Below, piece after piece: positions 1 to 64,000 of a stretch of 64,000 nt of DNA. The notes under the pieces were generated by a model. It did no database searches and had not been told where the DNA came from. It saw only the letters and a program-made list of their open reading frames with translations. The stretch is from Granulosicoccus sp. (GTDB lineage Bacteria > Pseudomonadota > Gammaproteobacteria > Granulosicoccales > Granulosicoccaceae), in assembly GCA_020627685.1 (NCBI GenBank), contig JAHDGK010000003.1, positions 129,463-193,462 on the forward strand, given 5' to 3'. Every line of letters starts with the position of its first letter. Position 1 is the stretch's first letter. Both the position numbers and the translations under genes were made by a program.

Positions 1-17
1 GGCTAGGTGCGGCCGGA

Positions 18-39
18 AAGGGGCGATCTAACGCCCCTT
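18..39 (-). terminator. Hairpin after the FAD/GcvT oxidoreductase gene
   Basis: An 8-bp perfect stem (AAGGGGCG / CGCCCCTT) encloses a 6-nt loop and lies 12 nt past the stop codon of the minus-strand gene that ends at 52. There is no clear U-tract on the minus strand, and only TGTTTTG follows on the plus strand. It could therefore serve either strand, including an unseen gene to the left. Confidence 0.5.
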
Positions 40-51
40 ATGTTTTGCCTG

Positions 52-2616
52 TTAAGACTTAGGCTTTAAGTTTTCAGGGTCATACAACGGTTTATAACCA
101 ACCGACTCTACTCGCACCGGATAGTTTTCACCAAAGTAATCAATGTGGAATTCTTTTCCAACCTGACAATGGGCGAACGGTAAGTATCCCAGAGCAATGT
201 TTTTTCCAATCGTCGGGCCGTAGGCAATACTGGTGGTGTAAGAGCGTCTGCCTTTTTCGTCGACGATGGTTTCACCAGTCGCCGGATCCATGATGGGGCA
301 TATGCCAACAGGGTACCTGGCAACTCCTTCGCTATCGATATTGCTTACCATGGTGAATGTGCATAAGTACGCAACTTGATGGTCGAGGCCACGTTGTGCA
401 ACGTAGGCTTCTTTGCCGAAGAAATCTGCGGCTTTAACTTTGGGGCGTGCCAAATCTGCTTCCAACAAATTGTATTCGGTCAGTAGGTCGGCATTTTGTA
501 AGCGCAGACTCTTTTCTAAGCGACGGCTATTGGCATAGGTTTCAACACCTATAGGCGTAACGCCTTCGGCAGCCAATGCATCCCATACGGTTAAACCGTC
601 CTCGTATTTGAAGTGCAGCTCCCAACCTTGCTCGCCAACATAAGAAATCCGGAATGCGGCAACCTTGACACCATTGATGTCTATGGTTTTCACCGCCATA
701 AAGGGATGGTTTTCATGAGTGACTGCATCCGCATCGTTAACCACTTTCTGCAATGTGGTTCGTGCGTTAGGACCCCACAGACCCAAGCATGAGTATTCGG
801 TGGTTTTATCTTCTACCGTGGCGTTATAGCCTCGGTCATCACGCATACGTTGTAACCAGACAAGGTCACGTGCACCTGAATCGCCACCATCCATAACGCG
901 GAAGTGATTCTCAGCCATCCTAATGACGGTTAAGTCAGCTCGTACACCGCCGACATCATCGAGGAAGTGCGTGTAGATGCCTTTCCCGACAGGGGTGTCA
1001 CCACCCACCTTGGCCACACATACATATTCCATCAAGGCTTCTGCATCATCGCCAGTGACATCAATAATGGCAAAGTGCGACAGGTTAACCATGCCGACAT
1101 CTTCAGAAAGTTGCAGGTGCTCGGCATTCGATACGCGCCAGAAGTGACGGTTGTCCCATTCGTGTTCGCGCACGGGAACTTTGTCACCAAACTTTTCCAG
1201 CAAATGTTCATTGCTGGCATAGCCGTGCGCGCGTTCCCAACCAGCGGCTTCCATAAAGTAGGCGCCCAACGCAGCCTCTCTTTCATAGAAGGGGCTTTGG
1301 CGAACACCACGGCCTTTGCTATACGGCTCGCGGTTATGTACTGCAGGGTTGTAAATTTTGAATGCCGTCTCGTAGCATCGATCGTGAATGTATTGCTCTT
1401 CTTGTTGGAATGGGTAATAGCGAGCGACATCAATACCACTATGATCGATTTCGGTTCGGCCGTCGGTCATCCAGTCGGCAATAACTTTGCCGGTGCCTGG
1501 TCCGTCTTTTACCCACACTGACACGGCGTACCATAATCCTCGGACCTTGCTGGATTCACCGACGGATGGACCGCCGTCGGCGGTGACCTGAAGCAGACCG
1601 TTGAATGATCGCTTCTCGTCGAAACCCAGTTCACCCAAGATAGGTGTGAGTTCCATGGCACGTTCCAGCGGCTCCATGATTTGTTCCATTTCCAAATCAC
1701 GTTGTGACGGTGATAACCGTGCTTCTTCTTTTTTCTGTAAATCTCTGGGGTGGCACATGCGAGGTTCTTTCTCCTCGTAGTAACCCCACTCAATCATGCC
1801 GCCTTCGGACGTTTTCGGGTCGCCAGTGTCGCGTAAATACGCAGAGTTACCCTGGTCACGCAATAGCGGGTATCCAATGTCTTTGCCGGTGCCTTCGAAT
1901 TCGTTGTAAGGGCCGAACCACAACAGGGGGTGGTCGACGGGCATGACCGGTAAATCTTCATCGGCCATTTGCGCAATGAGACGGCCCCAGAGGCCCGCGC
2001 AAACAACGACGTGTTCGGCTGCGATGTAGCCGCGGGTGGTTTCTACACCCACTATGCGTCCGTTCTTGATATCCAACGCTGTGGCTGACGTGTTGGCGAA
2101 CACGGACAATTTGCCAGTCTTTTCACACGCTTCTACCATTTCACCGGTTACGACTTGGGAGCGGGGGGCAACCAGACCGGCGTCAGGATCCCACAAAGCC
2201 CCTTGAATCATGCTCTCTTCCAGCAGGGGCATTTTTTCTTTGGCTTCAGCTGCGCTGATCATACGAGCATTTGTACCGAAAGCTTTTCCAGAGGCAACTT
2301 TGCGTTTAAGTTCGCCCATTCGGTCGTCATCACCGACACGCGCGACTTCCAGGCCTCCGACTTTTTCGTATCGGCCCAGTTTTTCGAAAAACTCAATACT
2401 GTATTTCGTGGTGTAGCAGGTCATGTTGTCATGCGCGGTGGCATAACAGAAGTCGGAGGCGTGAGCGGTAGAACCCACATCGGTTGGCACCGCCGATGTA
2501 TCAATACCGACAATGTTGTCCCAGCCGCGTTCGATCAAGTGGTGTGCGACAGAGGCGCCTACGATTCCACCTTGACCGATAATGACAACCTTTGCACTGG
2601 AGGGAAAACTAGCCAT
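52..2616 (-). CDS. FAD-dependent oxidoreductase with GcvT domains (dimethylglycine/sarcosine dehydrogenase-like)
   Basis: This protein of about 854 residues has an N-terminal DAO-type FAD fold (GQGGIVG dinucleotide motif near residues 14-20) and a C-terminal aminomethyltransferase (GcvT-type, folate-binding) half from about residue 420. His52 in GSTAHAS matches the position of the histidine that carries covalent FAD in dimethylglycine dehydrogenase. Family members oxidatively demethylate N-methyl amines and pass the one-carbon unit to tetrahydrofolate; the exact substrate here is not determinable. The reading frame extends to a TTG at 2646, but the ATG at 2616 sits just before the FAD-binding strand and is preferred. 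It diverges from a PhyH dioxygenase gene, with about 200 bp between them for shared promoters. Confidence 0.85.
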   Translation of the reverse strand: MASFPSSAKVVIIGQGGIVGASVAHHLIERGWDNIVGIDTSAVPTDVGSTAHASDFCYATAHDNMTCYTTKYSIEFFEKLGRYEKVGGLEVARVGDDDRMGELKRKVASGKAFGTNARMISAAEAKEKMPLLEESMIQGALWDPDAGLVAPRSQVVTGEMVEACEKTGKLSVFANTSATALDIKNGRIVGVETTRGYIAAEHVVVCAGLWGRLIAQMADEDLPVMPVDHPLLWFGPYNEFEGTGKDIGYPLLRDQGNSAYLRDTGDPKTSEGGMIEWGYYEEKEPRMCHPRDLQKKEEARLSPSQRDLEMEQIMEPLERAMELTPILGELGFDEKRSFNGLLQVTADGGPSVGESSKVRGLWYAVSVWVKDGPGTGKVIADWMTDGRTEIDHSGIDVARYYPFQQEEQYIHDRCYETAFKIYNPAVHNREPYSKGRGVRQSPFYEREAALGAYFMEAAGWERAHGYASNEHLLEKFGDKVPVREHEWDNRHFWRVSNAEHLQLSEDVGMVNLSHFAIIDVTGDDAEALMEYVCVAKVGGDTPVGKGIYTHFLDDVGGVRADLTVIRMAENHFRVMDGGDSGARDLVWLQRMRDDRGYNATVEDKTTEYSCLGLWGPNARTTLQKVVNDADAVTHENHPFMAVKTIDINGVKVAAFRISYVGEQGWELHFKYEDGLTVWDALAAEGVTPIGVETYANSRRLEKSLRLQNADLLTEYNLLEADLARPKVKAADFFGKEAYVAQRGLDHQVAYLCTFTMVSNIDSEGVARYPVGICPIMDPATGETIVDEKGRRSYTTSIAYGPTIGKNIALGYLPFAHCQVGKEFHIDYFGENYPVRVESVGYKPLYDPENLKPKS

Positions 2617-2822
2617 GACTTCAAACTCATCTGTGCAGGAGTGCAACAGACTCCCACGAAATTAAAAAAGCGACTATATCCTGTAATTCTAGTGGAAAAT
2701 CGGGTGGCACACAGCTCGTGACGCCGCTCGCCTAGCCAGTTGCGACAGGGGCCACTTTTCGGTGCTAATGTAGTGAACGGCGAGGGCACTTTTGGTGCCG
2801 AATACGACAGAGTGACTAATTC

Positions 2823-3725
2823 ATGCTGACCCGAGAACAAATAGAGTTTTACGAGAACAATGGCTACCTGATGGTTGAAGATGCCATTGAACCTGCACAG
2901 TTACTCAAATTGCAGCAGGTCACGCAGGAGTTCATTGAAAAGTCGGGTGAATACGCTGAAAACAATGACCTGTTTGATCTTGATGATGGCCACAGCAAAG
3001 ACTCGCCACGGCTAACGCGCATAAAACAGCCGCACATCCAGCATGACGTTTATTGGCAGACGCTGGTAAGCGATCGTATGACGGGTCTATTAAAGGCTCT
3101 ACTGGGCCCGGATGTAAGGCTCCACAACAGCAAATTGAATACAAAAGCGCCAGGCGGAGGTGCCGCCGTTGAATGGCATCAAGATTGGGCTTTCTATCCC
3201 CATACAAACGACGATTTGCTGGCGTTAGGAATCATGCTCAACGATGTGGGTATGGAAAACGGACCTCTGATGGTGATACCAGGCTCCCATAAGGGAGAGG
3301 TTCTCGATCACTCTGTCGATGGTGTTTTCAGCGGCGCTATCGATCCTTCGGACCCAGCCTTTGCGTTGGATAAAGCCATCCCTTTGACGGGGCGAGCCGG
3401 CAGTATGACGATCCACCATGTCCGAACCCAGCACGGCTCAGCACCGAATATGTCCGATCAAGATCGCATGATTTTGTTTTATGAGTGTGGCGCTGCCGAT
3501 GCCTGGTCTCTGGGCGGTAACGCCAGTGCCTACACCGGCATCAGTGCTCAGGAATATTGGCAATTTATGTCGGACAGACTCATCTGCGGTGAGCAAACCT
3601 TGATGCCTCGAATGGAATCGGTGCCCGTGAGAATGCCTTTACCGCCACCACCGGATAATTCTTCCATCTTCAAAGTGCAAAAAAGCAGCGGGGCGAAAAG
3701 CGCATTTGCAACAGAAGGTGTGTAA
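2823..3725 (+). CDS. Phytanoyl-CoA dioxygenase (PhyH) family Fe(II)/2-oxoglutarate oxygenase
   Basis: This 300-residue protein has the PhyH fold signature. WHQDW (His119, Asp121) and the distal HGSAPN (His204) form the expected 2-His-1-carboxylate iron site, and Arg215 in DRMILFY is placed to bind 2-oxoglutarate. The family hydroxylates or oxidatively cleaves small substrates such as acyl-CoAs, ectoine or methylated amines. It is transcribed divergently from the dimethylglycine dehydrogenase-like gene, so a role in the same methylamine pathway is plausible but is inference only. No signal peptide is visible, so it should be cytoplasmic. Confidence 0.85.
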   Translation: MLTREQIEFYENNGYLMVEDAIEPAQLLKLQQVTQEFIEKSGEYAENNDLFDLDDGHSKDSPRLTRIKQPHIQHDVYWQTLVSDRMTGLLKALLGPDVRLHNSKLNTKAPGGGAAVEWHQDWAFYPHTNDDLLALGIMLNDVGMENGPLMVIPGSHKGEVLDHSVDGVFSGAIDPSDPAFALDKAIPLTGRAGSMTIHHVRTQHGSAPNMSDQDRMILFYECGAADAWSLGGNASAYTGISAQEYWQFMSDRLICGEQTLMPRMESVPVRMPLPPPPDNSSIFKVQKSSGAKSAFATEGV

Positions 3726-3766
3726 CTTTGCGCTACGTCTGACAGTGGGGCCACTGAGCCGGGCCT

Positions 3767-4426
3767 ATGCCTAAATTTCCCGGATTTGCTGGGGCAGGGC
3801 TATTGGTTCTGTTGCTGGTCATCGTCGTCGGATCTATTTTATTTCCCCCAGCCCAATGGATCCCTGCAGAGCAGTGGGGCATCGCTCTAGAGTCTGAGGG
3901 CGTATCCGGCATGTTGATATTTGTGGCAGCCGGAATGCTGGCTACCGCTGTGGGTTTGCCACGCCAACTCGTCGCATTTATCGCTGGAATTGCGTATGGC
4001 GTTGCTACAGGCGTGTTTTTGTCGTTATGCGCGGCTTTGTTGGGCTGTTACTTGACTGTCAACGTATCCAAACGTTTCTTCGCCAAGGGCATCGTTAAAC
4101 GTTATCCGAACTTCATCGCTAAACTGGACGCGTTGGTTCAAAACGATGTCTTCGTCAAAATACTTGCCCTGCGCCTTCAGCCCTTAGGCACAAACTTATT
4201 AACTAACGTTTGCGTGGGTTTTACGTCTATTTCAATGAAAGCCTTTATGGGCGCATCAGCTGTCGGTTATGTGCCGCAGATGCTGGTTTTTGCGCTGTTA
4301 GGCTCCGGTATCAGGCTGGGTTCTAATGTTCAGCTCATTTTAAGTCTGGTACTTTTGGTCATCTCCATTCTTTTAGGTATGCTGATTTACCGTCGCCATA
4401 CGCAGCGCCATCAGGTTTCGACCTAA
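3767..4426 (+). CDS. TVP38/TMEM64 (VTT domain, DedA-like) membrane protein
   Basis: This 219-residue integral inner-membrane protein has about five or six hydrophobic segments. The central region around residues 100-175 (RFFAKG, then ILALRLQPLGTNLLTNVCVG, then a glycine-rich stretch) matches the VTT/SNARE-associated family related to DedA. DedA-type proteins are linked to phospholipid flipping and membrane energetics; the substrate here is unknown. It starts 41 bp after the PhyH gene on the same strand and may be co-transcribed, although no functional link is obvious. The ribosome binding site is weak. Confidence 0.8.
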   Translation: MPKFPGFAGAGLLVLLLVIVVGSILFPPAQWIPAEQWGIALESEGVSGMLIFVAAGMLATAVGLPRQLVAFIAGIAYGVATGVFLSLCAALLGCYLTVNVSKRFFAKGIVKRYPNFIAKLDALVQNDVFVKILALRLQPLGTNLLTNVCVGFTSISMKAFMGASAVGYVPQMLVFALLGSGIRLGSNVQLILSLVLLVISILLGMLIYRRHTQRHQVST

Positions 4427-4518
4427 AAATACGAAAGTTGAGTAACTCTAAATAAGCGGTAAAGATACCGTTCTGGTTGACTCTTTCCTCTCAAGAGCCT
4501 TTAATGGAATTGCAGTTA

Positions 4519-4534
4519 TGTGATAAAAATCACA
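4519..4534. promoter_or_regulatory. CRP-like binding site (TGTGA-N6-TCACA)
   Basis: TGTGA, six A/T-rich bases and TCACA form a perfect match to the core CRP/Vfr palindrome. The site is 185 bp upstream of the first OmpA-family gene. Flanking TTGCAG and CTGCAA extend the dyad imperfectly. No strong -10/-35 pair is evident nearby, so the regulated promoter is not located. Confidence 0.45.
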
Positions 4535-4718
4535 CTGCAACCTCCTCCAAGTGGTACTTGCAGGTAAGGACACCCCAAGGCGGCCATGGACGGCTATCTT
4601 TTTAGGCCAGCGACTCAGCTAACCCGCACTAAAATCTGAACCAATACGCAAATATTGGCGTTTCTGGCGTGTTAAATGCTCAGTATTCGGTTTTCGAACC
4701 AAATAAATGAGTCTCTGA

Positions 4719-5951
4719 ATGTCGGGATTAAAGCAACGATCCGTAGCGTTGGCTATCGGAATGGGTGGCAGTCTACTGTTTTCAAGCCAAATGGCTTTAG
4801 CAAGTGGTGCATGGTATGTCGGATTGGGTGGCGGAGTCTCCAAGCTGAATCCGGACACGACGACCAGCGCTTTCATGCTTGAAGAGGAGCAGGGTAGTGC
4901 TGCTAGTGTTTACCTGGGACTTGATATCAACGACTGGTTAAGCGCTGAAGCCGCTTACACAGATCTTGGCGAAGCTGGTCTGTCCAATGATCAATACATC
5001 GGATATACCGCCATCTCAGTTGGAGGTGTCGCCTACGTTTATCGTAATCGAGGAATGGACTCCAGACAGTCCGGTCTTTCCGGTTACGTGCGTTTAGGCT
5101 TAAACAGCATTACTAATGAATCGAATATCCAGTTGAATGAAGCCGACAACACGGCAGTTTGGATTGGTGCCGGTGTGCAATACCCACTGACAGATCGATT
5201 CGGGTTGCGTGCTGAAGTTGCGAGCTACGATGGTGATGCTCAAGTCGCTTTAGCGTCCCTATATTGGCGTTCGAGAGATGATGGTGACTTCGATAGTGGT
5301 TTTACAACAGAGTCTTCGACGAGTCGCAGCACACCAAGTTCTTCGCGCCGTGATGATCAATTTGGTAACGATGAGTTCGGTGAGGTTGAAGAGTTTGACG
5401 GCTTCGATGTTGATGGAGAGGTCGCTGACGCTGAATTTGAAGATGCCACTGATCTGGACATGGACGATCCGTTCGAAACTGAAATGATGGATGCCGAAGA
5501 TCCGTTTGAAACTCTTGACGCAGATCCTGGCTTTGATGGATTCCCGGTAGCGTCATCTGCTGAGTGTAATGAACCTGCGGCAGGCGAACCCACAGATGCG
5601 GCCGGATGCGCCATGTTCACCGGTGTTTTCGAAGGTATCGAGTTTGACGGCGACACAGCCATCTTATCGATCGATTCAGGATTCTTGCTGCAAGGCCTAG
5701 CAACGTCTTTGAACGACTACCCTCGACTTGTTGTAGAGCTACAGGTCCATACACAAGACTACGCTGAGCAAGGGCGTGCGATGCAACTTTCGCGAGAGCG
5801 AGTATTAGCAATTGCTCGATTCCTGGTTTCGCAAGGGGTTGATGTACAACGCTTAAAAGCACGTGCTTTTGGCTCTGAGGAGCCTCGATTTGACGATGCT
5901 TCACCTGAAAGCCAGCGACTGAATAATCGATTGGCCCTGCGTGTGCTGTAA
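4719..5951 (+). CDS. OmpA-family outer membrane protein with acidic linker
   Basis: This 410-residue envelope protein has four parts. There is a signal peptide ending at MALA (about residue 28) and an OmpA-like eight-strand barrel (about 30-188). A very acidic Asp/Glu-rich linker follows (about 188-290), then a C-terminal OmpA domain (about 300-410). The barrel is clearly paralogous to those of the next two genes (shared YTDLGEA/YADLGEA and SGLSGY/TGLSAF motifs). The C-terminal domain looks degenerate for peptidoglycan binding: the usual HTD is HTQ (Gln346) and the usual NRRVE near the end is NNRLA. It overlaps the next gene by one base (TAATG), so the two are translationally linked. Confidence 0.85.
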   Translation: MSGLKQRSVALAIGMGGSLLFSSQMALASGAWYVGLGGGVSKLNPDTTTSAFMLEEEQGSAASVYLGLDINDWLSAEAAYTDLGEAGLSNDQYIGYTAISVGGVAYVYRNRGMDSRQSGLSGYVRLGLNSITNESNIQLNEADNTAVWIGAGVQYPLTDRFGLRAEVASYDGDAQVALASLYWRSRDDGDFDSGFTTESSTSRSTPSSSRRDDQFGNDEFGEVEEFDGFDVDGEVADAEFEDATDLDMDDPFETEMMDAEDPFETLDADPGFDGFPVASSAECNEPAAGEPTDAAGCAMFTGVFEGIEFDGDTAILSIDSGFLLQGLATSLNDYPRLVVELQVHTQDYAEQGRAMQLSRERVLAIARFLVSQGVDVQRLKARAFGSEEPRFDDASPESQRLNNRLALRVL

Positions 5952-7861
5952 TGCAAATGCACGAGGCATTGACCTGTCAACTCGGACGCTTTGTGAGCCG
6001 ATCACTTGCGGTGTCGGTGCTTTGTGTTGCTATAAGCGGTTGCCAGACTTACGCTGAGCCCGTTGTTGGTGAACTCAACAACGGGTCAGATAACTTCGCT
6101 GGGCGATTCTATGCCGGCGCTTCTTACGGGCAATCATGGCTCAATAAAGATGCGCTTAACGGTGAAAGCGGCGTAGCAATCGAAAATGCGGGCGGTAGTC
6201 AGGTTCGCTTTGGATTTGATATTCACAACCGTCTTGCATTGGAGTTTGATGTTGCCACCTACGGTGTCACCGCGTTCAGAGACGCCTTTGTAGACGATAA
6301 ATATTCGTCATCTTCTGTTAGTGCTTTGGTCTATGGGTTAAATGGCGTCAACCTACGTTCGCGTCGTGAGGGACTTTCGGCGTATGCGCGTATTGGCTAC
6401 GGTACTTTGAATACTGCAGCTGTGGTTGATCAGCTTACATTTAATGAGGCTCAGCCGGTTTTAGGCTTAGGTGCTGAATACGGTCTATCTATGGGCTTAG
6501 GTGTTCGTGCAGAGCTGACTCGCTACGACCAGAACTCCTTATTAACGGGTATCGGCCTTGTTTACCGATTCGGTTCTTCAAGTACCCAATCAGGGTTTGT
6601 AGAACAAACATCTGAACCCAGCCTTGCTGCAGCCGAACCCGGTCCTTCAGTGTCTTCGACACGTGAAGAGAATGGTTCAGTACCGACACCGGAAGACTTG
6701 TTGGAACAAGAACAAAAGCAACTCTTTCAACATACTTTGGCAGATCGATGGCGACCGTCTCAACGTCCCGACGATTCCGATTCAGATGGCGTCATTGATA
6801 TTCAGGATGAATGCCCGGCCACCAAAGCATCCGTGACTGTTGGCAGTAATGGCTGTGGACTGTTTGATGGCGTGTTGAGTGATGTGACATTTACGACTGG
6901 TTCGCATGTGCTTTCAACGCCTGCCAGAGAACAGTTGAATCAAATTGCACAAACATTATTGGCTTTTCCAGAGGCTCGCGTACAAGTAAGAGCGCACACG
7001 GACTCTGAAGGTGCGGAAGACAAAAATCTTGCACACTCGGTTCGTCGAGCTGAAGCAGTCGCTTTGTATTTACAAAGTCGCGGCGTTAACCCGCTACAGC
7101 TTCAAGCCAGAGGAATGGGAGAGTTCTATCCAATCTCATCGAATGAAACCAGTTATGGTCGACAGCAAAACCGGCGTGTGGAGCTGATCACGATCGCTGA
7201 TCTTGATGCCCCTTCAAACCCGGATCTAGGTGATGAAATACTCACTCAACGTGTTAATCCGGGGGCTGCAGTGATGGCGGCCGGTGCCGAGACAGCTGCA
7301 CAAAGTAAGGTGCAGGCGACTATTGAAATTACAGAGCCCGTACAAGAAGGTGAAGAGCCAGAGCTGCAATCCGCTGAATCCGCAGTTGACGCTGATTCAT
7401 TACAAAGTGCGGATGAACAGATTATCGATAAGGCTGAGCCTTCGACAAGCTCAGGATCAGATGCGAAAGTAACCCCTATACCGGAGCCTGGTTATGCCCC
7501 CGGATTAAACTTGTCCGGCGTTATTAATGGTGTTGAATTTGAATCGGGCACTGCTGAACTTAGTGAGCAAGGGAAGGCCGCGTTACAACCGATTCTCATC
7601 AAACTATTGGCAAACCCGGATGTTTCTATTGCGATTATGTCCCACACAGACGACGTGGGAGATGAACGTGAAAATGTGAACCTGTCGTTAAAAAGATCGG
7701 GCGCAGTTCTCAGTTTTCTGGTTGTCGGTGGAGTGGACCCAAACCGACTTCAAGCAGAAGGTTACGGTGAATCCTTACCTTTGGTACAGAATGTGACTGA
7801 ACAAGACCGAGCTCGAAATAGGCGGGTGGAAATCAGGGTATTACCTAAGCCGTCAAACTAG
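5951..7861 (+). CDS. OmpA-family lipoprotein with two C-terminal OmpA domains
   Basis: This 636-residue predicted lipoprotein has lipobox ISGC (Cys31) after a hydrophobic segment. A barrel-like domain (about 45-210) is followed by a linker, one thrombospondin-3-like calcium motif (DSDSDGVIDIQDECP) and a first OmpA domain (about 303-413). A Glu/Ser-rich spacer (about 414-518) then leads to a second OmpA domain (about 520-633). Both OmpA domains keep the HTD and NRRVE residues expected for peptidoglycan (diaminopimelate) binding. Two such domains in one chain are unusual and suggest bivalent anchoring to the cell wall. The start abuts the upstream paralog by one base, and a second ATG two codons in is an alternative. 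Confidence 0.85.
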   Translation: MQMHEALTCQLGRFVSRSLAVSVLCVAISGCQTYAEPVVGELNNGSDNFAGRFYAGASYGQSWLNKDALNGESGVAIENAGGSQVRFGFDIHNRLALEFDVATYGVTAFRDAFVDDKYSSSSVSALVYGLNGVNLRSRREGLSAYARIGYGTLNTAAVVDQLTFNEAQPVLGLGAEYGLSMGLGVRAELTRYDQNSLLTGIGLVYRFGSSSTQSGFVEQTSEPSLAAAEPGPSVSSTREENGSVPTPEDLLEQEQKQLFQHTLADRWRPSQRPDDSDSDGVIDIQDECPATKASVTVGSNGCGLFDGVLSDVTFTTGSHVLSTPAREQLNQIAQTLLAFPEARVQVRAHTDSEGAEDKNLAHSVRRAEAVALYLQSRGVNPLQLQARGMGEFYPISSNETSYGRQQNRRVELITIADLDAPSNPDLGDEILTQRVNPGAAVMAAGAETAAQSKVQATIEITEPVQEGEEPELQSAESAVDADSLQSADEQIIDKAEPSTSSGSDAKVTPIPEPGYAPGLNLSGVINGVEFESGTAELSEQGKAALQPILIKLLANPDVSIAIMSHTDDVGDERENVNLSLKRSGAVLSFLVVGGVDPNRLQAEGYGESLPLVQNVTEQDRARNRRVEIRVLPKPSN

Positions 7862-8055
7862 GTTTGTGACAGGTATTCAAATGCCGCCGTACACAACCGT
7901 AATAATTCGTGAACTAAGCGCGATAGTGTCAACCCAGATCGTGCGTTGGGTCGTAGTTAGCTGTTATCGTACATCCAAGTGCCGGAGATGATGTGGTATC
8001 CGGAGTACAAGGAAACTATTTTTAATGGACCGTTAGATCGGTCAGTTGGAAACAC

Positions 8056-11000
8056 ATGATTAATAACAATTTGCACAAGATTTTATCTTTGACAGGCGCG
8101 AAACCCTCGGCTATGCCGAGTGTTGTTGCGGTTGCGATAAGCATTGCGCTGGGCACGATGTCCTCGTTAGCTTTTGCTCAAACTACAGATTCAATTTCGA
8201 CTGACTCGCTCACACAGCTTCAGGCTCGTATGAGCCAAGGCCCTGATACTGATGGTGACGGCATACCTGATCTAATCGACCTCGACGATGACAACGATGG
8301 TATCCCTGATGCTATTGAAGGTGGAGTAGATGCTGACGGTAACGGTTTGGCAGATGCCAGTTCTACCGACACCGACTTTGACGGAACACCTGATGTTTAT
8401 GACTTAGACAGTGATAACGATGGCATTCTTGACATCCTGGAAGCGCGATTAAATCGTGCCGACGTTATCGCACTCGACTTAAACCCTAATGGTGCGATCG
8501 ACATTTCTTTTCCAGTCGGTGCCAACGGTATTCCCGACATTATTGAAACGTCAGCAGATTCTGGTGTTTTGACTTATACCGTTCCAGATACTGACAATGA
8601 CGGTGTGCCAGACTTCCGCGATCTTGATAGTGATAACGACGGTATCTATGACGTTGTCGAAGCCGGTGGTGTAGATAGCGATACCGACGGACGCACTGAC
8701 GGTTTCTATGATTCAGATGGCAAGGGTGTTGACGATACGATTCAGGCCTCTGCATTACCGTTGTTTGACACAGACGGTGACGGTGTACTTGATTTTCGTG
8801 ATACCGACTCAGACAACGATACGGTGCCTGACCGGGTTGAAGCGGGTGGTAACCCTAGTCAGCCGGCTGACACGGATTCTGACGGTGCCGGTGATTATCG
8901 TGAAACAGATAGCGACGGTGACGGCGTTGGTGATCAAACAGAAGTAGGTGCCAACCCAGAAGATCCTATCGATTCAGATTCAAACGGAACGCCTGATTTC
9001 CAGGATCCGTCAGTCATTACTGACAACGGTGGTGGAACGGATAACGGAAGCGGAACAGACAACGGTTCAAACCCTCCGCAGAATGACGAACCCACTGCTA
9101 CCGACTATGACGGTGATGGAGTTCCAAATTCTATCGATCTTGACGATGACAACGACTCAGTCTTGGATTCCGAAGAAGGATTGATTGACGCTAACGCTGA
9201 TGGTGTGCCTGATGCGGGTTCACGCGATTCAGATGGTGACGGTACGCCAGACGGCTTTGATTTAGATACTGATAATGACGGTATCCTTGACGTGTTTGAA
9301 GCTCGCCTGCCTTCAAATTTGGTAGCGCAGTTCGATCCAACAAATGTGGGTTCTATCCCATCGTCAATTCCAGTAGGTGCAAACGGTGTTGTTGACGCTA
9401 TCGAAACAGCGGTAGATTCTGGAATTATTATCACACCACTGCTTGATACAGATGGCGATGGCACACCTAACTTCATGGACATCGATAGTGACGCTGATGG
9501 CATCGCTGATGTGGTTGAAGCCGGTGGCGAGGACGATGACTTCGATGGTCGTGTTGACTACTTCGAAGATATCGACAACCGCGGTGTTGATGACAAACTG
9601 CAAGCGTCCATGCTGCCAATATTCGATACGGATGGCGACGGCGTTCGTGACTATCTCGACTTAGATTCAGACAACGACACATTGCCTGATTCGGTCGAAA
9701 GTGGTGGCTTCTTCGTTTGGCCAACGGATTCTGATCAGGATGGTGCTGATGATTACCGTGAAACTGACTCAGATAACGATGGTGTTTCCGACACTATCGA
9801 GGCAGGCCCAGACCCACTTAATCCCATTGACACTAACGACGATGAACTGCCTGACTATCAGGACAGCTCAATGCAATTCGGCGGGCAGGGTAATGGTCCT
9901 AGCGGGGAAGTGCCTGGCACTGACGACACAGACGGCGATGGTGTCATCAACTCGCAAGATGCTGATGACGATAACGATGGCATAACCGACGTTATTGAAG
10001 GCACTGGCGACAACGATAGCGATGGTGTTCCAAACTATTTAGATCGCGACAGCGACAATGACGGTGTTCTGGATAGCGTTGAAACTGCCATTGATACCGA
10101 CGGCGATAGTGTGCCGAACTATCTTGATTTAGATAGTGATAACGATGGTATCTACGACGCACCTGAAGCAGGTCGTGATGCGGTAGCGAGCACGGGTCGT
10201 CTTTCATCCTCTGCCACAGTCGATAGTTTTGGTTTGGCGCAAGGTGCCAGCGATGTCCGCTTGGATACAGATGGTGACGGCGTAGTCGATATGCTTGACC
10301 TTGATTCAGATAACGATTCACTGCTCGATGTCATTGAGCAAGGGTATCCTCGTGCAGATGCAAACGGACGCATAACGCCTTTTGTTGATCAAAACGGCGA
10401 CGGTGCAGATGATTCTATGGGTTCTCGTGGTTCAGTACTGCGCGATACCGATAGCGATCGCATACCTGATTTCCGTGATTTGGACAGCGATCAAGATGGA
10501 TTGTCTGACCTTCTGGAAATGGCTGGTCCTTCAATGGATCAGGACAACTCAGGTACCGTTGACAACTTCACTGATGGTAACGGCGATGGCTTGGATGACA
10601 CTGTAGCTGCCAACCCGACACCGCAGACCGATACTGATAACGATGGAAATCCTAACAGTACGGATCTGGATAGTGATAACGACGGTGTTAGCGACTTAAC
10701 GGAAGCGGGCGGTACTGATAGCAACGGTGACAACCGTAATGATCTACTGAACGATGCAGATCTCGATGGTATTCCTGATCGAAACGATGTTGACGTGACA
10801 GGAGGTGCCGATGCAGATGGTGACGGTATCGACGATGCTCACGATGTTGATTTCGTCGGTGGACCGGATTCAGACGGTGACGGCGTTGTTGATAGCGAAG
10901 ATCCTGACAGTGACGGCAATGGTTTTGCCGGTCCGGTAAACGACGGTAATGGCGACGGCCTGTCTCAGGGCGATCCAATTACTTTGCCAGACAGCAACAA

Positions 11001-12306
11001 CGACGGCATCCCTGATGTCAATCAGAACCCTGCCGGTAATAGCAGCGGTCTGATTGAAACAGGATTGGGTGGTTCAGGATTCGGTTGCAGCATTGCAAGT
11101 GTGGGTTCAACGTCTAAGATTGATCCAATGATCCCGCTATTGCTAGGAGGTAGCCTGATGTTCCTGGCATTCCGTTTAAAGCGACGACAAATCGCCCGTG
11201 CTGCCCTTGTGGCTAGCACGGCGGTTCTCGCCGGCTGTAGCACTTTAGGTATCGATCTGGATTTCGGCCGTTCTGCGCCGGATCCAGATTTCGAAAACCG
11301 TTTTTACGTCGGTGCTGGTGCTCTCATGAGTCAGCTGGAGCCGAATACCGACAACGTGGCAGGCACTAGCGTCAGCGAGTCTGATAGCTCAGGTGCCTCG
11401 GTGACTTTAGGTTACGACGTCTCCAACCGCATTAGTGTTGAAGGTCATTATGCTGACTTGGGCGAAGCCACTCTGACGCCGAACGGGACTGTTGGTTATT
11501 CCGTTGCAGGTGTCAGTGCGCTGTATTACGGCATTAACGATGAGCGGGATCGCTCGCGCCGTACTGGGTTGTCAGCGTTCGGTAAGCTCGGTCTGGGCAC
11601 CTTGCAAAATGAGGTGACTGACGTCGATTATCGCCGTGTAAACGATGTCCATCTTTTGGCGGGTGTCGGTGTTGAATACGGCCTGGACAACGGCTTAGCA
11701 GTTCGCGGTGAGATAACTGCGCATGAAACAGACGCAAAGTATGCGCAGCTTGGTGTTGTATACCGTTTCGATGGCAACAACTCTCGTCGCCCAGCGCCAC
11801 CGGCGCCTCCAGTCGAGACACTGCCAAGTGTTGCGATGGTCGAGATAGAGCCTCTTCCTGAGCCGGAACCATTACCCATAGACTCTGACTTTGATGGCGT
11901 AGCCGATCTTATCGACCAATGCCCGACTTCACCGCGTGGGACTCCAGTTAAGTCGGATGGCTGTGCAGTATTCGATGGTGTTATCGAAGGTATCAACTTC
12001 GAGCTTAATTCTGATCGTCTGACAGCGGATGCTTTGGTGATTCTTCAAGGTGTCGCCCAGACATTACAAGACTTCCCGGATGTTCGCGTAACGGTTGAAG
12101 CACACACAGATAACCAGGGTAGTGCTACAAGCAATTTGCAGCTTTCCAAGCGCCGTGCTATTTCAGTTTCACGTTACTTGGTTGATCAAGGGATCGCCGG
12201 TAGCCGTCTCAAGCCACAGGCATTTGGTGAATCAAATCCGCGTACAAGCAATGCGACTAAAGAAGGCCGAGCTGCCAATCGTCGTGTAGAGTTCTCGGTT
12301 CTGTAA
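8056..12306 (+). CDS. Giant TSP3-repeat protein fused to an OmpA-family lipoprotein
   Basis: This uninterrupted 1416-residue frame has a signal peptide ending AFA (about residue 41). A long Asp-rich region (about 64-1005) is built of thrombospondin type 3 calcium-binding repeats of the DTDGDGVPDxxDLDSDNDG type. Residues 1010-1044 look like a CTERM sorting signal: a GCS motif, then a hydrophobic stretch beginning DPMIP, then a basic end (RLKRR). Directly in frame follow a second hydrophobic stretch with lipobox LAGC (Cys1061), an OmpA-type barrel (about 1075-1240), a calcium loop and a C-terminal OmpA domain (about 1306-1416) with canonical HTD and NRRVE. The C-terminal third is a paralog of the two upstream genes. 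Residue 1035 is a Met preceded by a strong ribosome binding site, so two products are possible. Confidence 0.85.
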   Translation: MINNNLHKILSLTGAKPSAMPSVVAVAISIALGTMSSLAFAQTTDSISTDSLTQLQARMSQGPDTDGDGIPDLIDLDDDNDGIPDAIEGGVDADGNGLADASSTDTDFDGTPDVYDLDSDNDGILDILEARLNRADVIALDLNPNGAIDISFPVGANGIPDIIETSADSGVLTYTVPDTDNDGVPDFRDLDSDNDGIYDVVEAGGVDSDTDGRTDGFYDSDGKGVDDTIQASALPLFDTDGDGVLDFRDTDSDNDTVPDRVEAGGNPSQPADTDSDGAGDYRETDSDGDGVGDQTEVGANPEDPIDSDSNGTPDFQDPSVITDNGGGTDNGSGTDNGSNPPQNDEPTATDYDGDGVPNSIDLDDDNDSVLDSEEGLIDANADGVPDAGSRDSDGDGTPDGFDLDTDNDGILDVFEARLPSNLVAQFDPTNVGSIPSSIPVGANGVVDAIETAVDSGIIITPLLDTDGDGTPNFMDIDSDADGIADVVEAGGEDDDFDGRVDYFEDIDNRGVDDKLQASMLPIFDTDGDGVRDYLDLDSDNDTLPDSVESGGFFVWPTDSDQDGADDYRETDSDNDGVSDTIEAGPDPLNPIDTNDDELPDYQDSSMQFGGQGNGPSGEVPGTDDTDGDGVINSQDADDDNDGITDVIEGTGDNDSDGVPNYLDRDSDNDGVLDSVETAIDTDGDSVPNYLDLDSDNDGIYDAPEAGRDAVASTGRLSSSATVDSFGLAQGASDVRLDTDGDGVVDMLDLDSDNDSLLDVIEQGYPRADANGRITPFVDQNGDGADDSMGSRGSVLRDTDSDRIPDFRDLDSDQDGLSDLLEMAGPSMDQDNSGTVDNFTDGNGDGLDDTVAANPTPQTDTDNDGNPNSTDLDSDNDGVSDLTEAGGTDSNGDNRNDLLNDADLDGIPDRNDVDVTGGADADGDGIDDAHDVDFVGGPDSDGDGVVDSEDPDSDGNGFAGPVNDGNGDGLSQGDPITLPDSNNDGIPDVNQNPAGNSSGLIETGLGGSGFGCSIASVGSTSKIDPMIPLLLGGSLMFLAFRLKRRQIARAALVASTAVLAGCSTLGIDLDFGRSAPDPDFENRFYVGAGALMSQLEPNTDNVAGTSVSESDSSGASVTLGYDVSNRISVEGHYADLGEATLTPNGTVGYSVAGVSALYYGINDERDRSRRTGLSAFGKLGLGTLQNEVTDVDYRRVNDVHLLAGVGVEYGLDNGLAVRGEITAHETDAKYAQLGVVYRFDGNNSRRPAPPAPPVETLPSVAMVEIEPLPEPEPLPIDSDFDGVADLIDQCPTSPRGTPVKSDGCAVFDGVIEGINFELNSDRLTADALVILQGVAQTLQDFPDVRVTVEAHTDNQGSATSNLQLSKRRAISVSRYLVDQGIAGSRLKPQAFGESNPRTSNATKEGRAANRRVEFSVL
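8245..9870 (+). repeat. Long-period tandem duplication in the TSP3 region
   Basis: Residues 64-316 and 350-605 of the 1416-residue protein align through their length with the same order of landmarks: the DLDDDND opening, an EARL segment, PVGANG, VEAGG, KGVDD or RGVDD with QAS, and a closing DYRETDSD. The offset is about 858 bp (286 codons). They are two copies of a super-repeat made of shorter Asp-rich loops, separated by a Gly/Asn/Thr-rich spacer. Confidence 0.75.
11145..11160 (+). promoter_or_regulatory. Internal ribosome binding site and in-frame ATG
   Basis: AGGAGG at 11145-11150, a 7-nt spacer and ATG at 11158 form a near-ideal Shine-Dalgarno/start pair inside the long reading frame, in the same frame (codon 1035). 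The peptide starting there has an n-region with RLKRR, a hydrophobic core and lipobox LAGC, the complete layout of a lipoprotein signal peptide. Confidence 0.6.
11158..12306 (+). other. Possible independent OmpA lipoprotein product from an internal start
   Basis: If translation starts at the internal ATG, the product is 382 residues long. It has a lipoprotein signal with its cysteine at residue 27, a barrel domain, a DSDFDGVADLIDQCP calcium loop and an OmpA domain. This equals the layout of the neighbouring paralogs as stand-alone proteins. The same codons would serve as the end of the CTERM-like helix of the long protein and as the signal peptide of the short one. Whether the cell makes one or two products cannot be decided from sequence alone. 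Confidence 0.4.
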
Positions 12307-12724
12307 ATCCCATAAAGATCAAACTAGACGTAAAGGCTAGATGGAGTCTCATTTAGCCATTTTTAACGTGAATCAGCCTACAAATTCACGTCTGAATTGA
12401 AACTACAGAAATTAATTTCTGCAACCGGTTGCCACCGCTTCAATTCCCCCCCTGCGACTATGTCGCCATCGCTTAATCCTTATTGCAACAAGAACATGCG
12501 GGCGTTTTTCGTTTGGAAAACGCTTGTAGTTATATTACAAAGAGTAGGTAATATTCGTCCAAGTTACTGTTTTTGTAGGATTTTTACCTAATTTGTTCAC
12601 ACTCTTACACATCAAGCTCAAGTATAGTTCAGCGCATTGGGGCCGCTAACGCGTAGAGCGCGAGGCGGTGTAGATAGCTTTACGTCCCGCCAATTTCGCA
12701 ATGAACAATTCTTGGAGTACATCG
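12307..12724 (+). other. Intergenic region / leader upstream of pckA
   Basis: No convincing gene is present in these 418 bases. Two small dyads are visible: CGTGAAT/ATTCACG (12367-12390) and GCGTTTT/AAAACGC (12502-12523). Neither is followed by a good T-tract on the plus strand. The region is A/T-rich towards 12540-12630, where the pckA promoter most likely lies, but I could not choose a -35/-10 pair. Confidence 0.5.
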
Positions 12725-14347
12725 ATGAATCAACCGGCTCAAACCTTGGACCTTGGGTTAGACCTCTCACCGTACGGCATCCTCAGCACAGCAGAGGTTG
12801 TTCATAACCCGTCCTATGAGCAGCTCTTTGAAGAAGAACTTCGAGATGATCTCCGGGAGCTTGAGCGTGGTGTGCTGACGGCCAATGGCGCGGTCGCAGT
12901 CGATACCGGTGCTTTCACGGGCCGCAGCCCGAAAGACAAATACATCGTTAAAGACAGCGTGACGAAAGACACCCTATGGTGGGCGGATGCCGGCTCGAAT
13001 GACAATAACCCGATTTCTGAAAGCGTTTGGGCCGACCTAAAGAGTTTGGTTAGTAGCCACCTGACGGGTAAAAGACTCTTTGTTGTCGATACCTACTGTG
13101 GCGCTAACGAGAATAGCCGTCTCAGTGTTCGCTTTGTCACTGAGGTTGCCTGGCAGGCTCACTTTGTCACCAATATGTTTATCCGCCCAAGTGAAGCGGA
13201 GCTAGCGACTTACACACCGGATTTCGTTGTTATGAACGGTGCATCAGTGGTTAATGATAAGTGGCAGGAACACGGCCTGAATTCAGAGAATTTCGTGGCT
13301 TTTAATTTCTCCGAAAAAATGCAGCTTATTGGCGGCACTTGGTACGGCGGTGAGATGAAGAAAGGTCTGTTCTCCTACATGAACTACATCCTTCCTCTCA
13401 AAGGCATTGCTTCAATGCATTGTTCTGCCAATGTGGGTGAAGCTGGCGATACTGCGGTATTTTTCGGATTGTCAGGAACCGGTAAAACCACCTTGTCTAC
13501 TGACCCAAAACGCCGCTTGATTGGTGATGACGAACACGGTTGGGACGACGATGGTGTTTTCAATTTCGAAGGCGGCTGCTACGCGAAAACCATCCGATTA
13601 AGTGCTGAAGCCGAGCCTGATATTTACGGTGCTATTCGACGTAACGCATTGCTGGAAAATGTTGTTGTTCGTGATGATGGCACCGTTGATTTTGACGATG
13701 GCAGTAAGACGGAGAACGCGCGAGTGTCTTACCCAATCGATCATATCGATAACATCGTAAAGCCCGTGTCTAGAGCAGGGCATGCTAGTAAAGTCATCTT
13801 TCTAACGGCGGATGCCTTTGGTGTATTACCGGCGGTATCTAAATTGACAGCCGAGCAAACCCGTTACCACTTCCTTTCAGGCTTTACCGCAAAACTTGCG
13901 GGAACTGAACTAGGCGTAACCAGTCCACAACCCACGTTCTCAGCCTGTTTTGGTAAAGCGTTTTTAAGCTTGCACCCAACGCAATATGCCGATGAATTAG
14001 GTAAGCGTATGGAGGCGTCAGGTGCTCAAGCGTATTTAGTTAATACAGGATGGAACGGCACCGGTAGTCGCATATCGATTAAAGCGACACGGGCTATTAT
14101 TGATGCAATCCTGGACGGATCAATCGATGATTGCGAAACAACCGTTATCCCAACGTTTAACTTATCTGTACCGACTGCTTTGTCGGGAGTTGAAACGCAC
14201 CTTCTTGATCCACGCAACACCTATGACAACGTAGAAGAGTGGCAAGAAAAGGCAGATGATCTTGCTCGCCTGTTTATCAAGAATTTTGCTCAGTACACTG
14301 ATACGCAAAGCGGACTCGATCTGGTGAGTGCAGGTCCTTCGGTTTAG
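12725..14347 (+). CDS. pckA: Phosphoenolpyruvate carboxykinase (ATP)
   Basis: This 540-residue enzyme converts oxaloacetate plus ATP to phosphoenolpyruvate, CO2 and ADP, the first committed step of gluconeogenesis. The ATP-type family is recognised by TGRSPKDKY, the kinase P-loop GLSGTGKT (about 248-255), IGDDEHGW and [10 protein letters not shown]. The frame extends to an ATG at 12701. The ATG at 12725 has GGAG seven bases upstream, and it puts the P-loop at the same numbering as in the 540-residue E. coli enzyme, so it is preferred. It is convergent with the M48 protease gene, with only 13 bases between the stops. Confidence 0.97.
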
Positions 14348-14360
14348 CCCGGCAACCTTT

Positions 14361-15854
14361 CTATCTCAAACGGTTCGCCTTGGCTCGCAGGTCTCGAAGA
14401 CTTGCGTCAAGGCGTACCTTATCCTGCGAAGCAGGGGAGACTTCCAATAAGGCAAGCTCCAATTGGCTTGCTGCCCGTGAAAGCTCATCAATCGCTTCAA
14501 AGTATTTAGCCAGTGATTCGTGGCTACTGGCCTTATCCTGCAGACGTTGCTGAATATTTGCCAATTGCCTCCAAGCGAGCGGATTGGGTATTTTACTGTC
14601 GCGGATATAGCGTCTTACAACATTAGCTGCCTCGGTTAAACGTCTATCCCTGACCAACTGATCCAGACGTTTTTCAACGATTGAATAGCGATCCGGGTAA
14701 AGATCTATCAGCTCGTCTAGCAAGGCGTCATCACTTTTCTTGTTGCCCAGACCGTTTATATCCGCTCTTAGCAATTCAACCATGGGGTGCGTGGACGCTA
14801 ATTGGTCCAGGGCTGCAAGATACCGTTTGGCATCTTCTGCGCGATTAGCGCGTTGGCTCATTAACGCCAGCGCATAAGCATTTTGCACCGTGGGTTTCCG
14901 TGCAAATTCGGCCAGATAGATTCTTTTTAATTGACCCGTATCATTAGAACTGAGGATGCTGAGTCGCGCCTTGAATAGCGGGTAATCAAAATCGCTCACA
15001 CGGGCTTGTAACGGTTTGGTTGCAGCCCGGTCAGTGGCCTCGGCTATGCGGTTATTGTCCAGAGGGTGAGTTCTTAAATATTCCAGCTGACCTAGCGAAG
15101 TATTCAGGGAATTCTTACGTCGTAATATGCTAAAAGTCTCAGCCATGGCGCGCGGGTCGTACTGAGCATTCGTCAAAATTTCGATACCGATGCGATCGGC
15201 TTCGACCTCGTTAGTCCGCGTGAAGTTGATGGCAGATTGCTGGCTTGCAGCGAGTCCGGCGGCCAGCGCTGCGGAGCCTGCTTGTGGTGACGCCTGCCCA
15301 ATAATAATGGCGGCCAATACGGCCGCTGCGGTACTTAAGGTGGCGCGATTTCCCGTGGCGAAAGCCCTGGCATGATGCCGCTGAGTAACATGAGCGACTT
15401 CGTGTGCAACCACGCTTGCCAGCTGTTCCTCCTGAACCATGGCGTCAATGAGTCCTGAATTCACACCCACATAGCCACCCGGAATAGCAAATGCGTTTAT
15501 CTGCGGGTCGTCGATCAGAAAAAACGTGAAATTTTGAGATTCACTCTTCCCTGAAGCCAGTACCAGTCTGTTACCCAGATTTTGAATGTACTCGTTTAGC
15601 TGGACGTCTTTTATCAAGGGTAGCTGAGCGCGTATCTGGCGCATGAACTGCGCACCCAGTTGCTGCTCCTCTACCGGCGAGAGCGCGCTGTCAGCGGGTT
15701 CTCCCATGTCTGGCAGGTTTTGCTGCCCGGATACCGATGTCAGGCTCAACGCCAGCAAGGCACCCAAAACAAGCGCTATGATGCCGCGAACAGGGCGAGG
15801 GCCAAATGTTCGTTTTTGGAAGCGAGTAACACTATGGAGCAAGACTGAGAGCAC
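14361..15854 (-). CDS. bepA: BepA-like M48 family periplasmic metalloprotease with TPR region
   Basis: This 497-residue protein has an N-terminal signal/hydrophobic segment (about 24-43). The peptidase M48 domain follows, with HEVAH (zinc ligands and catalytic Glu) followed by TQRHH, and the third zinc ligand Glu in NEVEADRIG. The C-terminal half is helical and TPR-like. This is the layout of BepA (YfgC), a periplasmic chaperone-protease that assists or degrades outer-membrane proteins at the BAM/LPT machinery. Length agrees with the family (E. coli 487). The start is GTG at 15854; no better ATG is nearby. The symbol is by homology. Confidence 0.85.
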   Translation of the reverse strand: MLSVLLHSVTRFQKRTFGPRPVRGIIALVLGALLALSLTSVSGQQNLPDMGEPADSALSPVEEQQLGAQFMRQIRAQLPLIKDVQLNEYIQNLGNRLVLASGKSESQNFTFFLIDDPQINAFAIPGGYVGVNSGLIDAMVQEEQLASVVAHEVAHVTQRHHARAFATGNRATLSTAAAVLAAIIIGQASPQAGSAALAAGLAASQQSAINFTRTNEVEADRIGIEILTNAQYDPRAMAETFSILRRKNSLNTSLGQLEYLRTHPLDNNRIAEATDRAATKPLQARVSDFDYPLFKARLSILSSNDTGQLKRIYLAEFARKPTVQNAYALALMSQRANRAEDAKRYLAALDQLASTHPMVELLRADINGLGNKKSDDALLDELIDLYPDRYSIVEKRLDQLVRDRRLTEAANVVRRYIRDSKIPNPLAWRQLANIQQRLQDKASSHESLAKYFEAIDELSRAASQLELALLEVSPASQDKVRLDASLRDLRAKANRLR

Positions 15855-16323
15855 GTTAACGTTTTTGCTGTGTTTTTTTAGTTGTTTTTGCCGGTTAAAG
15901 CGTCAAAAAAGGGTAGGTTCGCCATATACAGTTTACCGATTCCCACAAGCAGTGCTGCTTGGTTCGTGCCAATCTATCATGAGCGCTATTCCTACTCCCG
16001 AAACGGGTTTCAAGACGCTATACTGCGCTTTATGTAAGGGGTTCGACACAATCCGGCCCGGCAATCAGTTCTCTTCATGCACCCGAGTTACCTTTCGTGG
16101 TGTTTGTACAGGCGGTCAAACCCACCACCACCTGACGTAAGACGAGAGCAGTTTTGTTGCCAGCCACCTCTGCAGCACTTTCGCGATGCCATCCTTTGCC
16201 TTCGAGCTGTCTGCCAGTCAGGAGTGCAACAGGGTCGGCGTCCCTAAATAAAACTCTGTAACGGCGTATGCATGGCCTTCATGCATAAACCGCTGCGAAC
16301 CGAAAGAATAGAGGAATTAGACG
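15855..16323. other. Intergenic region between bepA and ilvI
   Basis: These 469 bases hold no recognisable gene. A short open stretch from 15979 encodes no known domain. Dyads present are CAAGCAG-TG-CTGCTTG (15946-15961) and the perfect inverted repeat at 16267-16287. I looked for a branched-chain-amino-acid-rich leader peptide of the ilv attenuator kind and did not find one. The ilvI promoter should lie here. Confidence 0.5.
16267..16287. promoter_or_regulatory. Perfect 8-bp inverted repeat upstream of ilvI
   Basis: TATGCATG, five spacer bases and CATGCATA form a perfect dyad ending 36 bp before the ilvI start codon. It could be a protein operator or an RNA hairpin in the leader. No T-tract follows, so a terminator is unlikely. 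Confidence 0.4.
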
Positions 16324-18042
16324 GTGGAATTATCAGGTGGAGAAGTTTTAATCCAGGCCCTCAAAGAGGAAGGCGTGGAATTTATTTTTGGTTACCCCGG
16401 TGGGGCAGTGCTGCATATTTACGATGCACTGTACGAACAAAACTCAGTCAAGCACATTTTGGTCAGGCACGAGCAAGGTGCGACACACGCCGCAGACGGC
16501 TATGCCCGTGCGACGGGTAAGCCCGGCGTGGTGCTGGTGACATCCGGCCCAGGCGCAACTAATGCCGTGACTGGCATCGCGACAGCATTCATGGATTCGA
16601 TTCCCATGGTTGTCATTTCCGGGCAGGTAACGAGTAAGTTCATTGGCAGTGATGCCTTTCAGGAGGTTGACTGCATCGGTATCACGCGCCCCTGCGTTAA
16701 GCACAACTTTCTAGTCGACTCCTTAGAAAACTTTGCTGAAACGATTAAAAAAGCATTTCACGTCGCTACGACTGGCCGGCCTGGACCTGTTGTTGTCGAT
16801 ATTCCGAAGGACTTCACCGCTCCTGGCGTGAAGGTCCCTTTTGAGTATCCAAAAACAGTCAACATGCGTTCTTACAGCCCGGCTGAGCAAGGCCATCCCG
16901 GCCAGATCAGAAAAGCGGTCGATCTCATTCTCTCAGCCAAGCGCCCTATGATTTACTCTGGCGGCGGTGTGGTGCTGGGTGATGCGGCGGCTCAACTGAC
17001 CGAATTCACTGAATTGCTTGGGTATCCGATTACTCAGACTCTCATGGGCTTGGGTGCTTTCCCGGCATCGAACAAACAGAATCTGGGCATGTTGGGTATG
17101 CACGGCACTTATGAGGCGAACATGGCTATGCACGATTGCGATGTGCTCATAGCAATCGGTGCTCGTTTTGATGATCGTGTGACCGGTGAAACGTCCAGCT
17201 TTTGCCCGGATGCGAAAATTGTCCACGTCGATGTCGATCCGGCATCAATATCCAAAACAGTCACTGTGGATGTGCCTATTGTCGGTAACGTCAGTTCGGT
17301 GCTAGAGGCGATGATTGCCCTTATAAAGGACACAAAAAAGCGGGCAGATCCTGCTGATCTTGCTGAGTGGTGGTCCATCATTAAAAACTGGAGCAGCTCA
17401 GATTGTCTGGCTTACGACAAGACCTCTAAGCTGATCAAACCACAGGCGGTTGTTGAGTCACTGTGGCGTGCGACCAAGGGCGATGCTTACGTCACGTCTG
17501 ACGTAGGTCAGCATCAGATGTTTGCCGCCCAGTTTTATGGTTTTGATAAGCCGCGTCGCTGGATCAACTCTGGTGGTCTGGGCACGATGGGTTTTGGACT
17601 GCCTGCGGCTATTGGTGTTCAGTTGGCGTTCCCGGATGAAACCGTTGCCTGCATTACCGGTGAGGCCAGTATTCAAATGTGTATCCAGGAACTGTCTACG
17701 TGCTTGCAGTACGGCACTCCCATTAAAGTCATTAACCTGAATAACCGGTATATGGGAATGGTTCGCCAGTGGCAGGAATTCAGCTACGAGAAGCGCTACT
17801 CACACTCCTATATGGATGCGTTGCCAGATTTTGTGAAGCTTACGGAAAGTTATGGTCATGTCGGTATGCGTATCGAGAATCCTGAAGATGTCGACGCCGC
17901 GATGGAAGAAGCTTTCGCTATGAAAGACCGTCTGGTCTTCATGGATTTTCAAACTGACCAAGGTGAGAATGTGTATCCGATGATTGAAGCGGGTAAGGGG
18001 CATCACGAAATGCGTCTGAACCCGGCACGGGAGTTGGCATGA
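16324..18042 (+). CDS. ilvI: Acetolactate synthase large subunit
   Basis: This 572-residue thiamine-diphosphate enzyme condenses pyruvate with pyruvate or 2-oxobutyrate, the first common step of valine, leucine and isoleucine synthesis. The three ALS domains are present. The catalytic Glu lies in RHEQGATHAADGYAR. The C-terminal ThDP/Mg motif reads TGEASIQM ... NLNN, where many homologs have GDG, a conservative Asp-to-Glu change in a metal ligand. The start is GTG with AGGA upstream. The gene overlaps ilvH by four bases (ATGA), so the subunits are translationally coupled. ilvC is not adjacent; pssA follows instead. Confidence 0.95.
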   Translation: MELSGGEVLIQALKEEGVEFIFGYPGGAVLHIYDALYEQNSVKHILVRHEQGATHAADGYARATGKPGVVLVTSGPGATNAVTGIATAFMDSIPMVVISGQVTSKFIGSDAFQEVDCIGITRPCVKHNFLVDSLENFAETIKKAFHVATTGRPGPVVVDIPKDFTAPGVKVPFEYPKTVNMRSYSPAEQGHPGQIRKAVDLILSAKRPMIYSGGGVVLGDAAAQLTEFTELLGYPITQTLMGLGAFPASNKQNLGMLGMHGTYEANMAMHDCDVLIAIGARFDDRVTGETSSFCPDAKIVHVDVDPASISKTVTVDVPIVGNVSSVLEAMIALIKDTKKRADPADLAEWWSIIKNWSSSDCLAYDKTSKLIKPQAVVESLWRATKGDAYVTSDVGQHQMFAAQFYGFDKPRRWINSGGLGTMGFGLPAAIGVQLAFPDETVACITGEASIQMCIQELSTCLQYGTPIKVINLNNRYMGMVRQWQEFSYEKRYSHSYMDALPDFVKLTESYGHVGMRIENPEDVDAAMEEAFAMKDRLVFMDFQTDQGENVYPMIEAGKGHHEMRLNPARELA

Positions 18043-18536
18043 AGCGCAGGCACGTAATTGCAGTTTTGATGGAAAATGAATCGGGTGCGCTGTCTCGTGT
18101 TGCCGGTTTATTTAGTGCGCGCGGTTATAACATCGAGTCTTTAACAGTCGCGGCCACTCACGATCCGACGCTTTCACGCATGACGATCGTCACGATTGGT
18201 ACTGAGCGTGTTGTCGAGCAAATCATCAAGCAACTAAACAAGCTGGTCGATGTAGTTCGGTTAACTGACTTAACGGAAGTTCAGTTCATCGAACGCGAGA
18301 TTATGCTGGTTAAGGTTCGCGCGGTAGAGCAGGGGCGTGAAGAGCTCAAACGCCTCAACGATATATTCCGTGGGCGAATTCTGGATGTCACCGACTCAAG
18401 CTACGTCATTGAGTTGACGGGTGATGACCACAAGCTTAATGCTTTCCTTGATTCTGTCGGGCGTGACAACATAATAGAAGTTGTCAGATCAGGTGCCACC
18501 GGTGTTGCCCGTGGCGATAAAAGCCTGAAACCCTAA
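18039..18536 (+). CDS. ilvH: Acetolactate synthase small (regulatory) subunit
   Basis: This 165-residue protein has an N-terminal ACT domain (RRHVIAVLMENESGALSRVAGLFSARGYNIESL type) and the C-terminal ALS small-subunit domain. It activates the large subunit and confers valine feedback inhibition. The start overlaps the ilvI stop as ATGA. Length matches E. coli IlvH (163). Confidence 0.96.
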   Translation: MKRRHVIAVLMENESGALSRVAGLFSARGYNIESLTVAATHDPTLSRMTIVTIGTERVVEQIIKQLNKLVDVVRLTDLTEVQFIEREIMLVKVRAVEQGREELKRLNDIFRGRILDVTDSSYVIELTGDDHKLNAFLDSVGRDNIIEVVRSGATGVARGDKSLKP

Positions 18537-18550
18537 CGTTTGTTGCATGG

Positions 18551-18578
18551 CGGGCATGCTCTATTTTGAGCATGCTCG
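18551..18578 (+). terminator. Hairpin between ilvH and pssA
   Basis: An 11-bp stem (CGGGCATGCTC against GAGCATGCTCG, with one G-T pair) has a 6-nt loop and starts 15 bases after the ilvH stop. No T-run follows, so it is at best a weak terminator, or it may stabilise the ilvIH transcript 3' end. Confidence 0.4.
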
Positions 18579-18635
18579 CGTAAGAAGGGTTTCTGGCGTT
18601 ACACTAGCCCCCTTAGCTACACGAGAAGATCAATA

Positions 18636-19406
18636 ATGGCTGATTCAACAGGCGAGATGAAACGGCCATCGCGTGGCATCTACCTGCTGCCAAATCTGTT
18701 TACAACCAGCGCATTGTTTGCAGGTTTCTACAGTATCATTCTGGCTTATAACGGCGACTATAGAAGCGCCGCTATCGCCATTCTAGTCGCCATGATTTTG
18801 GATGGCTTCGATGGTCGGGTTGCTCGCATGACCAACACGACAACCGCCTTCGGTGCGGAGTACGACAGCATGGCCGACATGATCTCTTTCGGCATGGCTC
18901 CCTCATTCCTCGTATACACATGGTCATTGTCCAGTCTGACGGAAGCCCATTACGGTCAGCTTGGTTGGGTCATCTGCTTTGTGTACACAGCCTGTTGTGG
19001 TTTGCGTCTGGCGCGATTTAATGTTGCCGTCGGTACAGCAGACAAACGTTTTTTCCAAGGCCTTGCGTGTCCCTCAGCAGCAGCCATTTTGGCAAGTTTT
19101 GTTTGGGTGATGTCCGATATGGGTAAAAGCGGTCCGGACCTGGTCGTTATAACCGGTGTTATGACGCTCTTCAGTGGCATTGCCATGGTGAGTACGCTGA
19201 CCTACTACAGCTTTAAGGATCTCGGGACTAACAAGAAAGTGCCTTTTGCGATGTTGCTGGGCTTGCTCTTGTTGTTTGTGGTTACAGCCGTCGACCCTCC
19301 AAAAATGATTCTGATCGCAGCTGTGCTTTATGGTTTATCTGGCCCAGGATACTTTCTGTTCCGCTGGTATCGAAAGCGTGGCCGCAACACACGTGGTGTG
19401 AAGTAA
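18636..19406 (+). CDS. pssA: CDP-diacylglycerol--serine O-phosphatidyltransferase
   Basis: This 256-residue membrane enzyme makes phosphatidylserine from CDP-diacylglycerol and L-serine, the precursor of phosphatidylethanolamine. The CDP-alcohol phosphotransferase signature is visible around residues 54-82: DGFDGRVAR, then G, D and D at the required spacing in FGAEYDSMAD. Several transmembrane segments follow. This is the membrane (type II) PssA family, which in many proteobacteria sits next to ilv genes, as here. It starts 100 bp after ilvH. Confidence 0.93.
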   Translation: MADSTGEMKRPSRGIYLLPNLFTTSALFAGFYSIILAYNGDYRSAAIAILVAMILDGFDGRVARMTNTTTAFGAEYDSMADMISFGMAPSFLVYTWSLSSLTEAHYGQLGWVICFVYTACCGLRLARFNVAVGTADKRFFQGLACPSAAAILASFVWVMSDMGKSGPDLVVITGVMTLFSGIAMVSTLTYYSFKDLGTNKKVPFAMLLGLLLLFVVTAVDPPKMILIAAVLYGLSGPGYFLFRWYRKRGRNTRGVK

Positions 19407-19409
19407 GCG

Positions 19410-20084
19410 GTGAGTTTTTCTGCTCGGCAGCAACACTGTTTAGAGGCAATGGGTATCGTCCCATGGGTGTCTAAATCTGCGGACTTATCAGAGGTTCAAG
19501 CGGTTGTCGACGTGGCACCGGTTGATGTTGTGGACAGTGTCGCTGCTGATCAGGCTTTGGTTACGCCCATGCCATATTCACTGGAAGAGCTGAAAGTCTG
19601 GCTGCCAGCGCAACCGGTTCGGTCGATGCTCGGCAGGACAGGCCCCCAGTTTTTTAGCGGTACGGAAGATGCGCCGCTACTCGTCGTGGTTGAAGGTGTG
19701 GATAACGATGCTGACACCGAGCCGATGAGAAGTCCGTTCAATGCAGAGTCGGCGCAACTGTTCGAGCTGATGATGCGCGCTATTGTTATGCCGTTAGCCA
19801 AACGCAAACACTGTGTTTTGCACTCAGAGGCCTCCTATAACCAACCGTCTGTTGGAATTGCTGAATCTGTTTCGCATCAGCTGCATGTACAAACCCGGGC
19901 AGTGCTGTTGCTGGCGAAATGCTGGGACAGTGCGGAAACAGTGCCTGCTGAGCATCATCATATCCGGCTCGATCAATCGTCCTTACCGCTGTGGCGAATT
20001 CCTCATCCTGATCTGCTCATACAACGCAACGAATTAAAACGCCAGGCGTGGTTGTCCTTGCAGGCGTTGCAATCAGCGTTGTAG
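19410..20084 (+). CDS. Putative DNA polymerase III psi subunit (HolD-like)
   Basis: This 224-residue protein has an N-terminus (ARQQHCLEAMGIVPWVSK) resembling the chi/SSB-contacting start of the clamp-loader psi subunit, with LxxMGIxxW spacing as in HolD. The C-terminal part ends with HPDLLIQRNELKRQAW, reminiscent of the end of family-4-type uracil-DNA glycosylases, but I see no catalytic motif. The gene lies directly before rimI, the classic holD-rimI arrangement, and pseudomonads have a similarly enlarged psi in that place. The GTG start is three bases after pssA. Assignment rests on context and short motifs. Confidence 0.55.
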   Translation: MSFSARQQHCLEAMGIVPWVSKSADLSEVQAVVDVAPVDVVDSVAADQALVTPMPYSLEELKVWLPAQPVRSMLGRTGPQFFSGTEDAPLLVVVEGVDNDADTEPMRSPFNAESAQLFELMMRAIVMPLAKRKHCVLHSEASYNQPSVGIAESVSHQLHVQTRAVLLLAKCWDSAETVPAEHHHIRLDQSSLPLWRIPHPDLLIQRNELKRQAWLSLQALQSAL

Positions 20085-20096
20085 CTGTTCGGTATT

Positions 20097-20582
20097 ATGA
20101 GTAGCCAGCCGCAATTGTCTTTTGCTCCGATGTACGTTCGCCATGTGCCGCTGATTGGCACGATGGAACGACGTAATTACGAGTTTCCCTGGAGCGATGG
20201 CATTTTTAGGGATTGTGTTAAGGCCGGGTATATTGCGCGCCTTGTTATGCTAGATGATGAAATCATCGGTTACGGAGTGATGCAAATCGGCGCCGATGAA
20301 GCTCATATTCTCAATTTGTGTATTGACCGGCCGTGGCAGCGACAGGGCTTTGCGCGAGTTCTACTTGATCAGCTTGTTCAGGAAGCCAGTAATCGACGTG
20401 CTCATATCGTTTTTTTGGAAGTGAGGCCGTCGAATCCACGGGCTGTTAACCTCTACCAACAATTCGGTTTTAATGAAATCGGACTGAGAAAAGGGTATTA
20501 CGATTCAGCCAATGGTCGCGAGGATGCGTTGGTTATGGCTAAGAACCTGGTCAGTGAAACGGACGATTTCGTCAGGCATTAG
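20097..20582 (+). CDS. rimI: Ribosomal-protein-S18-alanine N-acetyltransferase
   Basis: This 161-residue GNAT acetyltransferase has the acetyl-CoA loop RQGFAR after LNLCIDRPWQ and the RimI-type ending FLEVRPSNPRAVNLYQQFGF ... GLRKGYY. It acetylates the N-terminal alanine of ribosomal protein S18. Its position after the HolD-like gene supports the assignment. Confidence 0.93.
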   Translation: MSSQPQLSFAPMYVRHVPLIGTMERRNYEFPWSDGIFRDCVKAGYIARLVMLDDEIIGYGVMQIGADEAHILNLCIDRPWQRQGFARVLLDQLVQEASNRRAHIVFLEVRPSNPRAVNLYQQFGFNEIGLRKGYYDSANGREDALVMAKNLVSETDDFVRH

Positions 20583-20648
20583 AGCCTTCTCAGAAGGTAT
20601 ACTGGGGTTAACAGCGTTAGCTGAAGAAACTCCAAGGCAGTAAGGTCA

Positions 20649-22244
20649 ATGGCTGACGCCAATCTCGTCGAAAATATCAACAAAAGGCGCACCTTTGCGA
20701 TTATCTCGCATCCGGATGCGGGCAAAACTACGCTCACTGAAAAGCTGTTGTTATTTGGTGGCGCTATACAGCTTGCCGGTACGGTCAAAGGGCGAAAGGC
20801 CGCTCGTCATGCCACCTCAGACTGGATGGCGATGGAGCAAGAGCGTGGTATCTCCGTAACCTCATCGGTCATGCAGTTTCCATACGGCGATCACATTGTT
20901 AATTTGCTGGATACCCCCGGTCACGAGGACTTCTCTGAAGATACCTACCGCACGCTGACCGCTGTCGATTCTGCGCTCATGGTTATCGATGTGGCAAAAG
21001 GTGTGGAAGGTCGTACCGAAAAGCTCATGGATGTTTGTCGACTGCGCACAACGCCTGTCATGACGTTCATTAACAAGATGGACCGCGAAGGCCGTGACCC
21101 TATTGAGCTTATGGACGAAGTGGAGCGGATGCTCAATATTCGTTGTGCGCCTATTACCTGGCCTATCGGAATGGGCAAACGCTTTAAAGGTGTTTATCAC
21201 CTACATACAGGCAAGGTGCACTTTTACTCGCCGACCCATGGCGGCAAGGTACAGGAAGGCGAAGTTGTTGAAGGTATCGACAATCCGAAACTCGATGAGA
21301 TTCTAGGCGATATGGCTGATGAGCTTCGAGAGGAGCTAGAGCTCGTACAGGGTGCCTGTCATGAGTTCGATCAAGATGCTTATCTTGCAGGTGAGCTTAC
21401 ACCTGTGTACTTCGGTTCTGCTATTAACAACTTTGGTGTTGCAGAGCTACTCGACGACTTTGTCCGTTTCGCACCTGCGCCACAGCCTCGTTCGACAGTT
21501 ACGCGCGAAGTACAAGCGATTGAAGAGAAATTCACAGGCTTTGCTTTTAAAATTCAGGCCAATATGGATCCTCAGCATCGTGACCGGGTTGCTTTCGTTC
21601 GTATCTGTTCCGGTAGCTTTACTAAAGGTATGAAAGCAAGGCATGTGCGCTTGGGTAAAGATGTCCGTTTAAACGATGCCCTTACGTTCATGGCATCCGA
21701 CCGAGGTCATGTTGAGGAGGCGTTCAGCGGTGACATCATCGGTTTACATAACCACGGCACTATTCGAATTGGTGACACCTTTACGGTGGGTGAAGAACTC
21801 GCCTTCACCGGAATTCCAAACTTTGCCCCTGAGCTTTTTCGTCGAGCTGTACTCAAAGATCCGCTTAAGATGAAAGCGTTGCAAAAGGGATTAAGCCAAC
21901 TGTGCGAGGAGGGTGCGACTCAGCTCTTTAAGCCGCTTGTCAGTAACGATTTAATCCTGGGTGCAGTCGGTGTTCTACAGTTTGAAGTCGTCGCTCAGCG
22001 TCTTCGTGATGAGTACAAAGTCGAGTGTCAGTTCGAAACCATTGGGGTTCAACAAGCTCGATGGATCCGTTGTGCTGATGAAAAAATGCTTAGCGACTTT
22101 ACGCGAAAGCTGGACATGAATTTATCCCACGATCACGCGGGTGAATTAGTCTACTTAGCGCCTACCAGAGTCAACCTGCAGATGTCACAGGAGCGTTGGC
22201 CGGATGTTGAGTTTCTAGCAACCCGTGAACAGGTTTTCAATTAA
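20649..22244 (+). CDS. prfC: Peptide chain release factor 3
   Basis: This 531-residue translational GTPase recycles RF1/RF2 after termination. The G1 motif HPDAGKTT, G3 DTPGHEDF and G4 NKMD are all present. The RF3-specific stretch [19 protein letters not shown] is followed by domain II and the C-terminal RF3 domain ([17 protein letters not shown]). Length matches E. coli RF3 (529). The next gene starts within its last 20 bases. Confidence 0.97.
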
Positions 22245-22899
22245 ACCCTTGTCGCCGTTAACCGTCAGAACCGCGTGTTTTGTCGCGCTTCTGGCGCTTT
22301 CAGGTTTGCCGGGCTTGGCTGTTGCGGAATATCTTGGGCTGCTAAACGGTCGTTCTGCCGACCCTGCCACCTACGGACCCATGTCCGTTGAGGCAGGTGT
22401 TATCTCAGGGAGTCTGGGTACGGTGGACTATCAGCATTTTGGTGTCCGCGTGAATTCACGGGTGTCCGATAAAGTGGTGGTTTTTGGCGATTTAGGCAAC
22501 AGTCAGTTTGGCGCATCCGATGGCACCCCGTTCGGGTTAGGTGTCTTTGTCCATTTACCGAATCAAAAAATTAATGAACGGCTGGATATGGCGCTGAAGG
22601 CGAGTTACCACGCTGGCGGTTATACAGTCAGCGGACGAAGCCTGAATATAACCGCAACCTCATTCGAACTCTTGGTCAGTGGTTTGGCCGAAGAGGGTGT
22701 GGGTGGCTATGCAAGCATCGGTGTCCATCGCTTAAATATTGAATTTGGCGGTGCTGACGGTACAACCGAGTATGGTTTCGGTGCAGGCTTGTCGGTACCC
22801 ATAGGCCCCGGTGAGGCGTATGCTGGTTTTGATTTTATCGATGAGGTGACTCTTGGTGTCGGGTTCAGATATTTCCTGAAGCCAGTAGAGCAACCCTAG
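22225..22899 (+). CDS. Putative outer-membrane beta-barrel protein, family unknown
   Basis: This 224-residue protein has a signal peptide ending near LAVAEY (about residue 35). The rest is a run of alternating hydrophobic/polar strands rich in Gly, Ser and Thr, ending in the aromatic C-terminal strand GVGFRYFL typical of BAM substrates. I recognise no specific family. The GTG start lies 20 bp inside prfC; a shorter start is possible because the N-terminal residues before the hydrophobic core are not constrained. Confidence 0.6.
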
Positions 22900-22918
22900 T
22901 ATCCAAAAGGAGTGCGGC

Positions 22919-23965
22919 ATGAGTATCAAGACAGATGTTGTCATTGTAGGAGCTGGCCCGGTAGGACTTTTCCAGGTATTTGAACTTGGATTACAAGGGC
23001 TCAACGCCTGTGTCGTTGATGCTTTACCGCAAGCCGGTGGTCAGTGCACCGAGCTTTACCCGGATAAACCCATTTTCGATATTCCGGCAGTACCGGAATG
23101 CACCGGGCAACAGCTGGTCGATAACTTGATGCAACAGATTGCGCCGTTTAATCCTGGCATGTATCTAGACCAGTCTGTCGATACGCTGGAAAAACGAGGT
23201 GATGAAGATTTTTATCTCAAGACATCGGCAGGGACAGAATTCGAATGCAGGGCTGTTGTCATTGCGGCGGGCGCAGGTTCGTTTACTCCGGTCAGAGTGC
23301 GCATACCCGATATCGAGAAGTTTGAAAATACTCAACTGTTTTATAGAGTACGAGACCCATCCGCTCATGCCGGTAAAGATATTATCGTACTCGGTGGTGG
23401 TGACTCTGCTTTAGATTGGGCCTTAGAAATAGCGCCTATTGCAAAGAGTTTGACGCTTGTTAACCGGACTGAGCGCTTTAGAGCTGCACAGTCATCCGTT
23501 GATAAACTCAACGCGATGGCTGATGAGGGAAAAGCTAAAGTACTGATGGGTACATTAAACGCATTTGAAGAGACTAATGGAAAGCTTACAGCGGTGACCT
23601 TTACAATGCGTGACGAAGAGAAATCTCAGTTAACGCTTCCGGTTGATGATCTGCTCGTGTTCTTTGGTTTGTCACCCAAGCTGGGTCCAGTAGAACAGTG
23701 GGGATTTGAATTCGAACGTAAGATGATCACCATCGATGTTTCTACCTTTGAAACCTCTGTTCCTGGAATTTATGCCATAGGAGACATCAATACCTATAAG
23801 GGTAAAAAGAAGCTTATTTTGAGTGGTTTTCACGAAGCGGCATTAGCGGCATACGCCATCAAGCAACAATTCGAGCCGGACTTAAAACTGAACGTTCAGT
23901 ACACTACAACCAGCCCCTTAATGCACGAGCGTTTAGGCGTTGAAACTGATAACACCAGTGCATAG
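22919..23965 (+). CDS. Ferredoxin/flavodoxin--NADP+ reductase, type 2 (thioredoxin reductase-like)
   Basis: This 348-residue flavoprotein has the FAD motif GAGPVGLF near the N-terminus, ATG-type AAGAGSFTP, and the NADPH motif GGGDSALDWA near residue 158. The closing GIYAIGDINTY is an FAD contact. It resembles thioredoxin reductase but lacks the CxxC disulfide, the hallmark of the YumC-type ferredoxin-NADP reductases. AAGGAG lies six bases before the ATG. cysB follows nine bases downstream, so it may supply electrons in sulfur assimilation; that link is inference. Confidence 0.88.
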   Translation: MSIKTDVVIVGAGPVGLFQVFELGLQGLNACVVDALPQAGGQCTELYPDKPIFDIPAVPECTGQQLVDNLMQQIAPFNPGMYLDQSVDTLEKRGDEDFYLKTSAGTEFECRAVVIAAGAGSFTPVRVRIPDIEKFENTQLFYRVRDPSAHAGKDIIVLGGGDSALDWALEIAPIAKSLTLVNRTERFRAAQSSVDKLNAMADEGKAKVLMGTLNAFEETNGKLTAVTFTMRDEEKSQLTLPVDDLLVFFGLSPKLGPVEQWGFEFERKMITIDVSTFETSVPGIYAIGDINTYKGKKKLILSGFHEAALAAYAIKQQFEPDLKLNVQYTTTSPLMHERLGVETDNTSA

Positions 23966-23974
23966 CTCAGTCTT

Positions 23975-24958
23975 GTGAAACTTCAGCAATTGCGTTGCAT
24001 TGTTGCGATGGTTCGCAACAATCTTAATGTATCTGAGACAGCGCTTGCGCTGTATACGTCACAGCCGGGTGTCAGTAAACAAATTAAACAACTGGAAGAC
24101 GAGCTTGGCGTGCAGTTGTTTGAGCGCAGTGGTCGACAGATAATCGCAGTGACCTCTGCGGGTAAAGATATTATTCCTGTTGCGGAAAAAATTCTGGCAA
24201 GTACTGAAGACATAAAAAATCTAGGCAGGCAGCATGCTGATCCCAATAGTGGTGAGCTGAAGCTTGCAACAACCCATACACAGGCACGCTACGTTTTACC
24301 GGCTATCATCGAAGCGTTTGGAGAAAAATACCCACGGGTAAAAATTCATTTGCATCAGGGTACTCCAGAGCAAATGGCAACGATGGTTGATAGTGGTGAA
24401 GTAGACTTCGTGATAGCCACCGAGGGCCTGCATCACTATGACAACCTAGTGATGTTACCTTGCTCGCATTGGAATCGTGGTGTCGTTGTAAAGCCCGATC
24501 ATGCTTTGTTTAAAGTCGCCCAACTTGGCAGCCTCACACTTGAAGCTCTTGCCAGTTTTCCACTCATCACGTACGTCTTTGGATTCAATGAACAATCGCA
24601 ATTAGATAAAGCGTTTAGAAGTCGAGGTTTAACACCGGATGTGGTGCTTTCCGCAGCGGATACAGATGTCATTAAAACGTATGTGCGATCCGGGCTGGGT
24701 GTTGGCATCATAGCTCAAATGGCCTACGAGCCAGCTCTGGATGGTGACTTAAAATTATTAGATGCTTCGCATCTGTTTGAATCGAGCACGACGCATATCG
24801 GTATGCGGCGGCAGCGACAGTTACGTCCATTTATGATGGATTTTATTCACAGCTTTGCACCGCACCTGAGTGCTGAGCTGGTAACGCAAGCGTTGGATAC
24901 TAACAATCAGCGAGAGAGAAACTTGCTCTTTAGCGATATAGAGTTACCAAAGCGCTGA
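23975..24958 (+). CDS. cysB: LysR-type transcriptional regulator CysB
   Basis: This 327-residue regulator has the CysB-type N-terminal winged helix (MKLQQLRCIVAMVRNNLNVS, then TSQPGVSKQIKQLEDELG). Its effector domain carries the TTHTQARYVLP segment of CysB/Cbl that binds sulfate or acetylserine. CysB activates cysteine and sulfur-assimilation genes under sulfur limitation. Length fits E. coli CysB (324). The start is GTG. It is convergent with the guanine deaminase gene. Confidence 0.9.
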   Translation: MKLQQLRCIVAMVRNNLNVSETALALYTSQPGVSKQIKQLEDELGVQLFERSGRQIIAVTSAGKDIIPVAEKILASTEDIKNLGRQHADPNSGELKLATTHTQARYVLPAIIEAFGEKYPRVKIHLHQGTPEQMATMVDSGEVDFVIATEGLHHYDNLVMLPCSHWNRGVVVKPDHALFKVAQLGSLTLEALASFPLITYVFGFNEQSQLDKAFRSRGLTPDVVLSAADTDVIKTYVRSGLGVGIIAQMAYEPALDGDLKLLDASHLFESSTTHIGMRRQRQLRPFMMDFIHSFAPHLSAELVTQALDTNNQRERNLLFSDIELPKR

Positions 24959-24965
24959 TAGCGTT

Positions 24966-26267
24966 TTAATTACTGGACGGACTATAGGGTTCACCCATTA
25001 TCCAGGTTTGTTCAATGCTTCTGTCGTCTCCAAGCATGAGCAATGTGAATAGCCTGTCACGCCAGTGTGTCTGTGAGGACGTACGGCGGCTTATTAATGG
25101 TGTGGCTTGTTCATCTATCACAATGAAATCGGCTTCTTTACCCGGTTCAAAGTTACCTATCTGGTTATCAAGGTCCAAGGCCTGTGCACCTCCAAGCGTT
25201 GCTAGATAAAACGCGTGTTCAGGTGTTAATGTGTGGTTTTGTAGTTGCTGAATTTTATAGGCTTCATTGCTTGCACGAAGCAGTGAGAAGCTATCACCTC
25301 CACCGACATCGGTGCCCAAGCCCACTTTGACAGAATGCTTTTGCGCGGCTCGTAAATCGAACAGACCGCTACCAATAAATAAATTGGAGCAGGGGCAGTG
25401 AGACACAGCTGCATCGGCTTTGGCTAATCGTTTCCAGGCATTGTCGGATAGGTGAATAGAGTGGGCAAAGACAGAGCGTTTACGCACGAGTTTATATTTT
25501 TCATAAACCGCCAGATAGTCTTCAGCATCTGGAAATAGCTCGCGTACCCAGTCACACTCGTTCCCATTCTCCGCCATATGCGTATGCAAGTGAACGGTTG
25601 GGTTATCGTCGAGAAGCTTTTGCGCCATGGTTAACTGCTCGGGTGAGCTGGTTGGAGCAAAGCGAGGTGTTACTGCATAGCCGAGTCGCCCCTTATCGTG
25701 CCAATCATTGATAAGACGCTGGCTATCGTCAAATGAAGACTCCGGAGTGTCGGTCAGGTTTGATGGCGCATTCCTGTCCATCATGACCTTCCCGCAAATC
25801 ATGCGAAGGTTTCGTGCGGCAGCCTGTGAAAAAAATGCATCGACTGATTCGGGATGAACAGTACCGAACACCAGCGCTGTTGTTGTACCGTTGCTGAGTA
25901 GTTCGTCGAGAAAAAACGAAGCGGTCTTTTCTGCCAGTTCGTAGTCGCTGTAACGGGATTCTTCGGGAAAGGTATATCTCTCCAGCCAATCAAGCAGCTG
26001 GGTTCCGTAGCTTGCGATGACATCCACCTGTGGGAAGTGAATGTGAGTGTCGACAAACCCAGGCATAACCAGCTTGTTGCCTAGATCGACCACGGTTGCG
26101 TTATTTGGAACGTCGATGGAATCGGCCGTCCCAAGCTTGATCACCTTGCCGTTGGCCACGAGCATGGTGCCGTGTTCAATGAATTGAACGACGTCCTGTC
26201 CGCCAACGTCAGGGTTAGCAAGGCAGTGGAGGAAGCTGGCGTGTATGGCCTTAATGGAATTTGCCAT
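24966..26267 (-). CDS. guaD: Guanine deaminase
   Basis: This 433-residue amidohydrolase converts guanine to xanthine and ammonia. Zinc-site motifs are present: PGFVDTHIHFPQ (HxH), HLHTHMAEN, HSIHLSD and GLGTDVGGG, the last being typical of guanine deaminases. The frame extends upstream to a TTG at 26279, but the ATG at 26267 is preferred. It diverges from a BMP-type nucleoside ABC transporter, which supports a role in purine salvage or use as nitrogen source. Confidence 0.92.
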   Translation of the reverse strand: MANSIKAIHASFLHCLANPDVGGQDVVQFIEHGTMLVANGKVIKLGTADSIDVPNNATVVDLGNKLVMPGFVDTHIHFPQVDVIASYGTQLLDWLERYTFPEESRYSDYELAEKTASFFLDELLSNGTTTALVFGTVHPESVDAFFSQAAARNLRMICGKVMMDRNAPSNLTDTPESSFDDSQRLINDWHDKGRLGYAVTPRFAPTSSPEQLTMAQKLLDDNPTVHLHTHMAENGNECDWVRELFPDAEDYLAVYEKYKLVRKRSVFAHSIHLSDNAWKRLAKADAAVSHCPCSNLFIGSGLFDLRAAQKHSVKVGLGTDVGGGDSFSLLRASNEAYKIQQLQNHTLTPEHAFYLATLGGAQALDLDNQIGNFEPGKEADFIVIDEQATPLISRRTSSQTHWRDRLFTLLMLGDDRSIEQTWIMGEPYSPSSN

Positions 26268-26380
26268 TGTCAAACTCAATGCTAGGTATAGAATGTTGGC
26301 TGCTGAGCGTTGTGCTCGTGTACAGCTTAGAGTGCCCTAAAAATGACCCTGTGTCTTAAAGCGCGTTATCATTATTCAAC

Positions 26381-27940
26381 ATGATAGATTCACCCGAAAA
26401 TAGCGCTCCGTTGGTGCAAATGGCGGGCATCTCGAAAGCTTATCCGGGGTGTCTGGCCAACGATTCCATCGATATCAATCTGGATGCTGGGCGGGTCCAC
26501 GCATTGCTCGGCGAAAACGGCGCGGGCAAAAGTACCTTAGTCAAAATTCTGTACGGGTTGTTGGCGCAAGATGCGGGTAGCATTCGTTGGCAGGGACAGC
26601 CTGTTGAAATTAGCTCACCGGCAGATGCACGAGAATTAGGCATCGCCATGGTTTTCCAGCATTTTTCTCTGTTTGAGTCTTTATCGGTACTGGAAAACAT
26701 TGCGTTGGGTATGGACGCAGATGCCGATGCAGTGCTTAAAGAAAAAATAATTTCGGTATCGACGCGTTACGGGCTCCCACTCAATCCCGATAGGTCTGTG
26801 TTTACCCTATCAGTCGGCGAACGTCAGCGAATAGAAATTGTGCGCTGTTTGTTGCAGGAGCCGAAGCTGTTAATTATGGATGAACCCACATCCGTACTAA
26901 CGCCTCTAGAGGTCAATGATTTGTTTACGACTTTGTCCCGGCTGGCGGACGAGGGTATGGCCATTTTGTACATCAGTCATAAGCTCGAGGAAATTCGTAA
27001 GCTTTGTCACGAGGCCACCATTTTGCGAGGTGGTAAAAAAGTTGCCACAGCAGATCCCCGTGTGGAGAGCGCCGAAGGTTTAGCCTCCCTAATGATGGGC
27101 AGTGATATCCCGGTAGCTTCAACGCGTGAGCGCAATGAGTCTGGCGAGCCCATGCTCGTTATGTCCGGTTTAAATCATCCGGCTCAAGATCAGAACGGAA
27201 TATCCCTGCAGAATATAAATTTGTCTGTTTGTGCCGGAGAGATTGTCGGTATTGCAGGTGTAGCGGGTAATGGTCAAGATGAGCTCATGCAAGTTATTGC
27301 CGGTGAAGTGCTGGTTAGCAACAATGATGCGATGCACTTGCAAAGTAATGCGGTTGGAAGGCTCGGGGCAGGTGAGCGGCGTCGTCGTGGTCTTTGCTGT
27401 GTGCCGGAGGAGCGTTTGGGTCATGCCGCTGTTCCCACACTCTCACTAACTGAAAATGTTTTTCTTACAGCGCATCACCGAAAAGCATTGAGAATCGCCG
27501 GATTGGTTTCCTACCGACGAAGTCGCAAGTTTGCAACGGAAATCATCGATCGGTTTAATGTTCAATGCAATGGGCCCGAAGCATTAGCGGGAAGTTTGTC
27601 GGGTGGAAATCTACAAAAATTTATAGTGGGTCGGGAGATTCTGCAGGCGCCCGAAGTGTTGGTCGTATCGCAGCCTACCTGGGGTGTTGATGCGGGGGCC
27701 GCGCGCGCTATTCATGATGCTTTGAGAAAGCTGGCTGATGGTGGCGCTGCCGTGTTGTTGGTTTCACAAGATTTAGACGAGCTCATGCAAATCTCAGATC
27801 GCATCGGTGCGCTGTGTGCCGGTCAGTTGTCCGAGTTGCATGTCACTACTGACGTTACTGTGCAACAAGTTGGCCTGCTGATGGGAGGAGAGAGCCTTGA
27901 GTCAACGGCTAACTCAAGTTCCGCGGGAGTAGCTTCATGA
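26381..27940 (+). CDS. Nucleoside-type ABC transporter, ATP-binding protein (two ATPase domains)
   Basis: This 519-residue protein has a duplicated ATPase layout. Domain 1 has Walker A GENGAGKST, signature LSVGERQ and Walker B LLIMDEPTS. Domain 2 has a degenerate Walker A (GVAGNGQDE), signature LSGGNLQ and VLVVSQPT. The second site is unlikely to hydrolyse ATP, as is usual in the sugar/nucleoside (RbsA/YufO-like) class. It overlaps the first permease gene by four bases and energises the importer encoded by the next three genes. Confidence 0.92.
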   Translation: MIDSPENSAPLVQMAGISKAYPGCLANDSIDINLDAGRVHALLGENGAGKSTLVKILYGLLAQDAGSIRWQGQPVEISSPADARELGIAMVFQHFSLFESLSVLENIALGMDADADAVLKEKIISVSTRYGLPLNPDRSVFTLSVGERQRIEIVRCLLQEPKLLIMDEPTSVLTPLEVNDLFTTLSRLADEGMAILYISHKLEEIRKLCHEATILRGGKKVATADPRVESAEGLASLMMGSDIPVASTRERNESGEPMLVMSGLNHPAQDQNGISLQNINLSVCAGEIVGIAGVAGNGQDELMQVIAGEVLVSNNDAMHLQSNAVGRLGAGERRRRGLCCVPEERLGHAAVPTLSLTENVFLTAHHRKALRIAGLVSYRRSRKFATEIIDRFNVQCNGPEALAGSLSGGNLQKFIVGREILQAPEVLVVSQPTWGVDAGAARAIHDALRKLADGGAAVLLVSQDLDELMQISDRIGALCAGQLSELHVTTDVTVQQVGLLMGGESLESTANSSSAGVAS

Positions 27941-28998
27941 TCGCGCTACAACGCAGAGCTAATCCATCGCAACTAATGGGCTATTTAGCGCCTTTAATTG
28001 CATTTGCACTGACACTGCTTGCTGGTCTTTTATTGTTTGCCTTGCTGGGAGTGCCGGTATTTGAAGCCTTTCACGCATTTTTTATAGAACCCATTAGCTC
28101 GTTATACGGGTTGGCAGAACTGGGTGTGAAAGCGGCGCCTCTGATCATTATCGGTGTGGCCTTGTCCATCGGTTTTAGAGCACAGGTCTGGAATATCGGT
28201 GCCGAAGGACAGTTAATACTGGGTGGTATCTTTGGTGCAGCGGTCGCGTTGTATTTCTACGAGGTCGATGCCTGGTTTGTTTTACCGTTAATGATCCTGG
28301 CGAGTCTAGTTGGTGGCATGTTGTGGGCATCGGTTCCGGCGCTATTAAAAACGCGTTTTAACGTGAATGAAATTCTAACCAGCCTCATGCTCACTTACGT
28401 CGCTGTTTTGCTGCTGTCATGGCTGGTCTCAGGCCCTATGCGTGACCCGGATGGTTTTAACTTCCCTGAATCGCGACTATTTCATGATGCGGCGCTATTG
28501 CCACGAATCTTAAGTGGCACTCGATTACACATGGGAGCGTTGGTGGCCATTGGAGTTGTTGTCGCTGGATGGCTGCTGTTGTCGCGCACATTGCTCGGCT
28601 TTGCATTGCGCGTGAACGGAGCAGCCCCACGAGCCGGCGTCCATGCAGGCTTCAGCCAGAATCGTTTGGTCTGGGTTGCACTGCTGCTGGGTGGAGGCTG
28701 TGCAGGCGTGGCAGGGTTGTTTGAAGTGGCCGGGCCTATTGGGCAACTGCTACCCACCATTTCACCTGGCTATGGTTTTACTGCCATCATTGTTGCGTTT
28801 TTAGGGCGTTTGCACCCGGTAGGAGTTTTGTTTGCCGGATTGGTGATGGCGCTGTCTTACTTAGGTGGAGAGTCTGCGCAAATTACGCTTAACCTTCCAT
28901 TGGCGGTGACCGGGGTGTTTCAAGGAATGTTGCTGTTTTTCCTATTAGCGACAGATGTCCTGATTAACTACCGAATAATCCGGAAGCAAGCGTCATGA
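27937..28998 (+). CDS. Nucleoside-type ABC transporter permease 1
   Basis: This 353-residue membrane protein of the BPD_transp_2 family is YufP-like, with many hydrophobic helices and the conserved loop GFRAQVWNIGAEGQLILGG. It forms half of the membrane channel with the next gene product. Start and stop overlap the neighbours as ATGA, so the operon is translationally coupled. Confidence 0.92.
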   Translation: MIALQRRANPSQLMGYLAPLIAFALTLLAGLLLFALLGVPVFEAFHAFFIEPISSLYGLAELGVKAAPLIIIGVALSIGFRAQVWNIGAEGQLILGGIFGAAVALYFYEVDAWFVLPLMILASLVGGMLWASVPALLKTRFNVNEILTSLMLTYVAVLLLSWLVSGPMRDPDGFNFPESRLFHDAALLPRILSGTRLHMGALVAIGVVVAGWLLLSRTLLGFALRVNGAAPRAGVHAGFSQNRLVWVALLLGGGCAGVAGLFEVAGPIGQLLPTISPGYGFTAIIVAFLGRLHPVGVLFAGLVMALSYLGGESAQITLNLPLAVTGVFQGMLLFFLLATDVLINYRIIRKQAS

Positions 28999-29918
28999 AT
29001 GAAATTTTAATCCTGACCATTCTGACCATCATTACAGCGGCTACACCGCTTGTTTATGCGGCTATCGGGGAGTTAGTGGTAGAGCGTTCCGGTGTGCTCA
29101 ATTTGGGTGTTGAAGGAATGATGCTAGCTGGAGCCGTTTGCAGTTTTGCGACAGCGCACTATACCGGCAGTGGCATGGCTGGCATTGTGGCCGGTATGTT
29201 GGCAGGTGTGCTTATGGCTTTGCTGTTCGCATTTCTAACACTGAGTTTGCAGTCATCTCAAGTTGCAACCGGACTGGCTCTCACAATATTTGGCGTGGGT
29301 CTGAGCGCGTTGATTGGACAACCTTTAGTGGGTATTGCTTTCGACGGATTGCCCAGCCTTAACATACCGCTCCTAAGTAACCTTCCTGTCGTAGGGCAGT
29401 TGTTGTTTAGCCATGACATTCTCGTCTACGGTTCTTTTATTCTTGTTGCCGCTGTCGCGTGGTTTTTGAATAAATCCCGTGCAGGCTTGGTATTGCGTTC
29501 CATAGGAGACTCACACAATGCCGCGCATGCATTGGGTTTAAAAGTCATTCGCGTTAGATATTGCGCCACCTTGTTTGGTGGTGCTTGTGCCGGTATCGGT
29601 GGTTCTTACCTGTCGCTGGTTTATACCCCGATGTGGGTAGAAAATATGAGCGCGGGGCGGGGCTGGATTGCTCTGGCACTCGTTGTTTTTGCTGTCTGGC
29701 AGCCCGGCAGGCTACTGCTAGGGGCTTATTTATTCGGTGGTATTAGCATTTTGCAACTTCATGCACAGGCTTTGGGAATTAATGTACCTTCACAGCTTAT
29801 GTCGATGCTACCCTACGCCACAACAATATTAGTATTGGTATTAATCTCGCGCGATAGAGGTAGGATACGCCGCAACGCGCCAGCCAGTATCGGTCAAGCA
29901 TTTCATCCTACGACCTAG
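28995..29918 (+). CDS. Nucleoside-type ABC transporter permease 2
   Basis: This 307-residue membrane protein of the same permease family is YufQ-like. It opens with TPLVYAAIGELVVERSGVLN and LGVEGMML, the conserved N-terminal motif of this subunit. It pairs with the 353-residue permease and overlaps it by four bases. Confidence 0.92.
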   Translation: MNEILILTILTIITAATPLVYAAIGELVVERSGVLNLGVEGMMLAGAVCSFATAHYTGSGMAGIVAGMLAGVLMALLFAFLTLSLQSSQVATGLALTIFGVGLSALIGQPLVGIAFDGLPSLNIPLLSNLPVVGQLLFSHDILVYGSFILVAAVAWFLNKSRAGLVLRSIGDSHNAAHALGLKVIRVRYCATLFGGACAGIGGSYLSLVYTPMWVENMSAGRGWIALALVVFAVWQPGRLLLGAYLFGGISILQLHAQALGINVPSQLMSMLPYATTILVLVLISRDRGRIRRNAPASIGQAFHPTT

Positions 29919-29962
29919 GCCCGACATAAACTAGGTCTTTAAGCTCAATTAAGGAGAGTTCA

Positions 29963-31051
29963 ATGTCGATAAACGCAAATCTAAAGCGTGCGTTAACGGT
30001 GGTGGCAGCGGCCACACTGTCAGCAATTACGTTTAGTGCCTCAGCTGCTGATCCTACAAAAGTGGGTTTCGTCTATGTAGGTCCTGTGGGTGACCACGGT
30101 TGGACTTACCGTCACGATATTGGTCGTCAAGCTATCGAAGCCGAGTTCGGTGATGCGGTCGAAACCACGTTCGTTGAAAGCGTCCCCGAAGGTGCCGACG
30201 CAGAGCGTGTAATTCGTAAGCTGGCAAGCACCGGTCACGATCTTATTTTTACAACATCGTTCGGTTACATGAACCCGACGATCAAAGCGGCCAAAGATTT
30301 CCCTAACGTAAAATTCGAACACGCAACCGGCTATAAGCGTGGTGACAACGTGTCTACTTATAGCGCGCGTTTTTATGAAGGTCGTGCTGTACTGGGTACG
30401 ATGGCTGGCATGATGACTAAAACCAACACCATTGGTTACATTGCCTCTTTCCCTATTCCGGAAGTAGTACGTGGAATCAACGCTTTCACCATCGCTATGC
30501 GTAAAGTTAATCCATCCGCTGAAGTAAAAGTGGTATGGGTAAACACTTGGTACGATCCAGGCAAAGAGGCTGATGCGGCCAAAGCGCTAATCGATCAAGG
30601 TGTGGATATCATCACGCAACACACAGATTCTCCTGCACCATTACAGGTCGCTGAAGAGCGGGGCGTTATGGGATTTGGACAGGCATCTGATATGTCTGCT
30701 TTTGCACCAAAAGCTCAGCTAACATCAATCATTGATGATTGGGATCCGTACTACATCAAGCGCACAAAAGCTGTCATTGATGGTACCTGGGAGTCAATGG
30801 ATACTTGGGAAGGAATTTCCACGGGTATGGTAGGTTTCGCAGAGTACGGTGATGCCGTGCCAGAAGATGTCAAAGCAGCAGCTGATGTCGTACGCGAAGG
30901 CATTGTTGCTGGAACCATGCACCCCTTCGAAGGCCCAATCAACAATCAGCAAGGCGAGCAAATTGTCGGCGCTGGTGAAATCATTGATGATGGCGTTCTG
31001 TTAGGAATGAACTACTACGTTGAGGGTGTTCAGGGCGACTTACCGAAGTAA
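29963..31051 (+). CDS. BMP family ABC transporter substrate-binding protein (nucleoside/purine)
   Basis: This 362-residue periplasmic protein has a signal peptide ending ASAADPTK (about residue 29). The BMP/PnrA-type fold follows, with the opening VGFVYVGPVGDHGWTYRHD and central motifs FEHATGY and FYEGRAVLGTMAG. The family binds purine nucleosides or related bases. The neighbouring guanine deaminase suggests guanine, guanosine or xanthine as ligand (inference). GGAG lies six bases before the ATG, stronger than for the upstream genes. The gene is followed by a strong terminator. Confidence 0.92.
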   Translation: MSINANLKRALTVVAAATLSAITFSASAADPTKVGFVYVGPVGDHGWTYRHDIGRQAIEAEFGDAVETTFVESVPEGADAERVIRKLASTGHDLIFTTSFGYMNPTIKAAKDFPNVKFEHATGYKRGDNVSTYSARFYEGRAVLGTMAGMMTKTNTIGYIASFPIPEVVRGINAFTIAMRKVNPSAEVKVVWVNTWYDPGKEADAAKALIDQGVDIITQHTDSPAPLQVAEERGVMGFGQASDMSAFAPKAQLTSIIDDWDPYYIKRTKAVIDGTWESMDTWEGISTGMVGFAEYGDAVPEDVKAAADVVREGIVAGTMHPFEGPINNQQGEQIVGAGEIIDDGVLLGMNYYVEGVQGDLPK

Positions 31052-31094
31052 TCTCCCACACCATGTAGTAAGAGCACATAGGTGTTCGATCGAT

Positions 31095-31131
31095 AAGCCG
31101 TTGTGAATCAAGCATTCACAGCGGCTTTTTT
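31095..31131 (+). terminator. Rho-independent terminator of the nucleoside ABC operon
   Basis: A 14-bp stem (AAGCCGTTGTGAAT against ATTCACAGCGGCTT, one G-T pair) encloses a 5-nt loop and runs directly into TTTTTT. It lies 43 bases after the binding-protein stop. Confidence 0.9.
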
Positions 31132-31223
31132 CGTTGTGAGCCGGGCAAAGTCGTGTGTTTTATAGTGTGTATGCGCCCACTGTATTATCAGCATTATGAC
31201 AACTAACTATTTGGAGCTTCCTT

Positions 31224-31568
31224 ATGATCACCTGTTACTTACACTATGAAGTTGATTCGTTAAAGCTCAAAGAGTTTGAAATTTATGCCAAGGCATGGAT
31301 TCCTCTGGTGGAGAAATTTGGTGGGCGCCACCATGGCTATTTTTTACCTAGCGAAGGGCCGAGCGACTTGGCAGTCGCCGCGTTCTCGTTTAACTCTATG
31401 GCCGAGTATGAGCAGTACCGACTAAAAAGTATGCAAGATGAGGATTGCCTGGCAGCTTTTGAATATGCGAAAAAGACTCAGTGTATTCGCCGCTACGACA
31501 GGCATTTTATGCGGCCGGTACTGGAAGGTGATGATGAGTCTATAAACACGTTAAAGCGGAGTCTCTAG
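31224..31568 (+). CDS. NIPSNAP family protein
   Basis: This 114-residue ferredoxin-like-fold protein has the NIPSNAP pattern: an ITCYLHYEVDSLKLKEFEIY start, GGRHHGYFLPSEG in the middle and FNSMAEYEQYR after it. Function is not established for bacterial members. GGAG lies seven bases before the ATG. It appears monocistronic, flanked by terminators on both sides. Confidence 0.85.
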   Translation: MITCYLHYEVDSLKLKEFEIYAKAWIPLVEKFGGRHHGYFLPSEGPSDLAVAAFSFNSMAEYEQYRLKSMQDEDCLAAFEYAKKTQCIRRYDRHFMRPVLEGDDESINTLKRSL

Positions 31569-31667
31569 CTTTCGGCTTCTTGTGTTGTCGTCGTTGGATT
31601 AACTCAGTCTTAATGGTTGGATTATTTGCCACGCAAGTGATCTTAGATAAAACGATCAGTGCACTCA

Positions 31668-31701
31668 GGGCGGTACAAGAGTGTACCGCCCGATCTATTT
31701 T
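31668..31701 (+). terminator. Terminator between NIPSNAP and BCCT genes
   Basis: A perfect 10-bp stem (GGGCGGTACA / TGTACCGCCC) with a 4-nt loop is followed by GATCTATTTT on the plus strand. It serves the NIPSNAP gene. On the minus strand it lies about 40 bases past the BCCT stop without a U-tract. Confidence 0.65.
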
Positions 31702-31731
31702 AATTCTTATAGAAAATGTTGCAGCATGGCT

Positions 31732-33540
31732 TTAGCTTTTATCGCGGATACCATCCCTATAGAGAGCTTTCGCGAGCGCGATACACATTAACCCCATCAC
31801 CATAGTGAACGGTAAGGCTCCGATGATCATGGCGCTTTTCAATGCTTCCATAGGGTCTGCACCACCCGCTGTTTTTCCGGCAACAAGTAGTGTGCCGATA
31901 ACCAGTGTAAGGATTATCCCCCAAACAATTCGATGCTTAATACCGGTTTCCTGTTCACCTCCAGACATAATGGTGTTCATAACTAAAATTCCGGAGTCAG
32001 CGGATGTCACTAAGAATGTCATTATCAATACGACGCACATTATAGAAATGGCTTGTAGGAAATTACCCGAGATCATTTCACCTAAGGTGACGAATAGTTT
32101 TGCGGTATTCGAAGCTCCTATGATAGCGCCGTTTGCACTCCCAGTTAACTCAAGATCGATTGCAGTACCACCAAGGATGGTCATCCATGCGAAACATACC
32201 ATTGCCGGTGCGAACACACACCCGACGATAAACTCTCTTACGGTGCGTCCGCGAGAAATGCGAGCTAGGAACAGTCCGACAAAAGGGGAAAACGCTATCC
32301 ACCATGCCCAGTAGAACGTTGTCCAGCCAGCTTGCCATCCGAACTGACGACCTGGCTCTCCAGCTGCATAACTTTCCATGAGTACCTCTTCAGGCAGACT
32401 AGCCACTTCACCTTCTAACCCTGAACGAAATCCATCGAATGAACCCCAAGCATTGGTTGCGCCGCTACGTAATGCATCGGCAAACGGTGCAGCTTCGGCA
32501 GGCAGGGCTGCGTTAAAGTCTGCAGCTGAAAGCGGATTAAATGCGCCGAAACTTAAGGAAATAAACTGAATGATGTAGTCCGCAAAAGCGCTTGCATAGG
32601 TTGTCATCGCAAACAGGAAAGACCCGAACGTGATGAACGTCAGTAGCAATATAAGCGATAAAACTAGATTTAGATTGGACAGATATTTAACACCTCGGCC
32701 GACCCCTGAAACCGCTGATATTATAGACAAGCCCATGATTGTGACTAAGCCTGCGATCAAACCAACAGTCCCCGGCGCTGGTGTATCACCCGACATGTCC
32801 ATCATCCATTCCATGCCGGTGATGGAATACACACCATCAATGAATTGTGATACTCCGAATCCTATGGTGACAGATACACCCAGAATGGTGGCGACTACAC
32901 CCAGAACATCAACTACATGACCGAGAAAGCCATTCATGAGTCGACCAAAAAGTGGAGTTAATGCGGTTCTTATGGTTAGAGGCATATCCCGTGTATAAGC
33001 GAAATAGGCCAGAGATAAACCGGTAACAACATAGATTGACCATGCATGAAATCCGTAGTGCGCAAAGGTATAACGATATGCGGATTGCAAAGCTTCTTCG
33101 CTATTGGCCGCGACTTCACCTGAGATTATTACCGGATTTGATCCCCATAGTCCAAGTGGTTCGGCCGTTGCAAAAACCATAAGTCCGACACCCAGACCCG
33201 CTCCAAACATCATCGAGAACCAAGAGAAGTTTGAAAATTCGGTTGCTTCGCCAGGGCGCCCCATGATTCTCTTTCCAGTTTGGGGAATGGCGGCGATGAT
33301 GAATAGAAAGAATGCGAAAAATCCCACTATGACAATATAAAATGCGTTGAAGTCTTCCAGCAGGCTCCAATTAAGCCCGCCCAATACACTGTTTGCGTTT
33401 GCTGGCCAGATCAATGCCCACAATACTAGAGCGACTATGATGCATTTGCTGAGCAATGCGATTGCAATACTATTTCCCTTATAAAACCCAGCTTTGGATT
33501 TATTGATATCCAGCTGAGTGAATGGTGGTTTTATCGACAT
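31732..33540 (-). CDS. BCCT family transporter (betaine/carnitine/choline type)
   Basis: This 602-residue inner-membrane symporter has 12 predicted helices. BCCT signatures are MMFGAGLGVGLMVFATAEPL, the aromatic substrate segment HAWSIYVVTGLSLAY, and WTTFYWAWWIAFSPFVGLF followed by ARISRGRTVREF. The family imports quaternary ammonium or sulfonium compounds with Na+ or H+. It is the last gene of the DUF3726/aldehyde dehydrogenase operon, 53 bases after the DUF3726 gene, and probably imports the compound that operon degrades. Confidence 0.93.
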   Translation of the reverse strand: MSIKPPFTQLDINKSKAGFYKGNSIAIALLSKCIIVALVLWALIWPANANSVLGGLNWSLLEDFNAFYIVIVGFFAFFLFIIAAIPQTGKRIMGRPGEATEFSNFSWFSMMFGAGLGVGLMVFATAEPLGLWGSNPVIISGEVAANSEEALQSAYRYTFAHYGFHAWSIYVVTGLSLAYFAYTRDMPLTIRTALTPLFGRLMNGFLGHVVDVLGVVATILGVSVTIGFGVSQFIDGVYSITGMEWMMDMSGDTPAPGTVGLIAGLVTIMGLSIISAVSGVGRGVKYLSNLNLVLSLILLLTFITFGSFLFAMTTYASAFADYIIQFISLSFGAFNPLSAADFNAALPAEAAPFADALRSGATNAWGSFDGFRSGLEGEVASLPEEVLMESYAAGEPGRQFGWQAGWTTFYWAWWIAFSPFVGLFLARISRGRTVREFIVGCVFAPAMVCFAWMTILGGTAIDLELTGSANGAIIGASNTAKLFVTLGEMISGNFLQAISIMCVVLIMTFLVTSADSGILVMNTIMSGGEQETGIKHRIVWGIILTLVIGTLLVAGKTAGGADPMEALKSAMIIGALPFTMVMGLMCIALAKALYRDGIRDKS

Positions 33541-33593
33541 ACGGTATGAGCCTCGTTTGGTGTGGTTGGTGTGGTTGTTAGATTAGGCGTGAA

Positions 33594-34226
33594 TCAGTTG
33601 TCATTAGCGCTACCTGATCCGGCTCCAGACATACGTGAATGTTCCGTAGCCGGTGCATACGTTCTACTGGCATAGACGTTAAGGGTTCGCCAGGTCAAAC
33701 GAGTTGTGTGAGCACGTGATTGCAACTCGCAAGTGGCACCGAGCGTGTGTTCGAAGTCGATAAAAACGTCTGAATTATTCACCATCTCAGGCGCGTTAAT
33801 ATTGAGTCGCTTCCCATCAGTCACGGCAACGTTACTGTCCCATTGAACTCTGACCGTGGTGTTTTTTCGCATCGAAACCATCGCAGCAAAATAGAGCAGT
33901 AATACCGGTTCGCAAACGCGTTTCATTGTTAATCCTGTCACGTGTAGCGATGTTGCAAAGTCAGACAGAGAAGCCCCCATTGTCAATGCACACATTGACT
34001 TGTGTGTAGTAATCCATTCGTGTGACTCGACTTTTGCAATCTTCTCTTCTGACGAGACTCCGTCAAACTCGTTAAGTAAGTTCGCTAGTGCCATGCAGCC
34101 GTCGATGTTTTGGCAACATAACCATCGAGTTGCTCGACCTGCTTCCTCTGCCAAGCCCCAGCTGTATCCTGCGCCTCGCACGGCTTTCCTTGCGGTCGCT
34201 TCAACCTCATTTAAGGAAAGATTCAC
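33594..34226 (-). CDS. DUF3726 domain protein
   Basis: This 210-residue cytoplasmic protein opens with the family hallmark: LNEVEATARKAVRGAGYSWG, then LAEEAGRATRWLC. The rest is a predicted alpha/beta region without a catalytic motif I recognise. DUF3726 has no known biochemical role. It overlaps the 563-residue gene by four bases and precedes the BCCT transporter gene, so it acts in the same pathway. Confidence 0.8.
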   Translation of the reverse strand: MNLSLNEVEATARKAVRGAGYSWGLAEEAGRATRWLCCQNIDGCMALANLLNEFDGVSSEEKIAKVESHEWITTHKSMCALTMGASLSDFATSLHVTGLTMKRVCEPVLLLYFAAMVSMRKNTTVRVQWDSNVAVTDGKRLNINAPEMVNNSDVFIDFEHTLGATCELQSRAHTTRLTWRTLNVYASRTYAPATEHSRMSGAGSGSANDN

Positions 34227-35914
34227 GTGACGAGCCCTGGATATGCCCAGTCATCTGCATTGCTCTTGTTAAGCGCCTCGGGGTAGGGGGCTCCTGCGTA
34301 CATACAAATCCTGACCCAGCGATCGGATCGTGGATCAAAATGCGTAGCTCCGAAGAATGACAGTTTGGCTCTGAGTAGATCGATAGGTTTTATATTTTCG
34401 CCTATCGTGTTGCCTCTGATTTCACTGTAAGGTGCTTGCTTACTGATTTGTGCCCGACGAATCGAGTGTCGATGTTCGGGGTGCGAAAGTAGGAATGTTG
34501 CAATTTTATTTGTGGCGTTCCACAGCTTCAATGTTTTATATGCTGCTGCAGCGTCTCGAGCAGGTGCTAATGCCTGTTCATAGTCGGCAAGAAATTCCTC
34601 ATTGCGATTACCTAAACGGGGCTCAAGCTTCTCTTCCGAGACGTACCAGATACGCGCACAATGTTCCGCTTTGTTCCAGTCAACGTCTAGTGCCCAGTCA
34701 AAGCTCTGCTCAATGAGCTCGAGTGTTTCTTTGACGGTCATAGCTCCATCAATGTTAAAGGCTAAAGGATTGCTATCAGACATATGCAGTGATAGCTCAT
34801 CCACTAGGTGTTCGTACGGCTCGAGCAGTAAAGACAGTAGGAGTTCTTGTCCCTCAACGCTGAGTGCTTTCTCGGACCAGTCGATTAGCTCATTCCATAG
34901 GAATTCAGCCTGTAACGAAACTTGTGAAAGATGCTCGACTAGTGTCTTGAGATCATTGCGAAGATCACTCAACTTTAATTGTTGTATATCATGCTCTGAG
35001 TGCCATCTAGACACGGAGAGTATTGAGCGCTTTATTGTGTCTTTGAATACATTTATTTCAGCGTTGGTAGGATTTCTTACAGAGCGTACCCTTGCAATGG
35101 CTTCTTCACGCGCAGAAATCCAATTGTTAAACAAAAGCGGGTGATTGATTATGAACGGCGCCATCCCTAGACCCGTCGAGTTGCCGATTCCCAGTCTTCT
35201 TGCAATGTCCTCATCCAACGACACGGCGGTTTCTCCACCTTGTACTGTAGCCATATGTTGAACGAGGTCTTTCACAAACCAGCGAATCAGATACACTGAC
35301 AGCAATTCAGCTTGAAAGGGCGATTGCATTTCTGCTCTCTGTGCAATGCTTTCTCGGTCACTTGCGCCGAACTTTCCCGAACCATAAACGGCTGTGGTGC
35401 GCATCAAATACCCGACTTCATCAATTAACTGAGATCGGGGCTGTTTACCCTGTGCCAGTGAGTCGACGAAATGCGCCCACAGTCTGACTGAACGATTCGC
35501 GCGCGATAAACAGATTTCGGTATCGCTTAGTCTTCCAGCTTCCTGAAGTGGCACATTAATCTGTAATCGTTGCAAGTCTTCGTTTGTTGGTACTCCATCG
35601 AACAGGCAAAATGTTGTATCCCATGCATCAGCGATAACTCGATCAGAACGTTCCGAGGACGGTAAGTCATGAGCGAATGCGACGAGAGAATAGGTTCTTT
35701 TTGCTGTGCGTGCGGTGTAAACGGCATGCCCCACACCCTGTGTGTTTACTTCAAAATTTTTACGGTTGAATGTCCATTGTTCTTTGGCCATTCGGCGCAT
35801 TAGGATGCGCATGAAACTGAGTCTGGATTGATGGAGAGAGCCCAGGCGATCAATCCTCATAACGTCTGCTGGGTCGCGACGAGGGTAGAGGTTTTTGGCC
35901 GGCTCGCTATTCAT
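34223..35914 (-). CDS. Uncharacterised conserved-looking 563-residue protein of the BCCT/DUF3726 operon
   Basis: I do not recognise this family. The protein is soluble (no signal peptide or membrane segment) and mostly helical by composition. Segments that look functionally constrained are YSLVAFAHDLPSSERSDRV near residue 76, GIGNSTGLGMAPFIINHPLL near 246 and RSDRWVRICMYAGAPYPEAL near the C-terminus. It overlaps both neighbours by four bases, so it is translationally coupled to the M19-like and DUF3726 proteins and likely acts with them, perhaps as a complex. A glycine-rich GIGNSTGLGMAPF loop could bind a phosphate or cofactor, but that is speculation. Confidence 0.75.
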   Translation of the reverse strand: MNSEPAKNLYPRRDPADVMRIDRLGSLHQSRLSFMRILMRRMAKEQWTFNRKNFEVNTQGVGHAVYTARTAKRTYSLVAFAHDLPSSERSDRVIADAWDTTFCLFDGVPTNEDLQRLQINVPLQEAGRLSDTEICLSRANRSVRLWAHFVDSLAQGKQPRSQLIDEVGYLMRTTAVYGSGKFGASDRESIAQRAEMQSPFQAELLSVYLIRWFVKDLVQHMATVQGGETAVSLDEDIARRLGIGNSTGLGMAPFIINHPLLFNNWISAREEAIARVRSVRNPTNAEINVFKDTIKRSILSVSRWHSEHDIQQLKLSDLRNDLKTLVEHLSQVSLQAEFLWNELIDWSEKALSVEGQELLLSLLLEPYEHLVDELSLHMSDSNPLAFNIDGAMTVKETLELIEQSFDWALDVDWNKAEHCARIWYVSEEKLEPRLGNRNEEFLADYEQALAPARDAAAAYKTLKLWNATNKIATFLLSHPEHRHSIRRAQISKQAPYSEIRGNTIGENIKPIDLLRAKLSFFGATHFDPRSDRWVRICMYAGAPYPEALNKSNADDWAYPGLVT

Positions 35915-36882
35915 CTTCCGACAAAATTGTTTTTGTAAAAGCGATACCAGTTCCCACCCATAATGCTGGAAACTTCTTCGGGGCTCATCCCTGTACTTTG
36001 CAAGCCTGATTCAATATTGATGAAATCTGTGTTGTCGCAAAACCATTCAGGGGCATCAGGAAAGCCCGGGTTAAGCGCAGACCCCTCGCCATAGTCGATA
36101 TCTTTACTCCAGCGTCCTACTCGCATCCATTCAACAACGTTGTCTGGCTGGTCTTGGCAAAGGTCTGAGCCGATTCCGAAGTGTTCCACTCCGAATTTAT
36201 CGACTAAGCGTGCAACCATTTCACAAAAACTCTGCAGTGTGCAGTTGGACTTATCTTTCAAATGATGCGGATAGAGAGAAAATCCAAACATGCCGCCGTT
36301 TTGCACGACGGCTCTAATGACGTCATCTTTCTTATTGCGAAGTGCTGGAGCCCAACTGTGCGGGTTGGCGTGAGTGATGGTAATGGGTCGTTCTGACAGT
36401 TCTGCAGCTTCAATGGTCGAGCGGTCCGCCGAGTGACTCATATCAACAACAAGCCCGACTCGATTCATTTCTGAAATAACCTGGCGCCCCATGCGAGTAA
36501 TGCCCGTATCGTGAGATTCGTAACAACCAGTAGCCAGAAGCGACTGGTTGTTATAAGTCAGCTGCATGAAACGCACGCCCAGGGTATGCAGTATCTCTAT
36601 GAGACCTATATCGTCTTCAATAGGGCTGGGGTTTTGTAAGCCGAAAAAAATGGCGGTTCTGTTTGTCGACTTCGCCACATCAACATCGCTGGCCCATTTA
36701 CCCATCATGATTAGTTCAGGGTAATTTTCAAACCAGCGATTCCACTGCTCAATGTTTAGAACGGTCTCACGAAAATTTTCGTGATAGGCAATCGTCACGT
36801 GTACTGCATCCATACCGCCTGTTTGCATTTGGCGGAAAATTTTCTCCGACCACTTTGCATACTGGAGGTTGTCAATTCGCAT
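35911..36882 (-). CDS. Peptidase M19 (membrane/renal dipeptidase)-like protein with altered metal site
   Basis: This 323-residue TIM-barrel amidohydrolase-type protein keeps the M19 ligands His150 (VVDMSH), His171 (ITHANPH) and Asp240 (GIGSD). The usual N-terminal DxHxD is D4-N5-L6-Q7-Y8, so the His and Asp ligands are lost. The bridging Glu is replaced by Gln83 in FGLQNPSP. It therefore probably holds at most one metal and may not be a dipeptidase. It lies between the aldehyde dehydrogenase gene (1-bp overlap) and the 563-residue gene (4-bp overlap) in a catabolic operon. There is no signal peptide, so it should be cytoplasmic. Confidence 0.82.
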   Translation of the reverse strand: MRIDNLQYAKWSEKIFRQMQTGGMDAVHVTIAYHENFRETVLNIEQWNRWFENYPELIMMGKWASDVDVAKSTNRTAIFFGLQNPSPIEDDIGLIEILHTLGVRFMQLTYNNQSLLATGCYESHDTGITRMGRQVISEMNRVGLVVDMSHSADRSTIEAAELSERPITITHANPHSWAPALRNKKDDVIRAVVQNGGMFGFSLYPHHLKDKSNCTLQSFCEMVARLVDKFGVEHFGIGSDLCQDQPDNVVEWMRVGRWSKDIDYGEGSALNPGFPDAPEWFCDNTDFINIESGLQSTGMSPEEVSSIMGGNWYRFYKNNFVGR

Positions 36883-38333
36883 TACTGCGGCTCTCCAGAA
36901 GACATGTACACTGTTTTTACGGTCGTATAAAACTCTGCTGCATAGCTTCCTTGTTCACGCGGCCCGTATGAGCTATCGCCACGGCCACCAAAGGGAACGT
37001 GGTAGTCGGTGCCAGCAGTGGGTAAGTTAACCATGACACATCCGGTCTTTGCGTGACGGCGAAAGTGATTCGCGCGTGCAAGACTTTTTGTCATGATGCC
37101 TGACGTTAGGCCGAATCGTGTGTCATTAACAGTAGATAACGCTTCTTCATATCCGTCTACTTTTATGACAGCGGCGAGCGGGGCGAACATTTCTTCGCGG
37201 TTTATTCGCATAGTATTGTTTGTCTGAAGGAATACCCCCGGTGACATGAAAAACCCTTTGGTTTTTCTTTCTAACCGTTGCCCGCCACAGGCCAGTTCAG
37301 CCCCTTCAGATTTGCCAGTTTCGACGTAGGCTAGGTTCTCTTGCAATTGTTGCTCGGAGACAACCGGCCCTAGTTGAGTTTCGGGCTCCAGCGCGTGACC
37401 GACTTTCATTGAATTGGTGGCCGCTACAAGCTTTTCTACAAACTCATCGTGAATTGATGAATGCACAATGAGCCGGGAAGAGGCTGTGCATTTTTGTCCT
37501 GAGCCACCAAATGCACCGCCAACGGCATGAGCGACCGAAAGATCGATATCGGCATCATTCATAACTACTAATCCATTTTTCGATCCCATTTCCAGCTGTA
37601 CTTTGGTGAAATTCTGAATGGCGGTTGCTGCGATGCCTTTACCAACTGGAACTGATCCAGTAAAGGAAATTGCATTTATCTTCGGGCTTTGTATTAACTC
37701 TTGACCCACTGAGTTGCCCGCGCCCATAACCAATGAAAACAATCCCTTCGGAATATCTTGTTTGTCTATGATTTGTGATAGGGCAACCGCTGACGCGGGA
37801 GTTAAATTAGCTGGTTTCCAAACGACTGCATTACCGAAAGCGAGCGCGGGTGCGATTTTCCAAGAGGCTGTCGCGGTTGGGAAATTCCATGGCGAAATGA
37901 TTGCGACAACACCGATAGGCTCGCGCCGGACATCGATTTCTACTCCGGCTCTGACAGAGTCTGCCGTGTCGCCAATCTGCCGCAGCGTTTCTGCGGCATA
38001 GTAAGTGAAAAATTGACCTGCTCGGTAGACCTCGCCTTTGCCTTCCGCAAAGGGTTTCCCCTCTTCGCGGGATAGCAAAGTCCCCAATTCTTCGGCACGA
38101 GCCATGAGCTCATTACCGATATTCATCAGTACCTGATATTTGCGCTCCAATCCATATGCCGCCCATTCAAGCTGCGCAACCTTAGCCCGATCCAATGTTG
38201 TCTCTAGTTGCTCAACTGTGGCTTGGGAATAGAGGCCTATAACGTCATCAAGATCAGAGGGGTTCCGATTTTCAATCTGCTTATTGCTTCCAACCCACTC
38301 ACCTGCAATTAAGTTCAAATTCACGTCGGGCAT
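36882..38333 (-). CDS. NAD(P)+-dependent aldehyde dehydrogenase family protein
   Basis: This 483-residue enzyme has the ALDH motifs SPWNFPTA (cofactor), FTGSVPVG, LEMGSKN (general base Glu) and GSGQKCTASSR (nucleophile Cys). Sequence style resembles 2-oxoglutarate semialdehyde and betaine/aminoaldehyde dehydrogenases, but the substrate cannot be fixed. It is the first gene of the minus-strand operon and diverges from a LysR gene. It likely oxidises an aldehyde formed during breakdown of the compound imported by the BCCT transporter. Confidence 0.92.
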   Translation of the reverse strand: MPDVNLNLIAGEWVGSNKQIENRNPSDLDDVIGLYSQATVEQLETTLDRAKVAQLEWAAYGLERKYQVLMNIGNELMARAEELGTLLSREEGKPFAEGKGEVYRAGQFFTYYAAETLRQIGDTADSVRAGVEIDVRREPIGVVAIISPWNFPTATASWKIAPALAFGNAVVWKPANLTPASAVALSQIIDKQDIPKGLFSLVMGAGNSVGQELIQSPKINAISFTGSVPVGKGIAATAIQNFTKVQLEMGSKNGLVVMNDADIDLSVAHAVGGAFGGSGQKCTASSRLIVHSSIHDEFVEKLVAATNSMKVGHALEPETQLGPVVSEQQLQENLAYVETGKSEGAELACGGQRLERKTKGFFMSPGVFLQTNNTMRINREEMFAPLAAVIKVDGYEEALSTVNDTRFGLTSGIMTKSLARANHFRRHAKTGCVMVNLPTAGTDYHVPFGGRGDSSYGPREQGSYAAEFYTTVKTVYMSSGEPQ

Positions 38334-38393
38334 GATGGTATGACTCTCTTTGGGATGGCGGTTTTAGTGGGTCGATTATGGAGTTTTGGTTTG

Positions 38394-38430
38394 TTTTCAG
38401 TCAAACTGAAAAAACTTAACCGAATTTAAG
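38394..38430. promoter_or_regulatory. Two adjacent dyads in the LysR/aldehyde dehydrogenase divergent promoter
   Basis: TTTTCAGT-CAA-ACTGAAAA (38394-38412) is a perfect 8-bp inverted repeat. CTTAA-N6-TTAAG (38415-38430) fits the T-N11-A pattern of LysR boxes, and a further CTTAA lies at 38436. They sit within 50 bp upstream of the LysR start in the 109-bp gap between divergent genes, as expected for an autoregulated LysR switch. Confidence 0.5.
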
Positions 38431-38442
38431 AAAAACTTAATC

Positions 38443-39336
38443 ATGGCTATAAAACTCGATATGCTTCGCTGCTTTGTCGCTGTTGCTGAGTGCGGAAACT
38501 TAGCGGATGCCGGAACTCGTCTCAGTCGATCAACCGCGGCGATCTCCATGACGCTTAAGCAGCTGGAAGATCACCTTCAGAAATCCCTGTTCGAAACAGA
38601 CCGTAAGAGCAAGCTGTCAGCTGTGGGCCGAACTACCTTTGAATTAGCTCAGGCAGAGCTGCGGCAATTTGATCGCGCAATTTTGTCCATTGAGAATTTC
38701 GCACAAGGCGGTTCCGGAATTGTTCGCATCGCATCAGTGCCCTCTGTCGCCGGTACAGTGCTGCCGAAGGTGCTTGAGCGATTTATTGCGGAGAACCCCA
38801 AAGTTCACATCGAACTCCGAGATATGGACTCGTCCAATGTTGTACAGGCAATGCGACAAGATCGTATTGATATAGGCATTGCGACTGTTACTGAAAATTT
38901 GCAGGGCGCGCAGCTGTCGCCGTTGGTTAAGGATCGATTTGGACTGGTATGTTCACATGAACATCCGTTGGGAAAATCGTCATATCCTATGGAATGGACT
39001 GAGCTGGAGGGTGTGACGTTTATGGCGAACGAATTATGCGGGATGATCGGCGCATCTGAGTTTCAATCGATTTATCAAAGGGCGAACCTTAAAGTTCACA
39101 ATATCGTGTCGTTGTTAGCGATGGTCAAAGCTAACTTGGGCGTAACGGTTTTACCTCAAACTGTGCTCAAACTTCATCCTGAAGAGCTCGTGTTCCGGTC
39201 ATTAGCAGATTCGCAGGCAGTTCGAACCATCGATATGCTTCATCGACCTAGCAGTATTGCATCTCCTGCAGCTGATCGATTGCAGGCAATCATTCGTGAA
39301 ACCACTAACGGATTATATGAGCAATCCTTAAATTAA
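38443..39336 (+). CDS. LysR family transcriptional regulator
   Basis: This 297-residue regulator has an N-terminal winged helix (LDMLRCFVAVAECGNLADAG, then LSRSTAAISMTLKQLEDHL) and a LysR substrate-binding domain from about residue 90. It is divergent from the aldehyde dehydrogenase/M19/DUF3726/BCCT operon and probably controls it in response to the imported compound or a breakdown product. Confidence 0.92.
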   Translation: MAIKLDMLRCFVAVAECGNLADAGTRLSRSTAAISMTLKQLEDHLQKSLFETDRKSKLSAVGRTTFELAQAELRQFDRAILSIENFAQGGSGIVRIASVPSVAGTVLPKVLERFIAENPKVHIELRDMDSSNVVQAMRQDRIDIGIATVTENLQGAQLSPLVKDRFGLVCSHEHPLGKSSYPMEWTELEGVTFMANELCGMIGASEFQSIYQRANLKVHNIVSLLAMVKANLGVTVLPQTVLKLHPEELVFRSLADSQAVRTIDMLHRPSSIASPAADRLQAIIRETTNGLYEQSLN

Positions 39337-39402
39337 AAATGTGTTTGAGTCTGTGCAAGCGCTTAAACACTATCACTCGGCTAAACATAGTCTTCGCAAT
39401 TA

Positions 39403-40041
39403 TTACCAAAAAAGGCTTACTGGAAGTCTTGGAGCTAGGTGCACTTCATTACCGGATTTTCTATTATTTATTGTCAGAGCTAAGTGATGAGGCTTGTTGT
39501 AGCGTAGGGTTAGGCCATCGAGTATTTCGAAACATTGCAGAGTAGGTGAGGGATTAGGCACTGGTATATCTACTTCTACCTGCGTTAACGTCCAATCTGA
39601 ATTTAACAGTTCGTCAGGAATGTTCGACGCTTTGGGTAATTGCGGAGGCATGCAGATACACAATGGCTCTTCCAGTTGCTCTGAATTTTCGCCAACGTGA
39701 AAACTCATGACACCTTTAAAGTAATCGGGGAAATACAACCAATGTGGAAAGGTTGGTGTTTGTGTCTTCTCTGGCACGCGCACCACGATGCCGAAGGGAG
39801 ACGCATTGACTGCCCTTGATCTTTGGTAGAGTTTTAGGTCTTTGCCTGCGCCAGTTTGAGCTTCATTCACATCATCGATATACAACAATTCAATGGTAAA
39901 GCCATTGAGAAAAAACCGTCTGTTGGCTGTACCCTGACCAGGATGTGTGTTGGATGTACCTTCAACCAGGCCAATATCGATAAGCTCATTCGCAACAGCC
40001 GCCCCCGGCTCTGTAATCATGAAAATGTGGTCCAGCAGCAT
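39403..40041 (-). CDS. VOC/glyoxalase-like domain protein
   Basis: This 212-residue protein starts LLDHIFMITEPGAAVANEL, with a glyoxalase-like beta-alpha-beta-beta-beta pattern and RRFFLNGFTIELLYIDD. It resembles the glyoxalase-like (VOC superfamily) proteins with one clear and one diverged half. Substrate is unknown. The frame continues to a TTG at 40080, but the ATG at 40041 begins the first strand and is preferred. Confidence 0.65.
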   Translation of the reverse strand: MLLDHIFMITEPGAAVANELIDIGLVEGTSNTHPGQGTANRRFFLNGFTIELLYIDDVNEAQTGAGKDLKLYQRSRAVNASPFGIVVRVPEKTQTPTFPHWLYFPDYFKGVMSFHVGENSEQLEEPLCICMPPQLPKASNIPDELLNSDWTLTQVEVDIPVPNPSPTLQCFEILDGLTLRYNKPHHLALTINNRKSGNEVHLAPRLPVSLFW

Positions 40042-40099
40042 AGCGTTTAGGCTCGCAGGGGGTTTAGATAAACATAGCAAACTTCTCAGGCTACCAAAA

Positions 40100-41392
40100 C
40101 TAAACGAATAGTTTTATAGCGGCACCTGTTATTGCAGACACCAATAACACTCTCCCGATGCCCCAATGCATTTTAAAAGCAAGGAAGCCACTGAGTGCGA
40201 AGAGTCCGACAGATAACCACTCTATGGTTGTGATATTAGGAATCCACAAAGTCAGTGGACCATAGGAGGTTTTGTCCACCTCTAGAAAAAGCACATGTAG
40301 TGCAAACCAAATCGACAGGTTGAGAATGACTCCAACAACGGCAGCGGTGATCGCTGTCAGTGCACTTTTAAGTTTCGCCTGACTTGAAATCCAGTCAATG
40401 TAAGGCGCTCCCGAGAATATCCACAAAAAGCATGGTGCAAAGGTGACCCACAGCGCAACAAGCGCTGTAGATAAACCTAGAAGAATGCCACCGGTTTTAA
40501 ACCCCGCTAGGTAGCCCACGAATTGTGTCACCAAAATTAACGGCCCCGGAGTGGTCTCTGCTAGACCTAAAGCATCAATCATCTCGTCAGCGGTCAGCCA
40601 ACCGAATTGAACAACAACATCTTGTGCCATGTACGCTAATACAGCGTATGCCCCGCCAAAAGTGACCACAGCCAGGGTGGAGAAGAATTGACCCACCTCC
40701 AATATAATATTGTGAGCATTGAACAAGGCCAGGAGCGCGATGGGCAGCCACCAGATTGTCAGCCACGTTATGACGGTGGAGGCAAGCTTACTAACAGAGA
40801 GGTTTATTGGTTCACTACTGCTAGGTTCCTCGGGTTGAATAGCAAACACATAACCGATCAGAGCCGCGCCGAGTACGATAACGGGGTAGGGTACAGAAAA
40901 GAAAAATATGGCAAGAAATGCAAAGGCTGCAATTGCCCAATGCATGTTTTTCGACAATGCTTTTTTTGACACGCGTACTAATGCTTCGAGCACGACAACC
41001 AGCACCGCTGCTTTTACGCCATAAAACAAGGCTGAAACTAAGGGTACTTCGCCAAAAATACTGTAGATGAGGGCGAGTAGCATTATCACAGCGGCGCCGG
41101 GTATGACAAATAAAAGCCCCGCGATTAGGCCGCCCAACGTACCGTGCAAACGCCAACCAGCATAGGTTGCCAATTGCATGGCTTCCGGTCCTGGCAGCAA
41201 CATGCAGAAACTTAGAGCGTTTAGAAATTGTTCTTCAGTTAGCCAGGGGCGTTCTTCAACAATTTCTTTGTGCATTAACGCTATTTGAGCGCCAGGTCCA
41301 CCAAACGATAACAAACCAATGCGCCACCAAACTCGCGTCGCTTGTGCAAGAGTAGGGGGATCTACATCACCAGTTTGCAGTGCAGTCTTCAT
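40100..41392 (-). CDS. chrA: Chromate transporter (CHR family, long two-domain form)
   Basis: This 430-residue membrane protein has two CHR halves: FGGPGAQIALMHKE and FCMLLPGPEAMQLATYAGW in the first, TFGGAYAVLAYMAQ and LAETTPGPLILVTQFVGY in the second. ChrA expels chromate from the cytoplasm. It overlaps the upstream rhodanese-ChrB gene by four bases. The true anion in this organism could be chromate or another oxyanion. Confidence 0.92.
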   Translation of the reverse strand: MKTALQTGDVDPPTLAQATRVWWRIGLLSFGGPGAQIALMHKEIVEERPWLTEEQFLNALSFCMLLPGPEAMQLATYAGWRLHGTLGGLIAGLLFVIPGAAVIMLLALIYSIFGEVPLVSALFYGVKAAVLVVVLEALVRVSKKALSKNMHWAIAAFAFLAIFFFSVPYPVIVLGAALIGYVFAIQPEEPSSSEPINLSVSKLASTVITWLTIWWLPIALLALFNAHNIILEVGQFFSTLAVVTFGGAYAVLAYMAQDVVVQFGWLTADEMIDALGLAETTPGPLILVTQFVGYLAGFKTGGILLGLSTALVALWVTFAPCFLWIFSGAPYIDWISSQAKLKSALTAITAAVVGVILNLSIWFALHVLFLEVDKTSYGPLTLWIPNITTIEWLSVGLFALSGFLAFKMHWGIGRVLLVSAITGAAIKLFV

Positions 41393-42210
41393 GGCTTAGA
41401 GTTATTGTTAACCGGCCAGTCATGTCCTTCTTCAGTGGCGTCACGGGCCCACCGATAAAATGCATCGTATAAGCCTAACCCTGCTTCCAGCTGAGACAAA
41501 TCATCGCGATACATGCGGGAAAGTCCTAGTGAGGCTGCCAGTAAACCCGCGCACTCGGGTGCCAAACTGTGATTGTTAGTATCTGCACCTCGCACAATCA
41601 ACGATAGCCTCGCTAGTGCGGCGTTGCTAATGCCAAATTCTTCAACCATGGTATCGAACGTACACTGATCTCCACGGTGGCTCCAAAAAACGTCATGAAC
41701 ATCAAATGGTGTTGCATTAAATCGTTCTGCAACATTGATGACTTGCGAAGGGGCTACGAACAAAAATTGTGCATGAGGATCAATGAATCTACGAATAAGC
41801 CATGGGCATGCAATCCGGTCAATTTTTGGTCTGTGTTTTGTCACCCAGGTTGTACGGCCTTGGGTATCTATTTCGGGAATTTTGGAGGCTTCAACCATGG
41901 GCAGGTTTGAGTCTCTCCACGCATACTGCCCGCCCTGGAGAACTTCTGCTTTGACGCCTTCACATCGGAGAAGGGCCGCCGCTCCCTGACTGAGTTTTAA
42001 ACCCTTCTGGCAGTAGACAACTACTGACGTGTTTTGAAGTTGTGCAACAGTTTCACATACTCTTGAATGTCTTATTCGATAAGCGCCTGGTATGAGCCTG
42101 GGCTCTGCATCGAAGTCTTCATCGATGCGCACATCAAGTAGTACGGGACACTCTGGGGTGCCGATGAGGCGGGCGAGTGTTGACACTGAAATTTCGTTAA
42201 ATGACGCCAT
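41389..42210 (-). CDS. Rhodanese domain fused to ChrB C-terminal domain
   Basis: This 273-residue protein has a rhodanese domain (about 1-110) with the nucleophile Cys67 in the loop CQKGLK. The ChrB C-terminal domain (about 120-265) follows, with RPKIDRIACPWLIRRFIDP and FDVHDVFWSHRGDQCTF. The N-terminal regulatory part of classical ChrB is absent. The ATG at 42210 has GGAGGA six bases upstream, clearly better than the longer frame. It is co-translated with chrA, so a role in chromate or sulfur-oxyanion handling is likely. Confidence 0.87.
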   Translation of the reverse strand: MASFNEISVSTLARLIGTPECPVLLDVRIDEDFDAEPRLIPGAYRIRHSRVCETVAQLQNTSVVVYCQKGLKLSQGAAALLRCEGVKAEVLQGGQYAWRDSNLPMVEASKIPEIDTQGRTTWVTKHRPKIDRIACPWLIRRFIDPHAQFLFVAPSQVINVAERFNATPFDVHDVFWSHRGDQCTFDTMVEEFGISNAALARLSLIVRGADTNNHSLAPECAGLLAASLGLSRMYRDDLSQLEAGLGLYDAFYRWARDATEEGHDWPVNNNSKP

Positions 42211-42447
42211 GAAGCATCCTCCAAGATATTGGTTAAGCAAGAGAAGGATGCAAGATTTAGCTGACGCCTCATGGGGTTCGTTGCACACCCCAGACACAAA
42301 TTGAAACATAGCATCGGAATGCCTGTCAATTGCATTCAACTGCTGCGACAGAGCTTGGAAGTTCACCAGTATCAGTTCTCCTGAGTCCGAGGGGCTAGGA
42401 GTAAAGCCTGCTAGATACGATCAAGGTGGTCCTTTACAACGCCAATT

Positions 42448-42468
42448 CTGATAACAATAAATTATCAG
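42448..42468. promoter_or_regulatory. Inverted repeat CTGATAA-N7-TTATCAG
   Basis: This is a perfect 7-bp inverted repeat with an A/T-rich spacer, in the gap between the divergent chr and tct genes. It is a candidate operator. No T-tract follows, so a terminator role is unlikely. Confidence 0.35.
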
Positions 42469-42572
42469 TATTAAGAACCTGCGACAATTTGAGGGCAGAG
42501 AAGGGATTTCATTTGCTGCGAAAAAGCCAGCATCCATAGGGTTATCGGTACAGGAACTGGTACTCAATTGCC

Positions 42573-42582
42573 ATACATGTAT
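42573..42582. promoter_or_regulatory. Perfect palindrome ATACATGTAT near a possible -10
   Basis: This 10-bp perfect palindrome overlaps a TATACT hexamer starting at 42580, about 130 bp upstream of the tctC start. Short perfect palindromes of this form are common operators of GntR-type repressors. That is a suggestion only. Confidence 0.35.
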
Positions 42583-42713
42583 ACTGAATCCGCAGGAAAA
42601 ATTCGCCCGCAATTAATGCCGCTGTAAAAGGGCGTTGTATCGTGCGTGCGTTTGAAGCTCCACAGGTGATTCACCATCACTGAATAAAATTGAATAAAAC
42701 CGGAGGGTTTAGA

Positions 42714-43667
42714 ATGCGTAGGACTTTTATTAAATCACTGCTTGCGGCCACTGTCTTATCGATGAGTGTTGCAGGTACTGCCAAAGCTGAACTTAGCGGT
42801 TCAGTGAACTACATAATCCCTTTTGGTCCTGGCGGTGAGTCGGATATCAGTGCCCGTTTTCAACAACCATTTTTCAAAGAAAAATTTGGTCAAGACATGG
42901 TTATCTCGTACCAGCCGGGCGGTGGCGGTGCGGTCGGTTGGGCCTCTTTAAATGGACTTAACGGTGACGGTCAAACAATCATGGGCGTCAATCTTCCTCA
43001 TATTGTGATTAAACCGGCTCAGAAAGATGTCGGATTCACAACCGAAGGTTTAAACAGTTTTCATTGGTTCCACTTTACGCCCGATGCCATCGTTGTTAAC
43101 GCGAGCAGCCCCTACCAAACTTTGCAAGATCTCATTGATGATGCCAAGAAAAACCCGGGAGCGGTCACTCTATCCGGATCGGGTAAGGCCTCGGCCAATC
43201 ATCTTGCGCAAATTAAGTTCGATAAAATGGCAGGCATAAAAACGACTTATGTACCTTTCAAGGGTACTGGTGCTGCCGTAACTGCGCTATTAGGCAACCA
43301 AGTAAAAGCGGAATGGGGCTATACGACAGTGGGCGCTAAGCAGGGTGATGCTGTGCGGATGCTTGCAGTTGCTATGGAAGAGCGTCATCCCTTGTTTCCA
43401 GATGTGCCCACCTTTAAAGAACTTGGATTTGACATGGTGGGTGGTGCTTACAGAGGAATTGCGCTGCCGAACACGGCTAGTGAAGAGACTACCGAACTCT
43501 GGAGCAGCATGATCGCGGAAATAAATCAGGACCCTGCGTTTAGGCAGCAAATGCTGGATGGTGGATTCGCAATGCTCGACGTGGGTACTGATGAGGTCGA
43601 TGAGTTTATGAAAGCTCGCACCGAACAGTATTTAGCCGATGCTCGCGCCGCTGGTTTAATTAAGTAA
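42714..43667 (+). CDS. tctC: Tripartite tricarboxylate transporter substrate-binding protein
   Basis: This 317-residue periplasmic binding protein of the Bug/TctC family has a signal peptide ending AKAELSG. The family pattern is VNYIIPFGPGGESDISAR, YQPGGGGAVGW and a TYVPFKGTGAAVTALLGNQV stretch. The ATG at 42714 has GGAGGG six bases upstream; the longer frame starts with TTG. Ligand is a carboxylate of unknown identity. It is the first gene of a C-A-B operon. Confidence 0.92.
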   Translation: MRRTFIKSLLAATVLSMSVAGTAKAELSGSVNYIIPFGPGGESDISARFQQPFFKEKFGQDMVISYQPGGGGAVGWASLNGLNGDGQTIMGVNLPHIVIKPAQKDVGFTTEGLNSFHWFHFTPDAIVVNASSPYQTLQDLIDDAKKNPGAVTLSGSGKASANHLAQIKFDKMAGIKTTYVPFKGTGAAVTALLGNQVKAEWGYTTVGAKQGDAVRMLAVAMEERHPLFPDVPTFKELGFDMVGGAYRGIALPNTASEETTELWSSMIAEINQDPAFRQQMLDGGFAMLDVGTDEVDEFMKARTEQYLADARAAGLIK

Positions 43668-43682
43668 TCGTTCGACGCTCTG

Positions 43683-43723
43683 GCGCCTGATGCTTTGATG
43701 AATAAAGCATCAGGCGCTTTTTT
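43683..43723 (+). terminator. Strong hairpin terminator between tctC and tctA
   Basis: A perfect 14-bp stem (GCGCCTGATGCTTT / AAAGCATCAGGCGC) has a 7-nt loop and is followed by six T residues. It sits 15 bases after the tctC stop and 28 bases before tctA. This suggests partial termination that lets the binding protein be made in excess over the membrane subunits. Confidence 0.88.
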
Positions 43724-43751
43724 GTTACTCGGTAATCTTGGGTTTTAGTTG

Positions 43752-45266
43752 ATGGACTTTGGTAGTTTCCTGTCTGCGCTCACACCGCTTAATTTGCTGT
43801 TCGCACTATTTGGTGTTGCTGCAGGCACTATTATCGGATCCATTCCGGGTCTAACAGCAACGATGGCTGTGGCAGTCTTGGTGCCTATTACGTTTAGTAT
43901 GCAGCCCGCATCTGCACTAATACTACTAGGCGCTATCTATACGGGTGCTATCTATGGTGGCGCGTACGCTGCAATTTTACTCAACACACCCGGAACGCCG
44001 TCGGCTATTGCTACCACCTTCGATGGCTATCCGATGGCGAAGCGAGGAGATGGCGATTTAGCAGTTGCGCTTGCATGCTTTGCTTCCGTGTTCGGTGGGC
44101 TTGTTGGGGCCTTTGCGTTGTTGTTCCTTGCACCACCGTTGTCTAAAGTCGCCTTAGCTTTTGGTCCTGTGGAATATTTTTGGTTATCAATATTCGGGCT
44201 CTCTCTAATTGCATCGTTGTCCAACGGCAATTTAGCAAAAGGATTGGCAGGTGGTGCTTTCGGGCTAATTCTTTCAACCGTAGGGGTTGCTGAGGTATCA
44301 GCAGATATTCGTTTAACCTTCGGAAGCCAGACTATGATTGGCGGATTTGGCGTCGTCGGTGCGCTAATTGGACTGTACTGCATACCCGTACTTATAGATC
44401 TAGTGGCTGTACCCGATCGACATTTAAAGGTGGAGCAAGGTGTTCAGTCAGTTAAGATAAAACCCGCATTTCTTATTGCGCTGAATTCTAAATTTAACTT
44501 ACTACGTTCGTCTGTGATAGGGACACTCGTCGGCATTCTCCCAGGCGCCGGGGGCTCAGTCGCGGGGCTTGTTGCGTATTCAGAAGCTAAGCGTACCGCT
44601 AAGCCACATCAAAAATTTGGTGAAGGAGAGCCCGATGGTCTTATCGCCACTGAGTCTGCAAACAACGCAACTGTTGGAGGCGGGTTTATTCCAACATTAG
44701 TACTAGGGATTCCCGGTACACCTCCCGATGCGGTCATACTCGGCGCGTTGCTTGTACAGGGAGTTCGAACAGGCCCGGCCTTGTTCCAATCCGGTGGTGG
44801 TTCAATTGCCTACACGTTTATTTATGGTCTTATCATTGCCACCGTGCTGATGTTGCCAGTGGGCTTAATCATCGGTCGATATGCTTACAAGTCTATTGTT
44901 TCTATTCCTAAGGCAGTACTTGTCCCAACAGTTGCGTTTATGACAATTATTGGAACCTTTGCTATTCGCAATAGCGTTTCAGATGTTGTCATCATGATTC
45001 TTCTCGGCGTGTTTGGTTGGGTTGTTGGCAGATTTGGTTTTGCTGCTTCACCGATTGTTTTAGGGTTAATACTGGGACCGATTGCCGAGCAAGGTTTTGT
45101 GCAAACCTGGATTATCGGGTCCGCGATTGGTGATCTACCCGGTATGTTTTTCGGTAGGCCCATCTCGCAAGCGATTGTTGCGTTTACTGTGCTCTCTATC
45201 TTGTATCCGATTTTTGCAGCACGGAAGCATAAGCGAGCAGAATCTAATTCGGAGCAAGTCTCGTGA
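43752..45266 (+). CDS. tctA: Tripartite tricarboxylate transporter large membrane subunit
   Basis: This 504-residue protein has about 11-12 helices and the TctA motifs GSIPGLTATMAVAVLVPITF, YGGAYAAILLNTPGTPSA and GILPGAGGSVAGLVAY, plus a repeated VLGIPGTPPDAVI. It is the main permease of the TTT carrier. The ATG at 43752 is preferred over a TTG one codon earlier. It overlaps tctB by four bases. Confidence 0.95.
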   Translation: MDFGSFLSALTPLNLLFALFGVAAGTIIGSIPGLTATMAVAVLVPITFSMQPASALILLGAIYTGAIYGGAYAAILLNTPGTPSAIATTFDGYPMAKRGDGDLAVALACFASVFGGLVGAFALLFLAPPLSKVALAFGPVEYFWLSIFGLSLIASLSNGNLAKGLAGGAFGLILSTVGVAEVSADIRLTFGSQTMIGGFGVVGALIGLYCIPVLIDLVAVPDRHLKVEQGVQSVKIKPAFLIALNSKFNLLRSSVIGTLVGILPGAGGSVAGLVAYSEAKRTAKPHQKFGEGEPDGLIATESANNATVGGGFIPTLVLGIPGTPPDAVILGALLVQGVRTGPALFQSGGGSIAYTFIYGLIIATVLMLPVGLIIGRYAYKSIVSIPKAVLVPTVAFMTIIGTFAIRNSVSDVVIMILLGVFGWVVGRFGFAASPIVLGLILGPIAEQGFVQTWIIGSAIGDLPGMFFGRPISQAIVAFTVLSILYPIFAARKHKRAESNSEQVS

Positions 45267-45721
45267 ACTCGCAACCAGTAAATACAAAGCCGAATGTGAT
45301 GGGGTCGTTATGCGTCTCTTTACTGTTTGTACTTGTCGGGGCAGTTACGCTTTTTGACACCTTGTCCTACAGCGATGTCGATTCGAAAGTGTTTCCAAGA
45401 GCGGCAGCCATTTTGCTGATACTGGCGTCTGTTGTTTCAATCGTACTGACATTGCTTAAGCCCGTTGCCGATGAAGGGTTTGGTTCAGGTGCTTGGTGGC
45501 GTCGTGCTTTGCTAATTAGTGCGATGTTAATTGCGTGTTTATTGATGCCAAAGTTGGGTTTTGTCACGAGCAGCGCCGTTGCTTTTCTTGGGGCATTACT
45601 TGCAGCGATGCACGATCAATGGACCGCTCGAACCGCCTTTGTTTACATCGTGTCTGGGTTTATAGTTGTAGGCGGATTTTACGCCCTGTTTCAATTTGGA
45701 CTAAACGTTCCATTGCCTTAA
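45263..45721 (+). CDS. tctB: Tripartite tricarboxylate transporter small membrane subunit
   Basis: This 152-residue protein has four hydrophobic helices in the TctB layout: FVLVGAVTLFDTLSY, then VDSKVFPRAAAILLILASV, and two C-terminal helices. The GTG start overlaps the tctA stop (GTGA). Gene order here is C-A-B rather than the commoner C-B-A. Confidence 0.85.
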   Translation: MNSQPVNTKPNVMGSLCVSLLFVLVGAVTLFDTLSYSDVDSKVFPRAAAILLILASVVSIVLTLLKPVADEGFGSGAWWRRALLISAMLIACLLMPKLGFVTSSAVAFLGALLAAMHDQWTARTAFVYIVSGFIVVGGFYALFQFGLNVPLP

Positions 45722-45767
45722 CCAAGACGCACTGAAAACAACGTTGCAGTTGCAGCGCCGTTAAAAG

Positions 45768-46583
45768 TTATATATCGAATTCTGACCAAACCGGACAATG
45801 GTCCGATGGTTTTTCCATTGCCCGTATATCGTAGTCAATGCCACTATCGACTAACTTAGCCGTCATCGATTTTGTACTGAGCAGGTGATCGATTCTCAAC
45901 CCCCGTTTCGGCTCTCTGTCAAAGCCTTTGCTGCGATAGTCAAACCAGCTGAACTTGTCATCTTTATCTGGATATTTAACACGGTAGCTATCGTCCAGGC
46001 CCCAGTCGACTAATCGTTGCATCCATTCTCTTTCTTCAGGAAGAAAGCTGGTGTTGCCCGAGCGCAGCCATCGTTTGACGTTGTCAGGGCCAATGCCTAG
46101 ATCTTCATCAACTGGAGCAACGTTGTAATCACCGATGACCACCAGGTTATCTTCAGGTGAGTGTTCATTGGCAAGCTTTGCTGAAAGGTCTGAGTAGAAG
46201 CGTTCCTTTGCCGGAAATTTTGTTTCGTGTTTGCGATTCTCGCCTTGCGGAAAATAGCCGTTCACAACGGTCACAGTTTCGCCTTTAGGGCTTGCAACCG
46301 TTGCGGTGATAAGTCTCTTCTGAGCATCGTCATCATCGGTGGAGTAGCCGATACGAACATCGCTCATGGGATTTTTAGACAGCATGGCAACACCGTAGTG
46401 AGTTTTCTGCCCGGCGAAGGCTGCGTGATAGCCCAGCTCTTTCATAGCATCAACGGGAAAATCCGCATCGACGACTTTGGTTTCCTGCAAACCGATGACA
46501 TCCGGGTTGTATGTTTCAACAAGCGCTGCGAGCTGATGCAGGCGTAAGCGAACACTATTAACGTTAAAAGATACGATAATCAT
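45768..46583 (-). CDS. xth: Exodeoxyribonuclease III
   Basis: This 271-residue AP endonuclease/3'-5' exonuclease has the motifs FNVNSVR, LQETKV (metal Glu), GDYNVAP (Asp/Asn), RIDHLL and SDHCPVW (Asp-His pair). It repairs abasic sites. GAGGA is six bases before the ATG. It lies 13 bases after rapA on the same strand, so the two are likely co-transcribed. Confidence 0.93.
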   Translation of the reverse strand: MIIVSFNVNSVRLRLHQLAALVETYNPDVIGLQETKVVDADFPVDAMKELGYHAAFAGQKTHYGVAMLSKNPMSDVRIGYSTDDDDAQKRLITATVASPKGETVTVVNGYFPQGENRKHETKFPAKERFYSDLSAKLANEHSPEDNLVVIGDYNVAPVDEDLGIGPDNVKRWLRSGNTSFLPEEREWMQRLVDWGLDDSYRVKYPDKDDKFSWFDYRSKGFDREPKRGLRIDHLLSTKSMTAKLVDSGIDYDIRAMEKPSDHCPVWSEFDI

Positions 46584-46596
46584 AAGACGTCCTCGC

Positions 46597-49377
46597 TTAA
46601 CTGTTGAACATCACTCTAACGGATACCGGTCTGGCATGGGTGCCGGACAGTGACCCTATTGCAGCATTCTTTCGAGCATCTAAGGCCTCAATTTCTTCCT
46701 CTTTAACAGAAGGATTAACGCGGGCTAGGGAGACCAGACGATCACGTGCATCAGCGTATTCTTGTTCAAGTGCAGCTTTAGCCTCTTCGACCATGGCAGG
46801 CAAAGCGTCTTCAGCCATCGCTGCAGACTTATCAATAAGTGCTTCAATGGCTTCGCGGTTTTTGACAACCACTTTTCTCAAGGCGTTGCGATCGTACCGT
46901 TGCTTACGACTGTCAAGTTCAAGTGTTGCGACAAGTTCTGTGTAGTCGTTGCCATCGATACCTACAGCAAACGTTTGAACACGAGCAGGTAAGTAACGTT
47001 CTATATTGAGTTTAGGCTCTGCAGTGCATTGCAGTACATAGCTTGCTTCCACAAACGTGAGCGTCTTAGGTAGTTCCTCAGCTTTTATCACTTGGCAATC
47101 GGCTTGGCCAAAGCCCTCGTCAAGAATGAGATCCATTGACGCCGTAACCATAGGGTGGTCCCACGTCAGAAAGGTGAAATCTTCGCGGGTTAAAGCGGTG
47201 TTTCTATCGAATGTCAGGGTCATGCCACCCGCTGGTAAGTGCGGGAAATGCTCCACTTGCATGTGATCGCTAGGGTGGATTATCCAGTGGTCGCGTTGCT
47301 CGGTAACATCCACACCAAAACGATCAAACACGGCATCCATAAAGTCTTGCAGTGAATAGTTTCGATCTAATCGTGCTAACTCATCCAAGTGTTCCTGGAC
47401 TTGCTCAGGTCGGTTTGAATTTAATTCTAAGAGGCGGTCTCTTCCAGCTTCAACTTCAGCATCGAGCCTGATCGTTGTCTCTCTTGTTTTCTCAATTAAC
47501 GCTGTTAAGGCCGCGCTATCGACATCAGGTGCTTGATCGAGTACGGCATTTAATGTGTCCTGAAGCTCAGCCTTTACCGCGGTGCCTGACTTGCAAATAC
47601 GTTCGAAGGCATTAAGCCCTTGGTGATACCACTGAAATAGTACATCGTCTATAGAATTGGAGGCGACTGGCACATGGATTTGAATGGTTTGTGTTTGGCC
47701 GATTCTATCCACCCGACCAATGCGTTGTTCCAGTAAGTCCGGGCTTTGCGGTAATTCGAAAAGCACAATGTTATGCAGGAACTGAAAATTTCTACCTTCA
47801 CTGCCAATCTCTGAACACAAGAGAAGTCGGCAGTCTTCCTCTGGATCAGCAAACCACGCCGCGGCTCGATCTCTTTCAACGATAGACATGTTTTCATGGA
47901 ACTGCGCACTCTGAACACCAGCGACTCTTAACACTTCACCAATGGCCTGTACGGATTCGAGATGAGCGCAAATAACCAGGATTTTTGCCGGGTATTGATC
48001 TGCCAAAAACTCCATCAACCACAGGGCTTTGGAATCCAATGAGTCGTCGTCGAGTGTGTAGGTGCTTAATTGTCTTTCGGGAAAACCGCTAATCGCCTGT
48101 CTGGTATTGCGAAACATCAATCGACCGGTACCGTGTCGATCGACCAGTTTGTCGATAATTTCCTGACCTAGATCGCTCATGGCCATGGTGGCGTTCGAAC
48201 TTAGCGTCTTGATTTGATTGTCATCAAATGACTCACCTAATAGCGATTGCAGTTGTGTGATCTGCGCGGCCTCAAGAGCTTGCTCGTTGGATAACTGATC
48301 CGCGACTGATGCCACCCAGCCGAACTCCGCTTCTTCTGATAGATATTGTTCGAGTGAGCCGAACCTCTCGGGGTCTAGTAAACGCAGGCGTGCGAAGTGA
48401 CCTGACTGCCCCAGCTGCTCAGGGGTTGCTGTAAGTAGCAACACGGAAGGGGTTTCCATAGCCAGTTCTTCAATCAAGGTATAGGCGTCAGATGGCGCAT
48501 CTGGCTCCCATTGCAAGTGGTGAGCTTCATCGGCAATTAGCATGTCCCAGTCAGCCATGGTGGCTGCGTCCCCGATCTCGTCGTTATCAAGGAGTGTGTC
48601 GAGCGAGCACAGCACCAGTTGCTCAGCCATAAACGGATTGCCATCCGGGGCTGAATCTTTAAGCTCGTCGAAGCGTTCGGCATCCATGATGCGGAAGCTC
48701 AAATTAAATTTGCGCAGCATCTCCACCAGCCATTGATGGAGTAGTGCGGGTGGTACAACGATGAGCACTCTGGACACCTGATTGTTGACCAGCGAGCCAT
48801 GCAAAATCATGCCTGCTTCGATGGTTTTTCCCAATCCCACCTCATCAGCGAGCAGAACGCGCGGGTGATGACGCTTCATGGCCTCAACCGCGATGTAAAT
48901 CTGATGAGGTAAAACGGCAACCCGGGCGCCCATCAAACCTTTAACGGGTGATTGAGCGAGCATATTCCGGTGCTCGAAAACATTGCGGCGCAATCCGTAC
49001 CATCTCAATCCGTCAATCAGACCGGCAAAAAGCCGGTCGCGCGGTGTACGAAATTGCAGAAAGTTATCGAGGCCAGCCTCATTTAATACCGCAGGGATAC
49101 CGGAATCCTCCCGGTTACCGAAGTAGGTCAGTAGTCCATCTTCCTCGTCGACGCTGGTAATGCGCATCTGCCAGCCCTCATGGCTGGTAATAATGTCGCC
49201 CGGCATGAAAGCCACGCGAGTCAGAGGGGCGGTTTCTTTCGCGTATATCCGGGTTTCACCGGAAGCCAGGAATACGACGGTTATTTGACGAAACTCTACT
49301 TCGAGAATAGTGCCAAGGCCAAGATCGGACTCAGTGTCACTGATCCAGCGTTGGCCTGCGGTAAAAACGTTGCTCAT
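46597..49377 (-). CDS. rapA: RNA polymerase-associated ATPase RapA
   Basis: This 926-residue SWI2/SNF2 protein has an N-terminal RapA Tudor-like region (FTAGQRWISDTESDLGLGTI). The ATPase core carries LADEVGLGKTIEAGMI (Walker A) and DEAHHLQW (DEAH box). The helicase C part has CSEIGSEGRNFQFLH and QRIGRVDRIGQ, followed by the RapA C-terminal domain. It recycles RNA polymerase. Length is slightly below E. coli RapA (968). Confidence 0.95.
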   Translation of the reverse strand: MSNVFTAGQRWISDTESDLGLGTILEVEFRQITVVFLASGETRIYAKETAPLTRVAFMPGDIITSHEGWQMRITSVDEEDGLLTYFGNREDSGIPAVLNEAGLDNFLQFRTPRDRLFAGLIDGLRWYGLRRNVFEHRNMLAQSPVKGLMGARVAVLPHQIYIAVEAMKRHHPRVLLADEVGLGKTIEAGMILHGSLVNNQVSRVLIVVPPALLHQWLVEMLRKFNLSFRIMDAERFDELKDSAPDGNPFMAEQLVLCSLDTLLDNDEIGDAATMADWDMLIADEAHHLQWEPDAPSDAYTLIEELAMETPSVLLLTATPEQLGQSGHFARLRLLDPERFGSLEQYLSEEAEFGWVASVADQLSNEQALEAAQITQLQSLLGESFDDNQIKTLSSNATMAMSDLGQEIIDKLVDRHGTGRLMFRNTRQAISGFPERQLSTYTLDDDSLDSKALWLMEFLADQYPAKILVICAHLESVQAIGEVLRVAGVQSAQFHENMSIVERDRAAAWFADPEEDCRLLLCSEIGSEGRNFQFLHNIVLFELPQSPDLLEQRIGRVDRIGQTQTIQIHVPVASNSIDDVLFQWYHQGLNAFERICKSGTAVKAELQDTLNAVLDQAPDVDSAALTALIEKTRETTIRLDAEVEAGRDRLLELNSNRPEQVQEHLDELARLDRNYSLQDFMDAVFDRFGVDVTEQRDHWIIHPSDHMQVEHFPHLPAGGMTLTFDRNTALTREDFTFLTWDHPMVTASMDLILDEGFGQADCQVIKAEELPKTLTFVEASYVLQCTAEPKLNIERYLPARVQTFAVGIDGNDYTELVATLELDSRKQRYDRNALRKVVVKNREAIEALIDKSAAMAEDALPAMVEEAKAALEQEYADARDRLVSLARVNPSVKEEEIEALDARKNAAIGSLSGTHARPVSVRVMFNS

Positions 49378-49738
49378 TTATTATTTTATAAGGAATGGTC
49401 ATGTAGAGCCAGATTCTGTACAGATTGGCTCAAATGGTAGTGGGAGCGGGGTTTCAGGACGTCTAAGGCACAATTGTATCTCGAATGTACGACATAAAAA
49501 GCACAGTCTCACCCCCGAGTCTTGTATTCGAAGCCTAAAATACCTATATTGCAAGTGTTGATGACTGTTCGGTGCGAATCGATAGTTTTCTACGTTAGCG
49601 ACTCGCAGCGGATGTGCTCACACATTATCCGTGAAAAGTCATTGTAAGAGACGAGTCTGGCCAAAGAGTTTTGGAGCACATGACTACCTACGCTTCGGTT
49701 CCTCGTCCATTTGTTGTTTTTTTATACAGGGTATTATC
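49378..49738 (+). other. Intergenic region and probable long leader of the cold-shock gene
   Basis: These 361 bases separate rapA (minus) from the cold-shock gene (plus). I see no gene. The last 150-200 bases would form a long 5' leader, typical of cold-shock mRNAs whose structure changes with temperature. No cold-box motif could be assigned with confidence. Confidence 0.4.
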
Positions 49739-49942
49739 TTGAGTACTGGTACAGTTAAGTGGTTCGACGCGGCGAAAGGTTTCGGCTTTATCGCTCCTGA
49801 AGATGGCGGCAAGGACGTATTCGTTCACCACACCGCTATCACTGGCGATGGTTACAAAACACTCGACGAAGGTCAAAAAGTGAGCTTCGACATCGAGCAG
49901 GGCCAAAAAGGTCCAGCGGCAGTTAATGTGTCCGCTATGTAA
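49739..49942 (+). CDS. Cold-shock domain protein (CspA family)
   Basis: This 67-residue cold-shock-domain protein starts [26 protein letters not shown]1 (KGFGFI) is intact. RNP2 reads VFVHH rather than the usual VFVHF. It binds single-stranded RNA/DNA as an RNA chaperone or anti-terminator. The frame is open further upstream, but family length and the AGGG eight bases ahead support a TTG start at 49739. A hairpin terminator follows. Confidence 0.9.
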
Positions 49943-49972
49943 ATCAGTCTTCTAAGACTTGGTTTTACACTC

Positions 49973-49994
49973 AAGCCCCGCTTTAGCGGGGCTT
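49973..49994. terminator. Hairpin between the convergent csp and deacetylase genes
   Basis: A 9-bp stem (AAGCCCCGC / GCGGGGCTT) has a 4-nt loop and lies 30 bases after the csp stop. The minus-strand deacetylase stop codon (49983-49985) falls inside the loop, so the hairpin is shared with the 3' end of that gene. T-tracts are poor on both strands. Confidence 0.6.
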
Positions 49995-51032
49995 GCTCGT
50001 TTCTGGGGACAGCAAAGCTGGGAATGCCGGCTGAATTCTTCTGGCCACCCAACGCTTTACTGAGTGAAGAAGCGCCATTGCGGGTTCCTCGATTTCCAAC
50101 TGAGCGAACATCATTGCTGCGCTAGTCGCCCTGACTTCTGAGCGGTCTCGATGAAGTAAACTGGCAGAGGCGGTATTGTCGCTGACAGTCATTAACGCCT
50201 CATACCCGTAAGATTCCAAGGAATGAATCGCAATATCGGTGAAATACCCGAACGGATAGGCAAATGTGTTGGAGTTCAGTAGCGACTGGATGAATCGCGG
50301 GTTCAGCTGTCGTTCCAGCATTGCCGGACCGCAGTTGCGCAAATTGTAATGATCGCGCGTGTGGAAGCCGAACGAAATACCGCGCTGTCTCATTCGCTGG
50401 ACGCCGTCAGCATCAGAAAACAGCATCGGGCAATTAGCTTTTTCAGGCAGCTCGTTTTCGATCCGGTACATTAATAACTCAATGTCGCTCGGGCTGAAGG
50501 TATCCTGCACGGTCTGAATGACCCCCGATCTGTCTAAGCCCGCAAGCGAAGGGTAATCAGACAAGATTCGTTCGATTTTCTGTGTGTGTGTAACGAGCGC
50601 ATAATTAAGTTCATTCACCCACACCATATTACCGATGACCGCTGTGCCTATTAAGTAGACTGTGGCGGGAAGATCTCGCGCTTCTAAAAGGGGGACTGCT
50701 TGTGTCTCAACACTTTTATACCCGTCATCGAAAGTAATAACCAAAGGCTTTGGGCCATACAGTCCATGCGTGACGTCATCGATTGAAACCACGGAATAGT
50801 GTTTTTTCACGTAGTCCAGATGAACTGCGAGAGTTTCCGGTGGTACGTTGATGTTCATACCTGCAATATGTGCATCCGGAGCTGAATCTGTTGAGTGGTA
50901 CAACAGTGTGCGTACGCGATTGGGTGAAAGGCCAATAACGAAATGGGCAAGCCCCAAATGGTAAAGGCCGGCGCCAAGACATCTGAGGTTTGTTCTCAGA
51001 ATTCCACCAATGCTTTTTATTAAAGCCCTCAT
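49983..51032 (-). CDS. Polysaccharide deacetylase family protein
   Basis: This protein of about 349 residues has the NodB-homology motif ITFDDGYKS (catalytic and metal Asp) and a downstream GFHTRDHYNL (metal His pair). The late motif FAYPFGYFT is where other members have R/PxG. It likely removes acetyl or formyl groups from a cell-envelope sugar or acts on a related amide. The frame also allows an ATG at 51050. The ATG at 51032 gives a 4-bp ATGA overlap with the formyltransferase gene and is preferred. Confidence 0.85.
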   Translation of the reverse strand: MRALIKSIGGILRTNLRCLGAGLYHLGLAHFVIGLSPNRVRTLLYHSTDSAPDAHIAGMNINVPPETLAVHLDYVKKHYSVVSIDDVTHGLYGPKPLVITFDDGYKSVETQAVPLLEARDLPATVYLIGTAVIGNMVWVNELNYALVTHTQKIERILSDYPSLAGLDRSGVIQTVQDTFSPSDIELLMYRIENELPEKANCPMLFSDADGVQRMRQRGISFGFHTRDHYNLRNCGPAMLERQLNPRFIQSLLNSNTFAYPFGYFTDIAIHSLESYGYEALMTVSDNTASASLLHRDRSEVRATSAAMMFAQLEIEEPAMALLHSVKRWVARRIQPAFPALLSPETSKPR

Positions 51033-51826
51033 GCGGATTTTTTTGCCCATTGTTCTAGCTGCGCTAGAACCTGTTGTTCACTGGCGACCGTTCGATCAAT
51101 CCATTTGAATTCTTGGCCGGCAGATAAATCCTGAGGCGTCAGTTCCAGAGAATTATCTAAGGCAGCTGCGACACAATCTAAATAAATGGCAGTGCCTGCC
51201 TTGACACCTTTAGCGAATAAATCTGCTTCGGTATCACCGATGTCATAATTAACAGGCGCGGTCGCTGCGATAGCTCCACCGTCTACTGATTCAACCAGTT
51301 CGTGTACCGTGACGCCGAGTTTTTCTGGCTCGTTGTAGTAAACCGGCCAGAACAGTGTGCTATCTCCACGATAGAAAGGAGATAATCCTGTGTGCATGTT
51401 GAGCGTGATGATCGATGCGCACTCGAAAATATGCCGCTGAATGATGCGCGTTCCGTACACCACAATGACACTGGGTTTTTCCTGTTCAAGTATCGCTTTG
51501 CACTCTGCACTGTTATGCGATTGAACATGGCTGCGACGCGCATCGCCCGGCATCGTTGGTTCAGTTTCATGAGGCCTTAGGCGCTTTTGCAAGTCTTGTT
51601 CGCTAGGCCCATAACCACCCGGGTACCGGTAACGAGCTAACCGTTCTTTATAGTTTCCGCGTTTAAGCGTTCTGAGTAGCCGCTCGTTTAACGAGCGTGT
51701 AACAGGTTCCGCGGTAATGATCCGTGTAACCTGATGGCCAAAACGTTCCAGAAAGGCGTCTACGAGGTACCTGTGTTCCGGGTTCCCTTGAGCGCTGGCG
51801 CCGCCTGTTAGGATGACGATGCTCAC
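51029..51826 (-). CDS. Formyltransferase family protein (sugar-amine type)
   Basis: This 265-residue protein has the formyltransferase fold core LNMHTGLSPFYRGDSTLFWP, and VTVHELVESVDGGAI after it. In place of the usual N-x-H-x-S/D catalytic set, I see Asn and His in LNMHTG and Asp in ESVDGG. The N-terminal VILTGGASAQGNPEHRYLVDAF differs from Met-tRNA formyltransferase, so the target is probably a nucleotide sugar or another metabolite. It is co-translated with the deacetylase, suggesting a formyl/acyl modification step in surface glycan synthesis. The start is GTG. Confidence 0.75.
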   Translation of the reverse strand: MSIVILTGGASAQGNPEHRYLVDAFLERFGHQVTRIITAEPVTRSLNERLLRTLKRGNYKERLARYRYPGGYGPSEQDLQKRLRPHETEPTMPGDARRSHVQSHNSAECKAILEQEKPSVIVVYGTRIIQRHIFECASIITLNMHTGLSPFYRGDSTLFWPVYYNEPEKLGVTVHELVESVDGGAIAATAPVNYDIGDTEADLFAKGVKAGTAIYLDCVAAALDNSLELTPQDLSAGQEFKWIDRTVASEQQVLAQLEQWAKKSA

Positions 51827-51985
51827 AGCCCGATACCTCGATCGCTTGCCACAGCCCGTTTGTGAGACATTCCGAAGTTGCCGCCGTATGAGGAAGGTGA
51901 ATTAGGCGGTTACACAGTCGCCAATCAGGTTATCGGCGAGCCAAATGAACCCCTTTAGGCTCAAGAGGCCTCCCAAAGTGAGACA

Positions 51986-53452
51986 ATGAGCACTATGGCA
52001 CCTTCTGAAAAAAACATCGGTATCGTCTGGTTTCGGCAAGACCTTCGTCTGGCAGATAATCCGGCGCTTATTGAAGCGTGTCGCGAATGTGATGCGATCA
52101 TTCCGTTGTTCATCGCAGACCCAATGGAACAATCTGTCAGTGAGCTTGGAGAGGCCAGCTGCGTTTGGCTTCATCACAGCCTGAGCGACTTACAGGAGTC
52201 GTTGAGAGCTAAGAATAGCGAGCTGTATCTGGCCAAAGGTGAGAGCTTAGCGGTGCTCCAATCGCTCATAGAGAAAACCGGTGCGAATCGCCTTTTTTGG
52301 AACCGTTGTTATGACCCCAAGACGATTGCAAGAGACACCGAAATAAAACAAACCTTGTCCCATTGCCAACCCCGGACGTTCAATGGTTTGCTGCTACAGG
52401 AACCTTGGCAAAACTTGAAGGGGGACGGGACCCCTTATCGTGTTTACACACCTTACTGGAGAGCCGCCGCTGCGAAATTTCACGAAAGCCCCGATCTTTT
52501 AAAGCCTGGCAAAGCTCCCAGAACCATCCCTGCACTTGATAAGAAAACGCGTGCAAAATTAAAAAACATGAGTGCAGTCAGTGCGCTTGAATTGTTGCCT
52601 GAAAAAGACTGGCATAACGCCTTAATCGACTATTGGTCGATTGGAGAGGCTGCTGCTATGAAACAGCTGAAACGATTTCTAAAAAATGCTGTTTCTGATT
52701 ACGGTGATGCGCGAAACCTCCCGGCTGTGGAGGGTACATCTCTCATGTCTCCACATTTGCATTTTGGTGAAATTAGCCCTCGTCAAATACTGAGTGCATT
52801 AACGAAGGAGCACTCTATTCAATCATTGCCCGACGATGAGACCACCTTTGCGAAGGAGATCGTGTGGAGAGAGTTTGCTTATAGCCTTCTGTACCATTTT
52901 CCTCACATGCCAAATGAGCCCTTAGATAATCGCTTCGCTTCATTTCCCTGGCGCAAAAAGACAGAGGCCCATCTGAAAGCCTGGCAACAAGGACGAACGG
53001 GAGTGCCGATTATCGATGCCGGTATGCGTCAGTTGTATGCAACCGGGTGGATGCATAACCGGGTTCGCATGATTGTCGGCTCCTATCTGGTCAAAAATCT
53101 GCTCATCCCCTGGCAGGCGGGGGAGCAATGGTTTCGGGATACCCTCGTCGATGCTGATATAGCGAGTAACTCGATGGGGTGGCAGTGGGTGGCCGGTTGT
53201 GGTGCCGATGCGGCTCCCTTTTTTAGGGTTTTCAACCCGGTACTACAGGGAGAAAAATTTGACAAAAACGGCGACTATGTCACCCAGTGGATACCTGAAT
53301 TGGCTGGTGTGAATCCTAAATTCATACATAAGCCCTGGGAACTTGACGAGCAAAGTCGTCAATCGCTTGAGTACCCTGAGCCACTGGTTGATCTAAAAGT
53401 GACACGCCAACAAGCTTTGGATGCATTTTCGACGATTAAGGGAACCAAATAG
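51986..53452 (+). CDS. phrB: Deoxyribodipyrimidine photolyase (CPD class I)
   Basis: This 488-residue flavoprotein has an N-terminal antenna domain (GIVWFRQDLRLADNPAL) and a C-terminal FAD domain. FAD-domain motifs are EIVWREFAYSLLYHFP, GRTGVPIIDAGMRQL, TGWMHNRVRM and DADIASNSMGWQWVAG. It splits UV-induced cyclobutane pyrimidine dimers using blue light. The motifs fit a true photolyase better than a cryptochrome. The start is ATG at 51986, with a second ATG three codons later. Confidence 0.93.
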   Translation: MSTMAPSEKNIGIVWFRQDLRLADNPALIEACRECDAIIPLFIADPMEQSVSELGEASCVWLHHSLSDLQESLRAKNSELYLAKGESLAVLQSLIEKTGANRLFWNRCYDPKTIARDTEIKQTLSHCQPRTFNGLLLQEPWQNLKGDGTPYRVYTPYWRAAAAKFHESPDLLKPGKAPRTIPALDKKTRAKLKNMSAVSALELLPEKDWHNALIDYWSIGEAAAMKQLKRFLKNAVSDYGDARNLPAVEGTSLMSPHLHFGEISPRQILSALTKEHSIQSLPDDETTFAKEIVWREFAYSLLYHFPHMPNEPLDNRFASFPWRKKTEAHLKAWQQGRTGVPIIDAGMRQLYATGWMHNRVRMIVGSYLVKNLLIPWQAGEQWFRDTLVDADIASNSMGWQWVAGCGADAAPFFRVFNPVLQGEKFDKNGDYVTQWIPELAGVNPKFIHKPWELDEQSRQSLEYPEPLVDLKVTRQQALDAFSTIKGTK

Positions 53453-53504
53453 CCCATACTTGCAACCAAACAGCAGTATTAGCCATGTGGCGCGTAAAAC
53501 CACT

Positions 53505-54302
53505 ATGAAAAAATTAACGTCCCGGTTCCCACGGGTTACTTCTTCCAGCATCCAATTATCGGTGTTGCTTGTATTGTTTTTTGCCGGCCAAATGGTTGCA
53601 AATGCCGCAGAGGCAAGCCGCTCTTCCGCAAACGTAAAACTCATTGAGCTGTTTACTTCTCACGGATGTTCCTCCTGCCCACCGGCTGAGAAATTGTTGG
53701 GTGAGTTACTGGAAAGCGATCCGGATCTACTAGCGCTTGAATTTCATGTTGATTACTGGAATAACTTGGTACACGGCAGAGACGGAAATTTTGTAGATCC
53801 GTTTTCCAACTCAAAGTATTCAATGCGACAGCGTGAGTACAGCGCGGCAAAGCTGGCAGGGCGGCCTGGTGTTTATACCCCCCAGGCTGTCATCAATGGC
53901 AGAATCGCGGCGGTGGGTTCGAATCGCCGACATGTCAGCAAAGCGCTATCGATGCCTAGTGAAGCAGCGTTTATCATTAGCCAACGGCCACTAAGCACTG
54001 ATCAGTCCGTACTACGAATTGCAGTTGAAGGTAATGAACAGCAGCTGCAAGATTTATCAGGCACGGATATCACACTGGTACGTTATATCGATTCCGCCGT
54101 TACCAAAATCACCGGTGGAGAGAACAGAAATCTAGAGCTTCTCAATCACCACATTGTGTTTGAAGTAACTCGATTGGGACAAATTAGTGCCGATGTTGAC
54201 ATGACTTACAATATCGCCGCCCCACGGCAGGGGGAGGGCTGCGTTGTGCTGGTGCAGGAAGGTGCATTGACTCCCGTTTATGCAGCACTTGAATGCCCCT
54301 AA
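53505..54302 (+). CDS. DUF1223 thioredoxin-like secreted protein
   Basis: This 265-residue protein has a signal peptide (hydrophobic core SIQLSVLLVLFFAGQMV, ending about residue 33). The DUF1223 domain follows, with LIELFTSHGCSSCPPAEK (CxxC), EFHVDYWN, and VYTPQAVINGR. The family is thioredoxin-related and function is not established; a periplasmic redox role is likely. The frame opens inside phrB (53421), but the ATG at 53505 fits the signal peptide. Confidence 0.85.
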   Translation: MKKLTSRFPRVTSSSIQLSVLLVLFFAGQMVANAAEASRSSANVKLIELFTSHGCSSCPPAEKLLGELLESDPDLLALEFHVDYWNNLVHGRDGNFVDPFSNSKYSMRQREYSAAKLAGRPGVYTPQAVINGRIAAVGSNRRHVSKALSMPSEAAFIISQRPLSTDQSVLRIAVEGNEQQLQDLSGTDITLVRYIDSAVTKITGGENRNLELLNHHIVFEVTRLGQISADVDMTYNIAAPRQGEGCVVLVQEGALTPVYAALECP

Positions 54303-54404
54303 TGCAGTAGGAAGCTCCTACCTGAATTGCTTGTCATGACGAAGTTCGTGTCTGAGTGCTATCTTCTTCGTACTTAATAACTTTCCACTTCATGGGAGTG
54401 ATAT

Positions 54405-54938
54405 GTGCGCTGGCTATTAGCATGTGTACTGGCAGTGTCAACATCGACTGTTCAGGCCGACGGACCCCTCTATGCTGAGGTCCAGCTCGCGGCTGCCGGT
54501 GTCAATCATTCCAATCTGGATTTTTACCCAACCTTCGGTAGTATCAGCGCAGGGCTCTTTGTGCGCGAGGGCATTGGCATAGAGGTATTCGCAGATAGTG
54601 GGATTACGTCAGACAAAAAAAACGGATTCGATTTAGAGGTCACTGAGGCCTATGGGATCGGACTGCGTTTACAGTCCGCGCCGGTCAGACGTATCCAGGG
54701 CTATATGGTACTGGGGGCCGTTAACTTTACCGTCAACCAAGAAGCTAACGCTACCGCCTCACTGGGTGGATCACTGATAAATGGCGATTTCACCGGCGTG
54801 CGGGTTAGTCTCGGCATCATGGAGAGACTCGAACGTTGGAAAAACGTGCTGGTATCGCTTGAATATCGACATTACAACGCTGACCAGCCAATACATGTTG
54901 ATGCCGTTCTACTCGGCTTGAGAGTGAATACGCCATGA
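54405..54938 (+). CDS. Putative outer-membrane beta-barrel protein
   Basis: This 177-residue protein has a signal peptide ending VQADGP (about residue 19) and a run of amphipathic strands (YAEVQLAAAGV, ISAGLFVREGIGIEVFAD, VLVSLEYRHYN), like small OmpW/porin-type barrels. The specific family is not recognised. The GTG start has GGGAG six bases upstream. It overlaps the following lipoprotein gene by four bases, which ties the two together ahead of the MoxR/Bat operon. Confidence 0.65.
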   Translation: MRWLLACVLAVSTSTVQADGPLYAEVQLAAAGVNHSNLDFYPTFGSISAGLFVREGIGIEVFADSGITSDKKNGFDLEVTEAYGIGLRLQSAPVRRIQGYMVLGAVNFTVNQEANATASLGGSLINGDFTGVRVSLGIMERLERWKNVLVSLEYRHYNADQPIHVDAVLLGLRVNTP

Positions 54939-56233
54939 ACATATGTAAGCTGAAATTCATAGCCATCGCTTTTGCCGGTTTTCTAATTGGGTGTGACGGA
55001 GATGCCCGACCTTTTACCGAAGCGGTTGAAGTACGCACACTGAACCTGCAAAGTCTGGAGCCAGTGCCTCCGACCAATTCCCAGGAGCAAATTTTTCTCA
55101 ATTCCGGTGAAGGGATTCAGTTCGGAATTCGCGGCTTGAACGGCGTCGATCAAACGGTTGTTCTCTCCGCATCGAATCGCGCATGGTCGGTGAGTGATGG
55201 TGCCGTTGCCACCATTAATGAAAACGGATTCCTGACGGCCTTAGCCAACGGCACCGTGGATGTATCTGTTTCGGTCGGTGGTATCGGCTCAAGCATCTAT
55301 TCTTTGACCGTGGCGAATGCCACCTTGAGTTCCGTCACTGACATATCGGGAAGCGCATCCCTTGAACGCTGCATACCGGGTGATTATTTCGCCACAGGGA
55401 CATTCAGTGACAATACCGTACGAAACCTGAGTAACGTCAGCTGGACTCTAAACAACCCAAGCGTGGGTGAATTGTTCGAGACAACCGGTTCTGCTACCAA
55501 ACTTAACGCATTCAATGTCCCGGATGACTCAAATACGCTTCAGTTAACCGCGACTGTTGAGGGGGTTGAAGCTTTTTTAAAAACCATAGAGGTCCAGAAC
55601 AATCTGCAAACGATCACGATTGGTCCTGGCACTCTGCCTATCGAAATTGATGAAAACGACGAATTGAATCTGACCGCGGTAGGAACCTACATTCGAGCTA
55701 ATGCCGATAATGCGACGGCAACCAGTCAGACGGTGATAACGGCTAACGTGCAGTGGTCTATTGCGAGCGGTACCGATAACGCATCTGTCAGTAATGTACG
55801 CGGATCCAGAGGCTTGCTGACGGGTTTAGATGAGGGCACTGCCCAGGTGCTGGTTACGTGTGGAAATGTTGCTCCCCGAGCCACCATTAACGTAGACGAG
55901 GCTGGAACCGATAGCACCACGAGTACGCTCTCGTTTCAAGTCAACAATGTTGCGGTGGGCAGCACGTTGGTGTTGAACCGGGCAAGCACTTCAACCGTAA
56001 TCCCCTTAAGAGTATCCACGGGCAGTAGTTACGATATCGATGATGACATCACGGAAGGCATCGACTTTGTCACTAGTTTTATTGGCACGGCTGTTGATAA
56101 TCCTCCATTTCGAATACTGGGGACTGGAGCGGATAGATCGATCGAACTGCTGGCTGCAGGGCAGGGGACTATCAATGCGACCGAGATCGCCGATGGCGAA
56201 CCCACGGTAACACTAACGATAACGGTAGAATAA
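54935..56233 (+). CDS. Lipoprotein with bacterial Ig-like (BIG2-type) repeats
   Basis: This 432-residue predicted lipoprotein has lipobox LIGC (Cys20). Repeated beta-rich segments of the BIG2 kind follow, e.g. AWSVSDGAVATINENGFLTA with LANGTVDVSV, and VQWSIASGTDNASVSN with LLTGLDEGTAQVLVTC. It is likely anchored at the outer membrane and adhesive or structural. It overlaps the barrel gene upstream and lies three bases before the MoxR gene, so it may belong to the same transcript. Confidence 0.75.
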   Translation: MNICKLKFIAIAFAGFLIGCDGDARPFTEAVEVRTLNLQSLEPVPPTNSQEQIFLNSGEGIQFGIRGLNGVDQTVVLSASNRAWSVSDGAVATINENGFLTALANGTVDVSVSVGGIGSSIYSLTVANATLSSVTDISGSASLERCIPGDYFATGTFSDNTVRNLSNVSWTLNNPSVGELFETTGSATKLNAFNVPDDSNTLQLTATVEGVEAFLKTIEVQNNLQTITIGPGTLPIEIDENDELNLTAVGTYIRANADNATATSQTVITANVQWSIASGTDNASVSNVRGSRGLLTGLDEGTAQVLVTCGNVAPRATINVDEAGTDSTTSTLSFQVNNVAVGSTLVLNRASTSTVIPLRVSTGSSYDIDDDITEGIDFVTSFIGTAVDNPPFRILGTGADRSIELLAAGQGTINATEIADGEPTVTLTITVE

Positions 56234-56236
56234 GTT

Positions 56237-57214
56237 TTGAGTGCGTTGGAAAAGGTAGACCAACTGAGAGAACAGTTGGAAGGCTCGGTTGTCGGACAAC
56301 CGATGTTGGTTAATCGTTTATTAATAGCCTTATTGGTTGACGGCCATTTACTTGTCGAAGGAGCCCCGGGACTTGCAAAGACCCGTGCCATTAAAGCATT
56401 AGCCGATCATATCGAATCGGATTTTCAGCGAATCCAGTTCACCCCCGATTTGCTACCGGCAGATTTAACCGGTACCGAAGTCTATCGACCGGCCGATGGT
56501 ACTTTCGTCTTCCAGAACGGTCCATTGTTCAACAACCTGATCCTGGCTGATGAAGTGAATCGAGCGCCGGCAAAGGTGCAGTCCGCATTGCTTGAGGCAA
56601 TGGCCGAACAGCAAATCTCTGTGGGCCACCAAACCTATGCGCTACCAACACCGTTCATGGTCATGGCAACGCAGAATCCGATTGAGCAGGAGGGTACATA
56701 CCCACTACCTGAAGCCCAGTTAGATCGCTTTTTAATGCAGGTTTTAATTGACTATCCGGATGCGAGTCATGAGGCACAAATTCTGCGCATGGTGCGAAAT
56801 GAGGCTCTGAATGAGCAAAAGTCGCGCAGTGCTTCCACACCCGTAGCGAAGCGCTTTGCACTCAACGACTTGCACAGTGCCCGCCGTGAAGTGTTGGAAG
56901 TCTTTATGGCTGACGATGTAGAGGATTACATTGTCAGACTGATAACAGCTACGCGAAACCCCGGCCGGCACGATGAAGATTTAGCACGGTGGCTGCAGTT
57001 TGGGGCAAGCCCACGTGGCACCTTATGTCTTGACGCCTGTGCGCGGGCCCATGCCTGGCTTGATGGTCGCGACTATGTCTCTCCCGGGGACGTTCAAGCC
57101 ATAGTCCACGATGTATTAAGGCATCGATTGCTACTGTCATTCGAAGCGGAAGCGGATGGCGTTACCCCAGACGATGTTATTAAGAAACTATTAAGTCTCA
57201 TTGCGGTGCCGTGA
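56237..57214 (+). CDS. MoxR family AAA+ ATPase
   Basis: This 325-residue AAA+ protein has Walker A GAPGLAKTR, Walker B LADEVNRAPAKVQSALLEAM and sensor 1 ATQNPIEQEGTYPLPEAQLD. MoxR proteins act as chaperone-like ATPases with VWA proteins, here the two VWA proteins downstream. The start is TTG at 56237 or the TTG three codons later; no ATG fits. The stop overlaps the DUF58 gene (GTGA). Confidence 0.93.
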   Translation: MSALEKVDQLREQLEGSVVGQPMLVNRLLIALLVDGHLLVEGAPGLAKTRAIKALADHIESDFQRIQFTPDLLPADLTGTEVYRPADGTFVFQNGPLFNNLILADEVNRAPAKVQSALLEAMAEQQISVGHQTYALPTPFMVMATQNPIEQEGTYPLPEAQLDRFLMQVLIDYPDASHEAQILRMVRNEALNEQKSRSASTPVAKRFALNDLHSARREVLEVFMADDVEDYIVRLITATRNPGRHDEDLARWLQFGASPRGTLCLDACARAHAWLDGRDYVSPGDVQAIVHDVLRHRLLLSFEAEADGVTPDDVIKKLLSLIAVP

Positions 57215-58149
57215 CATCTTTCAATTTTGACTCACCTGCGTCGACCTCGTTAGATGAGTTAGTCAAATTGCGGAGCGCGGCGCAGGCGCTACAACGGAAA
57301 GTCCGGAAACGAAGTGCGGCCCCCATGAGCGGCGGCTCTGTTTCACGTCGTCTTGGCCGAGGTTTGGACTTTGCCGAAGTTCGCGAATATCAGCCCGGCG
57401 ATGATGTTCGTATGATCGATTGGAAGGTTACCGCTCGTTCAGGCCGTGCGCACACAAAGCTGTTTATAGAGGAACGCGAAAGGCCGGTTCTACTCGTTGT
57501 GGATGGTCGACATTCGATGCGCTTTGGTACACGCGGAATGTTTAAGTCGGTTATGGCTGCACGTCTGGCCGCTTTATTGGGCTGGTGTGCCATCAGCGGG
57601 CAGGATCGTGTTGGTGGGTTCGTTTTCACTGATAGCACTCATCGAGAGATCCGTCCTCAATCTGGACGGCGTGGTCTTATGGCCTTGTTTCGCGCAATAC
57701 AGGACAGTCAAGAACACCAAAACGTTAGTGATGGGGATCCTCTAGCCGATACTCTTGCACGTTTACGAAAAGGTGTCCACGGCGGTAGCACCGTTGTATT
57801 GCTCAGTGACTTTAGTGGATTCGATGAGGATTCCCGTTCCGCTCTGGGTGGTGTTTTACAGTCACTCGATGTTGTTGCCGTACAAGTCTGTGACCCATTG
57901 GAGTTTATGCTTCCGGAGCCAGGACGTTATGCCTTCCGTGCCAACGGAGCAGAGGGAGAGAGGCTGCTCATGCAGGTGGGGTCGCGTCGTCAGCAGCAAC
58001 AATATCGAGAGCGTTTCCTGCAGCGCCAGTCGGAATTGAAAACCTTGTTTTCTGCCAATAGACATTACTTTACCAGTGCTTTAACCAGTGATTCATTGTT
58101 GGATATAACGTCTAGGATCGTGTCCAGACAGTTGCAAGCAGCTCAATAA
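57211..58149 (+). CDS. DUF58 domain protein
   Basis: This 312-residue protein has the DUF58 core GRGLDFAEVREYQPGDDVRM, IDWKVTARSGRAHTKLF, and a VWA-like LLVVDGRHSM (partial MIDAS). It is the usual second gene of MoxR/Bat operons. Function is unknown beyond association with MoxR. The start is GTG overlapping moxR by four bases. Confidence 0.92.
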   Translation: MTSFNFDSPASTSLDELVKLRSAAQALQRKVRKRSAAPMSGGSVSRRLGRGLDFAEVREYQPGDDVRMIDWKVTARSGRAHTKLFIEERERPVLLVVDGRHSMRFGTRGMFKSVMAARLAALLGWCAISGQDRVGGFVFTDSTHREIRPQSGRRGLMALFRAIQDSQEHQNVSDGDPLADTLARLRKGVHGGSTVVLLSDFSGFDEDSRSALGGVLQSLDVVAVQVCDPLEFMLPEPGRYAFRANGAEGERLLMQVGSRRQQQQYRERFLQRQSELKTLFSANRHYFTSALTSDSLLDITSRIVSRQLQAAQ

Positions 58150-58151
58150 TT

Positions 58152-58637
58152 GTGGACGAGAAAGAAGCTTTATTAAGCCAGCTGAAATCAGTGCATTTAC
58201 CCGAGGTAAGTGCTGTACCCGCTATTGGCTGGTGGATATTGCTTGCCGTCATTATTGCCTCAGTGTTTGCAGGTCTTCTGTGGATTCGTCGCTATCGCGC
58301 GAGACTTTGGCAACGTGAAGCCTTACAGGAAATGGCCAGAATACGAAGTGTAGTAACCGAGCAAGCAGTAGGGACGACGCTTGCCGATACCTCACGCTTA
58401 GCCCGTAAAATACTGCTTTTAACGAAACCGCGCGAGCAAGTCGCTTCATTGCACGGTGTTGAATGGTTGCAAGCTTTAGATGGAATCTGTGATCGTCCAT
58501 TGTTTGCCGATGGCTTCGGTAAGCTTCTGGTGTCATACCAGTATCAAAAAGATCCCAAGGTCAACCCATCCGACTTAGACGCTCTGTTGGACTCGATGGA
58601 TGAGTTGATTCACTCGGCTGCCAGGTACGTCAAATGA
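58152..58637 (+). CDS. DUF4381 domain membrane protein
   Basis: This 161-residue protein has one transmembrane helix (about 24-47, GWWILLAVIIASVFAGLLWI) and a cytoplasmic helical tail. That is the DUF4381 pattern typical of the position between DUF58 and VWA genes in Bat operons. The start is GTG, two bases after the DUF58 gene, and the stop overlaps the next ATG. Confidence 0.85.
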   Translation: MDEKEALLSQLKSVHLPEVSAVPAIGWWILLAVIIASVFAGLLWIRRYRARLWQREALQEMARIRSVVTEQAVGTTLADTSRLARKILLLTKPREQVASLHGVEWLQALDGICDRPLFADGFGKLLVSYQYQKDPKVNPSDLDALLDSMDELIHSAARYVK

Positions 58638-59650
58638 GCGTTGGTGATATCACATGGCTGCACCCCTGGGTTTTGTTATTACTGCCTTTGCCATTGTTGG
58701 TATATCGATTTGCCCCTGCCTATGCGGCCGCATCGCAAAGAGCCTTACTGGTGCCGGATGTCGAGCGCTATAAGTCGTTTAATGCAAGTAGCAAAGGCAC
58801 AGGTGACTCTCAGTGGTTGCGTTTGCTGTTGGTTTTTATGGTTTGGGTAGCGTTGTTGTTATCTGCTGCGCGTCCACAACATTTTGGCGATGCTATCGGC
58901 GTGCCGGTCACCGGCCGTGATCTTATGCTTGGCATTGATATCTCCGGCAGTATGCGCGAAGCCGATCTATACGCCGGAAATACACGAGCCACTCGAATGG
59001 CCGTTGTTAAACAAGTTGCCAAAGATTTCGTGTCTCGTCGCACCGGTGATCGTGTCGGCATTGTTATGTTCGGCTCGCAGGCCTATGTGCAGACACCCCT
59101 AACACACGATCATCAAACCGTGCAGCATTTTCTCGATGAAGCAGCCGTTGGTCTTGCAGGTCGATCAACGGCTATTGGCGATGCCATTGGGCTGTCTGTT
59201 AAGCGTCTACGAGAGCGACCTGAGGCTGCCAGGGTATTAATTCTGCTAACCGATGGTGCTAACTCTGCGGGTGTCATTGAGCCAATCGATGCCGCAAAGC
59301 TTGCGCAGGAAAACGGCATCCGGATTCATGCCATTGGGGTAGGGTCTGATAGGCGCGACAGTGTCTTCAGTAACGCCTTCGGTGCACAGCGTAGTGATTT
59401 GGATGAAGAGACCTTGCGTGCTGTCAGTAGCACCACGGGTGGGAAGTATTTTCGCGCAAGGAATCAGCAGGAGCTTGCCAATATTTATCGTGAGATTGAT
59501 CTGCTTGAACCGACTGAGTTAGAGTCTGAAGAGTACCGCCCATTGCGTGAGCTATTTGCCTGGCCACTCGGTGCTGCTTTGTTGTTGTCTATCGTATGGG
59601 TATTGCTTGGAATGAAGCGTAGCTCATCTCATGCGGGTAAAGCGGCATGA
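58634..59650 (+). CDS. batA: VWA domain membrane protein (BatA-like)
   Basis: This 338-residue protein has N-terminal transmembrane segments (about 9-28 and 60-78) and a VWA domain with the complete MIDAS DISGSM (about 101-106), later T and D. A C-terminal helix follows (WPLGAALLLSIVWVLLG). In Bat systems it forms a membrane complex with the second VWA protein. The start overlaps the DUF4381 gene (ATGA). Confidence 0.9.
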   Translation: MSVGDITWLHPWVLLLLPLPLLVYRFAPAYAAASQRALLVPDVERYKSFNASSKGTGDSQWLRLLLVFMVWVALLLSAARPQHFGDAIGVPVTGRDLMLGIDISGSMREADLYAGNTRATRMAVVKQVAKDFVSRRTGDRVGIVMFGSQAYVQTPLTHDHQTVQHFLDEAAVGLAGRSTAIGDAIGLSVKRLRERPEAARVLILLTDGANSAGVIEPIDAAKLAQENGIRIHAIGVGSDRRDSVFSNAFGAQRSDLDEETLRAVSSTTGGKYFRARNQQELANIYREIDLLEPTELESEEYRPLRELFAWPLGAALLLSIVWVLLGMKRSSSHAGKAA

Positions 59651-60642
59651 TAGATACCGATTTAACCTGGCTAAGGCCTATCTGGTTATGGGGTTTTCTT
59701 CCGCTATTGGCTGCGTTGTTTTTCTGGTTCAGACAAAGCAGAGCACAGAGTGAGTGGGAAAGCATTGTCGATGCAGAGTTACGACCATTCGTGCTTGAAG
59801 AGTCGCAATCCACAAAAAGGTTTAGCCCCTGGCTTTTATTTTTGGCGTGGGGTTTGTGTTTATTGTTGTTGGCAGGTCCGGTTTGGCAGCAGCAGGAAGT
59901 ACCGGTATTTCAGGCGCAACAGTCTGAGGTGATTCTGTTCGACTTATCGCGCTCAATGAGGGCCGATGATATCTCTCCCGATAGGCTGACCCGTGCGCGC
60001 TTTAAGTTACTGGACTTACTTGACCAGAGCAAAGGGCGAAACACAGGGCTTATTGCATTCGCCGAACGCCCTTATGTCATTAGCCCACTCACAGATGATG
60101 CTAAAACTATCGCAGCTTTTGTCCCGTCTCTCGACCCGGATATCATGCCTGTACAAGGCAGTCGTCTAGATCTGGCAATCGATAAAGCGGTGAGTTTACT
60201 AATGCAAGCGGGTGTTAGCCGCGGTCACATTATTCTCATCACTGATGATGCTGTTAACGATGCAGACAGATCGGCTGCGTCCAGTGCAGTATCACAGGGT
60301 CATAGACTCTCTGTTTTGGGTATTGGCACAGCTGCGGGGTCCCCGTTGAGAGATGAGTCCGGTCAGTTTCTACAAGAAGGCAATGGGGCCATCGTGGTGC
60401 CGCAGTTGGATATGAATGCTCTGGAAACATTGGCAGCTGCCGGGGACGGGGTTGCTGTAAAGATGACGGCCGATGCTTCAGATCTCGATCGTCTGAACGA
60501 CGTTCGCCAAGCTATTGCTATCAGCTCCGGTGCTGATGAATCATTAGATAGCCAGATTTACTGGATCGAGTATGCACCCTGGGCTGTCTGGTTGCTTGTC
60601 ATCGCATTGCTCGCATCGTTTCGCAAAGGTATCGTCACATGA
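59647..60642 (+). CDS. batB: VWA domain membrane protein (BatB-like)
   Basis: This 331-residue protein has two N-terminal hydrophobic helices and a VWA domain with MIDAS DLSRSM (about 98-103). The later LITDDAVND stretch and a C-terminal helix (WAVWLLVIALLAS) complete it. It overlaps both neighbours by four bases. It is the partner of the BatA-like protein. Confidence 0.9.
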   Translation: MIDTDLTWLRPIWLWGFLPLLAALFFWFRQSRAQSEWESIVDAELRPFVLEESQSTKRFSPWLLFLAWGLCLLLLAGPVWQQQEVPVFQAQQSEVILFDLSRSMRADDISPDRLTRARFKLLDLLDQSKGRNTGLIAFAERPYVISPLTDDAKTIAAFVPSLDPDIMPVQGSRLDLAIDKAVSLLMQAGVSRGHIILITDDAVNDADRSAASSAVSQGHRLSVLGIGTAAGSPLRDESGQFLQEGNGAIVVPQLDMNALETLAAAGDGVAVKMTADASDLDRLNDVRQAIAISSGADESLDSQIYWIEYAPWAVWLLVIALLASFRKGIVT

Positions 60643-61523
60643 TTCGTTTCATGGCGCTGACGTCCCTACTGTTTTTTCAGTCTGCCTATGCCATAGGTGG
60701 TTGGGCAGATTGGTGGAAAACGCCGGAGCAACAGGCATTAGATTTGTACGAGTCAGATAACGCGGATGCCTTGTTAGAAGTTGCTCCCGACGAGAATTGG
60801 CAAGGAATAGCACAATTTCAATCAGGTAACTTTGAAACGGCTGCGCATACATTCCGCAATCAACAGCAAAAATTGTTGGAAAACGGTGACGAAGCTAAAG
60901 CTCGAACGTCTGCATACAACCAGGCACTCAGTGACATCATGTCGGGTCAGTATCAGCAGGCCATTAGCAGTTTAGACGAGTTGCTAGGCACAGCCCCTGA
61001 CTATCCCGATGCAAAACACAACAGAGACATAGCGCAAAAGCTGCTTGAACTGGAGCAACAAGAACAGCAGCAAAACTCTGAACAAAGTGATAGTGGAGAA
61101 TCTGCTGACCCCGATAACTCTGATTCTCAGTCATCCGATTCATCAGAAGGCGGTGAACAGGGTGATGACTCATCGCAACAATCAGAATCTGAAGAAGGGC
61201 AACAATCTGAAGGTTCTTCCGATAGTGATACGGATGAAAGTGAAAGCCAAAGTGAAGAGCAGCAACAGCAAGAGGCTCAGGAAGCCAGTGACGCACTGAA
61301 CGCTGAGGCAGAACAGCAAGCTAAAGAACAATCTGAAGAGCAGGGTGAGAATGAATCCATGCAGTTCGTGGAAAACGATGAACCTTTAACAGAATCTGAA
61401 CAAGCCACCGAACAAATGCTAAGACGTATTCCTGATGACCCAAGAGGACTGTTACGCCGAAAGCTTGAGCAAAGTCATCTCAGTGAATACCCGGAGGTCC
61501 GTGATGCCGCAAAACCTTGGTAA
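60639..61523 (+). CDS. batC: TPR protein with Ser/Glu/Gln-rich tail (BatC-like)
   Basis: This 294-residue protein has a signal peptide (MIRFMALTSLLFFQSAYA). A TPR-like helical part runs about 28-140 (QALDLYESDNADALLE, NGDEAKARTSAYNQALSDIM). A low-complexity Gln/Ser/Glu/Asp region (about 140-245) and a short conserved end (MLRRIPDDPRGLLRRKLEQ) follow. That ending is typical of the Bat TPR protein. The BatD start codon lies inside its last 20 bases. Confidence 0.85.
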   Translation: MIRFMALTSLLFFQSAYAIGGWADWWKTPEQQALDLYESDNADALLEVAPDENWQGIAQFQSGNFETAAHTFRNQQQKLLENGDEAKARTSAYNQALSDIMSGQYQQAISSLDELLGTAPDYPDAKHNRDIAQKLLELEQQEQQQNSEQSDSGESADPDNSDSQSSDSSEGGEQGDDSSQQSESEEGQQSEGSSDSDTDESESQSEEQQQQEAQEASDALNAEAEQQAKEQSEEQGENESMQFVENDEPLTESEQATEQMLRRIPDDPRGLLRRKLEQSHLSEYPEVRDAAKPW

Positions 61524-63387
61524 TACACAAACGATGAACGTTGTTTGGACGTTTTTACAACCTGTAGTGTTTTCCTTGGCGCTGCTGTTAACGTTGCTTG
61601 CCAGTTCCCTAAGCTATGCACAAGAGGGAACTGTCAACAGCCGTTTGAGCGCCAACACCATCACGCGGGACGAGTCTGTGACACTGGAAATCGTAGCGGT
61701 TGGACTAGACAAAGAACTGGATTTGTCATCACTGGAAAAAGACTTCGATGTGGCGGGAAGATCAAGCTCACGAGAGGTCAATAGTATTCTCAGCACGAGT
61801 GGAGAGCTTCGAACCACCAGCATAGTGACTTGGACCGTACAGCTCCTTCCTAAAGATGTTGGTGTGTTTACGGTACCTTCAGTTCGAGTGGGTGATGTCA
61901 CCAGTCAATCTCATACCTTGACGGTCAATGATCTCCCAAAGGGGGCACAGAGAGATATCTTTATTGAAGCTTCCGTCGATACCACTACGCCGTGGGTTCA
62001 GTCTCAGGTATTGATGACCTTAAAGGTTTTTCAAGCCATCGAAATTGTAGATGGAGGGTTGGATGTTCCTGAAGCAGACGATCTGGTTGTTGAACGATTA
62101 GGCGAGGATGTTCGCAGTACGGAGACCCGTGACGGAAGACAGTACAGTGTCACTACTAGACGGTTCGCGTTGTTTCCGCAAAAGAGCGGGGAAATAACTC
62201 TTAAACCGATAACGCTAAGCGTTTCGGTGCCTGCTGATCCTAACCGTGTCAGGACGTTTTTTTCCCCCACTCGCAAATTGACTCGCCGCAGTGACAGCAT
62301 CACGTTGAATGTAAAACCCCGACCCGAATCCGGTACCGCGTGGTGGTTACCGGCAAAAGCGGTGCAATTGAATAGCCAGTGGATAGGCGATATCAATAAT
62401 GCCACTGTGGACCAACCGCTAACGCGAACAATAACGATAAGAGCGAGCGGTGTCGCTGATTCACAGTTGCCGGATATCAACATTCCCGCGGTTGAAGGGG
62501 CAAGTTTGTACGCAGAGCAACCGGTTAGACAATTAGGTGCCAACCAGCAGGGTCTTGTGTCCGAGTTAACGCTCAAGTGGGCTTTAATTCCGCAGCGCGT
62601 TGGGCAGGTAAGTTTGCCCCCCGTTGTGGTGGAGTGGTTCAACACGTCCACGGGTCAGATAGAAAAAGCGACGCTTGCCGCTGAAACCATAAAAGTGACC
62701 TCGTCTGCGGCGTCAAATTCAGTACAGAGACCTGATGCGGACATAATCAATTCAGCCGTAACACCGCAACAAACTATCAGGTCGGCACCAGGCTCGGTTG
62801 CGCAGGACACGTCCGCTGATGAAACGGCTGTCGCCACAAGTGGCGCGGCGGGCCTCGAATCACGCGTCATAGCTCTTCAGGATGAAGTGTCATTCTGGCG
62901 ATCGCTCCTGATTGGGGTTCTGGTGTTGTGGTTAGGATCGGCGATGTTGTTTTGGTGGGCGAAATCACGATCAAATCGGGGTGAGGGCACCGAACCGCTT
63001 CGTCGCAAACTGGGCGCTGTAAAAAATGCGGCGAGTCAGTCATTGAGCAACATGCAACCCTTAGGCGGTGTTGCTGCGAGTTGCAAAAGCGGTGAATTGG
63101 AAACAATCCGATCGGCAATAATCGAATGGTCCAGTAGGCAATGGCCCGACAATACCCCGCTGAGTTTAACGGATGTAGCCGGCCGCCTTCCGGTAGGGGC
63201 AGCGCGAACACTCATAGCCGATTTGGATGCGGCTCTGTACAGTCAGCGTGGTCGTGATGGAGACACAACACCCTTACGTAATCGGTTGCAGGAGTTACCT
63301 GAACTACTCAAAAATGCCGTGACGTCGAATCAAGCTGATCAACCTCGTTCAGGTGTTAGTTCCGGCAAGGAACTTCCAGCCCTTTAG
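61504..63387 (+). CDS. batD: BatD-like protein
   Basis: This 627-residue protein has a signal peptide (hydrophobic core VFSLALLLTLLASSLSYA) and a long beta-rich periplasmic part (about 40-430, opening VNSRLSANTITRDESVTLEI). A transmembrane helix near 470 (LLIGVLVLWLGSAMLFWW) and a cytoplasmic helical tail follow. That is the BatD layout. The longer frame starts at 61435, but GGAGG six bases before the ATG at 61504 decides the start. It closes the MoxR/Bat operon. Confidence 0.9.
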   Translation: MPQNLGNTQTMNVVWTFLQPVVFSLALLLTLLASSLSYAQEGTVNSRLSANTITRDESVTLEIVAVGLDKELDLSSLEKDFDVAGRSSSREVNSILSTSGELRTTSIVTWTVQLLPKDVGVFTVPSVRVGDVTSQSHTLTVNDLPKGAQRDIFIEASVDTTTPWVQSQVLMTLKVFQAIEIVDGGLDVPEADDLVVERLGEDVRSTETRDGRQYSVTTRRFALFPQKSGEITLKPITLSVSVPADPNRVRTFFSPTRKLTRRSDSITLNVKPRPESGTAWWLPAKAVQLNSQWIGDINNATVDQPLTRTITIRASGVADSQLPDINIPAVEGASLYAEQPVRQLGANQQGLVSELTLKWALIPQRVGQVSLPPVVVEWFNTSTGQIEKATLAAETIKVTSSAASNSVQRPDADIINSAVTPQQTIRSAPGSVAQDTSADETAVATSGAAGLESRVIALQDEVSFWRSLLIGVLVLWLGSAMLFWWAKSRSNRGEGTEPLRRKLGAVKNAASQSLSNMQPLGGVAASCKSGELETIRSAIIEWSSRQWPDNTPLSLTDVAGRLPVGAARTLIADLDAALYSQRGRDGDTTPLRNRLQELPELLKNAVTSNQADQPRSGVSSGKELPAL

Positions 63388-63484
63388 GGGGTTATATCAA
63401 AGCCCCAAACGGGCGAATTACTAGGCACGATCCTTGAGAGTATGAGACCACCCGAGCCCTCTGAGGCTTGTTCAAACGTACTCT

Positions 63485-64000
63485 GTGACCACTCGCATTA
63501 CCTATCTCTCACACAAACGAACACTGCGGAGACAAATTACTGACTCTCTCGGTGAACGTGTGCGTGCTTGGGTGTATCGTTTGTTATTCCTTCTAACCCT
63601 GTTATTTGTCCCAACGGCCAGCGTCCATGCCGCAGATGCCATACCGGGTGAGCAATGGTGCGATCGCCCCGTGGACAATATCCGCTTTGTCGGTAACAAG
63701 GTGACTCGCTACGAGGTAATGAACCGGGAGCTATTGCAAAAGCCCGGCGAGCCCTGTTCGCTCGATAACATTATCGACGGTATACAAAACAACTTGGATT
63801 TAGGGCTCTTTAGGTCAGTGCGTGCTGAACTGCACCTGAGTGAGGGGCGTTTGGAGTTGGTGTATTACGTGGTGGAGAAAATATTTTTTCTACCCATTCC
63901 TAGGTTTAGTAGAACATCTGATAGCGAGCTCCGATTTGGAGCACAACTTCGCTGGGACAATTTTCTAGGACGTTTGCATCAACTTAAGTTGACGTATGAA
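63485..64000 (+). CDS. Omp85/BamA-TamA family outer-membrane protein (5' part, cut by window end)
   Basis: The 172 codons present encode a signal peptide (core YRLLFLLTLLFVPTASVHA). A POTRA-like domain follows (VDNIRFVGNKVTRYEVMNRE, then LDNIIDGIQNNLDLGLFRSV). The stretch ending in FGAQLRWDNFLGRLHQLKL looks like the first barrel strands. A single POTRA is fewer than in BamA (five) or TamA (three), closer to short Omp85 members. The start is GTG at 63485; an in-frame stop lies at 63443 and no good ribosome binding site is seen. The gene runs off the window. Confidence 0.75.
   Translation, partial: MTTRITYLSHKRTLRRQITDSLGERVRAWVYRLLFLLTLLFVPTASVHAADAIPGEQWCDRPVDNIRFVGNKVTRYEVMNRELLQKPGEPCSLDNIIDGIQNNLDLGLFRSVRAELHLSEGRLELVYYVVEKIFFLPIPRFSRTSDSELRFGAQLRWDNFLGRLHQLKLTYE

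Follow-up and report, generated by a model that had tools for sequence, protein, structure and literature searches.

A Granulosicoccus gene joins an acidic repeat protein to an OmpA-type outer-membrane barrel within one reading frame, and the two halves meet at an internal JDVT-CTERM sorting tag followed immediately by a second export signal. We consider the product to be probably a secretory polyprotein, in which a membrane hairpin between the halves would be cut by MrtJ and LspA to give a 1:1 pair resembling TraA and TraB. The gene would then supply equal numbers of a calcium-binding surface protein and its partner, a barrel of the outer membrane. Should both cuts prove real, a single bacterial surface polyprotein would set the receptor-to-barrel ratio. 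It would then also offer a natural way to ask whether internal tags are substrates for glutamic intramembrane proteases, and would hint at TraAB-like systems of cell contact beyond the myxobacteria.

One open frame joins an acidic repeat protein to an OmpA-type barrel

The first-pass annotation had proposed that one frame runs from a repeat protein into an OmpA lipoprotein. Translation bears this out: the ORF encodes 1416 aa with no internal stop. Its parts, and two neighboring genes, lie as follows in the window, by which we mean the whole 64,000-nucleotide stretch that was analysed.

8056 to 12306, + strand: fused ORF, 1416 aa (translation, one frame)
8056 to 8178, + strand: N-terminal signal peptide, residues 1-41, ending SLAFA before Q (from translation; predicted cleavage site)
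8179 to 11070, + strand: acidic repeat region of the thrombospondin-type-3 kind (motif count)
11071 to 11175, + strand: internal JDVT-CTERM sorting tag, residues 1006-1040 (NF033191)
11145 to 11160, + strand: AGGAGG-N7-ATG, possible internal start at Met1035 (pattern match, duplex energy)
11173 to 11199, + strand: basic loop RLKRRQIAR, serving both as tag tail and as n-region for the second signal (translation)
11200 to 11238, + strand: second signal segment with lipobox LAGC, Cys1061 (translation)
11287 to 11769, + strand: OmpA-type beta-barrel, residues 1078-1238 (Pfam PF13505, PF01389; model strands)
11998 to 12282, + strand: OmpA peptidoglycan-binding domain, residues 1315-1409 (PF00691; solved relatives)
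5951 to 7861, + strand: paralog adjoining the fused ORF, a barrel with two OmpA domains and a lipoprotein-type start
4719 to 5951, + strand: third barrel-OmpA gene in tandem, ending on the base that starts the next gene

By motif count, residues 1-1005 hold 41 [DN]x[DN]x[DN]G motifs. The 1416 residues include four cysteines, none before residue 1011, with Cys1011 in the tag and Cys1061 in the lipobox; the other two, Cys1289 and Cys1303, lie ahead of the OmpA domain, as does one TSP3-like stretch. Stretches of the repeat part resemble MtsC at 48.6 bits in NCBIfam, far below the cut-off of 350. With the full protein as query, Pfam TSP_3 gave no match at E 1 or better, and the repeat half had no solved-structure relative at E 0.01.

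In the C-terminal half, Pfam searches with the full protein matched the barrel at 46 bits (PF13505) and 34.8 bits (PF01389) and the OmpA domain at 78.5 bits (PF00691), and the PDB matches shown were OmpA, OmpA/Pal-type domains and OmpA-like barrels. An AlphaFold2 model of residues 990-1416 (mean pLDDT 68) shows the strands of the barrel and a well-modeled OmpA domain; at the hairpin pLDDT falls below 50, and the model is uninformative on that segment. A consensus scan of 10900-12750 for a sigma-70-like promoter serving the OmpA half found no match on the + strand.

A sorting tag and a second export signal share a basic loop

The tag, GCSIASVGSTSKIDPMIPLLLGGSLMFLAFRLKRR, is followed by QIARAALVASTAVLAGC and then by the barrel and OmpA domain. 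It has the layout of its class: GCS (residues 1010-1012), placing a Cys (codon 11086-11088) before the helix, then the hydrophobic helix DPMIPLLLGGSLMFLAF and the basic tail RLKRR (residues 1040-1044). The likeness to CTERM signals suggested by the first-pass annotation is confirmed by profile, since JDVT-CTERM (NF033191) scores 32.9 bits on a 50-aa scan and 31.7 bits in the genome search, over a cut-off of 27. It was the sole match of the 50-aa stretch up to E 10, and the MYXO-CTERM model (TIGR03901) did not match there. The position is not that of a JDVT-CTERM client, which would carry the tag at its extreme C-terminus: 376 aa come after the tag match.

By reading and by regular expression, a lipoprotein signal follows, with basic RLKRRQIAR, hydrophobic h-region AALVASTAVLAGC and the lipobox Cys (codon 11236-11238, in LAGC). 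An LspA substrate would have its signal at the start of the chain, and this one is internal unless Met1035 begins a second product. GCS, the DPMIP helix, RLKRR, AGGAGG-N7-ATG and LAGC all lie where the first-pass annotation had placed them.

The loop that follows the tag helix carries a net positive charge in all 43 of the distinct fused proteins. It has a median length of 11 aa (range 2 to 37) and a mean of 5.1 K/R against 0.33 D/E, one positive residue being added by construction because the loop is defined to start at the first K/R. The 20 residues past the presumed cut hold 1.2 K/R and 2.3 D/E. After the loop comes a hydrophobic segment and then, by a loose regular expression, a lipobox-like (26) or AxA-like (17) motif; at least three of the 26 lipobox-like calls (L039, L111, L127) look rather to be of the AxA type. 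The second signal thus seems able to belong to either class, something easier to reconcile with release of an outer-membrane protein than with a fixed linker.

A TG[LIV]-like motif precedes the tag Cys at 48 of 58 fused or split sites and at 49 of 91 others (Fisher p 0.0004; site G003:C347 omitted). We do not claim it as a signature of a partner, because the rows share ancestry and the motif is also present at half of the other sites.

A proposed route to two exported products

In the reading we favor, the chain would be exported from its N-terminal signal peptide until the JDVT-CTERM helix halted in the inner membrane, oriented out-to-in with the basic tail on the cytoplasmic side. The basic loop would double as the n-region of the second signal, which would re-enter the membrane in-to-out, so that the barrel-OmpA half would be exported too. 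Both halves would thus be periplasmic, with a single loop serving both signals. MrtJ is predicted to cut after a modified Cys1011, freeing the acidic repeat protein with a lipid anchor at Cys1011, and Lgt and LspA would lipidate and cut at Cys1061, releasing a barrel-OmpA lipoprotein for the outer membrane and leaving a short helical hairpin as waste. Products of one polyprotein would be exactly 1:1 by construction, a pair like TraA, a CTERM surface receptor, and TraB, with its barrel, TSP3 and OmpA parts. The repeat protein may be displayed at the surface, pair with the barrel and act in adhesion or recognition.

The first cut is modeled on MrtX. The sections of PMC11980579 covered here describe Cys-dependent cutting of the TraA tag by MrtX, and its authors propose that the tag Cys is lipidated beforehand and the chain cut on its far side. 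By analogy, MrtJ may act in the same mode on an internal tag.

In this genome, which comprises 117 contigs and 4.93 Mb, MrtJ is encoded at 110.7 bits (cut-off 75; EExxxR and HxxxN present), as is a type II secretin, GspD, at 610 bits (cut-off 351). The first-pass annotation had offered intramembrane cleavage of the fusion, internal initiation, or both as sources of two products; because MrtJ is encoded, cleavage fits. Five tag matches occur in this genome at E 1 or better, one being the window's. Two are further fusions ahead of OmpA halves (L024, 31.0 bits; L026, 23.5 bits, below the cut-off), one is a tag of the ordinary C-terminal type, cut off by a contig edge (L025, 27.6 bits), and one we take as a chance match (L027, 14.7 bits). 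The ordinary tag indicates that MrtJ is present for more than the fusions.

A cut by LspA alone (by signal peptidase I in other members) would free the barrel and keep the repeat protein on its CTERM helix in the inner membrane. Such a cut needs no sorting protease, and in a 16-sequence alignment that includes the window the lipobox Cys is invariant (16/16). We nevertheless regard it as unlikely, as none of the 12 fused rows of that alignment has lost the tag Cys and MrtJ is present in 28 of 28 good family genomes. Over all 48 genomes of the family, JDVT-CTERM was found in 46 and MrtJ in 44.

Internal initiation at position 11158

The AGGAGG at 11145-11150 lies 7 nt before an in-frame ATG at 11158-11160. 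Initiation there would yield a separate OmpA lipoprotein from codons that also end a sorted protein. The local signal is good: AGGAGGT is well spaced, and its Shine-Dalgarno (SD) duplex, at -11.5 kcal/mol, is the strongest of 24 in-frame internal ATGs in the three ORFs tested and stronger than those of the starts at 5951, 8056 and 12701. Yet AGGAGG-N4-9-ATG occurs in the window at chance frequency (2 observed, 2.28 expected), and the nearest relative (L001) keeps the ATG with a weaker SD (-5.8 kcal/mol).

We compared 42 of the 43 fused junctions (L181, which has no tag coordinates, was left out) with 706 control windows. An SD of at least 6 letters occurs at one junction of the 42, the window's own. 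In-frame starts with at least 4 SD letters occur at 17 (40%) against 28.6% of controls, those with at least 5 letters at 5 (12%) against 4.1%, and ATGs with at least 4 letters at 9 (21%) against 8.2%. The excess is mild and favors internal initiation, but the controls come from the same ORFs, which are largely acidic repeats with few Leu, Val or Met codons, and so offer fewer start codons than a membrane segment would. Moreover, the upstream half would still read on into OmpA. We reject internal initiation as a general mechanism, the SD being unconserved; a start at 11158 is possible in the window gene and would leave the overall architecture unexplained. As the source of the two products we judge it improbable.

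Close homologs occur both fused and split

A search with residues 999-1416 found 22 loci, of which 15 (L001 to L015) are close homologs in Granulosicoccus or Granulosicoccaceae records. Eleven of the 15 run in one frame from tag through lipobox to the OmpA end, three (L007, L009, L014) are two separate genes, and one (L013) is a barrel lipoprotein without a repeat-tag part upstream. The split cases show a one-base deletion relative to the fused genes and a stop/start overlap, TCATGA (ATGA). Some tags of this clade score below the JDVT cut-off, both fused (L001, 23.2; L008, 16.8; L010, 16.9 bits) and split (L007, 23.7; L009, 24.9; L014, 21.4 bits).

The first-pass annotation had named homologs with a stop between the parts, together with evidence of a sequencing error here, among the findings that would count against its proposal. 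Such homologs exist, and the three with separate genes are what would favor a sequencing or assembly error having joined two genes. The split genes nevertheless stand among fused rows in the tree and so give no sign of an error in the window. The 11 fused homologs come from other assemblies, and fused paralogs occur in other genera and in three other families. A joining error is in effect refuted, its probability negligible.

On a quick 87-row tree, the fused label requires at least nine changes, eight of them forced by well-supported branches. The tree was drawn from 130 matching ORFs, omitting those with a best domain below 180 bits or identical last 150 residues; "fused" meant a match above 8 bits, within 120 aa upstream, to a profile from the 150 tag sites described below (L181 set by hand), and "split" was a hand list of the 16 barrel-adjacent sites plus L007, L009 and L014. 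For the window clade, a more careful tree (13 fused rows, 3 split, 1 alone, and 6 outgroup rows, 5 fused and 1 split) places the split genes beside L002 and L003 with support 94/91. Grouping the 13 fused rows as one clade was rejected (AU p 0.0015; the group was named after the quick tree had been inspected). Switching between fused and ATGA-coupled split forms may point to selection for 1:1 supply.

The chain might also stay whole, its two helices forming a membrane hairpin between two domains, and the open frame allows this. However, an inner-membrane tether a few residues before the barrel would hardly permit outer-membrane placement, the split orthologs carry separate signals at the same place, and the loop varies from 2 to 37 aa; we think an uncut chain quite improbable. 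Conservation argues that the tag and its fusion are beyond chance, whereas the SD-ATG number alone is at chance.

Internal tags recur across the family and class

Sorting tags of this class have been described as C-terminal, and the first-pass annotation had stated that they normally lie at the extreme C-terminus. That expectation calls for revision. We surveyed 150 tag sites among the matches listed, down to 26.6 bits, in 43 of the 48 family genomes, the curated family models being applied to the window and its clade. At 115 sites a stop comes within 35 aa past the tag match, and at 32 the frame stays open for another 342-487 aa, passing a basic loop and then a second signal before it reaches an OmpA-family half; none of the 150 listed sites has a tail between 35 and 342 aa. 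Three sites run off their contigs. Two of them (G028:C130 and G002:C128) have the second signal segment, the contig of the former ending before any barrel, and G003:C347 is not assignable as fused or C-terminal. About one fifth of the listed sites (34/150) are thus internal, and all 32 readable to a stop precede an OmpA-family half; all 32 C-halves match a profile built from them, a circular result for that reason. At least one fusion was present in 23 of the 43 genomes. An order-level search returned the same 48 genomes as the family.

A same-strand OmpA-family ORF lies downstream of 24 of the 115 C-terminal sites (16 with a barrel, 8 with the OmpA domain only), counting profile matches that start within 900 nt; at least 600 nt were readable at 113 of the 115. 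The other 91 sites have no adjoining OmpA-family ORF. With 91 of 115 sites lacking such a neighbor and 8 of 24 neighbors lacking a barrel, a barrel partner is no rule.

At class level, 39 of 369 genomes (some belonging to the family) carry the tag at E 1e-5. Among 57 listed sites outside the family, three are fused (L217, which runs off its contig, L232 and L237), from three other families, and nine have an adjacent barrel ORF (L199, L202, L211, L213, L236, L239, L240, L242, L247). The remaining 45 have neither in the stretch read, including L197, counted as partnerless on weak partner-profile domains only (17 and 13 bits). Fused paralogs were also seen in other genera, and in the family of G225 one of three genomes has the tag.

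A Myxococcota counterpart and related systems

One internal-tag protein of this kind is already published. In the parts of PMC11980579 covered, MXAN_5598 of Myxococcus xanthus combines a large adhesin-like N-part, an internal MYXO-CTERM, a barrel and OmpA within a single ORF; the authors suggest processing and anchoring of the N-part, term the layout atypical and internal tags rare, and liken the protein to TraA and TraB combined. Those parts make no mention of a second export signal in MXAN_5598. An inventory of cargo in outer-membrane vesicles lists the protein under the description OmpA domain protein (PMC4158809, in the portion covered). It shares with the window protein a single ORF in which an internal Cys-type tag comes before a barrel of the outer membrane and an OmpA domain, but belongs to the MYXO-CTERM and MrtX system of Myxococcota, whereas here the tag is JDVT-CTERM and the protease encoded in the genome is MrtJ. 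New in the present case are the occurrence of this layout with JDVT, the fact that it recurs, a loop that doubles as part of a second export signal, and the switching between fusion and split.

The covered parts of PMC11980579 contain no internal JDVT-CTERM, though the original JDVT description might mention internal tags; nothing on internal tags appeared under the terms searched in the portion covered of the GlyGly-CTERM paper PMC13393428. Searches on bacterial secretory polyproteins, FbcH and internal sorting signals gave no relevant title or abstract among the matches listed.

Two Citreicoccus (Myxococcota) proteins (L251, L252) each join, in one frame, an internal MYXO-CTERM-like tag, an AxA-type signal and a TraB-like barrel, while traA and traB are separate there; the L251 tag scores 19.6 bits against a cut-off of 20. 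A junction search of 117 Myxococcota genomes gave matches in 79, many to the barrel alone, and among the best 30 loci 26 have the strict one-frame pattern of GC, helix, RR, AxA, and YKPG or YKPA. A profile comparison of the JDVT-type and Myxococcota fusion barrels, with MXAN_5598 outside it, aligns the tag alone (probability 6.7%), and the barrels of the two systems appear to have no detectable relation at the sequence level.

An internal Cys-type tag with an immediate second export signal may be a general way of encoding a surface receptor and a barrel as a polyprotein. One basic loop would serve two opposed signals, two unrelated membrane proteases (MrtJ or MrtX for one cut, LspA or signal peptidase I for the other) would free the partners with a hairpin as waste, and the arrangement would have arisen separately in the JDVT (Gammaproteobacteria) and MYXO (Myxococcota) systems, switching between fused and ATGA-split forms. 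We hold the chances of this wider proposal to be evenly balanced. The Bradyrhizobium FbcH cytochrome b/c1 polyprotein, a membrane protein precursor from a bacterium, is cleaved at an internal signal; unlike the window protein, it has no sorting tag and no outer-membrane products.

In the sections covered, the genes traA and traB have four bases in common (PMC3325183), and TraB comprises a barrel, TSP3 and OmpA and pairs 1:1 with TraA (PMC12045341). The likeness lies in a CTERM-tagged surface protein with a barrel-TSP3-OmpA partner and in that overlap, which resembles the ATGA of the split orthologs. However, TraA and TraB are two genes and the protein here comes from one ORF, and the repeats of TraA are Cys-rich whereas those of the N-half here are acidic and without Cys. 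The window protein has a TraB-like architecture by Pfam and by model, with barrel and OmpA over their cut-offs and TSP_3 weak (15.6 bits against 25). We rejected TraB membership for the C-half, which scores far below the cut-off of the TraB model NF033763 (104-108 bits against 700), with the TSP3-OmpA end matched and the barrel part unmatched.

With the JDVT-CTERM/MrtJ system (NF033191, NF033192) this genome shares tag and protease, both exceeding their cut-offs, but here the tag is internal. MrtJ is described beside a single JDVT-CTERM protein in the covered parts of PMC11980579; here an OmpA-barrel gene precedes mrtJ, and several tag proteins are encoded by most genomes of the family. At 19 of 20 mrtJ loci a same-strand OmpA-family ORF lies upstream, with overlapping frames or at most 10 nt between them at 14 and a gap of 86-429 nt at 5.

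Gene order around the fused ORF and its homologs

Immediately 5’ of the fused gene, positions 4719-7861 of the window hold a tandem pair of additional barrel-OmpA genes, in which the last base of the first gene is also the first base of the second. Downstream of the fused gene, the window carries a pckA-like gene and other genes without a second fusion, whereas in six close homologs (L004, L005, L006, L011, L012 and L015) the gene is followed in tandem by another tag-barrel fusion.

The two genes of the split orthologs L007, L009 and L014 overlap by ATGA near 6156, where these loci also carry an insert of about 100 nt. If the overlap ATG is its start, the downstream lipoprotein has an unusually long n-region.

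Partners of JDVT-CTERM and MYXO-CTERM tags

Of the 20 loci read (L028 at G000:C73, and L059-L077), 19 had a co-directional OmpA-family ORF upstream of mrtJ, the gene of the cognate JDVT-CTERM protease; the eight of these ORFs included in the tree formed a single clade. Shortly N-terminal to the tag Cys, a TG[LIV]-like motif was commoner at sites with a fused or adjacent OmpA-family partner (48/58) than at others (49/91), these sites being related to one another.

In Myxococcota, an internal MYXO-CTERM-like tag followed by an AxA-type signal and a barrel is widespread (Citreicoccus frames L251 and L252, and L260-L289, the 30 best loci matching that junction, 26 of them with the strict pattern in one frame), in contrast to the rarity of internal tags described in parts of a publication on MYXO-CTERM (PMC11980579).
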